From a virus, in IMG/VR virus record IMGVR_UViG_3300021517_000002, positions 1 to 44,730 of that record: a DNA stretch of 44,730 nucleotides; one strand, given 5' to 3'. The notes below the pieces were generated by a model that made no database searches, was not told the origin of the DNA, and was given only the letters and a program-made list of their open reading frames with translations. Below are positions 1-44,730 of this stretch, piece by piece (position 1 is the first letter of the stretch; the number at the start of each line of letters is the position of its first letter). The position numbers were made by a program, and so were the translations under genes.

Positions 1-133
1 TTGGAATCACCACTGTTCCAATCACCACTGTTGGAATGACCACTGTTCCAATCACCACTGTTCCAATCACCACTGTTGGAATGACCACTGTTCCAATCAC
101 CACTGTTGCGATTACCACTGTTGGAATGACCGG
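1..133 (-). repeat. 15-bp tandem repeats encoding NSGxx pentapeptides (left part)
   Basis: Imperfect 15-bp units (on the plus strand gttccaatcaccact, gttggaatgaccact, gttgcgattaccact) run through the first 133 bases and continue at 44563..44730, giving about 20 units in all. Bases 1-30 are identical to 44701-44730. Variation between units changes mainly residues four and five of the pentapeptide. Copy number is the part of the assembly most likely to be wrong. Confidence 0.9.
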
Positions 134-443
134 AATTTCCTTTTCCTATATTGACTAAATCTAGTAATTCAGACCAAGGAACTTCCCTAACAATTTGAAT
201 TTTATTGGTGCTGCATTTATCCCCTTCTTCTGAAACTTCACCAAGGGCAACAACTTCTGCAACCTTGTTATTAGGGTCAAATGAATAATAATTGAAGCAA
301 TCATTTGGTAATTTACAGAAATGGAAACCTCTATCACAAACGCTAGGACTGATATTTTCTTCAAATGTTTTACCTACTTCATATTGAAACCCTCTGCATG
401 TCCAATCAGGGTTAAAAACCTTAAATCCTTTAACAACTTCCAT
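1..443 (-). CDS. Pentapeptide-repeat phage protein, N-terminal part (continues at 44730)
   Basis: ATG at 443 after the ribosome site AAAGGTAGGGGT. It encodes a globular domain of about 100 residues (MEVVKGFKVFNPDWTCRGFQ...) and then NSG[DHN][WSR] pentapeptides to the window edge. The frame continues without a break into 44730..44211: 443 + 520 = 963 nt, 321 codons, 320 residues. The N-terminal domain resembles the domain in front of pentapeptide repeats in many gut Firmicutes phage proteins (DUF7666-like, from memory). Such repeats usually fold as a right-handed beta helix; the function here is unknown. It lies in the early operon between an XRE regulator and the SNF2 helicase gene. The gene is cut only by the choice of numbering. 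Confidence 0.85.
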   Translation of the reverse strand, partial: MEVVKGFKVFNPDWTCRGFQYEVGKTFEENISPSVCDRGFHFCKLPNDCFNYYSFDPNNKVAEVVALGEVSEEGDKCSTNKIQIVREVPWSELLDLVNIGKGNSGHSNSGNRNSGDWNSGHSNSGDWNSGDWNSGHSNSGDWNSGDS

Positions 444-496
444 TGATTTACCCCTACCTTTCATTTATCATGAAACTAAGTATATTTTTATTGAAT

Positions 497-535
497 GCAC
501 CATTTGGAATGGCAGTTCCTTTGGTGCTTTTTCTT
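497..535 (+). terminator. Hairpin with T-run (plus direction)
   Basis: GCACCA (497-502) pairs with TGGTGC (522-527), with an inner TGGAA/TTCC pairing, followed by TTTTTCTTT. It lies between the XRE gene and the pentapeptide gene, both minus strand. In the minus direction the stem lacks a T-run and may only attenuate. Confidence 0.45.
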
Positions 536-933
536 TACTTACCAATGTATTCATCTAGTAATTTTGGTGAAATATGATAGGAATACTTTGATGAAAGTTG
601 AACCGCTACACCGAAAGGAAGAATTCCCTTCTGCAACCCTACCCTAATAAAATCCCTGGACTTACCAAGTCTTTTTGCCGCTTCATCAACTGAAACATTC
701 TTCAATCCATTTGGTTCATCTGTTGGATCACTGCATGTTGTTAATCCGTTTAGATAAGCAGCAGAACATTGAAGTGCATCTGCAATTTGTTCAGTTCTCT
801 TTTGATTTGGTTCATTTTTACCTGAAAGGTATTGACTGATTGATGATTTACCAATTCCAGTTAAAGAAGAAAGTTCAGCTTGTGTCATGTTCTTTTCATC
901 CATGACCTTTTTTAATCGTTCAGAAAAATTCAT
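535..933 (-). CDS. XRE-family regulator with a second helix-turn-helix
   Basis: 132 residues, ribosome site AAAGGTGGTGA before ATG 933. Residues 1-65 form an HTH_3/XRE domain (MTQAELSSLTGIGKSSISQYLSGK). Residues 80-130 look like a second winged or excisionase-type helix-turn-helix (VSVDEAAKRLGKSRDFIRVGLQ). Two-domain proteins like this are common in Firmicutes phage early regions and probably bind DNA; the target is unknown. It lies downstream of the 45-residue gene and probably shares its transcript. It may act as a second-tier regulator of the early operon or as an antirepressor; the sequence does not decide. Confidence 0.85.
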   Translation of the reverse strand: MNFSERLKKVMDEKNMTQAELSSLTGIGKSSISQYLSGKNEPNQKRTEQIADALQCSAAYLNGLTTCSDPTDEPNGLKNVSVDEAAKRLGKSRDFIRVGLQKGILPFGVAVQLSSKYSYHISPKLLDEYIGK

Positions 934-962
934 TTATTTCACCACCTTTCAAATTTGACTTC

Positions 963-1100
963 TTATTCCCCTTCATAATGTTCCATCATGTAACCGATAG
1001 TAACGATTTCTCTTAAATTGGTAGAATACTGAACATTATCAAGAACTGTGTGCAAATCTCCATCTGAAACATAGTTTAAGAGTTCCTTTGAAACTGGCAT
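963..1100 (-). CDS. Small phage protein, 45 residues
   Basis: ATG 1100 with ribosome site AAAGGAGAT; stop TAA at 965-963. The product begins MPVSKELLNYVSDGDLHTVL and ends GYMMEHYEGE. No domain recognised. The strong ribosome site and tight packing with the XRE gene (29-nt gap) support it as a real gene. It is the first gene after the 1101-1253 intergenic region. Confidence 0.65.
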   Translation of the reverse strand: MPVSKELLNYVSDGDLHTVLDNVQYSTNLREIVTIGYMMEHYEGE

Positions 1101-1253
1101 TCTTCTAATCTCCTTTCGACAATAAATTTATAAGGAACAAATTGTTCTTTATTACGACAACATTTTTCGCAGATTTGTCAAAAAATAAAAGGTCTTGCAA
1201 GTTTTCCGTAATTTCGACAACAATTTTTGCAACTTTCGCCAAAAAAATTGAGG
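1101..1253 (-). promoter_or_regulatory. Intergenic regulatory region with repeated CGACAAC motifs
   Basis: 153 nt without a gene. It holds two related blocks, ACGACAACATTTTTCGCA (near 1155) and TCGACAACAATTTTTGCA (near 1214), a third TCGACAAT near 1117, and the perfect palindrome GAACAAATTGTTC (about 1136-1148). On the minus strand there is a TTGACA at about 1175 but no well-spaced -10. The blocks vaguely resemble the GCGA-rich operators near 2.4 kb. A promoter or operator region for the genes below 1100 is likely. Confidence 0.45.
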
Positions 1254-1421
1254 TTATGAACCTCTAATTTTTTGAATCTCCTGCTTAAAACATTCATTTA
1301 CCAAAGAAGCTAGAACAATTTCTGCACAAAACATTTTTGGATTTTCTATATGCTGAATGACTAATTTTTTAGCATGATCACCAAGTTTAGAGTTATCGAC
1401 ATTTACGAAATCTAATTTCAT
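1254..1421 (-). CDS. Hypothetical phage protein, 55 residues
   Basis: ATG 1421 overlaps the stop of the upstream gene (TAATG), so translation is probably coupled. The product begins MKLDFVNVDNSKLGDHAKKL and ends NECFKQEIQKIRGS. No recognised domain. It is the last gene before the 1101-1253 regulatory gap. Confidence 0.65.
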   Translation of the reverse strand: MKLDFVNVDNSKLGDHAKKLVIQHIENPKMFCAEIVLASLVNECFKQEIQKIRGS

Positions 1422-1732
1422 TACCTGAAAAACCTGTAAGTGATAGCTTCCATTGCTAGTTTTTTGTTATAATCATCCAGGTAATCCATGTCACTTAAAT
1501 TGAATTTGTTTCTTTCGTTAAAAAGGTGCAGTGCCAAATTCAGCATGAATTTTTCAGATTGTGACCAAGGTGCAGCATTTCTTTTCAATCCAGTAATATT
1601 GATTGTTCCTTCTTCCAAATCAAAATACTTGGTAGTAAATACGCTTTTCAGTTTGTATTGATTTTGGAAAAGATGCAGCACTGGTTTCCAGTAACGATCA
1701 TTTACGATATGACTTGGAATAGTTACAGACAT
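1421..1732 (-). CDS. Hypothetical phage protein (DUF6075-like pattern)
   Basis: 103 residues from MSVTIPSHIV. I chose ATG 1732 because it overlaps the preceding stop (TAATG) and has GAGAGG upstream. The frame is open further, to 1768, but that would overlap the upstream gene more. The pattern INITGLKRNAAPWSQSEKF then LALHLFNERN resembles small early phage proteins of unknown function often labelled DUF6075; I am not certain of that assignment. Part of the small-gene run expressed from the Cro-side promoter. Confidence 0.7.
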   Translation of the reverse strand: MSVTIPSHIVNDRYWKPVLHLFQNQYKLKSVFTTKYFDLEEGTINITGLKRNAAPWSQSEKFMLNLALHLFNERNKFNLSDMDYLDDYNKKLAMEAITYRFFR

Positions 1733-1956
1733 TAGTACCAACATCCTCTCTTGTCGTAATGCCACCAATTATCTTCATAATAGACATTTACGGTTTGGTC
1801 TTTTTTATCCCATGCAACCTTAACGACATTTTCAAGTGCATACTTTTTCTGATTTTCCGTACCCATTGCACGCATATGTGCTTTATGGACACTAAGAAAC
1901 AATTCTTTTTGCTGATCTGTTAGCTTCGAATATCCTTTTATTTTGACTTCATTCAT
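1732..1956 (-). CDS. Hypothetical phage protein, 74 residues
   Basis: Begins MNEVKIKGYSKLTDQQKELF and ends NVYYEDNWWHYDKRGCWY. ATG 1956 follows AAAGGGAGAGATTAA. The charged helical N-terminal half and aromatic-rich C-terminus recall small early proteins of Bacillus phages, but no function is known. The stop overlaps the next start (TAATG). Confidence 0.7.
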   Translation of the reverse strand: MNEVKIKGYSKLTDQQKELFLSVHKAHMRAMGTENQKKYALENVVKVAWDKKDQTVNVYYEDNWWHYDKRGCWY

Positions 1957-1972
1957 TTTTTAATCTCTCCCT

Positions 1973-2161
1973 TTATTGATTCACTCCTGATTCTTTAAGA
2001 CATTTACATATCTCTTTGTGTAAAACTGTGATGGGTGAGGCTTTTTCTCCCCATTTTCTAAGTAATTCAATGGCTGAATTAGCATCTGAATAAGATAATT
2101 CAGCCAATTTCATTGGAATTTCTTCTCTTTTTTTGAGAATGTCTAAATCAACTGGTAACAT
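1973..2161 (-). CDS. Hypothetical phage protein, 62 residues
   Basis: Begins MLPVDLDILKKREEIPMKLA. ATG 2161 has the strong ribosome site GAGGAGGTTAAC. It looks helical and has no recognised domain. The perfect operator-like palindrome at 2177-2193 lies just upstream, between it and cro. Confidence 0.7.
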   Translation of the reverse strand: MLPVDLDILKKREEIPMKLAELSYSDANSAIELLRKWGEKASPITVLHKEICKCLKESGVNQ

Positions 2162-2176
2162 GTTAACCTCCTCATT

Positions 2177-2193
2177 GTCGCATGTTATGCGAC
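2177..2193. promoter_or_regulatory. Perfect 17-bp operator-like palindrome inside the early operon
   Basis: GTCGCAT-GTT-ATGCGAC, seven-base perfect arms. It overlaps the stop codon of the Cro-like gene. The same sequence with one mismatch sits upstream of that gene at 2424-2440, so it is probably a binding site of the repressor or of Cro. Confidence 0.7.
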
Positions 2194-2403
2194 TTTATCA
2201 CCAAAAAAAATTTCTACGGCTTCATTTGGTGATAACTCCAATAATCCAACAATTGAATTAACTTCTTTCACTGTGAAAGATTCTCCACCATTTTGCATTT
2301 TACGATAGAGTGTACTTCTGTCAACTTCCATCATATCTGCTAACTTACTTACATTTAAACCTTTTTCCACTATTTTTGCTTTTAATTTATTGATATTCAT
2401 CAT
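2185..2403 (-). CDS. Cro-like XRE regulator
   Basis: 72 residues from MMNINKLKAK. ATG 2403 or 2400 follows AAAGGGCGGTGA; the longer frame to 2430 would include the ribosome site and part of the operator. The helix-turn-helix is LNVSKLADMMEVDRSTLYRKMQ. It diverges from the S24 repressor gene and shares its operator region, the usual place of cro. It is the first gene of the minus-strand early operon and is expected to favour lytic growth by repressing the CI-like gene. Confidence 0.8.
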   Translation of the reverse strand: MMNINKLKAKIVEKGLNVSKLADMMEVDRSTLYRKMQNGGESFTVKEVNSIVGLLELSPNEAVEIFFGDKVA

Positions 2404-2423
2404 TTCACCGCCCTTTCTTTTTT

Positions 2424-2440
2424 GTCGCATCCCATGCGAT
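2424..2440. promoter_or_regulatory. Operator-like palindrome upstream of cro
   Basis: GTCGCAT-CCC-ATGCGAT, one mismatch from the perfect palindrome at 2177-2193. It lies just downstream of the predicted minus-strand -10, where a bound repressor would block early transcription. Confidence 0.7.
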
Positions 2441-2447
2441 TAATTTT

Positions 2448-2476
2448 ATATTAAGACATATTTCTTAAATAGTCAA
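2448..2476 (-). promoter_or_regulatory. Early promoter driving cro and the early operon
   Basis: Minus-strand -35 TTGACT (2476-2471), 17-nt spacer, -10 TAATAT (2453-2448). Near-consensus sigma-A promoter facing cro. Operator 2424-2440 overlaps the expected start of transcription. Confidence 0.75.
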
Positions 2477-2522
2477 CTATTAATCGCACGAAATACAAAA
2501 AAGTTTTTCGCATTTCATTATT

Positions 2523-2552
2523 TTGTTGCATATTTGCGACTTTTACTATAAT
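2523..2552 (+). promoter_or_regulatory. Repressor promoter with overlapping operator
   Basis: Plus-strand -10 TATAAT (2547-2552) with a weak -35 TTGTTG (2523-2528, 18-nt spacer). The near-palindrome GTTGCA-TATT-TGCGAC (2525-2540) fills the spacer and resembles the other operators, so the repressor or Cro probably controls this promoter. Confidence 0.65.
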
Positions 2553-2574
2553 ATTAATTACAGGAGGTGAGAAA

Positions 2575-3213
2575 ATGACTGTCGGGGAACGAATAAAAAA
2601 GAGAAGAAAACAATTGAAATTATCGGCTGATCAACTAGCTGATAAAGTAGGAAAAAACCGAGCTACCATTTATAGATATGAAAGTGATGACATTGAAAAT
2701 ATGACTGTTAATGTAATAACACCTTTAGCAGAAGCATTGAATGTTTCACCAGCATATTTGATGGGATGGTGTGATGAAAACGGTAAAGACCTAACATCAG
2801 AATATCCATACTATCCAATTTCTATTTCAGCAGGCCTACCAAGTAATGTTGAACCGATTACCAAGGATAATGTTGAAGAAATAACTATTCCTGATGTACT
2901 TATGGGGAAATGGGCAGGTAATCGCAATCTTTTCATTATGAAGGTTAATGGAGAATCAATGAATAGAGTATTTCCACATGGTTCATTGATTGCTGTAAGC
3001 CAAGTTGCACTGGAAAATTTAAAAGATGGTGACATTGTGGTTTACAGTGATGAAAGTGATTATGCAGTTAAAAGAATTTATAGACATGACCATCAGATTA
3101 TTTTTAGACCTGATTCACATGATTCAAGATTCACTGATTACATAGTATCAGATGAAAATGAAAGTCTAAAAATACATGGAAAAGTGGTTCTTTACACTGT
3201 CGAATTAGATTAA
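2575..3213 (+). CDS. CI/LexA-like phage repressor (XRE + S24 peptidase)
   Basis: 212 residues; ribosome site AGGAGGTGA. XRE helix-turn-helix at residues 5-62 (LSADQLADKVGKNRATIYRYE). S24/LexA peptidase domain at about 80-210, with catalytic Ser128 (GESMN) and Lys166 (YAVKRIY). Ala86-Gly87 (ISAGLPS) is a fitting self-cleavage site. This family represses lytic genes and is inactivated by RecA-stimulated autoproteolysis on DNA damage, so the prophage should be SOS-inducible. It diverges from cro across three operator-like palindromes; a terminator follows. Confidence 0.92.
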   Translation: MTVGERIKKRRKQLKLSADQLADKVGKNRATIYRYESDDIENMTVNVITPLAEALNVSPAYLMGWCDENGKDLTSEYPYYPISISAGLPSNVEPITKDNVEEITIPDVLMGKWAGNRNLFIMKVNGESMNRVFPHGSLIAVSQVALENLKDGDIVVYSDESDYAVKRIYRHDHQIIFRPDSHDSRFTDYIVSDENESLKIHGKVVLYTVELD

Positions 3214-3235
3214 ATCTCTAGCTAGATATTTAACC

Positions 3236-3266
3236 AATAGGTGGGTCGCTCCCACCTATTTTCTTT
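3236..3266 (+). terminator. Intrinsic terminator after the repressor gene
   Basis: AATAGGTGGG / CCCACCTATT stem with a TCGCT loop, followed by TTCTTT. It lies between the repressor and integrase genes, so integrase expression probably depends on read-through. Confidence 0.8.
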
Positions 3267-3280
3267 AGGGAGGTATTTAC

Positions 3281-4816
3281 ATGAGGGTTGCCAACTATTA
3301 CCGAGTTTCAACCAAGCTGCAAGAAAAGAAATTCAGTTTACCTGCACAAAAAACGGAATTAAATAAATATGTAAATCAAATGGGTTGGTCTTTGATTGAT
3401 GAATTTAGAGATGTTGATAGTGGTGGGAAACTTAGTAAAGATGGATTGAATGCTTTATTGGATCTTGTTGAAAATGGTGGAATTGATGTTGTTCTTGTCG
3501 TTGAACAAGATAGATTATCCCGACTTGATACTATCGCCTGGGAATATCTAAAAAGTACATTGCGTGAAAATGGTGTAAAAATAGCTGAACCAGGTAATCT
3601 TATTGACTTGGAAAATGAAGATGATGAATTCATATCAGATATTAAAAACTTGATTGCTAAACGTCAGAAAAAAGGCATTGTTCGTGCCATGATGCGTGGG
3701 AAAAGACAAAGGTTAAGGGAAGGTAAAGGTTGGGGTCAATCACCGTTTGAATATAGGTATAATAGGCAAACTGCTAAATATGAAGCAAAAGAAGAATGGA
3801 AATGGGTTATTCCATTCATAGATAATTTATACCTGAATGAACAATTAGGGATGAAACTCATTAGTGATCGTCTAAATGAAATATCAAAAACACCAACAGG
3901 TAGAAAGTGGAATGAACATTTAGTGCATACCAGGTTAATTTCCAAAGCCTTTCATGGTATTCAAGAAATGGATTTTAGTACAGGTGAAACAATTGCTGCA
4001 CCTGTCTATGAACCAATGAGAACAGAAGAAACTTACAATAAACTTCAAATCGAAAGAAAAAAACGTGGTGAACAATTTAGTGTTTCAGGAAGAAAAAATA
4101 CAGAAAATATTCATATGCTTAAAAGAACTAACTTAACATGTGGGAAATGTGGAAGGAAAATTTTAATTGCCACGCATGGAACTAAAAAAAGTCCACTCTA
4201 CTATGCTAAACATGGAAGAAAGTTAAGAATTAAGGATGGTTCGATTTGTGATATTAATATTAATTCTGTACGTTTTGATAAAAATATTTTAAAAGCGTTA
4301 AAAAATATTTTGGTCAGTGAAGAATTAGCAAAAGAATATATAAATATTGACCATAATGAAGAAGAAATTTCAAATTTGAAAAACAAAATAAAATCTATGG
4401 AAAAGGATTTAACTGATCTAAGAAGTTCTGCTGAAAGGTTATTGGATTTATATTTATCAGGTGGACTAAATAAAGATAAGTACATGGAAAAAGAAAAAGA
4501 ATTGAACTCAAAATTAACTATCCAGGAAGAAGAATTAGAAAAACATAAAAGGAAATTTGAAGCGATTGAATCAAGTTCCTTTACTTATGAAAATCTATAT
4601 CAGTACATTGAACTAACCCAAAATATTGAAACTGAATTAACAAATTTAGAAAAAGCACAATTAATGGGAACACTTTTTCCAACAGGGATTCTTTATGAAG
4701 ATAAACTAATTTTAATTACAGAAGTGTTTAACGGAATTCCAATTGAAGTGAAAATACCTATTTCAGATGATCCTTTCCCTTGGCACTCAACGAAAAGGGG
4801 CAATACTAAAAAGTAA
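3281..4816 (+). CDS. int: Large serine integrase
   Basis: 511 residues; ribosome site GGGAGG. N-terminal resolvase domain (1-150) with nucleophile Ser10 (YYRVST) and the EQDRLSR motif. Recombinase domain follows (GWGQSPFEYRYN, about 150-260). Zinc-ribbon region starts near 286 (CGKCG, with a later SIC); only three cysteines are seen, so a histidine may complete the site. A long coiled coil (about 355-445) precedes the C-terminus. Large serine recombinases integrate phage DNA between short attP and attB sites and need a directionality factor for excision; none is recognised here. The quasi-palindrome right after the stop is a candidate attP. Confidence 0.93.
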   Translation: MRVANYYRVSTKLQEKKFSLPAQKTELNKYVNQMGWSLIDEFRDVDSGGKLSKDGLNALLDLVENGGIDVVLVVEQDRLSRLDTIAWEYLKSTLRENGVKIAEPGNLIDLENEDDEFISDIKNLIAKRQKKGIVRAMMRGKRQRLREGKGWGQSPFEYRYNRQTAKYEAKEEWKWVIPFIDNLYLNEQLGMKLISDRLNEISKTPTGRKWNEHLVHTRLISKAFHGIQEMDFSTGETIAAPVYEPMRTEETYNKLQIERKKRGEQFSVSGRKNTENIHMLKRTNLTCGKCGRKILIATHGTKKSPLYYAKHGRKLRIKDGSICDININSVRFDKNILKALKNILVSEELAKEYINIDHNEEEISNLKNKIKSMEKDLTDLRSSAERLLDLYLSGGLNKDKYMEKEKELNSKLTIQEEELEKHKRKFEAIESSSFTYENLYQYIELTQNIETELTNLEKAQLMGTLFPTGILYEDKLILITEVFNGIPIEVKIPISDDPFPWHSTKRGNTKK

Positions 4817-4871
4817 GGGTATTACCCCCCTCTTATCTCAATAAGTAGGGGGTAATACCACTAAAAAGTAA
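4805..4871. other. Candidate attP: 42-bp quasi-palindrome with flanking direct repeats
   Basis: GGTATTACCCCC (4818-4829) and GGGGGTAATACC (4848-4859) are perfect 12-bp inverted arms, with an inner CTTAT/ATAAG pair and central dinucleotide TC. A 12-bp direct repeat ACTAAAAAGTAA flanks it (4805-4816, including the int stop, and 4860-4871). Serine-integrase attP sites are quasi-palindromes of about 50 bp next to int, which fits. Alternative: a terminator for minus-strand transcripts, since CTTACTTTTT follows the stem on that strand. Confidence 0.5.
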
Positions 4872-4882
4872 TGAAGAAAACT

Positions 4883-4915
4883 TGAGGTTATTTTGAGGTT
4901 GTTTCGAGGTTATTT
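4883..4915 (+). repeat. Three 11-bp tandem repeats
   Basis: TGAGGTTATTT, TGAGGTTGTTT and CGAGGTTATTT are head to tail between the candidate attP and the 3' end of the next minus-strand gene. Possible protein-binding iterons, for example for a recombination directionality factor; role unknown. Confidence 0.6.
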
Positions 4916-5177
4916 ATCTTAAATCCGTATGTCTTTTACATTTAAGACATTGCCACAAATTAGGTTTAACTTCTGAATGCTTTTTCAATTTACGGCATGT
5001 TTGACAACTCATTATTGCAGTCTTTCCTTTGAAATAATTTATTTCCACTTCATCATTATCTTCATCTTCATATTCTTCATTTTCATCTTCTTCCACATCT
5101 TCTTTGTCAGAATTGAAAAGACCAAAAGCAAATACAGTCATTACACTACCTGATATAAAACTAATCCAATCCACCAA
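4914..5177 (-). CDS. Small membrane protein with zinc ribbon
   Basis: 87 residues. One N-terminal membrane segment (WISFISGSVMTVFAFGLF), a very acidic middle (residues 24-45, nearly all E/D/N), then a zinc-ribbon-like C-terminus with two CxxC pairs (CQTC, CLKC). Not recognised as a named family. Last gene of a short minus-strand cluster (5772 to 4914) that converges on the integrase. Confidence 0.65.
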   Translation of the reverse strand: MVDWISFISGSVMTVFAFGLFNSDKEDVEEDENEEYEDEDNDEVEINYFKGKTAIMSCQTCRKLKKHSEVKPNLWQCLKCKRHTDLR

Positions 5178-5183
5178 ATTTAT

Positions 5184-5456
5184 CTACCACCTTTCATTCA
5201 AAACGTATTGAAGTTCATTAGTTCTAAAGTCCTTCACAAGAACAACCCGATAAGCATTGTGAACATTATATTCATCTTGTAACTTATTAATAAGATCACT
5301 GGAATCCAATCCTATTTCGAGCAGCAAACAAGCCAGGGTGGTTGGTTTCATATTACAAGCTGTTGCAAGCTTGTTCAATTTATTGTTTGATTTGTTCGTC
5401 AATGAAAGATTAACCCGATTAACTTTTTTGTTTCCTAACCCTTTCCCCTCTATCAT
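5184..5456 (-). CDS. Ribbon-helix-helix-like small protein
   Basis: 90 residues from MIEGKGLGNKK; ATG 5456 follows GGAAAGGGGA. The frame is open to 5477, but that start would contain the ribosome site. VNRVNLSLTNKSNNKLNKLA followed by two helices fits a ribbon-helix-helix DNA-binding fold. It could be a regulator or mobilisation accessory factor. It sits downstream of another RHH-like gene. Confidence 0.6.
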   Translation of the reverse strand: MIEGKGLGNKKVNRVNLSLTNKSNNKLNKLATACNMKPTTLACLLLEIGLDSSDLINKLQDEYNVHNAYRVVLVKDFRTNELQYVLNERW

Positions 5457-5559
5457 CTTAAAAAATCCCCTTTCCATTTGTCATGACAATTACCAATGTC
5501 AAACGTGTAACAATGTAACAAAAGGGGTTAAGAGGGAGGGGGTCGCATGTTCGGTATGA
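5457..5559. promoter_or_regulatory. Intergenic region with palindrome TTGTCATGACAA
   Basis: A perfect 12-bp palindrome (5478-5489) lies just upstream of the RHH-like gene ending at 5184. A GGTATGAC motif (5553-5560) abuts the end of the next RHH-like gene, and two more copies lie upstream of that gene. Probable operator sites; no clear promoter seen. Confidence 0.4.
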
Positions 5560-5772
5560 CTACCCCACGACTATTTTAATACCTCCTTCTTTTGTTCGTT
5601 CCTGGACAACTTTAAATTTGGTTTTTTCTTCCCTTTGAATTTTTTCCAACATTGCTTCTCTTGAAAATTCATTAAAATTAAAATCAGGCTGTTCAATTTT
5701 ATTTATTATTTTTAGATCATCAGGATTAGTTCGATTTAGTGAAATAGTTTTTCTTACCTTGTTTTCACTCAT
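5560..5772 (-). CDS. Ribbon-helix-helix-like small regulator
   Basis: 70 residues; ribosome site AGGAGGTGC. The N-terminal strand KVRKTISLN followed by helices (DDLKIINKI, NEFSREAMLEKIQ) is typical of ribbon-helix-helix proteins and recalls ParR/CopG N-termini. Tandem GGTATGAC motifs lie immediately upstream of its start, so autoregulation is plausible. A partition role is possible if the prophage is kept as a plasmid, but no ParM-like partner is present. Confidence 0.6.
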   Translation of the reverse strand: MSENKVRKTISLNRTNPDDLKIINKIEQPDFNFNEFSREAMLEKIQREEKTKFKVVQERTKEGGIKIVVG

Positions 5773-5792
5773 TTTGCACCTCCTGATAACAA

Positions 5793-5820
5793 GGTATGAC
5801 CGGTATGACCGATTTATGAC
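5793..5820. promoter_or_regulatory. Tandem GGTATGAC motifs (candidate RHH operators)
   Basis: GGTATGACC at 5793-5801 and 5802-5810, plus a degenerate TTATGAC at 5814-5820. A further GGTATGAC lies at 5553-5560, at the other end of the RHH-like gene. RHH proteins commonly bind short tandem repeats at their own promoters. Confidence 0.5.
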
Positions 5821-5874
5821 AGGGAAAAATAAAGGACTTTTTAACCAAGTGTAGAAATATATCCATTAAGGGGT

Positions 5875-6170
5875 GGTTCAAGATGTGTTCAATATGGTTC
5901 AAGATGAAAACAATACACCTTGAACAGATTCAAATACCTATGGTTACTAAGTTTGTTTAATATCTGTTCAATTTGTTCAAGATAGTTAATAATTATTATG
6001 TGAATTAGTAAAAATAAAGTTATTATAGAAACATATAATAATATACTCTAAAAATAAGTATATATAGAGAGTCATCTTGAACCTTGAACACTTATAACAT
6101 TATTCATGGTCAAACCATTGATAAATCAAGGTTTTAGTCTGTTCAAGGTAATGTTCCATGTTCAAGGTAA
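5875..6170 (+). other. AT-rich iteron region R1, candidate origin or promoter
   Basis: Non-coding. [GT]GTTCAA[GT]ATG iterons lie at 5875-5885, 5886-5896 and 5896-5906, an inverted CCTTGAACA near 5918-5926, a pair TGTTCAATTTGTTCAAGAT at 5965-5983, and more at 6073-6091, 6140-6151 and 6159-6170. A very AT-rich stretch (about 5984-6070) contains a 25-bp block (6040-6064) found again, inverted and exact, at 31522-31546. It lies upstream of the plus-strand gene at 6197. Consistent with a replication origin (iterons plus unwinding region) or a specialised promoter. Confidence 0.55.
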
Positions 6171-6196
6171 AATATGAAAAAGGAAAGGTGAAAGCC

Positions 6197-6649
6197 ATGT
6201 TTGGAAGAAAAAAGGTCACTCAAAAAGTAATTGGGGTAAATTTAGTCGAAGGATTACCAGTATCAGAAGGTTCAGATTTAGTTGTTAAATTAACACCCGA
6301 AAATGTAACTTTAATCGTTGCATCTACAAAACAAGAATTTACAATTGATATGTCAAAAATCACTTTGATTGATTATAAAAATGAAGTTGAAATGGAGAAG
6401 ATCATTCAGCAGTCTTTACCTGGAATGGTCATTGGTGCTGCAACATTTGGGGTAATCGGGGCAATGGTAGGTGGAAGGGTTAAAACAAAAGAGAAAAAGA
6501 ATTTAACGCACTTTGTTATCATTAATTATTTTTCAAAAGAAGAAAAGACCATTGTTCTTAGAACAAATGATTTTCTTGGTGCAGGTCAATTTGTTGATAT
6601 GTTCCGTAAACTAAAACCACAAGTACAACCAATGAATGTTTCCTTATAA
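6197..6649 (+). CDS. Phage protein with PH-like fold and glycine-rich segment
   Basis: 150 residues from MFGRKKVTQK; ATG 6197 has GGAAAGGTG seven bases upstream. The frame is open to 6158. Beta-rich N-terminal half (LVEGLPVSEGSDLVVKLTPE...), a glycine/alanine hydrophobic segment at about 85-103 (GMVIGAATFGVIGAMVGG), then a beta-rich C-terminal part. It resembles small Firmicutes phage and chromosomal proteins with a bacterial PH-like domain; function unknown. It is one of only three plus-strand genes and lies in the accessory zone between the lysis genes and the RHH cluster, so it may be expressed in the lysogen. Confidence 0.75.
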   Translation: MFGRKKVTQKVIGVNLVEGLPVSEGSDLVVKLTPENVTLIVASTKQEFTIDMSKITLIDYKNEVEMEKIIQQSLPGMVIGAATFGVIGAMVGGRVKTKEKKNLTHFVIINYFSKEEKTIVLRTNDFLGAGQFVDMFRKLKPQVQPMNVSL

Positions 6650-6650
6650 C

Positions 6651-6688
6651 AAGAAGCCATGCTATTTATTTAGCATGGCTTCTTTTAC
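6651..6688. terminator. Bidirectional terminator between convergent genes
   Basis: Perfect 14-bp stem AAGAAGCCATGCTA / TAGCATGGCTTCTT with loop TTTATT, followed by TTTTACG on the plus strand. It ends the plus-strand PH-like gene and the minus-strand late operon (amidase stop at 6690). Confidence 0.85.
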
Positions 6689-6689
6689 G

Positions 6690-7637
6690 TTATTGAAGAA
6701 TTAGATCAGATACCTTGAATGGTGTGCAAATTCCTTTTTTATCGAGAACTGCCCTGTCACCTTTCAGTTCATCCACAATGTATACACTTTTGTAAACAAA
6801 AGATGACACACCGCCACCACTGTAAGTTTTTGCACCATTTCGAACTTTAACCTTACTTCCAACACCAATAACTTTAATTGGAGGTGGACTAGATGCAACA
6901 GCTTGTCCTGATTGCGTGGTAATGAAAGCATCAAAGCCTTTTGCTTTTAATTTTGAAACCATAGCTTCTGCATTTGATTTTTCACCATAAGCACCTACCT
7001 GAACTTTATATAATCCACTATCTTGAACTATATAAGTATCAAATCCTGCTGCTTTTATTTTTTGTGATAATATATCAGCATTTGATTTTTCTTTAAATGC
7101 ACCAGTCTGAACACGATAAAGTGAACCAGTTGAAGATTGACTTGGTTTAGGTGCTGATGTATTCAATTCAGCTTTAATCATGTTCAAGAACCTATCCCAA
7201 CCCATATCAAGGGTTCTATGTGGACAGTATTTTCCACTAAAATCTTGATGTTTTTTAACTTTATCAATGCCCCAACCTTTTTCTTTTAACTTGAAAGCAA
7301 TGAATTTCGCAGCTAACTTTTCAGCAGCAATGAATTGATTTCCACCTGATTTGGAATAGCAAATTTCAATGGATAATCCCTTTCTATTACCTTTCCCACT
7401 TCCACCATCACCTGCATGCCAGGCATTACGATTTTCAGGAATACCTTGAATAATTTGTTTGTCATCCACCGCATAATGATATGAAACTTGATTATTGTTT
7501 CTAATCATATAAGCAATTTCATTTACTACACTTGCATCATTTGCAGTATTATGAACAACAATGAATTCAGCATCCATTTCATATGGACACTTAATTCCAT
7601 ATTTACTTTGGTCAACTAAGTTTTTAATAACTTGCAT
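6690..7637 (-). CDS. Endolysin: N-acetylmuramoyl-L-alanine amidase with SPOR repeats
   Basis: 315 residues. Amidase_2/PGRP-type catalytic domain (about 1-160) with zinc-ligand candidates His29 (VVHNTAND), His54 (YHYAV region) and the late KHQDFSGKYCPH motif. Two SPOR-type repeats follow (SLYRVQTGAFKEKSNA, GLYKVQVGAYGEKSNA; about 172-245), then a C-terminal SH3-like module of about 60 residues. This enzyme cuts the bond between muramic acid and L-alanine in the wall. It is the last gene of the late operon, after the holin. Confidence 0.92.
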   Translation of the reverse strand: MQVIKNLVDQSKYGIKCPYEMDAEFIVVHNTANDASVVNEIAYMIRNNNQVSYHYAVDDKQIIQGIPENRNAWHAGDGGSGKGNRKGLSIEICYSKSGGNQFIAAEKLAAKFIAFKLKEKGWGIDKVKKHQDFSGKYCPHRTLDMGWDRFLNMIKAELNTSAPKPSQSSTGSLYRVQTGAFKEKSNADILSQKIKAAGFDTYIVQDSGLYKVQVGAYGEKSNAEAMVSKLKAKGFDAFITTQSGQAVASSPPPIKVIGVGSKVKVRNGAKTYSGGGVSSFVYKSVYIVDELKGDRAVLDKKGICTPFKVSDLILQ

Positions 7638-7652
7638 GATTTGTCACCTTCC

Positions 7653-7913
7653 TTATTTGGTGTTTCCTTCACGTTTGTTAATCGCTAATTCAAATAATCC
7701 AGTTGCAGCTAAACCTGCAAATCCACCTGCCCACAACCTCAATACAAGTTCCATGTCAGTGAATGGATAAGCTGCTGCACCAATAATCAAACCAACTAGT
7801 AAACTAACTAAGGGAATAATATTTTTTGACAAACTAACTGTTCGTTTAACCAGTTCAACCAAAGCTGTGACAATCGGTAAAATAACCGTTGCGAAAATTA
7901 AAATTTTTTCCAT
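7653..7913 (-). CDS. Holin (superfamily V / Hol44-like)
   Basis: 86 residues with three hydrophobic segments (about 5-20, 30-48, 58-78) and a charged C-terminal tail. The pattern ALVELVKRT...IPLVSLLVGL...LRLWAGGFAGLAATGLFE is that of phage holins of the Hol44/A118 type. It forms inner-membrane holes that release the amidase encoded 15 nt downstream. Confidence 0.88.
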   Translation of the reverse strand: MEKILIFATVILPIVTALVELVKRTVSLSKNIIPLVSLLVGLIIGAAAYPFTDMELVLRLWAGGFAGLAATGLFELAINKREGNTK

Positions 7914-7927
7914 ATTAAAAATCTCCT

Positions 7928-8239
7928 TTATTTATCTGAATCAGAAGGCCTTTTGTACTTTTCAAGCGAATCCAACCGTTTATGTGCCTGTTTTGTTGAT
8001 TCCTCAACTTTAATAAGCCTTTCACGACTTTCTTTAATGTCATTTTTTACATTTTTCATTTCACTTTTTATTTCGGTGATTCCATTCCCAATGTTTTCAA
8101 GTTTCACAATGACAGTTGTCAATTCACTTGCTTCTGCTTTGGTATCTGTTCGTTGATTTCTTTTCATGTTGTTGATGCCTGAATAAATTCCGAAAGCCAG
8201 GGAAAGTCCTGAAATTAATAACGCAACTTCAATAGTCAT
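7928..8239 (-). CDS. Membrane-anchored coiled-coil protein (lysis or tail-end)
   Basis: 103 residues from MTIEVALLIS; ATG 8239 follows AAGGGGGAAA. The longer frame to 8296 starts inside a terminator hairpin and is unlikely. One N-terminal membrane helix is followed by a long coiled coil (about 35-90, heptads such as VIVKLENIGNGITEIKSEM). Position before the holin suggests an XhlA-like lysis accessory, but XhlA has its membrane segment at the C-terminus, so I leave it unnamed. Confidence 0.7.
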   Translation of the reverse strand: MTIEVALLISGLSLAFGIYSGINNMKRNQRTDTKAEASELTTVIVKLENIGNGITEIKSEMKNVKNDIKESRERLIKVEESTKQAHKRLDSLEKYKRPSDSDK

Positions 8240-8277
8240 TAGACACATTTCCCCCTTGAATGGCATGATAGAATACA

Positions 8278-8318
8278 AAAAACCCTTATCCGACATTTAC
8301 CGTCAAATAAGGGTTTTT
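8278..8318 (-). terminator. Terminator between tail genes and lysis cassette
   Basis: 12-bp stem AAAAACCCTTAT / ATAAGGGTTTTT. On the minus strand the stem runs into TTTTTT, a strong intrinsic terminator; it is nearly symmetric. Lysis genes must rely on read-through, antitermination or an unseen promoter. Confidence 0.8.
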
Positions 8319-8328
8319 AATTTGTAAT

Positions 8329-8502
8329 TTAGTTGGAAACAATTACTTCTGTATATCCATCAGTTTCAAGAATTGTGTCAACTTCTGTTTTCCAGTTCAC
8401 ATATAATGCGGTATTAACAAAATATGCTTTGTATTTTTCTTTACCATTTGCGATTGAAACCTTTGCAGCTTGTTCAATCATCCTTGCAATGAAAGCACTC
8501 AT
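8329..8502 (-). CDS. Small conserved tail-region protein, 57 residues
   Basis: ATG 8502 with ribosome site AAAGGTGGTGA; stop 8331-8329. Begins MSAFIARMIEQAAKVSIANG and ends TDGYTEVIVSN. Such short proteins lie between tail-fibre and lysis genes in PBSX-like phages; function unknown. It is not a good match to XkdX itself. It ends just before the terminator. Confidence 0.75.
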   Translation of the reverse strand: MSAFIARMIEQAAKVSIANGKEKYKAYFVNTALYVNWKTEVDTILETDGYTEVIVSN

Positions 8503-8523
8503 TTATTTATCACCACCTTTCAA

Positions 8524-8778
8524 TTAAACCATTAGACTTGGAAGAATTTCTGTTAACAATGAATCAAGCGTACTTTCCGTATTACTGTTTCGTTCAGCCA
8601 TGATCCTGATGTATTCATCTTTTTCGTACTGAACCATGTCATATTCAAAGCCAGTGAAAGTGTTATCCCCATCATTTTCTTCAACTTGTGTAATGTTGGA
8701 ATAAACCCAAACGTTAAATTCATCAATCACTAATGGTTCAGGTTGAACAGTGCTTCTTACTTTTCCATAATCTTTCAT
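8524..8778 (-). CDS. XkdW-like tail protein
   Basis: 84 residues. Start overlaps the RT stop (ATGA-type, 8778/8775), so translation is coupled. Central NVWVYSNITQVEE and C-terminal MVQYEKDEYIRIMAE then LLTEILPSLMV match small XkdW-like proteins after the fibre gene of PBSX-like phages; role unknown, possibly fibre assembly. It is not similar to the DGR accessory protein Avd (too short, acidic). Confidence 0.75.
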   Translation of the reverse strand: MKDYGKVRSTVQPEPLVIDEFNVWVYSNITQVEENDGDNTFTGFEYDMVQYEKDEYIRIMAERNSNTESTLDSLLTEILPSLMV

Positions 8779-9842
8779 GCAGGTATTCCACCCTTCATAT
8801 AAATGTTTTGCAAATAATAATCATCTGCAAATTGTTGAATTGGTTCAATATATTTTTCTATTAATCTATAACTATCACAATGAATCAACCATCCCTTATA
8901 GGAATTGATTGAACACCATTCTGAATAATTTAGTTCTTTTCCTTCTATCCGCTTTTTATTAATTGCAATCATTTTCTTCTTGAATTGCTTACAAGTGGAT
9001 TTTCTAAGAAGTTTAAAATTCAGAAATATCCTGTATCCAACATAATCAATTCCACGCACAAATGTAGGGAACACTTGCCAACTTTCTTTGATTTTTAACT
9101 TCAATTTTGTTTTGAAATATTCATCTATTTCTTTTCTAAGTTGATGAAGTGCTTCTTTGTTGTTTCCAAGGATTACTATGTCATCCATGTATCTGAAATA
9201 ATGCTTTACACGTTTGACTTCTTTTATCCAGTGGTCAAACTCTGAAAAATAAAAGTTACCACTGTATTGTGACAGATAATTTCCAATAGGAATTCCAGTG
9301 TCACCAGGTGTAGAATCAATGATTTCATCCAGTAACCAAAGAAGGTCAGAATCTTTGAACAATCTTCTATATTTTTCTTTTAAGATTGTGTGGTTGATAG
9401 ATGGATAAAACTTCTTTGCATCAATTTTTAAACAATACTGTGACCCTGGAACATCATTCTGAACTTCATCACATAATCTATTGAAACAAAGATGAATTCC
9501 CCTTCCTGGAATTGCTGAATAAGTATCCTTGGTGAAATTGTTTAATAGTAGCGGTTCAATTATTTGTAATATTGCCCACTGACATATTCTGTCGGGGAAA
9601 TAGGGTAATTTAAAAATTTCTCTTTCTTTTCCGCTATCATTCTTGATGAATGTTTCATAGTTTGAAGTTTGGTACGTTTTATTAATCAGCATTTCTTGAA
9701 GCAAACTAAAATAATATTCGGGGTTTGCATCAACCATCTGAACTTCTTTGTACCATCCTTTTCCCTTTTTAGCATTTTGGTGTGCAAGGATTAGGTTGTC
9801 CATATCATAAATTTTTTCGTATAAATACCCATGTCTTTTCAT
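8775..9842 (-). CDS. DGR reverse transcriptase
   Basis: 355 residues; ribosome site AAAGGAT before ATG 9842. RT motifs in order: KIDAKKFYPSI (Asp141, metal ligand), GIPIGNYLSQ (183-192), YMDD (218-221), then thumb sequence with GIDYVGYRIF. The IGNxxSQ form in place of QGxxxSP separates DGR enzymes from group II intron RTs. It copies TR RNA with errors at adenines; the cDNA replaces VR in the fibre gene. Gene order is fibre-VR, TR, RT. The RT is embedded in the tail operon and has no neighbouring avd gene. Confidence 0.95.
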   Translation of the reverse strand: MKRHGYLYEKIYDMDNLILAHQNAKKGKGWYKEVQMVDANPEYYFSLLQEMLINKTYQTSNYETFIKNDSGKEREIFKLPYFPDRICQWAILQIIEPLLLNNFTKDTYSAIPGRGIHLCFNRLCDEVQNDVPGSQYCLKIDAKKFYPSINHTILKEKYRRLFKDSDLLWLLDEIIDSTPGDTGIPIGNYLSQYSGNFYFSEFDHWIKEVKRVKHYFRYMDDIVILGNNKEALHQLRKEIDEYFKTKLKLKIKESWQVFPTFVRGIDYVGYRIFLNFKLLRKSTCKQFKKKMIAINKKRIEGKELNYSEWCSINSYKGWLIHCDSYRLIEKYIEPIQQFADDYYLQNIYMKGGIPA

Positions 9843-9947
9843 TTATGACTATCCTTTGTATGCACATTATCAAACCGAATCTTCAACCTTTGAAAGTTCA
9901 AAGTCTACCAATACAGTTCAATTCTTTTTATGTTTTACCAAGAGGTA

Positions 9948-9958
9948 GGGCAATCAGG
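9948..9958. repeat. Inverted repeat flanking TR, arm A
   Basis: GGGCAATCAGG, exact reverse complement of CCTGATTGCCC at 10152-10162. It lies in the TR-RT spacer and would pair with the other arm in the minus-strand RNA. Confidence 0.7.
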
Positions 9959-9986
9959 TTTCACATTTTTAAGATTAATTTTATGC

Positions 9987-10106
9987 ATTTACTAAGTGAC
10001 TGCTGATATTCCGATTACGATTAGAAGAAGTATTATTCACATTCCAATAGAAACTACCACTATTAGAAGAATTATTCCAATTACTGCCTAATTGAGTGAT
10101 TAACTA
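9987..10106 (-). repeat. DGR template repeat (TR)
   Basis: 120 nt aligned without gaps to VR at an offset of 228. On the minus strand TR has 40 adenines; 28 differ from VR and none of the 80 other bases does. Rich in AAT codons (AAT-AAT-TCT-TCT-AAT), the usual design for diversifying Asn codons. In the VR frame it contains a stop-like TAG at its first codon and is not translated. Confidence 0.95.
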
Positions 10107-10151
10107 TAATGGCTTTTTCTTTTGTGTCTGACTTCTTGGTTGTATCAACAC

Positions 10152-10162
10152 CCTGATTGCCC
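10152..10162. repeat. Inverted repeat flanking TR, arm B
   Basis: CCTGATTGCCC, 35 nt after the fibre stop and 46 nt before TR in transcript order. Pairs with 9948-9958. Confidence 0.7.
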
Positions 10163-10196
10163 AAATTTATTTCAATATTTTTATTCTATGTCAGTC

Positions 10197-12266
10197 TTAT
10201 GCTGCATCAGGTACATACACCAAGCGACCGCCGACATCCCGACCACGACTAGAAGAAGCATAAGTCACACTCCAACAGAAACCACCACCATAAGAAGAAT
10301 AAGTCCAACTACCGCCCAATCGAGCGATCAACCATCCATTGTATGTGTGATTCTGATAGAAGTAATCACCAACTGGAAGTGAACTATCACCTGTTGTTTC
10401 AGAAGGGAAGAACAACCAGTCAAATTCTTCATTGTAACCGAATGCTGAAATATAGCCATCTTTTCTTGACAATGTAATTCCTGCATCTTTATATGGTGAT
10501 GTTCCTATGTCATCGGCAAATGCATTATCAGCAACATAAAGATTATTCATGTTTTTAGCTTCAATATTCTGACCATCAACAAACTTCCAAATGTTCATCC
10601 AAAAGTTTTCTTCCCCACGATAAGTGACAACATTAAATCCATTTGTATTTGTTACTGCACCTGATGAATTTCCAAGGTTTGTGGTTGCACCAGTAAGTTC
10701 AGCCATATTAGATGTAGCATCATCAGTCTTTTGAACACCGTTTCCAATCTTGGACTGTGTGTTCATGGAAGCATATTCGATTGTAAACAATAACTGTGTT
10801 GCAGCAACTATTGCAGCATATGCCTGCTGCCAACCTGTACCACGATTGTTTGCTAATTTTCTGAATCCACTTCTTGTTGCACCTGTTTGTGTCACACCTG
10901 ATGTTGGTTTTGCATTTGCAATGGATGATAGTAAGTCACCAGTTGAAGCAGTAAAATCAACTATCTGTTCATCAGCTAACAAATATACACCTGCTGATTT
11001 ATCAAAGACTGATCCTTCAAATGCTGATGGGTAAATGAAATTCTTTTCTTTACCGTTACTAATAAAAGCAGGGTGAAGTTTAAATCCTACCTTCTTCACA
11101 TCAGAAATATAATATCTTGCTTTTCTCATGTGGAATCCTTTACCGACTTTACCCGAAACAGTTTTAGTCACTGTTGCAGTAACACCAGTTGTTCCACCGT
11201 TAAATGTAGCAGTTACTTTTTCACCTGAATCAATAGCTGTAAATGTTACTGATGAACCTGATCCACCAGTTGTCCATCCTGTAAATGATGCTGCTCTGAT
11301 TTTTGTTGCTACTAAAGATGTTGTGTTATCACTTGTAGCAACTGCAACTGTGAAATCTTTACCATCAAGGTTGATAGTCACATTTCCATCTGATGTTGGA
11401 ACTGCTGTAATTGCAAGCGTATTGATTTCTTTATATTCAACCTTATCAAGTTGTAATGGAACTACCTTGTAATAGAATTTTGGTTGTTCAACCATGACTT
11501 GAACTTTTGTTCCAACTGCATAAGTAGTACCGCCCTTTGTAACTGCTTGTAATAAAGCACCAGTTTCCGTATATGCAGCTTCACCATAATACGCTAGAAC
11601 CTTACCATCATCAGCTAAAATACATCTTTTTCTTCCACCGAATGCATTGATGTTGTCGAACCCTGAACCTGGTATTCTATTTACTGCACCTGCTAATCTA
11701 GTAAACTTCTTATTTTTAAAATCTACTTCCACACCAACAATGTCACTGTCTGTATATCCAACAAATGCTTGAAGGTCTGAAATTTTATTCTGTAAATCTG
11801 CAATATCACCAATAGTTGCAACAGCAGCAGGGTCAACATTTAGTGAAACACTTGAAGCATTTGAAACAGTTGTGACAAGCTTAAAGAAAGCACCTGATGT
11901 TGTAATTCCATTATAAGGTGGCATATATCCGGCTTGACTTGCAATAGTTACCGCATAAAGAATTTCACCAAGGTCAGGGTCAATGGCATAAAGTCCGATT
12001 GCCCTCATATAGTAACCAGTAGATAAATCAGTATTAGTAACCGCCCCTTCAACTTGAACAGCTACATCATTTGTTCTAATAACTCTACTGATTAATGTAG
12101 TTTGCTTGACACCTGATAATGAAGTTAGACCAGGAAGTTGTCCATCAGTATAGGTTGTATCTGAAACACTGATCTTTGTGAATAGAACATTTCCTGTACC
12201 TGCAAGCATTTTCGCCATCAATGCTTGACCTCTATCTGTAATAATTAACTGTTTAAATTCAGCCAT
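10197..12266 (-). CDS. Tail fibre / DGR-diversified receptor-binding protein
   Basis: 689 residues. The N-terminal about 165 residues match phage tail-fibre/collar N-domains (DUF3751-like: FKQLIITDRGQALMAK). The middle contains a beta-sandwich, Ig-like segment (about 270-380, TSDGNVTINLDGKDFTVAVA). The C-terminal about 150 residues form a C-type-lectin/FGE-like fold carrying VR (GWLIARLGGSW ... RLVYVPDAA). Such proteins display a variable ligand surface at the fibre tip and set host range. VR lies at the extreme C-terminus, as in known DGR targets. It lies between the XkdU-like baseplate gene and the DGR RNA. Confidence 0.92.
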   Translation of the reverse strand: MAEFKQLIITDRGQALMAKMLAGTGNVLFTKISVSDTTYTDGQLPGLTSLSGVKQTTLISRVIRTNDVAVQVEGAVTNTDLSTGYYMRAIGLYAIDPDLGEILYAVTIASQAGYMPPYNGITTSGAFFKLVTTVSNASSVSLNVDPAAVATIGDIADLQNKISDLQAFVGYTDSDIVGVEVDFKNKKFTRLAGAVNRIPGSGFDNINAFGGRKRCILADDGKVLAYYGEAAYTETGALLQAVTKGGTTYAVGTKVQVMVEQPKFYYKVVPLQLDKVEYKEINTLAITAVPTSDGNVTINLDGKDFTVAVATSDNTTSLVATKIRAASFTGWTTGGSGSSVTFTAIDSGEKVTATFNGGTTGVTATVTKTVSGKVGKGFHMRKARYYISDVKKVGFKLHPAFISNGKEKNFIYPSAFEGSVFDKSAGVYLLADEQIVDFTASTGDLLSSIANAKPTSGVTQTGATRSGFRKLANNRGTGWQQAYAAIVAATQLLFTIEYASMNTQSKIGNGVQKTDDATSNMAELTGATTNLGNSSGAVTNTNGFNVVTYRGEENFWMNIWKFVDGQNIEAKNMNNLYVADNAFADDIGTSPYKDAGITLSRKDGYISAFGYNEEFDWLFFPSETTGDSSLPVGDYFYQNHTYNGWLIARLGGSWTYSSYGGGFCWSVTYASSSRGRDVGGRLVYVPDAA
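10215..10334 (-). repeat. DGR variable repeat (VR) in the tail-fibre gene
   Basis: 120 nt encoding GG-rich C-type-lectin sequence near the fibre C-terminus (LGGSWTYSSYGGGFCW...). Changes from TR are A to G, C or T only, including AAT to TAT, ACT, AGT, GGT and GAT. Six codons separate VR from the stop. There is no GC-only tract at its 3' edge as in the Bordetella IMH. Confidence 0.95.
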
Positions 12267-12286
12267 ATTCTCATTCCTACCCTTCT

Positions 12287-12988
12287 TTAATTAATTCCTG
12301 AAATTTCTACAACAGAAGCATTTGAACCAGTTTTACCAGTACCATTGATTGTGACGGTTTCATTATAGTTATCAGAAAGTGTAACTTGTGCTGTTCCAAT
12401 ATAAGTACCACCAATATTTGAGTTACCTTGAATATTAAAATCAGCTTTATATGAATCAGAAAATTCAACGATTGAACAAGCTGCCATTCCTGCTAAAACA
12501 TATAAATTTGTACTGCTATCACAATAAATTTCATTGTTGGATGTGATTTCAATGTTTGACGGAATAATATATCCAAGTAAATTTTGAAGTTCATCCACTT
12601 GACCTGAAAGTTCAAGGTGTGTGATGATCTCCATTTTGTAGACATTAAAATCATTGTTAATTGTGAAGTTGATTCCATCACATAAAACCATCATTTTTTG
12701 AATGAAGGCTTTATATGTGTATGGAATAACATCATTCCATCTTGTTAAAACCCTTGAAATTCTTGATTCCAAAGTGTCATCAACAGAAGGAATGATTTTT
12801 AATAGTTTTTCAAATCTAGCAATACCATTTAAGTTACTTGTTTCAATGAATTGGTTATTCTTTAATCTTTCACTCTCGTCAGCTAGTAATTGAAATTCAG
12901 GGTTTTCAGCATTCATTATTTGCCCGATTTCCCTATAATCTTGAATAAACAATGGAAGGTATTCTATTAAATTAATATCCCTAATCAT
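12287..12988 (-). CDS. xkdU: Baseplate/tail protein XkdU-like (DUF2313)
   Basis: 233 residues. N-terminal LIEYLPLFIQDYREIGQIMN followed by ESRISRVLTRWNDVIPYTYK matches the DUF2313/YmfQ family, which works with the baseplate J protein (like P2 gpI). The C-terminal about 65 residues are glycine- and threonine-rich and may contact the fibre. The start overlaps the baseplate J stop by four bases. Confidence 0.82.
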   Translation of the reverse strand: MIRDINLIEYLPLFIQDYREIGQIMNAENPEFQLLADESERLKNNQFIETSNLNGIARFEKLLKIIPSVDDTLESRISRVLTRWNDVIPYTYKAFIQKMMVLCDGINFTINNDFNVYKMEIITHLELSGQVDELQNLLGYIIPSNIEITSNNEIYCDSSTNLYVLAGMAACSIVEFSDSYKADFNIQGNSNIGGTYIGTAQVTLSDNYNETVTINGTGKTGSNASVVEISGIN

Positions 12989-14046
12989 AAGGAAACACCC
13001 CCCATTTTAGGAATCTGATAATTAGTCAGAACCAAATTGGAAGTTGAACCGTTAATTCTTGTATTTGAAATATCAATAACACCTTGAATTCCTAAAATCT
13101 TGGTTTCAATCTGTGCGATTCTGACAATCGTATTTGTTTGATTTTTCCAATCTTTTCTTAATTCAAGGAGATAATCTGAAATAACCAGTTCAATTTGTGG
13201 TTTTAAATTAGTAAAAGAATAACCATCATCAAAAGTAATAGTAGATGTGACATTTACTATTATTTCGTCTGCTGTATCAACCGTTACTATGTGACCAATA
13301 GGTGCAATTCCAAGTCCTTGACCATCTTGTGTTGGGTCAACTTCTGTTTGAACTTGTTCAATTAAAATTGAACTTGCTTTATCGAACTCTGAATTTAAAA
13401 TGGTTAATTTGACAGTTCCACCACCATTCCAAACTGGTGTTACTTTCGTTGAACCGACACCTGCAATGGAATTTGTTTTGTCAATATAGTCTTTTTTATT
13501 ACCACCATAGGCCTTTGTTTCGAACGAAGAAAAATATCTTGAACGTAAGCTTTCAGTATCTTCTTCATCTTCTCCAGGAATAAGTGTTTCCGTTATCCTT
13601 GCAGTTTCTAATCCGTCAATATATTCAATCGGTATCATGTCACCAAAGTATTGACTTCCTTGAACACCAATAATTTCACATTCTAATTGGTAAACACCGT
13701 CAGAAATCTTTTCTTTAACGTGATAGTTCAAATCATTCAAACTAAACCTTGAACCTATTGGGATATTGATATTGGATGGTGTGAATTCACCTTTCAGAAT
13801 GGCATAAGTTGCAGGATATGGTTCAATACCCCTTTCTTTTGCCCTTCTAATTAAATATTCTCTTGAAGCAGTATCACCAAACGTTTCTTGTAGAATAATG
13901 TCAAATTCGATATACATTAATTGAAGTTCAATAGCAGCAGGTGCGAGTGCGTCATAAATGATAGAACCTTCCCTTTTATTGAAACTATTTGATACATTAT
14001 CGAGCATTCTTTGCATGATAAATTCAAAAGTAATATGTTCATACAT
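12985..14046 (-). CDS. xkdT: Baseplate J/gp47-like protein (XkdT)
   Basis: 353 residues. Contains the baseplate J signatures: EGSIIYDALAPAAIELQLMY near residue 27, then GEDEEDTESLRSRYFSSF, AYGGNKKDYIDKTNSI and VTPVWNGGGTVKLTIL. Baseplate J proteins form the wedge of contractile tails. Start and stop overlap the neighbours (XkdS-like upstream, XkdU-like downstream), as in PBSX. Confidence 0.92.
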   Translation of the reverse strand: MYEHITFEFIMQRMLDNVSNSFNKREGSIIYDALAPAAIELQLMYIEFDIILQETFGDTASREYLIRRAKERGIEPYPATYAILKGEFTPSNINIPIGSRFSLNDLNYHVKEKISDGVYQLECEIIGVQGSQYFGDMIPIEYIDGLETARITETLIPGEDEEDTESLRSRYFSSFETKAYGGNKKDYIDKTNSIAGVGSTKVTPVWNGGGTVKLTILNSEFDKASSILIEQVQTEVDPTQDGQGLGIAPIGHIVTVDTADEIIVNVTSTITFDDGYSFTNLKPQIELVISDYLLELRKDWKNQTNTIVRIAQIETKILGIQGVIDISNTRINGSTSNLVLTNYQIPKMGGVSL

Positions 14047-14450
14047 TAAATATTCACCACCTTTTCTAATTCAATATCACCAAATATGGTGTGGGCAACA
14101 AACGTTGCATGAACCTTTTTCTTTTGACTAATATCAAAAGAAAAAGCATCAACCGACAAGAACCTAGTGTCTTGGGTTAATGCTTCTGTAATTCTTCTTT
14201 GTAATTCAGGACAAACATATGTGACTGGTTCACCATATAAATCAAGTGTTTCAATTCCAAAGTTCCAAGAATATATGATAAATTGATACCTTTCGGTATT
14301 TAAAATTTTATATGCTGCTTGTTCCATTGCTTTTTGTTCATCACAATAATCATTAATGAACTTTTGTTCAATATGCATTCGATAAGTTTTACTTGGTTGT
14401 TCTTCAATTTCAAAATCCTCTGTCAAAAAACCATTTGTACCAGGTATCAT
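14046..14450 (-). CDS. xkdS: Baseplate protein XkdS-like (DUF2634, gp25-like)
   Basis: 134 residues. FIIYSWNFGIETLDLYGEP and PELQRRITEALTQDTRFLSVDAF are typical of DUF2634, the Gram-positive counterpart of gp25/lysozyme-like wedge proteins. ATG 14450 overlaps the upstream stop by four bases. Confidence 0.87.
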   Translation of the reverse strand: MIPGTNGFLTEDFEIEEQPSKTYRMHIEQKFINDYCDEQKAMEQAAYKILNTERYQFIIYSWNFGIETLDLYGEPVTYVCPELQRRITEALTQDTRFLSVDAFSFDISQKKKVHATFVAHTIFGDIELEKVVNI

Positions 14451-14842
14451 GTGACCACCCTATCCATCACAATATACTTTTGACCACCTTGTATTTGAAC
14501 CATGATCACTTCTTCATCAACCGTCAAAGCATTATGAACAGTAAACTCTTTCTTCCCTTTATACTCATGGTTATGTGAAGCAAAAGATGCTTCACCGCTT
14601 CCACCACTTGTGAAACCAGTAGCATGATCAACAGTCATATTAACCTTATAATCTGTCACATTTCTTGTTAGAACTAATTGTGCAGAAGTTAAGGTCATCT
14701 TTTGTTCAACATTTATTTTTAAAGGTGAAATGCTGATGACTTTACCGTAAACAATAGTGGTAGGTTTGGAAGCATTGACTGCTTCAACTGCTGCCTTTTT
14801 GATTATCTTTAATAGATCGTTAAAATCACGCAACAAATTCAC
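14447..14842 (-). CDS. xkdR: Baseplate/spike protein XkdR-like (DUF2577)
   Basis: 131 residues. NDLLKIIKKAAVEAVNASKPTTI at the N-terminus and the OB-fold-like YGKVISISPLKINVEQKM match DUF2577, thought to act like gpV spike or hub proteins. It lies between XkdQ- and XkdS-like genes in the standard order. Confidence 0.85.
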   Translation of the reverse strand: MNLLRDFNDLLKIIKKAAVEAVNASKPTTIVYGKVISISPLKINVEQKMTLTSAQLVLTRNVTDYKVNMTVDHATGFTSGGSGEASFASHNHEYKGKKEFTVHNALTVDEEVIMVQIQGGQKYIVMDRVVT

Positions 14843-15785
14843 CCCCTCTTAGTGTTAAGTCCATCAAATGTTCATTAAGATTAAATTTATGCTTGCACTT
14901 TTCAACAAGCATTAAATTATTTAATTTTACATCACCTAAATTAAGCTGAACAATAACCATTGAACCTGCTCTAACCCTGCTATCACCAAATGCATTTTGG
15001 ATGGTCAAATTCCTTGTTTTCTTATTATAAAGTTGAAGTAATGCATCAGCTTTTACTTTTCCGTTCTCCCCTTCTTTCAACGTGTCGAAGTATTGAAGAA
15101 CACCCCATTCGTTCATGTTCTTTGAATCCTGTGCAATATAAACATCCCTTTTACCTGATTTTTCATTTTCAAATACCAATTTAACTTTGTTATAAGTATC
15201 TGAATCAATACTAGAAGTGTAACTGTAATTTTCACCAGTTTCTTCATCAATCAGAAGGTTCAACCTCATGGATTGAATACTTTTTAAAGCAATCTTTCCA
15301 AAATCATCATACATGACATACATTTCTTTTTTATTTTGAAGGGTCAAATCCAATGCATTTTGGATCATGTCGAATAAGGCCACATTATCTTCAACTCTTG
15401 ATGCAATTTTATAACCTGTGTTTTCCAAAGTTCCTGTTCGCATATTGAAATCAGAAGCTATCATTTTAATAACTTCACCTGCTGTTTTATTCGTATAAAC
15501 ATAGGTATCTTTATTTTTTAAATATCGTAACTGATCATAAGCGGTAACAGTAATAACCCCATCTTTATCACGCTTTTTGGTGAATACAAATCCATAAAAA
15601 ACATTTTTATTGTCCACTTTCATCCTGACCGCATTTCCTTCTGTGAAGTTAATAATTTCATCTTTAACAACACTAAAAGTCAACTGTCCTGGTGTTCCTG
15701 CCCTTTCCGTTGACCAGGTAATCCCTTCTTCAACAACTGGAACATAAACTTTATTACCATTTTGAATTAATAGTTCAACATTCAT
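14826..15785 (-). CDS. xkdQ: Tail hub protein XkdQ-like (gpD-like)
   Basis: 319 residues. WSTERAGTPGQLTFSVVKD, NVFYGFVFTKKRDKDGVITVTAYDQLRYLKN (in two parts) and the late GDSRVRAGSMVIVQL are signatures of XkdQ/YqbQ hub proteins, which resemble P2 gpD and T4 gp27. It sits at the centre of the baseplate beneath the tube. The start lies 12 nt after the LysM gene stop. Confidence 0.87.
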   Translation of the reverse strand: MNVELLIQNGNKVYVPVVEEGITWSTERAGTPGQLTFSVVKDEIINFTEGNAVRMKVDNKNVFYGFVFTKKRDKDGVITVTAYDQLRYLKNKDTYVYTNKTAGEVIKMIASDFNMRTGTLENTGYKIASRVEDNVALFDMIQNALDLTLQNKKEMYVMYDDFGKIALKSIQSMRLNLLIDEETGENYSYTSSIDSDTYNKVKLVFENEKSGKRDVYIAQDSKNMNEWGVLQYFDTLKEGENGKVKADALLQLYNKKTRNLTIQNAFGDSRVRAGSMVIVQLNLGDVKLNNLMLVEKCKHKFNLNEHLMDLTLRGGEFVA

Positions 15786-15797
15786 CTGAATACCCTC

Positions 15798-16475
15798 CTA
15801 AACTGGAATGGTCAGAACTTGACCAGGATAAATCAGATTTGGATTTTTGATTTTATCTTTATTAGCATTGAAAATTTTTGGATACTGATTACCACTTCCA
15901 TAAAATTTCTTTGCTATCGCCCAAAGAGTATCACCTTTAACAACTTTATGAGTTTTCGCTGTTTGTTTTGGTGCAGGTGAAGTGGTAGCAGGTCTTGGTT
16001 TTTGAACCGTTGCAACTGGTTTGGATTGTGTAAAAGTAATATTTGCAGTTTTAGTTCCGTAATCCCGATATTGCTTCAAACTGATGGAAACTACCAAATC
16101 GAAACCTTCTTTTGCTTGTTCAATAATCCTATAATCTTCCATTGAAACTTTCATATTGGTATCAAACAGCATTTTTCCATTTGGTAGAGTTCTAGTTACT
16201 ATAAATTGAAAAGGTTCTCTATTAACCTTTAAAGATTCAAGTTTATCAAGATAATAAGAAGCGTTTTGAAAACCATCTTTATACAAAGCAAAGGGATAAG
16301 TCACTTGGGGAATCATAACATCAAAGTCAACATCTGTAAGCTTTGCTTTCTTTAATATATTGATTTCCCCTTCATTAATAAGAGTAAGTGATTTGTTTTG
16401 ATTATTGATTTTCAAGTCAAGCTTAGAAGGTGCAATGGGTAATAACAATTTATCTAAATAAAAATAATATGCCAT
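15798..16475 (-). CDS. xkdP: LysM-containing baseplate protein XkdP-like
   Basis: 225 residues. The N-terminal about 140 residues are the XkdP/YqbP domain; a Pro/Thr/Ala linker follows (KPRPATTSPAPKQTAKTHK). One LysM repeat is at about 178-224 (HKVVKGDTLWAIAKKFYGSG ... NLIYPGQVLTIP). LysM binds peptidoglycan. In contractile-tail phages this protein links tube and baseplate (gp53-like). ATG overlaps the tape-measure stop. Confidence 0.88.
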   Translation of the reverse strand: MAYYFYLDKLLLPIAPSKLDLKINNQNKSLTLINEGEINILKKAKLTDVDFDVMIPQVTYPFALYKDGFQNASYYLDKLESLKVNREPFQFIVTRTLPNGKMLFDTNMKVSMEDYRIIEQAKEGFDLVVSISLKQYRDYGTKTANITFTQSKPVATVQKPRPATTSPAPKQTAKTHKVVKGDTLWAIAKKFYGSGNQYPKIFNANKDKIKNPNLIYPGQVLTIPV

Positions 16476-19228
16476 TAATCATGCACCCCTTCCGCTGCCT
16501 TTTCCATAGCTTCATTTACACCTTCACCAAGGTAATCAACTACACCATCTAAATCCATTTCATTGTTTATATTGTTATGGTTCGTCATTTCCACTTTGAT
16601 TTCAGCAGTAGTGAATCTATTAACCACTTCTGCTTCTGCTAGATCACGAAGGTATTTTAAATCTTCTGATGAAATATCAATAGAATCTTTCATTGCACCA
16701 GTATTTTTGGCTGTATCAGCAATGTCAGAAGGAACTGAACCTGCACCTGATGTATAATCACCTGGATTAATACCTGAATTAGCATAATCACTTGGATTAG
16801 GAATATTACTATTAAATAAGTCACCAATATTGAAGTTAGAAATTTTATCTTCAACACCTTGACCCCAAGAATAACCTGCATCCCAAGCAGTGGAAATTTG
16901 TTTCATTTCCATTTTTGGTGCAGTCCAATAATTTGCAGGTTCATCACCAAGCCAATTATTAATACCGCTTTTAATGTTGTTCAAAGTACCAGTAATAGAA
17001 CTTGTACCTTTCATTGATCCCATTTTACCTATATCAACACCAGGGATATTATTAAGTGCGTCAATAATCCAGTTAATTGCACCAATAGCCATATTTGCAC
17101 CTGAAACAAAAGCATTTGCAATGTTCGTTGCTACTGAATCAAATCCACTGGACATGCTAATTGCCATATCAAGGACATTTGTTGTCAGGTTTGCAAACAA
17201 TTTTTTTACCGAATAAACTGGATTTGTCCAAACATTGACAAAGAATTCAGCTATGGAAGCAAATAAATTCCATAAGTAAGCAATAATATTAAAGATATAA
17301 GCACCGAGTGCAGCAAACACTCCTGCAACAATTCCTGTTGCACTAATACTTGTACCTGCAAATTTATTTACTGCTGAAATGGCTAAATAAAATACTGTAA
17401 TCAATGCAATGATACCAATGATGATCCATGTGATAGGTGAAGCCAACAATGCTGCATTCAAACCATGTTGTGCTGCTGTTGCTGCAAAGGTTGCCCCAGT
17501 TTGCATCATCAATGCAGCAGCTTGAACAGTTGACCTAAATGCTGCTATTCCACTGATCACATTGGAGATACCTTGAACTGTGTTGTAAACAATTAAAGCA
17601 CCTGTATAAATTCCAAGTGCAGTTGCAAGTCCAAGAATAATCGGTTCAATGATAGACCAGTTGTTTACTATGAAAGCACCAATCCCTGCAATCATGTTAA
17701 ATATTTCAACGACAACACCCGAAAGAAACACTAATGAACTTGTTACACCTGCAACCATTGTATTAAATCTATCACTATTTGCAATTTCATTTAATCTTGC
17801 AAGAACTGGTTGAAATGCCATCAAAGCGTTATTACTGATAGAAGTCCATATTTGACTGAATGTCATGGGCATACTTTCAAATTGTTTATTGATTTCATCT
17901 GTTGCACTTAACATGGCATTTTTAACAATATTGGCACTTAATTGTCCATCTTCTGCCATCTTTCTAATTTGACCAATAGGAACATCTAAGTAATCTGCAA
18001 TCGTTTGAATGACGTTTGGTGCAGCTTCAAACACCGCATTTAATTCTTCACCACGGAGAACACCTGAACCCAATGCTTGTGTCAACTGTAAACTTGCTGA
18101 TGCCATTTCTTCTTGTGATGCACCTGCAATGTTAAACAATTTATTCAAATTTTCTGCAAAAGCAATAGTTTCTTTGTTTGAACTAAATGCATCCTTTGCG
18201 TTCATCCCTAATTTAGCAACAATAGTAGCAGTATCCGCAAAAGATGCCCTTGACCGTTGTGCCGAAAGGAAAATCATATTCTGCAAATCTTTTGTAGTTT
18301 GAAGTCCATCATTCATTAAATCAAGTCTTGCAGTAGTTTGTGTTAACTGGTCAGAAATATTTAGTACATTCCCTACTGCTTGGAATGATAAATATGTTGC
18401 TGCTATTCCAATCAATTTATTGTGAAGATTACTTGCAGCAGAAGTTCCATCCCGAATTGCATTATTGAACTGACCTTGTTCATTTACGTTATCCCTTATT
18501 TGTCGTTCTGCACCACCAATTGTTTGTGATAACCTCAAATAAGCTTGGTTTGCTTCATCTACATCCATTCTTTGAACCGCTTGGTTCAGGTCATTTTGTT
18601 GTTGTTCAGCCTGACCTAATGACCTTCTTAATTGTTCCAGTTCGCTGTTTGCAATATCTGTTCCCATATTTAATGGATTACTTTCAATTCGTTCAATCGC
18701 AGTTCTAATGTTTTGAATTCTTCCTGTCATTGCAGTTAAATCACTGGTCATATTATCAGGGAAAATATCAGTATTCGCTGCTTGTTGTGCAATTTGTTCT
18801 TGTGTATTGTTCAAATTGTTCAACATATTGTTAGTTGATTGAACTTCTTGTTGAAATCGTTCAATTCCTGTATTCGTAAAAACAGGAACATTGTCAGATT
18901 GCCATTGAACAGGAACATTTACTGGTTCTTGGGAGGGTGCATTATTTGTTGGAACATTTACTGGATTTTGTGGTGGTAATGTATTAGTTTGAATATCTAC
19001 ATCAGGAGTAACCACTTGTGACAATGCATCATTTAATTGATTTACTGCAATGGTTGCCTGGTTAATATTTTCCCTTGCACCGTTAAACGTAGAAGGGTCA
19101 AATGCATTGTTTGCTGTATTCTGCATTGATTCAAAGGCACTAATCGTCATATTCAAAGCATTTGTAATATGAAGCAATGGTGCTGAAATAGCATCATTTA
19201 ATTCGATTGCGGTTCTAATACTAGCCAT
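16475..19228 (-). CDS. Tape measure protein
   Basis: 917 residues. Long helical N-terminal part rich in Asn/Gln. A tape-measure N-domain at about 300-460 has the signature [20 protein letters not shown] followed by [20 protein letters not shown]. Several hydrophobic stretches lie at about 480-680 (for example [19 protein letters not shown]). It sets tail length, is chaperoned by the frameshifted pair just upstream, and may enter the host membrane during DNA injection. Length would predict a medium-long tail. Confidence 0.92.
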
Positions 19229-19257
19229 TGACTTTCACCTACCTTTCATATGTATTT

Positions 19258-19871
19258 TTATTTCTTTTTAGCTTTCTTTTCCATTTCTTTTTGTTTCTTT
19301 TTATCGTTTTCCATTTTTATTTGAATGGCAGCAATAACAAATGCTCTTTCGTTTTCATCTAATGAAATAAATTGGGAAGGTAACATGTGAAGTTTATGAA
19401 GGCAATAGTAAGCAATATTTGCATCACCATCACCTTCATTGATTAGTTTTTTGCTTCTTCAACCTTATCTTCCAAAGAAGAAAAGCCATTGAACTTTTGA
19501 ATGAATGCAGCAAATTCATTGTATTCACCTGGATCATCAATCATTTCTTTTAATAAATCATCAGGTGTTTTTACACCGTAAGAATCTTGAAGTTCAGCAC
19601 TATAAAGATTTGGTTCAACAACAGAAGCAATAATCATTTTAGCGATATAAGCACTTGTATTTAATTTTGGTCTGAACATGTTCGGCTTCCCTTTAACTGG
19701 AACTTCAATCGTACAAGATTCACGAATATCTTCATTACCCTTTGTTTTCAAAGGTTTAATTTCCCATAATAACGGTTTTCCTTCTTCATCTAACAGTGAT
19801 TTTGTTGCAGGATATGTTGTATTTTCTTTTTGAATTTTATTTTTCTTTAAAAATCGACTTAAATTTGACAT
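19258..19871 (-). CDS. Tail assembly chaperone, -1 frameshift fusion product
   Basis: The upstream frame (142 residues) carries A AAA AAC at 19452-19446, directly before its TAA stop. A -1 slip reads CTA ATC AAT GAA... and opens a further 62 codons, to TAA at 19260-19258 (LINEGDGDANIAYYCLHKLH, ending in a lysine-rich tail). Fusion length is 204 residues. No start codon with a ribosome site serves the second frame. This is the classic gpG/gpGT arrangement before the tape measure gene, here on an XkdN-type chaperone. Confidence 0.88.
19443..19871 (-). CDS. xkdN: Tail assembly chaperone XkdN-like (zero-frame product)
   Basis: 142 residues from MSNLSRFLKK; ATG 19871 follows AAGGTGAA. The frame is open to 19928, but that region holds the terminator. 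LLWEIKPLKTKGNEDIRESC and NTSAYIAKMIIASVVEPNLY are typical of the XkdN family (phage tail assembly chaperone). Binds the tape measure protein during tube polymerisation. Confidence 0.9.
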   Translation of the reverse strand: MSNLSRFLKKNKIQKENTTYPATKSLLDEEGKPLLWEIKPLKTKGNEDIRESCTIEVPVKGKPNMFRPKLNTSAYIAKMIIASVVEPNLYSAELQDSYGVKTPDDLLKEMIDDPGEYNEFAAFIQKFNGFSSLEDKVEEAKN

Positions 19872-19911
19872 TAAATTCACCTTCACTTTTCTAATTTTGA
19901 CGAACAAAAAT

Positions 19912-19937
19912 AAAACCCTACCCAACAAAGGGTAGGG
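19912..19937 (-). terminator. Terminator after the tail tube gene
   Basis: Minus-strand CCCTACCC / GGGTAGGG stem, loop TTTGTT, followed by TTTTATTTTT. It lies between the tube gene (high expression needed) and the chaperone/tape genes (low), a sensible attenuator. Confidence 0.85.
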
Positions 19938-19945
19938 AAAAATAA

Positions 19946-20419
19946 TTAAAGCATACCGTTGAGAAGTGTAAAGGATTCAGGCATTTTGAAGTCCTCAAAA
20001 GTACCTTCAATTTCTTCATCCAAGTATTCCCCATCAGCATCAAATTTTGATAGGATTCCACCATCAGTATTACAATCAATGAATACTAATGTTTGTCTAC
20101 CTGCTGATGATTCAGGATCATCATTGGTAATTTGGATTTCAAAATAAGCATCAACACCAGTATTTTTATAGTCTAGTAAAGCTTGACGGAAAATAGACTG
20201 GTTATAGTGGGCAGTACCCGAAAAAGTACCTGAAAGGCCAACTGTTTTGTTAGATTCCATAATTTTACCGAGAATAGGAACTTTGGTTTTTGTTTTATCA
20301 ATCTTACCTTCAAAGTCAATCATTTGCATGAAATTATAACGATTACCACTGATGGTAATGAAACATTCTGCAAGTTTTGCTGAAATGGTATCTCTTGCTT
20401 TCATGACAACATTATTCAT
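19946..20419 (-). CDS. xkdM: Tail tube protein XkdM-like
   Basis: 157 residues. MKARDTISAKLAECFITISG then NFMQMIDFEGKIDKTKTKVP is the XkdM/DUF2001 pattern; GLSGTFSGTAHYNQSIFRQ is typical of contractile-tail tubes. It polymerises into the inner tube below the sheath encoded just upstream. Followed by the terminator at 19912-19937. Confidence 0.92.
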   Translation of the reverse strand: MNNVVMKARDTISAKLAECFITISGNRYNFMQMIDFEGKIDKTKTKVPILGKIMESNKTVGLSGTFSGTAHYNQSIFRQALLDYKNTGVDAYFEIQITNDDPESSAGRQTLVFIDCNTDGGILSKFDADGEYLDEEIEGTFEDFKMPESFTLLNGML

Positions 20420-20435
20420 TCATTCTCACCCTTTC

Positions 20436-21731
20436 TTATGCCACGACAACAGTCATGTAAAGTTGTGCCATTGCATTAACTACTGTCACACGATCACCAA
20501 CAACAACAGCCTTTTTACTGTTACCCTGGTCAACAGTTACATCTTTATCACTGAAATTTTCAATCGCTCGAATTTCTTGTAATTGTTCATGATGTTTTAC
20601 AATGTCAGACCATAATGAAATCCGACCTGATGCATCATTAGGAACATTACCAAGGTATTTAGTATTAAATAGAACAGCAATGTCATTTCCAATCTGATCC
20701 ATGACCCTAACAGTTTGATTGTCTTTGAAATCTTCACCCTTAGTATCAGAAGTAGTAACAAGGGAATTAATATCTGAAAGAACACGAATATCCGAACCTA
20801 CTTTATGGAAAGTAAATTCACCTGCTTTGATAGCTGCTTCTAATTGTGCCTGTGTATAGTCAGCTTCAACTGTAAATTCACCATCATATTTTTTATTAAG
20901 ATTGGATTTATTCACTTCACACCCTGCAATGATACCAGTTACCCAATAAACAAGTGATGGTTCATTTTCAGTAGCTTTGTTTTTAACATTGACTACACCT
21001 TCATAATCAGCGGCCTTGTTATAAATAACCGCTTGAAACTTCTGACCAACTTCATCACGAAGTCTTTTTGTAAAGTTTGCATATAATGATTTGATCGTAT
21101 CTTCTATTGTCACAACACCTAATGCATTGTAAGAATATGCTTCAATTTTATCTAAGAATGATTGGTGTGCAGTTCCATCCACCGTACCATTTGTTCCACC
21201 AGTTAATGGTGTGGAAGCTGTAACAGTTAGGGTCGCTGTTTTAAATGTTACAAAATCATTTGCAACAAGTTCTGCTGATGTTGCAACAGTTTGCATATCA
21301 ACAGTAGTTGTTCCTAGAACTGTTTTAACATCAAATTTAGCAGGAACATCAACATTTGTTTGAATTACAATCTTTAAGTCATTTCCACGAATACCACCAA
21401 ACTTTGCAGTTGCAAATGTATTTGATGCTTTATTCCCACCACTTGTTAATTTATAAGCAAATAGGGTTTTAATATTCGAAAATAAATCTCTAAGACCTTT
21501 CAACTTGTCATGAGTGTAATCATAACCAAAGATTTTCAAAGAATCTTTTTGGAAATCTCCTTTTGTTACTTCAAAAACAGCACCGTCAACACCCCAATCT
21601 AATTCAAGGGGCATTGCTACAATCCCTCTATCAGATAGGGTTGCACTAGCTTTTGCCAAAGAAATAAAGTTTATATATGAACCTGGTAACACTTTATTTT
21701 GTGTGACAAAAGTTCCACCGCCTAAAGCCAT
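20436..21731 (-). CDS. xkdK: Tail sheath protein XkdK-like
   Basis: 431 residues. The N-terminus ALGGGTFVTQNKVLPGSYIN and VDGAVFEVTKGDFQKDSLKIFGYD match XkdK sheaths. The C-terminal half contains IAVLFNTKYLGNVPNDASGR and ends with the YMTVVVA strand of the handshake. It assembles around the tube and contracts on infection, which makes this a myophage. There is an inserted beta domain at about 110-190. Confidence 0.93.
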   Translation of the reverse strand: MALGGGTFVTQNKVLPGSYINFISLAKASATLSDRGIVAMPLELDWGVDGAVFEVTKGDFQKDSLKIFGYDYTHDKLKGLRDLFSNIKTLFAYKLTSGGNKASNTFATAKFGGIRGNDLKIVIQTNVDVPAKFDVKTVLGTTTVDMQTVATSAELVANDFVTFKTATLTVTASTPLTGGTNGTVDGTAHQSFLDKIEAYSYNALGVVTIEDTIKSLYANFTKRLRDEVGQKFQAVIYNKAADYEGVVNVKNKATENEPSLVYWVTGIIAGCEVNKSNLNKKYDGEFTVEADYTQAQLEAAIKAGEFTFHKVGSDIRVLSDINSLVTTSDTKGEDFKDNQTVRVMDQIGNDIAVLFNTKYLGNVPNDASGRISLWSDIVKHHEQLQEIRAIENFSDKDVTVDQGNSKKAVVVGDRVTVVNAMAQLYMTVVVA

Positions 21732-21732
21732 A

Positions 21733-21912
21733 TTATTTCACTCCTTTCATGAAATCAGCAATTAAAATATCTGCTTCTTCAAATGAATATTCTTTTCCAT
21801 CTTTCAGGACTACACCGAGAACATCTTTCCGATTGCTGTATTTTATAGCTGAAAGAAGTTGTTCTTTAGGAAATTTCACAACTTCTTCAACATTGTTTGT
21901 TTTTGTTGCCAA
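21733..21912 (-). CDS. Small tail-region protein, TTG start, 59 residues
   Basis: TTG 21912 with ribosome site AAAGGGTGATG; stop 21735-21733, just ahead of the sheath start. Product (M)ATKTNNVEEVVKFPKEQLL ... EEADILIADFMKGVK. Short genes of this type precede the sheath gene in many PBSX-like phages; function unknown. Confidence 0.75.
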   Translation of the reverse strand: MATKTNNVEEVVKFPKEQLLSAIKYSNRKDVLGVVLKDGKEYSFEEADILIADFMKGVK

Positions 21913-21918
21913 ATTTCA

Positions 21919-22341
21919 TCACCCTTTCACATTGGTGTTCATTTCTAATTCTTCCATTGGTGTTTCATCTTCAACTTTGTAAACGAACATGTCATAATTC
22001 ACAAAGAAGTTCAAAACACCATCAACCAGTTCCGCATTCATTTTTGTTCCCCTGGTCAATTCTGTTTCAGCGTTAATCAGTTCCAGGCAACCATATAATC
22101 TTTCAAGAACACTATTGCATTCCGATCTCTTTTCTTCTGATGAAGGGAAATATTGAATGCAGAATAGATTTGTTCTGAAATATCGCTTTCCTAGAAACAA
22201 GTTATTTGTTGGATTCAAGCAGAAAATAGAAAAACAAGGTTCAATTAAGCCTTGTTCTAAACTTTCCGTATAAATTTCATAACCATCACCAAATTCAGTA
22301 TTGATGGAAATACTAATGGCATCAATTATTCTATTAATCAT
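21919..22341 (-). CDS. Tail terminator (DUF6838-like)
   Basis: 140 residues. DAISISINTEFGDGYEIYTE, EQGLIEPCFSIFCLNPTNN and ELVDGVLNFFVNYDMFVYK match the DUF6838 family of phage tail terminator proteins, which cap the tube at the head end. Position between the gp10-like protein and the sheath agrees. Four-base overlap with the upstream stop. Confidence 0.82.
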   Translation of the reverse strand: MINRIIDAISISINTEFGDGYEIYTESLEQGLIEPCFSIFCLNPTNNLFLGKRYFRTNLFCIQYFPSSEEKRSECNSVLERLYGCLELINAETELTRGTKMNAELVDGVLNFFVNYDMFVYKVEDETPMEELEMNTNVKG

Positions 22342-22814
22342 TTGAAGTATTCCCCCAATTTTTTTGCTAGTTTTCTTTCAAGAATTTGTGGTGCAGCTTG
22401 TTGAATTTCTTGTTCAGAAATGGTCAACATGAATTTACCTTGAACCCAACCCTTGTGATCTCTTGTCCTATGACCAAATTCAACATAAGATGCATAATCA
22501 ATAGGATTGACTATTTCAATCACATAAGTATTACCAAAATGATGAACTGTTAATGAACCGACATATGCAGTAGCACTTTGGTTTTTAGATGCAGTCCATC
22601 CCCTTCTTAAAGTACCGCCTTTTTTACCTGTACTTGAAGGATATTGACCAACTGGTGTTCTTTTTATAACCTTTGCAAGAAGTCTTGCTGCAAGTTCTTT
22701 TGCACATGATTCAATAAAAGAATTCACTTCATTTGCGTTCAATCTGTTCAATTTTTCTTGAAACTTTCTTAAATCTCCAAAATTTGCACTTCCGAAACTA
22801 CCCATTATGCCCAC
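22338..22814 (-). CDS. HK97 gp10-like neck protein (XkdI-like)
   Basis: 158 residues. KELAARLLAKVIKRTPVGQY, GTLRRGWTAS and DYASYVEFGHRTRDHKGWV are signatures of HK97 gp10-like proteins, which connect head and tail (tail completion). In the standard neck-gene order. Confidence 0.88.
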   Translation of the reverse strand: MGIMGSFGSANFGDLRKFQEKLNRLNANEVNSFIESCAKELAARLLAKVIKRTPVGQYPSSTGKKGGTLRRGWTASKNQSATAYVGSLTVHHFGNTYVIEIVNPIDYASYVEFGHRTRDHKGWVQGKFMLTISEQEIQQAAPQILERKLAKKLGEYFK

Positions 22815-23161
22815 CCTTTGAACAATTCAAGAATAATTTCTTGATGGGTGTTATATAAAGCAGGTTCACCACTATTCTTATATTCAGTGGTGACACCATT
22901 TTGTGTAATGGTCAGTTTTGAACCAGGTTTCACTTGAATTTCAGGTGCAATAAAAACTTTTGCAGTTTGAATAACCATTGAAGCAGTTTCCCCTTGATTG
23001 GAATTGGTTATCTTGGAGAATGAAAGCTTACAAGGTTGATTTTCAAGAACAACAACTTCTTTATGTCCAGTAGACTTATTTTCTTTTTTATAAGATTGAT
23101 ATTCAGTAATGGTACAAGTTCCAATGTAAGTAGATTCTACTGCCTTTCGTACCATTACCAT
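22805..23161 (-). CDS. Head closure / stopper protein (XkdH-like)
   Basis: 118 residues, beta-rich: STYIGTCTITEYQSYKKENK, PCKLSFSKI, then AKVFIAPEIQVKPGSKLTIT. Matches small minor capsid or stopper proteins that follow the adaptor gene. It probably joins the connector to the tail. Confidence 0.75.
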   Translation of the reverse strand: MVMVRKAVESTYIGTCTITEYQSYKKENKSTGHKEVVVLENQPCKLSFSKITNSNQGETASMVIQTAKVFIAPEIQVKPGSKLTITQNGVTTEYKNSGEPALYNTHQEIILELFKGWA

Positions 23162-23604
23162 CTGATTTTCCGATAAGATACGAAATCACCCTTTCCATTA
23201 GTAATTAAGAAGGAAATAAGTGAATCAAGCCTTTGTTCAGGTGATTTAGAACCTTCAATAGCAAAAGTAACATTAGTATCACCTGTTTGAATTTGCTTGA
23301 TTGCAGTTTCCATGTTGAAACCTTCTATTTTTCCACTTTGTTTTTTAGCAAAGAGGAATTCACCACAAATCATATCAACCGCAATATGGGTTAAACCATT
23401 TGGAATGGATGTGACATTACATGAGTTCTTGATAGTATTTTCCACCTTCTGAATAGAAAAGCCTATTATCCAGTCATCTTCATTTGTCACTGTATATCCA
23501 AATGATTCAAGTCTTTTATAGACTTTTAGAATGAATTCAACACCAACTGTCGAAACAATACTAATTTGTTGTTGGAGTGCTAATATCCTATCTTCAATAC
23601 TCAT
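23155..23604 (-). CDS. Head-tail connector (adaptor) protein
   Basis: 149 residues, helical: the pattern NSCNVTSIPNGLTHIAVDMICGEFL with a C-terminal SPEQRLDSLISFLITNGKGD is common in phage head-tail adaptors (gp6/gp15-like) directly after the capsid gene. Identified mainly by position and helical character. Confidence 0.75.
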   Translation of the reverse strand: MSIEDRILALQQQISIVSTVGVEFILKVYKRLESFGYTVTNEDDWIIGFSIQKVENTIKNSCNVTSIPNGLTHIAVDMICGEFLFAKKQSGKIEGFNMETAIKQIQTGDTNVTFAIEGSKSPEQRLDSLISFLITNGKGDFVSYRKIRW

Positions 23605-23621
23605 ATTATGTCACCCCTTTA

Positions 23622-24806
23622 TTAACCTCTTGAAATAATACGAGCAATAGGAATTGCTTTATGATCAAGATATTTTCTTCCTGCACCTGCTCCACCATCA
23701 TGAACAAGTTCCCAGTTAGAACCATTCTGTAATTCTGTATCTGTTGGTGAATTTGTCACCATAGCTGATTTTGTGAAGCTAATTCCATAAGGTGCAAATA
23801 CTTTACGTTGACGAGAATACAAGTAAGTTTGACCACCGTTTGTTTTTTCATCACGAACCATAGCATATGGAACTTCTGCACCAATATCTTCATGGTCAAA
23901 TGCACCATTACCAAGAACATAAGTAGTGTATTTAGTGTAATCATTTAAGAATAGTACATAATCGCCTGCTACAACTGAAATTCCTGTATCTGTGATTTTG
24001 ATTTCATTTGCTCCTGGTGTTGAAGCATCAGAAACAACTTTTAATGCACCTACATCAGTAGAAGTACATCTGATATAGTGACCTGTAACATCTTCTGTTG
24101 GCATACCATCATCAATGATGACCGCACGACCATTCCAAGTTGCAAGTTCAAGTTGTCGTTCAATACCATTTGCATCCGTATAAGTCATATACGCAAGAAG
24201 TTTTAAGTTTTCAAGATTTGTAGCAACAGAAGAATGCATGATAGAAATAGTAAACTTGGATTTCTTATCACCTGATGCTTTTTGAATGGAAGTGTTTAAA
24301 GTTGCAGCTTCAACAACACCCTTTACGATTCCACTAATGTCATGAGTATGACCATTAACAAATTTTAAGTTGTTTGCACCAGTCATGCTGAAAATACCTT
24401 GAAGAATTGAAAGTAATGTGTCCTGATCTACTTCATCCCAGTATTCAGAAACTTGTTTTGCAACATTAGACATGAAACCTGCTCCACCTGTCACATCTTC
24501 TGAAAAGTCATTTTCAACCCATGCTTTAGCACGACCAATAACAACCACACCACGTTCATAAGTAGTAGTGCTTGTTGCAGTAATATCAGTAGCACCATCA
24601 TAGTTTAATGGTGAACCGTCAATGCGACCGAACATAGGGATCGTTGCATAAACTACACCAGTTTGACCACTAAAGGCCTGTTTGATTTGACTGTTTGATT
24701 GTAAAGCCTTTGACTTAACCAATTCATTTTTCTTTAATTTTGGAACAATATCAACATATTTTCCGAATGCTCTTTCATTAAAACTTTTAGCATCAAATTT
24801 AGCCAT
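23622..24806 (-). CDS. Major capsid protein
   Basis: 394 residues. N-terminal FDAKSFNERAFGKYVDIVPK; the middle contains YERGVVVIGRAKAWVENDFSEDVTG, EYWDEVDQDTLLSILQG, and ISIMHSSVATNLENLKLLAY. It resembles coat proteins annotated as major capsid (HK97 fold) in Firmicutes myophages. It follows the scaffold gene and precedes the adaptor. Expected to be the most abundant virion protein; a dedicated promoter lies upstream of the scaffold gene. Confidence 0.82.
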   Translation of the reverse strand: MAKFDAKSFNERAFGKYVDIVPKLKKNELVKSKALQSNSQIKQAFSGQTGVVYATIPMFGRIDGSPLNYDGATDITATSTTTYERGVVVIGRAKAWVENDFSEDVTGGAGFMSNVAKQVSEYWDEVDQDTLLSILQGIFSMTGANNLKFVNGHTHDISGIVKGVVEAATLNTSIQKASGDKKSKFTISIMHSSVATNLENLKLLAYMTYTDANGIERQLELATWNGRAVIIDDGMPTEDVTGHYIRCTSTDVGALKVVSDASTPGANEIKITDTGISVVAGDYVLFLNDYTKYTTYVLGNGAFDHEDIGAEVPYAMVRDEKTNGGQTYLYSRQRKVFAPYGISFTKSAMVTNSPTDTELQNGSNWELVHDGGAGAGRKYLDHKAIPIARIISRG

Positions 24807-24835
24807 TATTATTCATCCTTCTTTCTTTAATAAAA

Positions 24836-25453
24836 TTAAATTTCTGCATCAGGGTTTGCTTCCAGGTAAGAAGCCAATTCTTCATATGACATTTTAGCAA
24901 TATCAATTCCTTTGTCACCTGATTCATTGCCAGTTTCACCTGGTGTAGCACCCTTGAATTGCGTTTTCTTTGTTTCTGTATTGAAAAGGAACTTGGTATC
25001 ATCTGATTCAACAAGTCCTTTGATTTGGTCATCTAATCCTTTGATTGTTCCATCTTCAAGCAGTTCAACCTTTTCAGAATCAAGTTCAAGTAATGCTTTT
25101 ACTGCCTTTTCATTTTTAGCTTTGGAAGCAGTAAGTGCAGAAGTAACAGCAGCATCAATTTTTAATTGTTTGATTTCAGCAGCATGTGCATCATCTTTGG
25201 TTTTGTTATCAGCTTGAAGGTCAGTGATTTGTTTCTTCATAGCTTCCACATCACCAGTTGAATTCTTTAATGTTTCAAGTTGTGTATCACGTTCCCGAAC
25301 ATCCAATTCAAGCTTTTTCTTTTCATTGTTCACTTCATCAAATCTTGTTTTTGGAATGTACGCTTTCAGTTCTTCTTGTGAAGCATCAGCAGCTTTCTTT
25401 GCATCTTCTTCACTAAATCCTAACTTAATAAAATCCTCTTTTTTCATGGTCAT
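24836..25453 (-). CDS. Capsid scaffold protein (GP20-like)
   Basis: 205 residues; ribosome site GAAAGGATGG. Highly charged coiled coil (about 40-115, NNEKKKLELDVRERDTQLET) followed by INAAV-type helix and a disordered Gly/Glu-rich segment (GATPGETGNESGDKG). Typical of phage minor structural GP20/DUF4355 scaffolds, which direct procapsid assembly and are then lost. It lies directly before the capsid gene. Confidence 0.85.
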   Translation of the reverse strand: MTMKKEDFIKLGFSEEDAKKAADASQEELKAYIPKTRFDEVNNEKKKLELDVRERDTQLETLKNSTGDVEAMKKQITDLQADNKTKDDAHAAEIKQLKIDAAVTSALTASKAKNEKAVKALLELDSEKVELLEDGTIKGLDDQIKGLVESDDTKFLFNTETKKTQFKGATPGETGNESGDKGIDIAKMSYEELASYLEANPDAEI

Positions 25454-25494
25454 TTACCATCCTTTCAAATTCATTTTTTACCTGGTTCAGTCCA

Positions 25495-25523
25495 GTATTA
25501 TTTGTCTTGTTCTTTAACGTCAA
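25495..25523 (-). promoter_or_regulatory. Candidate promoter for scaffold and capsid genes
   Basis: Minus-strand -35 TTGACG (25523-25518), 17-nt spacer, -10 TAATAC (25500-25495). It follows a strong terminator, so the block from scaffold onward may have its own transcription start. Confidence 0.55.
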
Positions 25524-25578
25524 CAATACCAAAATGACGAAAAAGCAATACTTTAACCCAAGCATCAAGGGAGATAAT
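25498..25578 (-). CDS. Possible 26-residue peptide with ATT start
   Basis: Open frame (M)ISLDAWVKVLLFRHFGIVDV...KEQDK ending TAA 25500-25498, preceded by AAGGCGGTGAT seven bases before ATT. It looks like a real helical peptide and the ribosome site is good, but ATT starts are rare and the frame overlaps a predicted promoter. Low confidence. Confidence 0.35.
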   Translation of the reverse strand: MISLDAWVKVLLFRHFGIVDVKEQDK

Positions 25579-25599
25579 TAGATCACCGCCTTAGTGAAA

Positions 25600-25634
25600 T
25601 AAAAAAAAACATCCTAAATTTTCATAGGATGTTT
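25600..25634 (-). terminator. Strong terminator inside the head gene cluster
   Basis: Minus-strand AAACATCCTA / TAGGATGTTT stem with a run of nine T. It overlaps the stop codon of the minor head gene and precedes the scaffold gene. Confidence 0.88.
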
Positions 25635-26658
25635 AACTTGCATATTTTTCTTGCCATTCATTGAACTTAATATTACTTGGAACATAATAAGTTTTACCAT
25701 TTGCATTTCTTGCAGCACGTTCCCCATAATTATCTTCAAAATAAGGAACAGTTGTTGTTCTACACCAAACATGAAATGGTGGTGCAGTTACACCAGGTTC
25801 AAAGTCTTTCATATCAAAAACTTCACCATCCATCTGTTGACAGATTTCTGATGTACTTGAATCCAGTGTTGCTACAATCTCAAACTTTTCAACATCCAGT
25901 TCAATGAAAGCATCTTTCTGTGAAGCTGATGTGAAATAAGATGATTCCGTCATGATCAATCTTCCTGAATTATTCTTGGAAGTATTCATCTTTTTAGCAA
26001 TATTTTTTATAGCTTCATCAGGTGATCTACCTGTGATGACCATTTGAGTAAGTTCAGTGTGAAGTTCATTAATCAGCTTTGATTTATTTCCCCAAATTCT
26101 TTCACTGAAATTCTTCCCATCAACTGACCAAGGTTTAGAAATAATCTTTTTCAGTTTATTTTCATCAATAGAAGAAATATCCCAACCAATATTGAACCCC
26201 TTTTGAACTTCAAATATGGTTCGATAATAACCATTAGTAAAAGTATTCTTCATCAAACCATCAATACTGTCTATTTGATTTCCAAACAAGACTTCAATGA
26301 CTTGTTGAATTAACACTTTCAATGCTTCAAGCTTAGAAACATGATACCTAGAAGAAGCATTTTCAAGTTGCTTCATCCATTGTTGGTTCATGGCATTTTC
26401 TTCACCATATTTAATGAATTCCTGAACATTCCATTTGAATTCAGCTAAATCCCTTGTCGGTAAAATCTTTCTAGCTTCTGCCATTGAAATATTGTTATTG
26501 ATTGCAAATCTTTGATACCAAGAATTGATTTGGTTTTCAATTTGCATCTGTGCTTTACGGAAACTTTCATTTGCATCCTGAACTAAGAATGCAGCTTCTT
26601 TATTAGAAGCATTTTCAAGTTGTTCAAACCGTTTTTGCCAGTATTGCTTATTCTTCAT
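25633..26658 (-). CDS. Minor head protein (SPP1 gp7 / Mu F-like)
   Basis: 341 residues. N-terminal helical region (KKQYWQKRFEQLE form) and the gp7/MuF C-domain at about 210-320: TESSYFTSASQKDAF, LDSSTSEICQQMDGEVFDM, APPFHVWCRTTTVPYF. Such proteins are packaged in small numbers, bind the portal and aid DNA entry. The start overlaps the portal stop by 11 bases. Confidence 0.9.
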   Translation of the reverse strand: MKNKQYWQKRFEQLENASNKEAAFLVQDANESFRKAQMQIENQINSWYQRFAINNNISMAEARKILPTRDLAEFKWNVQEFIKYGEENAMNQQWMKQLENASSRYHVSKLEALKVLIQQVIEVLFGNQIDSIDGLMKNTFTNGYYRTIFEVQKGFNIGWDISSIDENKLKKIISKPWSVDGKNFSERIWGNKSKLINELHTELTQMVITGRSPDEAIKNIAKKMNTSKNNSGRLIMTESSYFTSASQKDAFIELDVEKFEIVATLDSSTSEICQQMDGEVFDMKDFEPGVTAPPFHVWCRTTTVPYFEDNYGERAARNANGKTYYVPSNIKFNEWQEKYAS

Positions 26659-28147
26659 CTATCCCACCGCCTGGAACAGCAGGATTGAATGCATTTGAAT
26701 ATTCATCCATTTCTTTTTGCTTTTGTACTTCTTTTCTTTCCAGTTCAGATTGTGGATCATCAACCCAAGGATGATTTGCAACAAGTGTTTCATCAGAAAG
26801 AATTCCAACTGAATCTTTAATATTGGTAATAACTTCTGATTCACTAATCATAATATCCCGATTGAAGATGATTTCCACTTCTTCTTGTTCAAAGTCACCT
26901 AAACCAACATTGAACAAATGAACGTTAACGAACCAAAGCAATTCTTCAAAGGAAGCTTGAAATTCCGTTTCCATTTCATTTGCATCAAGGTCAATGTCTG
27001 AATACATGGATTGAATATTCATTTGGTTTGGATTACCTGAAAGCCTATCATCCTTTGCATCATACCCTTTTGCATTTTCAATAATGGCTTTCTTGAATAT
27101 TTCAATGATGACCTTATAATTCTCTGAATTTACTTCAACCTGTAATGTTTTCAGATCACCACCTGAACCATCTACTGTTTTAACCTTAACAGCACCATAG
27201 GTTGCTAGATTCTTTCTGAATTCACCTAAATTTTCACCATCATAGTTTACTAAAACTAGAATAGTATTCCTTGCATCTTCTTCCATGTTATTTTGGAAGT
27301 TTGAAAGAATAATGTTCAATCCATCTTGTAAAGTTTTAACTTTTTTAATCAATGGAATTTCTTTAGCATTATATTTGAACGGAATTAAAGGAATCTTTGA
27401 CCAATTCCAACCTTGTTCAATAACCTGTTCATCATCTTCATCAATCGTTGTGAAATAATTGCTAAAAGGCATTTCATCAGGGATAAGCTTTCCACCATCT
27501 AAGATAAAACGGTAAATTCCATTTTCATCATAGACTTCTACCTTTTCAACTACCTTTTCCTGAATTCCTTCATAAACAATCACTTCATACAGTCGAATAA
27601 CATAGTCCAGTTGAGTGTGTTCAGCATCTTTCCAACCTGGAATGATTTCATAAGATTTGAACCGTTTGAAGGTGAATTCACCATGTTCATTGTAATAAAT
27701 GAAAATCCATCCAATACCAGTGTTCAAAGCATCTTCACCGACATTCTTCATCAAACGTAAAAATTTCTTATTGAACATCTTTTTCAGAAGTTTAGTATAA
27801 ATATCATTTTCAGTATTGAAAACAATCGGCTGCCCTAATAAATAGTTTTTCTTTTGATCAACCATCTTCCCGTATTGATTATCGACAATTCGATTATTAG
27901 GAAGGTTCTTTACTTCTTCAAGCTTTCCATCTGCACCAATTACAGTTCTTTTCCTGGAAAGAATGTCATGATTACCTTCATAATACTTTTCGCCATTAAT
28001 CATTTCCCTTCTCTTTCTCGAAGCCTTGAACCTTTGAATTTCAAGTTCAATGAAGCGTTCATCAGTAATTCTTGAACCTTCACGAACTATATTGTTCAAA
28101 GTTGGTTCACCTGTTAAGGATAAAAATTCAAACAATGGTTTCACCAC
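26648..28147 (-). CDS. Portal protein (SPP1 gp6-like)
   Basis: 499 residues. REMINGEKYYEGNHDILSRK, LPNNRIVDNQYGKMVDQKKN and GIGWIFIYYNEHGEFTFKR are typical of SPP1 Gp6-type portals; the C-terminal part is acidic (EKEMDEYSNAFNP region). Forms the dodecameric channel at the capsid vertex. Upstream lies a structured non-coding stretch (28148-28286). Confidence 0.92.
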   Translation of the reverse strand: MVKPLFEFLSLTGEPTLNNIVREGSRITDERFIELEIQRFKASRKRREMINGEKYYEGNHDILSRKRTVIGADGKLEEVKNLPNNRIVDNQYGKMVDQKKNYLLGQPIVFNTENDIYTKLLKKMFNKKFLRLMKNVGEDALNTGIGWIFIYYNEHGEFTFKRFKSYEIIPGWKDAEHTQLDYVIRLYEVIVYEGIQEKVVEKVEVYDENGIYRFILDGGKLIPDEMPFSNYFTTIDEDDEQVIEQGWNWSKIPLIPFKYNAKEIPLIKKVKTLQDGLNIILSNFQNNMEEDARNTILVLVNYDGENLGEFRKNLATYGAVKVKTVDGSGGDLKTLQVEVNSENYKVIIEIFKKAIIENAKGYDAKDDRLSGNPNQMNIQSMYSDIDLDANEMETEFQASFEELLWFVNVHLFNVGLGDFEQEEVEIIFNRDIMISESEVITNIKDSVGILSDETLVANHPWVDDPQSELERKEVQKQKEMDEYSNAFNPAVPGGGIDEE

Positions 28148-28151
28148 CTTC

Positions 28152-28276
28152 TATTAAACGGATTATTGTTATTATCTTAAAATTATGAGATAATAACTTT
28201 AATTGAATTATTATTGCAAACCGTTTAATAAATGGTGGCATTTCGTTTAAACCTAGCAATTGCAGTTGCTAGGTTT
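28152..28276. other. Structured intergenic region: nested inverted repeats
   Basis: Outer 10-bp perfect arms TATTAAACGG (28152-28161) and CCGTTTAATA (28221-28230). Inner 10-bp arms GTTATTATCT (28168-28177) and AGATAATAAC (28188-28197). A further hairpin AACCTAGCAA / TTGCTAGGTT follows at 28250-28269, with a plus-strand T-run. It lies between the HExxH gene and the portal gene in the packaging region. Could be a packaging site, RNA-processing site or attenuator. Confidence 0.6.
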
Positions 28277-28286
28277 TTTCTTTTAT

Positions 28287-28610
28287 TTATAAAGCACCTA
28301 TTTCCTTAAACGCTTTTAACATTTTAGGAAATTGTGATGCAATCCAATCCACTATTTCTTCATTCTCTGCCCAACTATTTTCAGTTAAACCACTTTCAAA
28401 TAAAAAGGCATGAACTAATTCATGCCTGGTCACTTTCTTTTTATATTCATCAAGATTTGCTTTTGACATAATATCAGGAACTAGATCAGCGACAACACAA
28501 AGTTTAATTGTTTCATCACAATACCCATCACATTCCTTTAATTTAGGGTCATTTACATCATTATCTTCTTTGACAATATATGTAGTGCCTAAAACATCAA
28601 CCTTTTTCAT
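28287..28610 (-). CDS. HExxH metallopeptidase-like phage protein
   Basis: 107 residues; ribosome site AAGAAGGTGAC. Carries HELVHAFLFESGL, an HExxH zinc motif with a downstream glutamate (NEEIVDWIASQF) that could be the third ligand. Small proteins of this kind are common in Firmicutes phages near the terminase, with no proven function; they may be minimal ImmA/IrrE- or gluzincin-type peptidases. Confidence 0.75.
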   Translation of the reverse strand: MKKVDVLGTTYIVKEDNDVNDPKLKECDGYCDETIKLCVVADLVPDIMSKANLDEYKKKVTRHELVHAFLFESGLTENSWAENEEIVDWIASQFPKMLKAFKEIGAL

Positions 28611-28628
28611 GTTGTCACCTTCTTTCTT

Positions 28629-30038
28629 TTAATCAAAACTAAATGTTTCCCCTGCATTTATCTTTTCAGCGATTCCAGTTGTAGCATCAGGTGCATCATC
28701 ATGTGAATTCTTACCTTCCTTCTGATACTTAGTCATTGCTTCATAGTATTCAGGGAATCTATCTTTCCAGTTAACAGGGAAATAAATGTGATCCATAACC
28801 CAAGTTGAATTGGAAAGGATTCTTGATAATTTATTTTTCGATTGATGGAAAGGATTGAACTTAGTCTTATTGGACTTATATTTCTCTTTAGTTATCCGTT
28901 CCACATTCCTTGAATAACCTCGACCACCATTATTGGATTCAATGTCAGCTATATTGACACCATCTTCATGCATCATTTTTGCTTGTGCAGGTTCAGTGAT
29001 TTCCATTCCCTCTTTTGTATATAAAACATTCAATACATAAGCTTCACCTTGGTAAACACCATAGTCAATGCTGCATAGATAATCATTACCTGTATCAGCA
29101 GTATCAGTATAGTTCTTGATTGCACTGAATAGTAAATTACCGTTCTTGTCCATTGGTAATCTATCATATGTCTTGAATGAAGTGTAAAGTCTGCCCTTCA
29201 AGTCAATAGGTTCTTGTTGATAGTTTGCAGAAGCAATATCTATTCCCATTGCCTTTATTTTAGAATCATAGGATTTCTTTGATAATATTTCATCACATAA
29301 CATTGAACCATCATCTTGAAGTGCCTTATATGAAATATGTCTTAATTTAGCACCTGCATTAGTGTAATGTTCTAATGCTCTACCTGCCAGGTCTGAACTA
29401 TGCCACCTTGTCATTACAATGATGATTTTTCCACCTTCTTCGAGCCTTGAAAGCATGGTATTAGTGAACCATTCCCAATGCTTTTCAAGAACATCAGCAT
29501 TATTTGCTTCCAATGCTGATTTGATAAGGTCATCAATGATAAGGATTGAAGCACCGAACCCTGTTGCAGTTCCAGTTGGTGAAGTTGCTAAATAATTATT
29601 GTAACCACCTTCCAGTGACCACATATTCATAGCACCATCACCACGTTTAATTGTGATACCTGGAAAAACATCAGAATAAACAACCTTTTCTTCATCAGCC
29701 TTTTCTTCAAGAATGGTATTTCTCACATTCTTTGAAAAAGAAGTGGATAAGGTTTCATTATAAGAACCAGTCATGACCTTTTCTTCTTGATTATTACCAA
29801 GAACCCATTCAACGAAACAACCAACTGTTCTTGATTTTCCATGTCGTGGGGGCATGTTCACAATTAAGACTTCATCATCTGATTGATAAAAGTCTTGTAG
29901 ATCATGACAAAAGTCTTTTAAGAATGTCCGATTCTTTTTATAAAACTTTGGTGCTTTTATATTGCAGTAATAGAAGAAATCCCTTTTTGCAAGTTCACAC
30001 TTTGCTGCAAGTTTAACTTTATTCATCAAGGTCATCAT
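28629..30038 (-). CDS. terL: Terminase large subunit
   Basis: About 469 residues (start among clustered ATG/GTG codons 30044-30026; the terS overlap leaves it uncertain). Walker A-like MPPRHGKSR near residue 65 and Walker B ASILIIDDLIK near 167, followed by TRWHSSDLAGRAL. The nuclease domain has CSIDYGVYQGEAYVLNVLYT (Asp) and NIADIESNNGGRGYSRNVER. Motor and nuclease for DNA packaging. Overlaps terS. Confidence 0.93.
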   Translation of the reverse strand: MMTLMNKVKLAAKCELAKRDFFYYCNIKAPKFYKKNRTFLKDFCHDLQDFYQSDDEVLIVNMPPRHGKSRTVGCFVEWVLGNNQEEKVMTGSYNETLSTSFSKNVRNTILEEKADEEKVVYSDVFPGITIKRGDGAMNMWSLEGGYNNYLATSPTGTATGFGASILIIDDLIKSALEANNADVLEKHWEWFTNTMLSRLEEGGKIIIVMTRWHSSDLAGRALEHYTNAGAKLRHISYKALQDDGSMLCDEILSKKSYDSKIKAMGIDIASANYQQEPIDLKGRLYTSFKTYDRLPMDKNGNLLFSAIKNYTDTADTGNDYLCSIDYGVYQGEAYVLNVLYTKEGMEITEPAQAKMMHEDGVNIADIESNNGGRGYSRNVERITKEKYKSNKTKFNPFHQSKNKLSRILSNSTWVMDHIYFPVNWKDRFPEYYEAMTKYQKEGKNSHDDAPDATTGIAEKINAGETFSFD

Positions 30039-30621
30039 CTTCACCTGCTAATCTAAGAAGCTGTTCAGTTGTCAGCCCCTCAAACGGGTTATTGATGTTC
30101 CCTTTAACTTCAAGCTTATCTGTAAACATACCAATATGCTTTCCTATCAATTCCAGTGCTTTTACTTTGTCATAGGATTCAACAGAAATACCATATTTGT
30201 TTTCTTTTATGGCAGCTATTGCAGCACGTTTATTTTCAGGAATATCTTTGGTTGCTTTGACAACAACTTCTTTATAAATTCGTGGTTCACCTGTATGTTC
30301 ATCAATGATTGGAAGGTGTGTTTCACGATCAACTACTGTTCGATTCACGATTTCAGCAAAGTCAGTACCATTAGAGAAAGCAATCTTTGCAAGTTCCTTC
30401 AAAACGTTTTCTTGTGTAATTTCGGTTCGTTTTTGAAGGTCATCTTGTCTTTTCTTCAATTCTTCCTGAATCTTAGGGTTTCTTAGTAATTTCAATCCTT
30501 CAACCCCTGCTGCATTATCACTCTTGACTGAATAACCTGCTCTTTTATAAGCCTGGGTTGCATTCAAGTCAATCAGATATTCATCAATGAACCGTACCTG
30601 TTTATCAGTTAGTTTTCTCAT
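30019..30621 (-). CDS. terS: Terminase small subunit
   Basis: 200 residues; ribosome site GGAAGGTGATG. N-terminal helix-turn-helix LTDKQVRFIDEYLIDLNATQ with AYKRAGYSVKSDNAAGVEG is the terminase_2 signature. Binds the packaging site and hands DNA to TerL. Unusually long C-terminal half with KEVVVKATKDIPENKRAAIA. A terminator-like hairpin lies upstream. Confidence 0.9.
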   Translation of the reverse strand: MRKLTDKQVRFIDEYLIDLNATQAYKRAGYSVKSDNAAGVEGLKLLRNPKIQEELKKRQDDLQKRTEITQENVLKELAKIAFSNGTDFAEIVNRTVVDRETHLPIIDEHTGEPRIYKEVVVKATKDIPENKRAAIAAIKENKYGISVESYDKVKALELIGKHIGMFTDKLEVKGNINNPFEGLTTEQLLRLAGEDDDLDE

Positions 30622-30649
30622 TCACATCACCTTCCTTTCAGTTTATATA

Positions 30650-30692
30650 AAGAAAAAGAGAATTCTAAGTAGGAGGTGGACTTAGAATTCTC
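30650..30692 (-). terminator. Terminator between late regulator and terS
   Basis: Perfect 13-bp stem GAGAATTCTAAGT / ACTTAGAATTCTC. On the minus strand the 9-nt loop is CCACCTCCT and the stem is followed by TTTTTCTTT. The loop would be complementary to ribosome-binding sequences (AGGAGGTGG). The 30693-30790 remainder is AT-rich, with only a weak promoter-like TTGATG. Confidence 0.8.
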
Positions 30693-30790
30693 AAATTCAA
30701 TATACACTATTTAAATTTATCTATGCTATCAGATTACTATTTAATATAATGCACATCAATAGTGCCTATGTTGCATGGAAAGTGCATTAA

Positions 30791-31372
30791 TTAACTGAAA
30801 ATTTGAGTAATCACTTCATCACTGAACAATCTAATTTGTAATAGATTGATTATTCTGTTTTTATTTCTGCTAATGGTGGACACATCTACATTAAAATGTT
30901 CAGCGATTTGTTCCCTGGTCTTACCGTCAAAATATTTCATTGGGATAATTTCAAAGTATGGATCATCTTTCATTCTTTCAAGTGCAGCTTCAATGACTTT
31001 AATATAATTCCTAGTTGTTTGAATGCTATGTTCAATGGCTTCAATCTTTTCTTCAACTTTTTCATCATCTGATTTTGTATCATAATTAATACTACCTGAA
31101 AAAGTGGTAACACTTTTCGATTTGGTTTGCAGGCCTACTGATTGAATATCTTTAATTTGTTCGAGTTTATCGACAATGGCAGCTTTGAAATTCGTGTAAT
31201 TATAAAGCAGCACTTCTGTTTTCTGAAAAGGTGTTTGTTTATTATCCTTCAACAATCCTTGTCTTTTTAACTCTGAAACTACTTCTTTAGCAGTTAAACT
31301 AGCAGTCAGACTTGAAGTTAAATTTGCTGTATCTTCAATATATTTTTCTATTACACTTGTATTATTTTTCAT
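30791..31372 (-). CDS. Late transcription regulator, sigma-70 region 4-like / ArpU-type
   Basis: 193 residues; ribosome site AAAGGTAGG. The C-terminal part PMKYFDGKTREQIAEHFNVDVSTISRNKNRI is a sigma-region-4-like helix-turn-helix of the ArpU/RinA type of phage late regulators. N-terminal about 110 residues are helical, with ELKRQGLLKDNKQTPFQKTE. It lies directly before terS, where such activators of packaging and structural genes sit. The R2 element is its upstream region. Confidence 0.85.
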   Translation of the reverse strand: MKNNTSVIEKYIEDTANLTSSLTASLTAKEVVSELKRQGLLKDNKQTPFQKTEVLLYNYTNFKAAIVDKLEQIKDIQSVGLQTKSKSVTTFSGSINYDTKSDDEKVEEKIEAIEHSIQTTRNYIKVIEAALERMKDDPYFEIIPMKYFDGKTREQIAEHFNVDVSTISRNKNRIINLLQIRLFSDEVITQIFS

Positions 31373-31400
31373 GAAAAGACCTACCTTTCTATAAAAATAA

Positions 31401-31720
31401 ATACATATGTATCTAAAATGCGGAACTTCATCTTGAACATGAACACTAAGTGGAACACCTTTAAAACTAGTCGTATCAAGGGTTTGAAGGAAAAGTGTTC
31501 AACGTTCCGCATTTTATTCTCTATATACTTATTTTTAGAGTATATTTTTTTATTAAATTACTAATATATGAATTTACTAATCTATATAATAAATTATATT
31601 AATCTTGAACAACTTGAACAGATAACGAATGAAACCAATGTTTATAAGTGTTTGTTACCGTTCAAGTTGTCACTTATTCACCATGAACAATCATGAACAT
31701 ACCTTGAACACCGTTTCCCA
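31401..31720 (-). other. AT-rich iteron region R2, candidate origin or late promoter
   Basis: Non-coding, 31373-31754. ATCTTGAACAACTTGAACAGATA (31602-31624) and the 25-bp block 31522-31546 are the inverted counterpart of R1, with 55-56 nt between them in both copies. Also present: inverted TAAAATGCGGAAC (31414-31426) / GTTCCGCATTTTA (31504-31516), further TGAACA motifs at 31433-31446, 31683-31710, and the palindrome ATACATATGTAT (31401-31412). Lies upstream of the minus-strand late regulator. Confidence 0.55.
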
Positions 31721-31750
31721 CCACTACTGCTGAACAGGTTGGGGAAGCGG
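31711..31750 (-). terminator. Hairpin at the end of the early operon
   Basis: CCGTTTCCC...GGGGAAGCGG pairing with one G-U; plus-strand ATTTTTATTT follows. On the minus strand it comes right after the last early gene (stop 31755) but without a T-run. Probable end-of-operon structure. Confidence 0.45.
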
Positions 31751-31754
31751 ATTT

Positions 31755-31952
31755 TTATTTATCATCATCTTTGATGAAGATTCTTCCTTTTTTCGTGGGA
31801 ATATTATGTTTGAATATAAGGATCTCTTTTCTTAATTCATCAAATTCTTTTCTTAAATTAACCAGTGCTTTGAACATTGATATTCTTCCAAGTCCAAACC
31901 CAATTAAAAATATAAGGAATATAAGACTGGTAACAATAATATATTGTTCCAT
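31755..31952 (-). CDS. Small single-pass membrane protein
   Basis: 65 residues; ribosome site GAAAGGAATC. One membrane helix (YIIVTSLIFLIFLIGFGLG) followed by a basic cytoplasmic tail with a short coiled coil (LRKEFDELRKEIL). Last gene of the early minus-strand operon. Function unknown. Confidence 0.7.
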   Translation of the reverse strand: MEQYIIVTSLIFLIFLIGFGLGRISMFKALVNLRKEFDELRKEILIFKHNIPTKKGRIFIKDDDK

Positions 31953-31957
31953 TTACA

Positions 31958-32530
31958 TCAGATTCCTTTCACTTTGGATGCATGCATATCAGCAGTATGA
32001 GTGAACAGAACTGTTTGATATTTCTTAATTGCCTTGTCATAAAATTCCCAATCCTTTGTTTCATAAGAACCCATGTGGTAACGAACACAAAGGATTTCTT
32101 CTTCTGTTAATTGCATATGTTGGGAAAGCATCATCACCGATTTGTCACCATGACCAGGAATCACAATATCTTTACTATATTCAAAGTGGAATTCTTCACC
32201 CTGTGGTTCATCCATTCCAAAGTAGTGAACACCTTCAACATCAACAACCTTTACATATTGGTCAATTTTACAAAGGTCATGCAGCATTCCAACAATATAA
32301 GGTGACCGTTCATTTTGCCATTTAAGACCAAACTTTTCAGTCATTTCAACCAGTGATTCAGTAACCGCATGACTATGATCATAAAGACCACCGATATAAT
32401 CACCATGATATTTTCGTGAAGCAGGAGCAGTAAAGAAACCGTTTTGAATTAACCACTGATAAAATTCTTTACTGATGTAAGGGTGCATTAAACCATAAAA
32501 TTCTTCAATTCGTTGTGCTGTTGTTTTCAT
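31958..32530 (-). CDS. HD-domain phosphohydrolase
   Basis: 190 residues from MKTTAQRIEE; ATG 32530 follows AAAGGATGATG (frame open to 32554). HD-type motifs: GGLYDHSHAVTESL (H), GMLHDLCKID (HD), HGDKSVMMLSQHMQLTEEE and THTADMHASK (late Asp). These metal enzymes cleave nucleotides or oligonucleotides; in phages they may act on signalling or modified nucleotides. Overlaps the upstream gene by 26 bases. Confidence 0.85.
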   Translation of the reverse strand: MKTTAQRIEEFYGLMHPYISKEFYQWLIQNGFFTAPASRKYHGDYIGGLYDHSHAVTESLVEMTEKFGLKWQNERSPYIVGMLHDLCKIDQYVKVVDVEGVHYFGMDEPQGEEFHFEYSKDIVIPGHGDKSVMMLSQHMQLTEEEILCVRYHMGSYETKDWEFYDKAIKKYQTVLFTHTADMHASKVKGI

Positions 32531-32786
32531 TTTCATCATCCTTTTCTTCTTCAATTCTTACTGCTGATTCAGTTGCAAGGAAACAAGGTTGAACAGTTCT
32601 TCCCATGATGTATAAGTAAATCCGACCTGATTCCAATACCTGTTTCTTTTCGTTTTCATCTAATTCCCAAACTGTTTCAATTCCTGGTGTTACACCATCT
32701 TCACATAAATATCTTGTACCAGGTAAATCTTCACAACCTTCACCGACAAAAGTAATATTGCTTGTTTCTGTTTTTACTGGTTTCAT
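32505..32786 (-). CDS. Hypothetical phage protein, 93 residues
   Basis: Begins MKPVKTETSNITFVGEGCED and has an acidic C-terminus (EEEKDDENENN). The middle GIETVWELDENEKKQVLES then RIYLYIMGRTVQPCFL recalls small phage proteins next to HD or MazG enzymes. Unknown function; ribosome site AAGGAAGGAAT. Confidence 0.7.
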   Translation of the reverse strand: MKPVKTETSNITFVGEGCEDLPGTRYLCEDGVTPGIETVWELDENEKKQVLESGRIYLYIMGRTVQPCFLATESAVRIEEEKDDENENNSTTN

Positions 32787-32962
32787 TTAGTAGATTCCTT
32801 CCTTTTGACCTTGTTCTTATGTCCATTGATATGATTATCATGAACCAAGGCATAGTTTTGACCATTAAATTCAATTCTTGTTGGCACTCCATTTTTAGCT
32901 TTAATCACATGAACAACCGGGCGGAAACAATCACCTTTTTGACGTTGTTTAGGCTTTCTCAT
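32783..32962 (-). CDS. Hypothetical basic phage protein, 59 residues
   Basis: ATG 32962 follows GAAGGGGTG; the frame is open to 32980. Strongly basic (MRKPKQRQKGDCFRPVVHVI ... KNKVKRKESTK). May bind nucleic acid. Unknown function. Confidence 0.65.
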   Translation of the reverse strand: MRKPKQRQKGDCFRPVVHVIKAKNGVPTRIEFNGQNYALVHDNHINGHKNKVKRKESTK

Positions 32963-32976
32963 GAAATGACACCCCT

Positions 32977-33198
32977 TCAAAAACGTCTTTTAATGACAAT
33001 GTTTGACTTCTTACTTTTAATTGAAATTGAACCACTCACTTCAACCCCAATCAATTCAGCGAGTAAATAAATTCCTTGTATCAATTTACGAATATTCTTT
33101 TCTAAGATGTTTTCTTCTTTGGTGATGGATTTTAACGCTTCATAAGCTGTTGGATCAGGACTACCACTTGCATTAAATTTTGGATTTCTCCCTTTCAT
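32977..33198 (-). CDS. Hypothetical phage protein, 73 residues
   Basis: From MKGRNPKFNASGSPDPTAYE; ATG 33198 has GGAAAGTGATG upstream. The segment NPKFNASGSPDPTAYEALKS is conserved in small phage proteins of Firmicutes, no known role. Overlaps the 3' end of the DUF3789-like gene in another frame. Confidence 0.7.
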   Translation of the reverse strand: MKGRNPKFNASGSPDPTAYEALKSITKEENILEKNIRKLIQGIYLLAELIGVEVSGSISIKSKKSNIVIKRRF

Positions 33199-33289
33199 AA
33201 CGTTCATCACTTTCCTTTGCTATAAACATTAAACACATGATAACTACACCGAATATTCCACCTACCATGAAAGATAAGAAGTACCACAT
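33173..33289 (-). CDS. DUF3789-like single-pass membrane peptide, 38 residues
   Basis: ATG 33289 with GGTGAAATAAA upstream; stop 33175-33173. MWYFLSFMVGGIFGVVIMCL then MFIAKESDERYEREKSKI: one membrane helix and a charged tail, the DUF3789 pattern seen in Firmicutes phages. Unknown function. Confidence 0.75.
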   Translation of the reverse strand: MWYFLSFMVGGIFGVVIMCLMFIAKESDERYEREKSKI

Positions 33290-33290
33290 T

Positions 33291-33482
33291 TTATTTCACC
33301 TTCAACGGAATATACATTTCATCTGTGACCACCGTTGCACCTGTTGATTCAATTATTACTTTAGAATGGGGATGATAGTTTTCAAGTAACCATTTTTGTA
33401 CTGGTTTAACAAGTTCAGCGAACTGTTCAATTTTGTCGAACCTTTCATCTGTTAACATAGGAATTTTTTCAGATTCAGTCAT
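33291..33482 (-). CDS. Hypothetical phage protein, 63 residues
   Basis: Begins MTESEKIPMLTDERFDKIEQ and contains VKPVQKWLLENYHPHSKVII. Resembles short early proteins of Bacillus and Listeria phages; unknown role. Eight-base overlap with the MazG-like gene. Confidence 0.7.
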   Translation of the reverse strand: MTESEKIPMLTDERFDKIEQFAELVKPVQKWLLENYHPHSKVIIESTGATVVTDEMYIPLKVK

Positions 33483-33813
33483 TATTTAAGTCACCCTTTC
33501 GGTTTATAGATTTATCAGCAGCGAAACCATCAGGGTATCTTTCCTTTAATTTATCTATGTTTTTCTGCATAACTGTTTCCAGGTCAACATCTAGACCTTT
33601 CGCTAATATTGCAACATACCAACAAACATCACCGAGTTCATTAATGACCTGTTCTTTATCGAATTCATGACCTTGGAATAATGATTTCTTAACATGATCA
33701 GATACTTCACCAGTTTCACCACATAACCCAAGGATTCCATTAAGTATTAAATCCTCTGACATTTCACTATTAGATGTTCTTAATGCTAAAGCCTGGTATT
33801 CATTAATTTCCAT
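33475..33813 (-). CDS. MazG-like nucleotide pyrophosphohydrolase
   Basis: 112 residues. ILGLCGETGEVSDHVKKSLF and NELGDVCWYVAILAKGLDV give the paired ExxE/ExxD metal motifs of the all-alpha NTP pyrophosphatases (MazG). It hydrolyses NTPs or dNTPs to monophosphate and may clear modified nucleotides or alarmones. Clustered with the DUF1599-like protein and HD enzyme. Confidence 0.87.
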   Translation of the reverse strand: MEINEYQALALRTSNSEMSEDLILNGILGLCGETGEVSDHVKKSLFQGHEFDKEQVINELGDVCWYVAILAKGLDVDLETVMQKNIDKLKERYPDGFAADKSINRKGDLNND

Positions 33814-34081
33814 TTGTAATCTTCCTTTCGACTAATTCCATAATACAGTAATTTGCTAAATCCATTAGGGTATCATCAATACTTTCTTCCATAACAAGCT
33901 GTTCCTTACCATCAAGTAAGGTTTTCAGCCTGCTATATTTGTCATACACCCTAACCAGGATTGCATTAGGAATTTCATTTCTTAACTTTGCAAAGGAATC
34001 ACCGTAATCATGATTTTTCCTTTCATAAACATCATTAAGTATTTTGCAAATTTCTTGATGTTTTTGTATTTTATCTTGCAA
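33803..34081 (-). CDS. DUF1599-like nucleotide-associated protein
   Basis: 92 residues if TTG 34081 is used (AAGGGGTG six bases upstream); the frame is open to 34156, with ATG at 34111, overlapping the methyltransferase gene. ERKNHDYGDSFAKLRNEIPN with LVRVYDKYSRLKTLLDG and DDTLMDLANYCIMEL matches DUF1599, often found beside thymidylate or MazG enzymes. Probably acts on nucleotides. Confidence 0.7.
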   Translation of the reverse strand: MQDKIQKHQEICKILNDVYERKNHDYGDSFAKLRNEIPNAILVRVYDKYSRLKTLLDGKEQLVMEESIDDTLMDLANYCIMELVERKITNGN

Positions 34082-34094
34082 TGATTTCACCCCT

Positions 34095-34583
34095 TCACAC
34101 CCAAATTTCATTATCTTGATCGAAAATCTGACAAAATATTTCTTCCAGTACATCAACTACTATTGAATTTCCTGCTTGTTTATAAAGTTGTGTTTTAGAA
34201 ATACCATTTTCATTCAAAATATCAATATCTGAATCTGAAAATCCCATTAATCTTAAATACTCTTTTGGTGTCATTTTTCTAACTCTATTTTTCAATATAA
34301 CCGCCTGTTGTGGGGAAGTAGTGACAGTTTGCGCAACAGATTTTCCAACCCTACCCCTTCTAGTATTTGAATTTGGATGTTCAAGATTGATAGAATCACC
34401 CGTTTCAGCTATCGCATAACCTTGCTTGGTTGCTTCTCTAATTAATATTTTCACCTCACGTCCTCCCCCGGTTACCGTTTTAATTGTTGGTGATATACCC
34501 TCAACTCCATATACACGGTTCATTTGGTCATTTCCATAATGATTTAAGTTCGCTTCCTGTATTATTCTCTTGTCTTTATTCAT
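34095..34583 (-). CDS. Cytosine-5 DNA methyltransferase, C-terminal part (motifs IX-X)
   Basis: 162 residues. The ATG overlaps the upstream stop (TAATG). Contains repeated target-recognition strands (GISPTIKTVTGGGREVKILI, SVAQTVTTSPQQAVIL), motif IX (RKMTPKEYLRLMGFSDSDID) and motif X (QLYKQAGNSIVVDVLEEIF). The catalytic half is in the upstream gene, so the enzyme is split inside its recognition domain. Two-subunit m5C methyltransferases exist (M.AquI), so a working heterodimer is possible; a broken gene is the alternative. Confidence 0.85.
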   Translation of the reverse strand: MNKDKRIIQEANLNHYGNDQMNRVYGVEGISPTIKTVTGGGREVKILIREATKQGYAIAETGDSINLEHPNSNTRRGRVGKSVAQTVTTSPQQAVILKNRVRKMTPKEYLRLMGFSDSDIDILNENGISKTQLYKQAGNSIVVDVLEEIFCQIFDQDNEIWV

Positions 34584-35341
34584 TACAGTACCTCAACACA
34601 TTTGGGGTCTTTATAATCTCTTGCTAACAATGTTTGACAAACCCCTCCCCCTTGAATGAGTGTTTTCTCTTGATTGAAGTTGCTATACCTTATCTTGTTA
34701 ATTTTTTCATCTGATAAGAAATAGCTTTCATCAACTTCATCTTCCAACATATCTTTCAAGGTCTTTTTAAGTTCAAAAGGTGTAGGGAATTCAAACATAT
34801 TATTATCAATATCTTTCCTAATGGATATGATAAAAACCCTTTCCCTGTTTTGCGGGATTCCATAATCTTTGGCATTCAGAATTTGATAATAATTGTTATA
34901 ACCCGCCTGATCTAATGAATCTAAAACTATATTGAATTGTTTTTCAAATCTCTTACTGGTAAGATTCTTCACATTCTCCGCAATAGCAATCTTTGGTTGT
35001 GTGTGTGTGTGTGTGATAATTCTTAATGCATCAAAGAATAAACCACTTCTTGTTTTCGTACCATCTTCATTAAATAAACCTTTTTGATGACCTGCTAAAG
35101 ATATATCTTGACATGGGAAACCATATGTTATTAAATCAATACCTTTAGGAAGGGATGTTTCATCTACTTTGGTAATGTCACCAAGGTTCTTTGATTCAGG
35201 TACATTATGAATTAGTGAATATGCCTTGGAAGCATACTTGTCAAACTCACAATAATTTACTAAGTCATATTTTACTTTCAAGTTATTCAGTGCCTTTTCA
35301 AATGCACCTATTCCACTGAATAGACTTAATAATTTCAACAA
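34583..35341 (-). CDS. Cytosine-5 DNA methyltransferase, N-terminal catalytic part
   Basis: 252 residues. Motif I LFSGIGAFEKAL (7-18), catalytic PCQ with Cys77 (PCQDIS), ENVKN (122-126), QNRERVF (164-170). It ends within the recognition domain (QTLLARDYKDPK). A (TG)9 dinucleotide tract encodes THTHT at about 110-114. No partner endonuclease is seen, so it is probably a solitary methyltransferase protecting phage DNA from host restriction or altering regulation. Confidence 0.88.
   Translation of the reverse strand: MLKLLSLFSGIGAFEKALNNLKVKYDLVNYCEFDKYASKAYSLIHNVPESKNLGDITKVDETSLPKGIDLITYGFPCQDISLAGHQKGLFNEDGTKTRSGLFFDALRIITHTHTQPKIAIAENVKNLTSKRFEKQFNIVLDSLDQAGYNNYYQILNAKDYGIPQNRERVFIISIRKDIDNNMFEFPTPFELKKTLKDMLEDEVDESYFLSDEKINKIRYSNFNQEKTLIQGGGVCQTLLARDYKDPKCVEVL
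34998..35015. repeat. (TG)9 dinucleotide microsatellite in methyltransferase
   Basis: 18 bp of pure TG/CA within the catalytic half. A change of one unit would shift the frame. Candidate phase-variation tract. Confidence 0.85.
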
Positions 35342-35354
35342 TTAATCCACTCCT

Positions 35355-37238
35355 TTACTCTGAAACAAAAACCCTTGATTTTTTTCCATTAACCCTTTTA
35401 TCTACAATTGTAAATTTAAAGTGCTTCTTAACCTCTTTAGAGAAAACAATGTTGGACATTGCTTGTAAACTATTAGCTAAACAATATTCTTGATATTTTC
35501 TATAAACTAGATTAGTAGGTTCATTTTCAATTTCATCCTTATCAATCTCTTTAAAGAATCCAAGAATAGGATTGTTGTTTTCTTCATATTCTTCAAGTTC
35601 TTTTTGAACTTGTTCACTTTCAGTGAACTGTCTTGAAATAAGAACTCTTTTTAACCCTTGAATACCAAGTTGAACAAGATATTCAATAGATTCCTGTGTT
35701 CTTAACTTGTCACCAATGAACGGTACATAATCAGGATCACTGGAACTAAACTTTGCATTGAATGGAACGATTATCAGCCTTCTTAATATGGCTGATGAAT
35801 CCCTTCCTTTCCCGATTCTAGGAATATTGTTTGCTGAAAATAATAGTTTCACATATGGTTCAAATTCAAACTTTGGTTGACCTTTTTGTTCAGCATCTAT
35901 GGTTTCACCAGTAACTATTTTTTTGAAGTCTGCTGCATCCGTAATAAATTCATCTGAAATATCGTCACCAATGTTTGCAAGCTTTCCAAAAATCATGACT
36001 GTACTGAACCGATCATTTAACTTTTTCAAATCAAGTGCCGAAACATTTCTTCTTCCAAGCATGGTTTTCAGCATATTCAGGAATGTTGATTTTCCGTTAC
36101 TACCCGAACCAGTTAAAATGAATGCTTTACCCAATTCATTTCTTCTGAACATGGTATAACCAACCATTTCTTCAAGCAACATTCTTATTTTTTCATCATG
36201 AACTGCAATTCTGTTCAAAGTATCATCAGTTAATTTTGAATAGGCATTAGGGTTATAATCCCAATCAATTTTATTGGTGATAATATGTTCATGCGAAAAT
36301 GGAATAAAGGTATCATCATGAATATTTAATAATCCATTCCTAAAGGCAATCCAATTTGCATCTGTTGCAGGTGTATTTTCACGAATTAATATGTCCAGGT
36401 ATGCCAGGACTTCTGCCCTTTTTGCTCTATTCAATTGGGGAATATGTCGTATCATTTCAGCTTCAATTTCAGCCTGTCCACTTACATAAATTCCATCTTT
36501 GTATAAATGAAGCTGATTATTAATCCTTATAATGTGGTGATTGTTTTTTAAAAACACTGCAAACTTATCGAAAAGGAAGGTATTTCCCTTGAAAAAGATA
36601 GGCTTTGAGAAAGCATCATCCCTAAGGATCACTTCAATTTCATCTTCTGATAACGGTTCTTTTAATACATATTCATTTATTAATCGGATGGTTTCCCTAG
36701 ATTCATCCACTGAAAAATCATTGGATTGTAAAGTTAAAATGTAGTTGAACAATGCCTGATTTCTTCCGTCACCTGCATTCATATCCAGGAAATCCATACT
36801 TGTCTTTATAGGAAACAACCATTTTGGAAGTTCTTGTGGATCTTCACCCTCAACAGCATCATAAAGAATGGTTCTTTCTTTATTTTTAAACTTTAAAATG
36901 GAATAAGAGTTTCTTTTCCCAAGTTTAATGTCTGATTTAATGCCAAGTGCAAGTGATGCCTTAGTTCTATTCCGTTCCACACCTTCATTTTTGAACAGAA
37001 AGTGCTTCCCCCTAGTAGTTTCATACACTCTACATTGAAGCTGCATATCTTGAACAATTTTGAACAATATTTCACTTTGTTCAAAGTCATCAACGTCAAT
37101 CAGAATAGTGTCTGTTGCTAATATTCCAGCAAATTCAGGCAGTGATTGCACTTGTTCATAGGATTTTAAATCCGTTCTACCTTTAAATTCCTCTATGCAT
37201 TTTTTATTTTTGGTTTCAACATATCCTTTGAAAAACAA
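35355..37238 (-). CDS. Primase-helicase (prim-pol + D5/SF3 helicase)
   Basis: 627 residues; TTG start at 37238 with AGGCGGTGATTG upstream. N-terminal primase-polymerase-like domain: LIDVDDFE (47-53) and TTRGKHFLFK (74-83). D5_N linker, then SF3/D5 helicase: Walker A GSGSNGKST (377-385), GDDISDEFITD, LLFSANNIPRIGKGRDSSA and RRLIIVPF. The acidic C-terminal part ends in a winged-helix-like region. It unwinds and primes DNA for the adjacent DNA polymerase. A rare start and compact spacing are the only oddities. Confidence 0.9.
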   Translation of the reverse strand: MFFKGYVETKNKKCIEEFKGRTDLKSYEQVQSLPEFAGILATDTILIDVDDFEQSEILFKIVQDMQLQCRVYETTRGKHFLFKNEGVERNRTKASLALGIKSDIKLGKRNSYSILKFKNKERTILYDAVEGEDPQELPKWLFPIKTSMDFLDMNAGDGRNQALFNYILTLQSNDFSVDESRETIRLINEYVLKEPLSEDEIEVILRDDAFSKPIFFKGNTFLFDKFAVFLKNNHHIIRINNQLHLYKDGIYVSGQAEIEAEMIRHIPQLNRAKRAEVLAYLDILIRENTPATDANWIAFRNGLLNIHDDTFIPFSHEHIITNKIDWDYNPNAYSKLTDDTLNRIAVHDEKIRMLLEEMVGYTMFRRNELGKAFILTGSGSNGKSTFLNMLKTMLGRRNVSALDLKKLNDRFSTVMIFGKLANIGDDISDEFITDAADFKKIVTGETIDAEQKGQPKFEFEPYVKLLFSANNIPRIGKGRDSSAILRRLIIVPFNAKFSSSDPDYVPFIGDKLRTQESIEYLVQLGIQGLKRVLISRQFTESEQVQKELEEYEENNNPILGFFKEIDKDEIENEPTNLVYRKYQEYCLANSLQAMSNIVFSKEVKKHFKFTIVDKRVNGKKSRVFVSE

Positions 37239-37279
37239 TTCTCAATCACCGCCTGTCTACTATGTTTTTTCTACTGGTT

Positions 37280-39010
37280 TTACACCACACCGAAATCAGT
37301 CAATCTTTTCAATGCAAAATTAATGTACCATTGTTTATCCAACTTCTTTGGTACTTTAACCCCATTCACTTCATCATTGTAAATGAAGCAATTTTCAGGG
37401 GAATTAGGTATTTTTGCAGGTCTACCCGTTGTAGCATGAACTTTTACAACACCTTTATCAGATTCCAATTTTGAAGCAAATATTCTAATGCATTTTTCAA
37501 ATACTTCTTGATCACCATGAAGAATGGTTGTATATTTTCCGCTTATCTTTGAAACCAGTTGGAATTCTTTCAATTCATTGCATTGATTTACCGTTTGTTC
37601 AACTGGAATATCATGAACCATATAATTGATTAGTGCCTTATTTAGAATTGGAAGGTCATAATCCAAGTTGTTTAGTTTCTTTACATATCCACCCTTGGAT
37701 TTGTATTTTCCGTCTGCATCAATGACAATATAATTGTTTACATCCTTTTGGAAAACCCTTCTGAATTCTTCAAATTCAAGAACAAGGCCTGTTCTTTGTT
37801 CCCACTCATAAGCAATATCATCAATCAAATCATAATCTTCATAACGGTTCATTTTTATCAGTACACCATCCGTATTGGATTGGATAATCTGACAATGTGG
37901 TTCAAGCTTTTCGACTAAATCAAGCAATAATAATTGACCATATACACAAACCCTATTTGCTTGTCTTGGGTCAAACAACTGATTGTTTTTGTCCTTCATT
38001 GCCCCATATGTACCATTCAGAACAAGTTTCAATGGTAAATCTAAAGGGTTCTTTTCTACTTTATATTTCAATCGTTGATGATAAATTTCTTCATATTTCT
38101 TTTGGTCTTTCATATTTCTACTACCAAGATCATACTGAATCATCAGTGATGGATATAGGGAAGCAACATCCATGTTCAGGTAATAACCTTCACCATGATA
38201 TTTGTCTATTGCTCCATGAACACCGCCCCATCCAAAGACATGCGGAACACCTGCAACCATAATATCCAGTTGATTCTTCTTTGACTTTTTATCATCAGGA
38301 TTGATATTGTATTTTCTGTTTTCAGGGTTGGCATACCAGTCAACCACTTCTTTATATTTTTCAATTTTCATTGTGGAAGGAAAATCAATATTAAATTCAT
38401 CGTTACGATCCACTTTATTTGCATCTAGTATGATGGATGATAGTTGAACTTTCGTTTTAGATAAAAGAAATAAGTCCAATGGTTTTCCTTCACATGCAAT
38501 TTTCACTAAACCCATGTGTGCTTCAAAGTCATCTTTCCGTTCCAGGAACACTTCAACTGTTTGTTGCACATCATGTCTACAATATTTGACCGTTTCTTCA
38601 ATCTCTTTTTCAGTTAATTTTCTATCAATATCGAAAGGAACACTTGATTCCCTTATGTCATTCCCCATGAACCCTTCAAAGGTTTTTAATCCTCTATCAA
38701 TGTTGGTCATAACATCATAGTTTATTAGTTTCACATTCCGAAGTAATGAAGAAAATTTCCATCCTGGATTACCTTTAACAATGATGTAATCATTTATTTT
38801 TTTAGGGTCAAATCCACAAAGAATACCTTTGAAAATATATTGGTCATAATGCCTGGAATTAAAACCAACCCATATTTCATTCACATTTTCTTTATGAACT
38901 CTTTCCAGTTCATCAGGATCATTAATGATGACATGTTCTTTTTTCTTCATCATGTCAATAATGACAACCATCCAATTTTCTTTAAAAACCTCAAAGTCAT
39001 AAAACAGCAT
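37280..39010 (-). CDS. Compact family B-type DNA polymerase
   Basis: 576 residues from MLFYDFEVFK (ATG 39010, GGTGAAC upstream; frame open to 39040). Exonuclease: ExoI YDFEVF (Asp5/Glu7), ExoII WVGFNSRHYD, ExoIII YCRHDVQQT. Polymerase: motif A DVASLYPSLMI, motif B LKLVLNGTYGAMKD, motif C SNTDGVLIKM (TDG in place of the usual DTD). No family A motifs. Short for the family, as in several Gram-positive phages. Works with the primase-helicase and DUF669 protein. Its start overlaps the coiled-coil gene. Confidence 0.9.
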   Translation of the reverse strand: MLFYDFEVFKENWMVVIIDMMKKKEHVIINDPDELERVHKENVNEIWVGFNSRHYDQYIFKGILCGFDPKKINDYIIVKGNPGWKFSSLLRNVKLINYDVMTNIDRGLKTFEGFMGNDIRESSVPFDIDRKLTEKEIEETVKYCRHDVQQTVEVFLERKDDFEAHMGLVKIACEGKPLDLFLLSKTKVQLSSIILDANKVDRNDEFNIDFPSTMKIEKYKEVVDWYANPENRKYNINPDDKKSKKNQLDIMVAGVPHVFGWGGVHGAIDKYHGEGYYLNMDVASLYPSLMIQYDLGSRNMKDQKKYEEIYHQRLKYKVEKNPLDLPLKLVLNGTYGAMKDKNNQLFDPRQANRVCVYGQLLLLDLVEKLEPHCQIIQSNTDGVLIKMNRYEDYDLIDDIAYEWEQRTGLVLEFEEFRRVFQKDVNNYIVIDADGKYKSKGGYVKKLNNLDYDLPILNKALINYMVHDIPVEQTVNQCNELKEFQLVSKISGKYTTILHGDQEVFEKCIRIFASKLESDKGVVKVHATTGRPAKIPNSPENCFIYNDEVNGVKVPKKLDKQWYINFALKRLTDFGVV

Positions 39011-39389
39011 AAAGTTCACCATCCTGAATCTTGCTAACATCAGGGAAATGACTTGTTATATCTTCAAGTGTTAGCATTCCTTTACTGACCTTGTTTGAAT
39101 AGTTAATGACTAACTGACCGTCTTTCACTTCTTGGGAAATGTTAAATCCCTTTAACTTTTTGATGAAGCGTTCATACAATTTAAAATTAATGACAATTCC
39201 ATCAATCTTGACTGGATGCATTGCAGCCTTTCTAAATCTATGAACATACCATTCAAGTGAATTAATTTGACGTTCAACCTTATTGATATATTGAACATCT
39301 GCTTTTTCTTTTATTAGTTTTTTAAGACTAACCTTCAAGACTTTTATTTCAGCCTTTTTTACTTTCAAAAGTTCATCTAAAGCATCCAT
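38997..39389 (-). CDS. Hypothetical coiled-coil protein in replication module
   Basis: 130 residues. N-terminal charged coiled coil (about 5-55, LKVKKAEIKVLKVSLKKLIK), then a small beta-containing domain (IDGIVINFKLYERFIKKLKG). Translationally linked to the polymerase gene (overlap). Family unknown; may be a replication accessory. Confidence 0.7.
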   Translation of the reverse strand: MDALDELLKVKKAEIKVLKVSLKKLIKEKADVQYINKVERQINSLEWYVHRFRKAAMHPVKIDGIVINFKLYERFIKKLKGFNISQEVKDGQLVINYSNKVSKGMLTLEDITSHFPDVSKIQDGELYAVL

Positions 39390-39415
39390 TTTATTCCCTC
39401 CAATGCTTTTATGAA

Positions 39416-39440
39416 GAAGGGAAGTGTAATACTTCCCTTC
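39416..39440. terminator. Hairpin between DUF669 gene and coiled-coil gene
   Basis: GAAGGGAAGT / ACTTCCCTTC, 10-bp perfect stem, 5-nt loop. Poor T-run on the minus strand; may stabilise mRNA or attenuate. Confidence 0.45.
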
Positions 39441-39449
39441 AATTTTTAA

Positions 39450-39905
39450 TTAAGCAATTTCAAAAACATCAGTAATTTCGTATGTGCTGAAATCCTTTTT
39501 ACCTTTTGCATATTTCAGACCAAATTCAAGTTCACCATCAATTTCTTCCATAACATCCATCAATAGGTTTCCGTACTGCTTGTACGTTTGGAATTCAATA
39601 TTTTGTTCAGTGTCCATTGATCTAAGCAGTTCATTTACAATGTGAATTTGGAAGCCTTGTGTGATTACCTGATTGAAGAAAATCAAGCTGCCCTTAAAAT
39701 CACCGCTAACAACTTTGAACCAAATTGAAACCATTGGATCACCTTTTTTGGAAGCAACTAATTCCATTTTGTTGACTGAAACTTCATATTCACCATGTGG
39801 AACTTCTTTGAAACTACCAGTTCCATTTTCCGCTGCTTCTTTTACATCACCTGCAAGACCTTCTGTATCAATTGCGTTATCAAATTTATCCCAAATATTT
39901 GCCAT
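39450..39905 (-). CDS. DUF669 ssDNA-binding-like replication protein
   Basis: 151 residues; ribosome site AAAGGTGAA. VPHGEYEVSVNKMELVASKK and GDPMVSIWFKVVSGDFKGSL, plus IFFNQVITQGFQIHIVNELL, are the DUF669 pattern. DUF669 proteins occur next to Sak/RecA-like recombinases and probably act as phage SSB. It follows the nuclease-ATPase and RyR genes. Confidence 0.85.
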   Translation of the reverse strand: MANIWDKFDNAIDTEGLAGDVKEAAENGTGSFKEVPHGEYEVSVNKMELVASKKGDPMVSIWFKVVSGDFKGSLIFFNQVITQGFQIHIVNELLRSMDTEQNIEFQTYKQYGNLLMDVMEEIDGELEFGLKYAKGKKDFSTYEITDVFEIA

Positions 39906-39950
39906 GTTAATTCACCTTTTACCTTTCAGTTTTTTGAATTTTTTATTTTA

Positions 39951-39985
39951 GTTCACTTATTCAAAAATGAATTGAATAAGTGAAC
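39951..39985. terminator. 14-bp perfect hairpin upstream of the DUF669 gene
   Basis: GTTCACTTATTCAA / TTGAATAAGTGAAC with a 7-nt loop, between the RyR gene stop (39998) and the DUF669 start. No T-run on either side. Could be an attenuator, RNA-processing site or protein-binding palindrome. Confidence 0.5.
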
Positions 39986-39997
39986 ATTGAATGAATA

Positions 39998-40333
39998 TTA
40001 CTTAAATGAATCTACAACTGCCTTGAATAAAGCATCCTTTACCCGTTGGAACTTTGGAAGTTCATCATATCTTTTGATGCAAGGGTGTGTTTTCAATTCA
40101 GGGTTCTTTTCTTTACCATAAACCCATCCTTCTTCAAGTTTCTGTTTCAACCAGTTTTCATGTGACATTTCAGGTGTAACATCATTTTCTAAATGGTACT
40201 GAACACCATTAATTGCACTGGATTTTTGCCATTCAGGTGCATCTTCCCAAGTTGGCTGTGAGAAATCATTTTGACTTTCACAATATGCCTTATTGACGTT
40301 GTGACAAATTTTAGCGATCAATTCAGTATTCAT
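39998..40333 (-). CDS. RyR-domain phage protein
   Basis: 111 residues; ribosome site GAGGTGAA. The C-terminal SHENWLKQKLEEGWVYGKEK then PELKTHPCIKRYDELPKFQ is the RyR domain found in ryanodine receptors and many phage proteins. N-terminal helix similar to early proteins with AKICHNVNKAYCE. Function in phages unknown; possibly ligand or protein binding. Confidence 0.87.
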   Translation of the reverse strand: MNTELIAKICHNVNKAYCESQNDFSQPTWEDAPEWQKSSAINGVQYHLENDVTPEMSHENWLKQKLEEGWVYGKEKNPELKTHPCIKRYDELPKFQRVKDALFKAVVDSFK

Positions 40334-40335
40334 TA

Positions 40336-42210
40336 TTATTCACCTCTTTTTCTTCTCGTTCTTTTTGGTGCTTCTTCCTGTTGTTCAGGTTCAGCAGAAG
40401 TTTCTTCCTTCACTTCATCCCTGGACTTTCTTGAACGAGTTCTTGTTTTTGGTTTTTCTTCTTCCTGCATTTCTTCAGGAAGGTCATCTTCTTGAATATC
40501 TTCTTGTACATTTTCTTCATCTGATTCAGTTTCTTCTACTTGATCAGCTTCATTAACAGGTTCTTTGGTTGGTTCAACATCACTATCAGAAGCTTCATTT
40601 TCACTTGTAGAAGGTTCTTCATCCTTTTGGGATGTTTCCTTCTTGGTTCTACCTTTTCGCCCACCAGTGGACTTAGTTGAAGCTGAATCAGCACCCTTTT
40701 CAGTTTTAGTTGATTTACCTTTCATTTTTTCAACTGCATTTTTATTTGCTTCTTCATAAACAATTAGGAATTCATCATAATCAAGTGGAATTTCATTGAT
40801 GGATGTTGTTAATCTTCCACCACCAAAAACAACTTCATTTGTTTTGAATGAAAGGGTTCTAACCTCACCATCAGCAATAACCCTTGCAACAATATCCACC
40901 ATACCTGCAACTTTATTTGCTGTTTTTTCTTGTAGGTTGGGTTTGATTGCAGTGATCTTGTCACCGCCTTTTTTAGTAATGTCCTTGGACAAATCTTCAT
41001 GTGAAATGAGAATGATATTTTCATAGTCCAGGTTCATCAGTTTTTTCAAGGTTGATAGAAATTCAGTTCTCACTTTATCCCAAGCTCTGAAACTATCATC
41101 TGATTCATGCGTGATTCCCATTTGGTCATACATGTACAATCTGCAATATTCATAGGTATCTTCAAGTAGGTCAACAATGATAGTTTTGAAGTCATTTTGT
41201 TTCTTTTCAAGTTCTGCTATTACATCCTTGAATGCTGCCCATGCAAGTGTTCTTTTTGTCATTCGACCTTCAACAGAAACCTGGTCTTTGATGGAAATAT
41301 AAGGTGCATCTACAAACTTAATGTTTCCATCTGTATTCAGCATTAATGGATCAGGGAAATTATTTGCAAAGGTTGTTTTTCCACTGAATGGTGAACCATA
41401 CATCCAAATAACTTTCTTATCAATTTTTTCAATGTTACGTCTTTCATTTTTAGGTAATAACATATAATCTTCTCCTTCAACGCAATATTTTTGGTATTCG
41501 CAAAAGTTACAAAGGTAACTTTCATTTTTAGGGAATTCAGTTGCTTCCAGTACACTTTTAACATCAAGCATGTATTCAATGACCATTGAAGGATCATATT
41601 CAATCTTGACCAGTTTTGGTTCAAGCTTGTCCAATTCGCTTTCAAGTCTTTGTCTGAACTGGAATAAATCTTCTGTTTTCTTTTGTCGAATACTTGTTTT
41701 AGGAACAAACAGAAAGTACATATCCCTGATGGTCTTACCTGGATTCTGTTTTTCCCAAAAGTATTTATACAAATGAAGCTGTTGTGACTTTTTATAATTC
41801 GAAACATTATTGGAATATTTAAAGTCATAAAGGTCATACTGATTTGGAACTTCCACTTCACGTTCAAATACTGTTGCAGGTGCAAGAAGGTCAATATATC
41901 CAATGAAATCTTCATCTTCAATCTTCACTTCAAATTCACCTTGTGGAATCATTTTTGCTGCCTTTGGTATGACATTCCTTAATTTCATGACTTCTTCAAT
42001 ATGCCTATCAGTAATAATTGGATAAGACATAAGATATTCTTTGACTGCTACTTCAACACCCTTTTCAAGACCTGTATGCATTGCTGTTCCAATGATTAAA
42101 GGATGATCTGCATTATCAGGTGGTAAGGTCAATAACTTGTCAATATATCGCAGCTTGTACCTGAATGAGCATTTTTTATGAAGGTCAACTCTTGAATGTG
42201 AGAACTGCAC
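40336..42210 (-). CDS. Fused Cas4/RecB-like nuclease and Sak4-like ATPase
   Basis: 624 residues. N-terminal PD-(D/E)XK nuclease (about 1-245): FSHSRVDLHKKCSFRYKLRY, GYID (Asp107), YDFK (Asp129/Lys131), QQLHLYKY; cysteines 14, 234, 237 and 243 fit a Cas4/AddB-type iron-sulfur cluster. Phage RecA-superfamily ATPase (about 262-495): Walker A GSPFSGKTT (272-280), Walker B TIIVDLLED. C-terminal about 125 residues are acidic with basic patches, probably disordered. Sak4 proteins anneal or exchange strands and are usually separate from the exonuclease. Overlaps the VRR-NUC gene by 82 bases. Confidence 0.87.
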   Translation of the reverse strand: MQFSHSRVDLHKKCSFRYKLRYIDKLLTLPPDNADHPLIIGTAMHTGLEKGVEVAVKEYLMSYPIITDRHIEEVMKLRNVIPKAAKMIPQGEFEVKIEDEDFIGYIDLLAPATVFEREVEVPNQYDLYDFKYSNNVSNYKKSQQLHLYKYFWEKQNPGKTIRDMYFLFVPKTSIRQKKTEDLFQFRQRLESELDKLEPKLVKIEYDPSMVIEYMLDVKSVLEATEFPKNESYLCNFCEYQKYCVEGEDYMLLPKNERRNIEKIDKKVIWMYGSPFSGKTTFANNFPDPLMLNTDGNIKFVDAPYISIKDQVSVEGRMTKRTLAWAAFKDVIAELEKKQNDFKTIIVDLLEDTYEYCRLYMYDQMGITHESDDSFRAWDKVRTEFLSTLKKLMNLDYENIILISHEDLSKDITKKGGDKITAIKPNLQEKTANKVAGMVDIVARVIADGEVRTLSFKTNEVVFGGGRLTTSINEIPLDYDEFLIVYEEANKNAVEKMKGKSTKTEKGADSASTKSTGGRKGRTKKETSQKDEEPSTSENEASDSDVEPTKEPVNEADQVEETESDEENVQEDIQEDDLPEEMQEEEKPKTRTRSRKSRDEVKEETSAEPEQQEEAPKRTRRKRGE

Positions 42211-42545
42211 CCTATCACCCCTTCCATTATCTTTTTGAAGTTTTCAAATCCATCAGGGTAAAGAATCATGCTAATTCCGTTTGACTTATTAATTCGTGCT
42301 GTATTCATCTTTTGAAGTGCGGAAGCTTTCCCATTAGGTGCTTTTATCTCCACTGTAATGAAGAAGCCATTCACGCAAAGGATTAAGTCAGGAATACCGC
42401 TTTTCTGATAACCTCCACCCCAAATCTTAGTGAACCATCCTATCTGATCAGTATGCATTTGATGTGATGGTGTACCTGCCTGGTAAACCCCGATAGAATG
42501 AAGGTATTTCTTTATTTTTCCTTCAAATTGTTTTTCTGCTGCCAT
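42129..42545 (-). CDS. VRR-NUC domain nuclease
   Basis: 138 residues. EKQFEGKIKKYLHSIGVYQA, GIPDLILCVNGFFITVEIKA and ASALQKMNTARINKSNGIS give the PD-(D/E)XK core of VRR-NUC (Asp, ExK, Q). Stand-alone VRR-NUC proteins are usual beside SNF2 helicases in phages and may resolve branched DNA. The C-terminal tail overlaps the next gene by 82 bases. Confidence 0.9.
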   Translation of the reverse strand: MAAEKQFEGKIKKYLHSIGVYQAGTPSHQMHTDQIGWFTKIWGGGYQKSGIPDLILCVNGFFITVEIKAPNGKASALQKMNTARINKSNGISMILYPDGFENFKKIMEGVIGCSSHIQELTFIKNAHSGTSCDILTSY

Positions 42546-42868
42546 TACTTCACCTTGAAGGTTAAATATGCTTTTCGATTTGTAACCTTTGGGTAATCTT
42601 CAAGTAATTCCTGATGCAATTTAGGTTCTTTTTCTTCCAGTGCTTTTAAGTCAATGGAAGTTGATGAAGAAGCTGCAACCCTAGTAATCTTCAAGAACTG
42701 ATTATCAATGGATTTAATTTCATGTTCGTCCATTGCTTTTTCAAGGTCTGCTTTAACCTTTTTTTCTTGTTCGTCCAATTGCTTTTTTGTTTTTGTGATT
42801 TCTGACAGTTGTTTAAATACTTGTAAATAATGATTTTCAAAAACTTGAACTTCTGTTTGGTTACTCAT
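42545..42868 (-). CDS. Hypothetical coiled-coil early protein
   Basis: 107 residues. Helical, with a coiled coil (about 12-50, TKTKKQLDEQEKKVKADLEK) and a C-terminal TNRKAYLTFKV strand; resembles short Gp157-like or unnamed proteins between SNF2 and VRR-NUC genes. Function unknown. The start overlaps the helicase stop by four bases. Confidence 0.7.
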   Translation of the reverse strand: MSNQTEVQVFENHYLQVFKQLSEITKTKKQLDEQEKKVKADLEKAMDEHEIKSIDNQFLKITRVAASSSTSIDLKALEEKEPKLHQELLEDYPKVTNRKAYLTFKVK

Positions 42869-44211
42869 TTTTCAACCTTCCTTTCATAATCAATAAATAA
42901 TTCATCAGTGTAATCTTTCCGCATTTCCAAAGTTTGAAGAATATCTTCTTCCACGCTTCCCTTGCATACCATCAAATAGTAGAAACAAGGTTTACTTTGA
43001 CCGATTCTGTGAATCCGCTTCTTGGATTGTTCAAAGAGTTCACTTTTTTCCGTCAAAGTGAAATAAATAATTTTGTTCGCCTTTTGAAGATTTAATCCCA
43101 TTGCACCTGCCTGATATTGAATGAAAGTAATAGAATTATCTTCTGTTTCATAGTTTGCAAGGTCTTTCGTTTGTCCATTTACTTCTGAAATAGGTCTTTT
43201 AAATTTTTCTGCAATTTTCTTCAAAGATTGCAATTCTTCATTGAAGTTATAAAAAACTATCAATCTATCATTTGTACTGGAAACCAAATCTTCAAAAGCC
43301 TTTATCTTATTCCAGTTGTAATGACCGCAAAGCATCCTTGAATACAAACGCTTGGTTAATGTCGTATCACCGATTAATTCAACCCTTGGTGTTACATCCG
43401 TTCCATAGTAATCACTGTCATCCTTGAATTCAGTAAGGTTCAAAGTATCAAAAGTGATGAGTGAATTCTTTTGGAACTTCCAGTATTCCCTAGTAGTGCT
43501 AATATCAATTGGAATGAACGTTTGTTCAGGAAGTTCAAAGCATTCATCTGTTTTCATGAATATTGCTCCATGATCACGCATCTTTTGCTTCAACCTATCG
43601 ACATTTTTATAAGGTTCATCCTTGTCCACTATTTTCATAGGAAAACCACCGACTTCAATCTTCTTCCAATTCACATATTGTTTGTTATAAAGGTCTTTGC
43701 TTATCTTCCAACCAAGAAGATGAATCTGTGACCAAAGATTTTCATACTTACCTGATGTTGGTGTTCCTGAAAGAAGAATCACATTATCAGGTTTCATTTG
43801 AAGAATAAATTTGGTTCTTTTTGCTGATTCATTTTGAACCATTGAACTTTCATCAAGCATCAAAGTGTAATGTTCCAGGTGAAGAAAGAACTTTCTTCTG
43901 AACAACAAATCATAATTAACAACCAGGATGCATTTTTCAAATTGGTCTTTATTATCCAAGTAATATTTAGATGAAGCTTGAACCGTCATATCAATGACTT
44001 CATAATTTGGATAATACTTTTTCAAGTGATCAATCCATGTGTCAAGTAATGATTTTTGACAAACCAAGATATTCAAGTCAGTTCCAAGCTGTATCATCTT
44101 TTCCGAACCAACGAATGTTTTACCAAGACCCATGTCCAAGTAATAAGCGACTCTATTAAAATTCTTTGTTTGTTCCAGTGCTTGTTCTTGATGGGGGAAT
44201 AGCTGAATCAT
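42865..44211 (-). CDS. SNF2-family helicase
   Basis: 448 residues; ribosome site GGTGAT. Motif I DMGLGKT (Lys31), motif II LDESS, motif III LLSGTPTSGKYENLW, C-terminal helicase motifs FIQYQAGAMGLNLQKANKII and KKRIHRIGQSKPCFYYLMV. Minimal phage SNF2 ATPase, linked by position to VRR-NUC. Probably a DNA translocase in replication or recombination. The start overlaps the stop of the pentapeptide gene. Confidence 0.93.
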   Translation of the reverse strand: MIQLFPHQEQALEQTKNFNRVAYYLDMGLGKTFVGSEKMIQLGTDLNILVCQKSLLDTWIDHLKKYYPNYEVIDMTVQASSKYYLDNKDQFEKCILVVNYDLLFRRKFFLHLEHYTLMLDESSMVQNESAKRTKFILQMKPDNVILLSGTPTSGKYENLWSQIHLLGWKISKDLYNKQYVNWKKIEVGGFPMKIVDKDEPYKNVDRLKQKMRDHGAIFMKTDECFELPEQTFIPIDISTTREYWKFQKNSLITFDTLNLTEFKDDSDYYGTDVTPRVELIGDTTLTKRLYSRMLCGHYNWNKIKAFEDLVSSTNDRLIVFYNFNEELQSLKKIAEKFKRPISEVNGQTKDLANYETEDNSITFIQYQAGAMGLNLQKANKIIYFTLTEKSELFEQSKKRIHRIGQSKPCFYYLMVCKGSVEEDILQTLEMRKDYTDELFIDYERKVEK

Positions 44212-44730
44212 TAAATCACCTTGATTCCAGTAATTTCATAGAATTTATCAGCATCAAAATTTGGTATATTCTTGATGATATTTCTTCTAATTTCTGAAAG
44301 ATCGTTCCACCATTCAATAGCAGCATTTGAATTATCACGCTCTTTCAAATAACCACCAGTTGTTTCATAATCAGGGTATTGTTCCTTTTCTTCATCTGTC
44401 ATATCTTCTTCATAAATCCATTCAGTAGGTCTGAAATTAATCTGATTCAGAAGATAACATGCATCTGATCTTCTCCATTGTTCAAATGTCATATCAGTTT
44501 CTTCATCAAAGAATTTCAACTTATGTTGCTCTGTATTGAAGCAACCTGAATTGAAAGAAGATTTGTTCCAATCACCACTGTTGCGATTACCACTGTTGGA
44601 ATGACCACTGTTGGAATGACCACTGTTCCAATCACCACTGTTCCAATCACCACTGTTGGAATGACCACTGTTCCAATCACCACTGTTGCGATTACCACTG
44701 TTGGAATCACCACTGTTCCAATCACCACTG
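44211..44730 (-). CDS. Pentapeptide-repeat phage protein, C-terminal part (begins at 443)
   Basis: This is the remainder of the gene that starts at 443. About ten more NSGDW/NSGHS/NSGNR repeats run from 44730 to about 44566. A linker (KSSFNSGCFNTEQHK) and a C-terminal domain of about 100 residues follow, containing FDEETDMTFEQW, EWIYEEDMTDEEKEQYPDYE and NIIKNIPNFDADKFYEITGI. No start codon with a ribosome site exists for the C-terminal part alone; the TTG at 44519 is internal. The stop at 44211 overlaps the start of the SNF2 gene. The same three-part layout (N domain, repeats, acidic C domain) is seen in other Firmicutes phage proteins of unknown role. Confidence 0.85.
   Translation of the reverse strand, partial: SGDWNSGDSNSGNRNSGDWNSGHSNSGDWNSGDWNSGHSNSGHSNSGNRNSGDWNKSSFNSGCFNTEQHKLKFFDEETDMTFEQWRRSDACYLLNQINFRPTEWIYEEDMTDEEKEQYPDYETTGGYLKERDNSNAAIEWWNDLSEIRRNIIKNIPNFDADKFYEITGIKVI
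44563..44730 (-). repeat. 15-bp tandem repeats encoding NSGxx pentapeptides (right part)
   Basis: Right-hand portion of the same array; translated on the minus strand it reads SGDWN, SGDSN, SGNRN, SGHSN units. The phase joins exactly with position 1. All other frames are spurious, including one giving a hydrophobic VVIGT-type peptide. Confidence 0.9.

Follow-up and report, generated by a model that had tools for sequence, protein, structure and literature searches.

A tail-fibre diversity-generating retroelement without Avd in a temperate phage, with a covarying RNA frame and a probable dependence of adenine misreading on the 3' template base

The DNA analyzed here, hereafter the window, is the whole of a virus record of 44,730 nucleotides (IMGVR_UViG_3300021517_000002) and represents a temperate contractile-tailed phage. 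Its minus strand carries, in this order, a tail-fibre gene ending in a variable repeat (VR), a template repeat (TR), an RT-17 RNA, a reverse transcriptase (RT) gene, a small phage gene and genes for a coiled-coil protein, a holin and an amidase (Table 1). Elsewhere, the record encodes an S24-type repressor, a serine recombinase, an SPP1-type portal, sheath, tape measure and baseplate J proteins. A preliminary description of this DNA had placed a diversity-generating retroelement (DGR) at positions 9987-10334; this interval takes in the TR and the VR, but the RT gene, the RNA element that separates it from the TR and the bulk of the target gene lie outside. Directly after the RT, with an overlap of a few base pairs, lies an open reading frame of 84 amino acids (8524-8778, minus strand) that matches a phage family of unknown function, phrog_18126. 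Its position makes it a possible DGR accessory and hence a candidate; no search supports reading it as Avd.

Table 1. Positions of the retroelement features in the window.
Feature	Position	Strand	Description
DGR reverse transcriptase	8775..9842	minus	355 aa; PF00078 (RVT_1), phrog_1423; best PDB match 8ub7
RT-17 RNA (RF03020)	9856..9952	minus	TR-RT spacer; 76.1 bits against a gathering score of 40.4, full length 1-95/95
P2 3' arm (GTGCAT)	9860..9865	minus	at the spacer RNA 3' end, immediately ahead of the RT start
P1 3' arm (CCTGATTGCCC)	9948..9958	minus	just after the TR, overlaps the RT-17 start; covariation
P2 5' arm (ATGCAT)	9983..9988	minus	3' edge of the TR; predicted pairing with 9860-9865
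Template repeat (TR)	9986..10107	minus	122 nt, 41 adenines; aligns with the VR without gaps, mismatches (28/28) at TR adenines only
P1 5' arm (GGGCAATCAGG)	10152..10162	minus	just before the TR; duplex partner of 9948-9958, covariation across 53-55 related systems
Target gene, tail fibre	10197..12266	minus	689 aa; PF12571, phrog_5302/7037 tail; C-terminal domain holds the VR
Variable repeat (VR)	10214..10335	minus	3' end of the tail-fibre gene; ungapped repeat with the TR

A repeat search of the window returned one direct-repeat family, whose two 122-nt copies (9986-10107 and 10214-10335) are spaced by 228 nt. On the minus (coding) strand, 28 of the 41 TR adenines are changed in the VR (22 to G, 4 to T and 2 to C), while none of the 81 other bases is (hypergeometric p = 5.9e-18). 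The gap-free alignment with adenine-only differences reported earlier is therefore borne out over 122 nt, with 28/28 mismatches at TR adenines, although the counts given at that time (28 of 40 adenines and none of 80 other bases) fell short by one base at each end. It had also been stated that substitutions go mostly to G, which holds for 22 of the 28 changes; however, this is no loose bias but follows a context rule common to the RT lineage, as set out below. At codon 645, for example, TAG in the TR reads TGG in the VR. When the non-adenine bases of the TR were matched to the whole 44.7-kb record, only the TR and the VR matched and the next best place had 42 non-adenine mismatches. The element therefore has a single VR, and no second VR was found in the window by this match.

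The RT frame is intact and its translation contains the motifs IGNYLSQ and YMDD. A PDB search identified 8ub7 as the closest solved chain (E 7e-32), which we take to be the RT of the BPP-1 DGR (bRT). Together with the matches to PF00078 and phrog_1423, these results agree with the earlier statement that a DGR-type RT stands beside the repeats. The assignment of the target as a tail fibre also stood, on the basis of PF12571 and phrog_5302 and of a structural model of the VR domain. This AlphaFold model covers the last 315 residues of the fibre and is of moderate confidence (pLDDT 68, pTM 0.69). Its closest solved structure was TaqVP (5vf4; Z 14.8, rmsd 3.2, 210 aligned residues, 21% identity), followed by Mtd (Z up to 5.9) and then by formylglycine-generating enzymes and C-type lectins. 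Since the closest structures are DGR variable proteins, the target domain is predicted to have the DGR C-type-lectin fold. TaqVP originates from a Thermus DGR; the window protein, by contrast, is the tail fibre of a phage and bears an extra tail-collar N-terminus (PF12571).

The Avd gene of BPP-1-type DGRs is missing from the cassette: neither bAvd (PF22296) nor the S23-type family (PF05635) was matched anywhere in the window. PF22296 was likewise absent from 16 other virus records of the RT lineage, each of 34-49 kb, whereas the search did detect it in both positive controls, VP58.5 and BalMu-1. Furthermore, VR-to-TR offsets among the systems with RT-17 are mostly 160-280 nt, which leaves no room for Avd. 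Previously, the crAssphage LMMB was assigned to an Avd-less DGR lineage, lineage 3, with the order target gene-VR-TR-RT (PMC7290462), and the window has this same order without avd. Because Avd-less DGRs of such order were already known, the type of the window is not new in itself; the window element is a genuine DGR of this known Avd-less target-VR-TR-RT type.

In addition to gene order and the lack of avd, LMMB and the window share a tail-fibre target; the LMMB RT is 40% identical to that of the window, and AG sites become G in 7/9 cases in LMMB. In an RT tree built without the original lineage-3 reference set, the window shares its side of the tree with LMMB and other crAss-like RTs (support 87/86). 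The two elements differ in host group and phage type, and the IMH/IMH* ends of LMMB are identical according to its authors (PMC7290462), whereas the ends of the window TR and VR differ at several adenines. With BPP-1, the window shares adenine-only TR-to-VR changes in a tail-fibre gene, a DGR RT, a TR-RT spacer RNA and a C-type-lectin target (Mtd in BPP-1). Unlike BPP-1, it lacks Avd, its TR uses AAT where that of BPP-1 uses AAC, and the outer ends of its repeats carry adenine differences where BPP-1 has a GC-only stretch.

The RNA between the TR and the RT gene of the window matches RT-17 over the full length of the Rfam model, and RT-17 lies at the same place in 26 relatives. Rfam lists RT-17 as an sRNA gene, whereas in the present systems it consistently forms the spacer within the template RNA of a DGR. 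Its first bases form half of a duplex, P1, whose partner lies before the TR and thus outside the Rfam model. The complementarity of GGGCAATCAGG and CCTGATTGCCC was first noticed in a listing of upstream regions. Across 55 related systems, the P1 duplex had a mean of -19.9 kcal/mol with the system's own partner and -12.3 kcal/mol with swapped partners; no value under -14.1 kcal/mol arose in 10,000 permutations. An ungapped 12-bp pair count, in which the score was maximized for own and swapped partners, gave scores of 9.76 and 5.44, respectively, with G-C, C-G, A-U and U-A all present at most positions. For the second duplex, P2, the corresponding values in 53 systems were -10.5 with own and -9.26 with swapped partners (p <= 1e-4), although P2 is short and this test is close to its limit; P2 covariation was seen in the diverged members L030, L031, L034, L126, L130, L144 and L148.

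These patterns of covariation suggest that RT-17 belongs to a larger frame, in which P1 would close across the flanks of the TR and the 3' end of the TR would pair with the 3' end of the RNA. The spacer of BPP-1 folds, brings in the RT complex and provides the adenine from which cDNA is primed at the 3' edge of the TR (PMC12875486). By analogy, P2 lies where the start of the cDNA would be expected. No link between RT-17 and DGRs was found in the open literature.

The preliminary description held that the DGR has been active and proposed that the VR be compared among related prophages. One relative, L069 (=L007), has an RT that is 82% identical to that of the window and an identical 122-nt TR, and its VR departs from that of the window at roughly a dozen positions, every one a TR adenine, which supports past activity indirectly. 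Six further pairs of relatives combine the same TR with different VRs. Thus, VRs of the lineage appear to have been rewritten from conserved templates, and we infer from its intact parts that the window copy is still active. It might instead be that a cassette once active has decayed and that the window copy no longer homes. Decayed members are indeed present in the lineage: L017/L092 (IMGVR_UViG_3300002498_000114) and L105 have TRs down to 19 and 23 adenines, with 11 and 9 non-adenine mismatches to the VR, respectively, and the RT frame of L017 contains a stop. However, the window has an intact RT frame, zero non-adenine mismatches and a complete set of RNA parts, and we regard decay of this copy as quite improbable. 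The repeats have also to be weighed as two copies that diverged by chance or duplication without any reverse transcription, as neighbouring copies 228 nt apart might suggest. This account has a vanishingly small probability: all 28 mismatches fall at one base (p 6e-18), a DGR-type RT adjoins the repeats and the same pattern recurs in dozens of relatives. Chance and duplication are refuted by the mismatch counts.

To obtain a context profile, TR adenines were sorted by the base that follows them and compared with 68 distinct VRs of the RT lineage. Adenines before G, about six per TR, were G in the VR at 98% of 427 sites. Before C, 79% were G, 17% A and 1% C; before T, 50% were A, 27% G, 13% C and 9% T; and before A, 34% were A, 31% G, 26% T and 8% C. 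In the window itself, AG sites became G in 8/8 cases and AC sites in 3/3. With near-copies removed (RT rows under about 80% similar) and labels summed on the RT tree, AG sites of the RT-17 clade became G in 228/235 cases. The AG behaviour label follows the RT tree, with a few members of the wider clade mixed. The crAss-like phages retrieved showed AG to G at 4/4, 11/11 and 19/22 sites in three VR zones, the effect being weaker in the interior (19/22). Other DGR lineages behave differently: one with 15 VRs (RT lineage D, L223-L246 and relatives) shows the opposite behaviour, in that 47/47 interior TR adenines before G stay A, another keeps A at 20/22 sites and a third varies. Selection may be the reason that AG is kept as A in these lineages, in which synonymous sites are too few. 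No description of the AG rule was found in the open DGR literature examined.

Within the lineage, the VR hardly varies at either end, and conversion of the outermost sites is therefore uncertain. Restricting the counts to the interior (26 nt or more from the 3' edge) rules out that the AG rule arises from VR ends that had not been replaced. At interior sites where A and G are synonymous, AG gave 57 G and 1 A, compared with 13 G and 23 A for AT (Fisher p = 9e-12, from VRs of related phages that are not fully independent). In seven pairs with the same TR and different VRs, AG was G in both members at 23/23 sites, and AT and AA sites differed at 88/157. The stop codons that TRs contain in the VR frame are all TAG (6, close to the ends in every case); TAA and TGA do not occur. 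Two other sources of the rule were rejected. Re-copying of the template by slippage predicts sense C before C, which was observed at about 1%, and decay of TR G to A after the VR had been written, which would leave a GG-to-AG signature, is ruled out by relatives with the same TR and different VRs, all of which have G.

The main alternative is an ordinary DGR with random A-to-N substitution, in which G at AG positions has been kept by selection on the fibre, mainly for glycine and for conserved lectin-fold ends. Many AG codons do become GGT or GGC glycine codons and the VR ends are conserved; in addition, a survey of 155 DGRs, which was not resolved by context, called the substitutions 'essentially random', against a strong enzymatic bias (PMC3521204). 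However, interior fourfold-synonymous AG sites were G in 28/28 cases, whereas AT sites there were mostly A, which rules out protein selection as the source of the rule at synonymous sites. Moreover, at columns where the VR is invariably G, the TR has A in 0/58 cases if T follows, and 93 A to 125 G if G follows; AG thus appears to behave as a spelling of GG in the TR. With about six AG sites per TR, random misreading would also leave most products defective. Altogether, we consider selection on an ordinary DGR to be unlikely, and the rule probably comes from the enzyme, with the RT as its putative origin.

Previously, context profiling of BPP-1 in E. coli identified the 3' neighbour as the strongest influence and showed elevated dG incorporation (sense C) in NAC (PMC12875486). 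The window lineage differs from BPP-1 both in direction, as A before C goes to sense G and hardly ever to C, and in strength, as AG is nearly deterministic. Within the literature examined, what appears to be new is the placing of RT-17 in a covarying frame and the near-deterministic, lineage-wide change of A to G before G.

We therefore favour, with considerable confidence, an Avd-less target-VR-TR-RT DGR in a temperate contractile-tailed phage, with a folded RNA frame and adenine misreading that depends on the 3' base. The parts, the covariation and the context rule can be read from the sequences, while the RT as the seat of the rule, the priming site and cDNA homing are what we infer from them. 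In this mechanism, the TR would be transcribed inside an RNA whose flanks fold round it, by P1 and then by the RT-17 spacer, and P2, which joins the spacer's 3' end to the 3' edge of the TR, probably fixes where reverse transcription begins. The enzyme would copy the TR and misread its adenines, and the cDNA would replace the VR at the end of the fibre gene and so change a lectin-like host-binding surface. Misreading would be set by the template base 3' of each adenine, yielding almost always G before G and mostly G before C, whereas adenines before T or A would be left or randomized. Under this rule, true diversity in the TRs would come from AAT codons, and AG would serve as a fixed A-to-G recoding; in the templates of the lineage, AAT was counted 677 times and AAC 52 times. 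Fixed recoding may in turn give a cDNA that fits the VR better than the TR, which would help to protect the TR.

A wider proposal, to which we give even chances, is that this RT lineage is a context-programmed recoder that turns 5'-AG into 5'-GG in almost all cases and randomizes A solely before A or T. TR adenines would then be of two kinds, 'dice' (mainly in AAT) and 'fixed edits' (AG and mostly AC). We propose that, as fixed edits match the cDNA to the VR and mismatch it to the TR, the TR would be spared from overwriting. The folded RNA of RT-17, P1 and P2 may partly stand in for the Avd of BPP-1.

The only systematic context-resolved DGR profile that we found is that of BPP-1. Lineages that recode AG and lineages that keep or vary it would represent naturally occurring RT variants that act in opposite ways at one and the same step of the template, so that the structural basis of selective adenine misreading becomes directly testable; such misreading also bears on the use of DGRs as targeted mutagenesis tools. 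The tie between RT-17 and DGR template RNAs, together with covariation of the flanking duplex, would provide a defined RNA frame for Avd-less DGRs.

Two further RNA features were observed in related phages. A GC-rich hairpin, seen by eye between the TR and RT-17 in L011, L012, L018, L022, L023, L024, L027 and L028 and absent in the window, looks like a terminator or an insulated stem. Finally, a Type II hammerhead ribozyme that scores higher than the Rfam gathering cut-off lies in one related phage contig (L018:3867-3937, minus strand).
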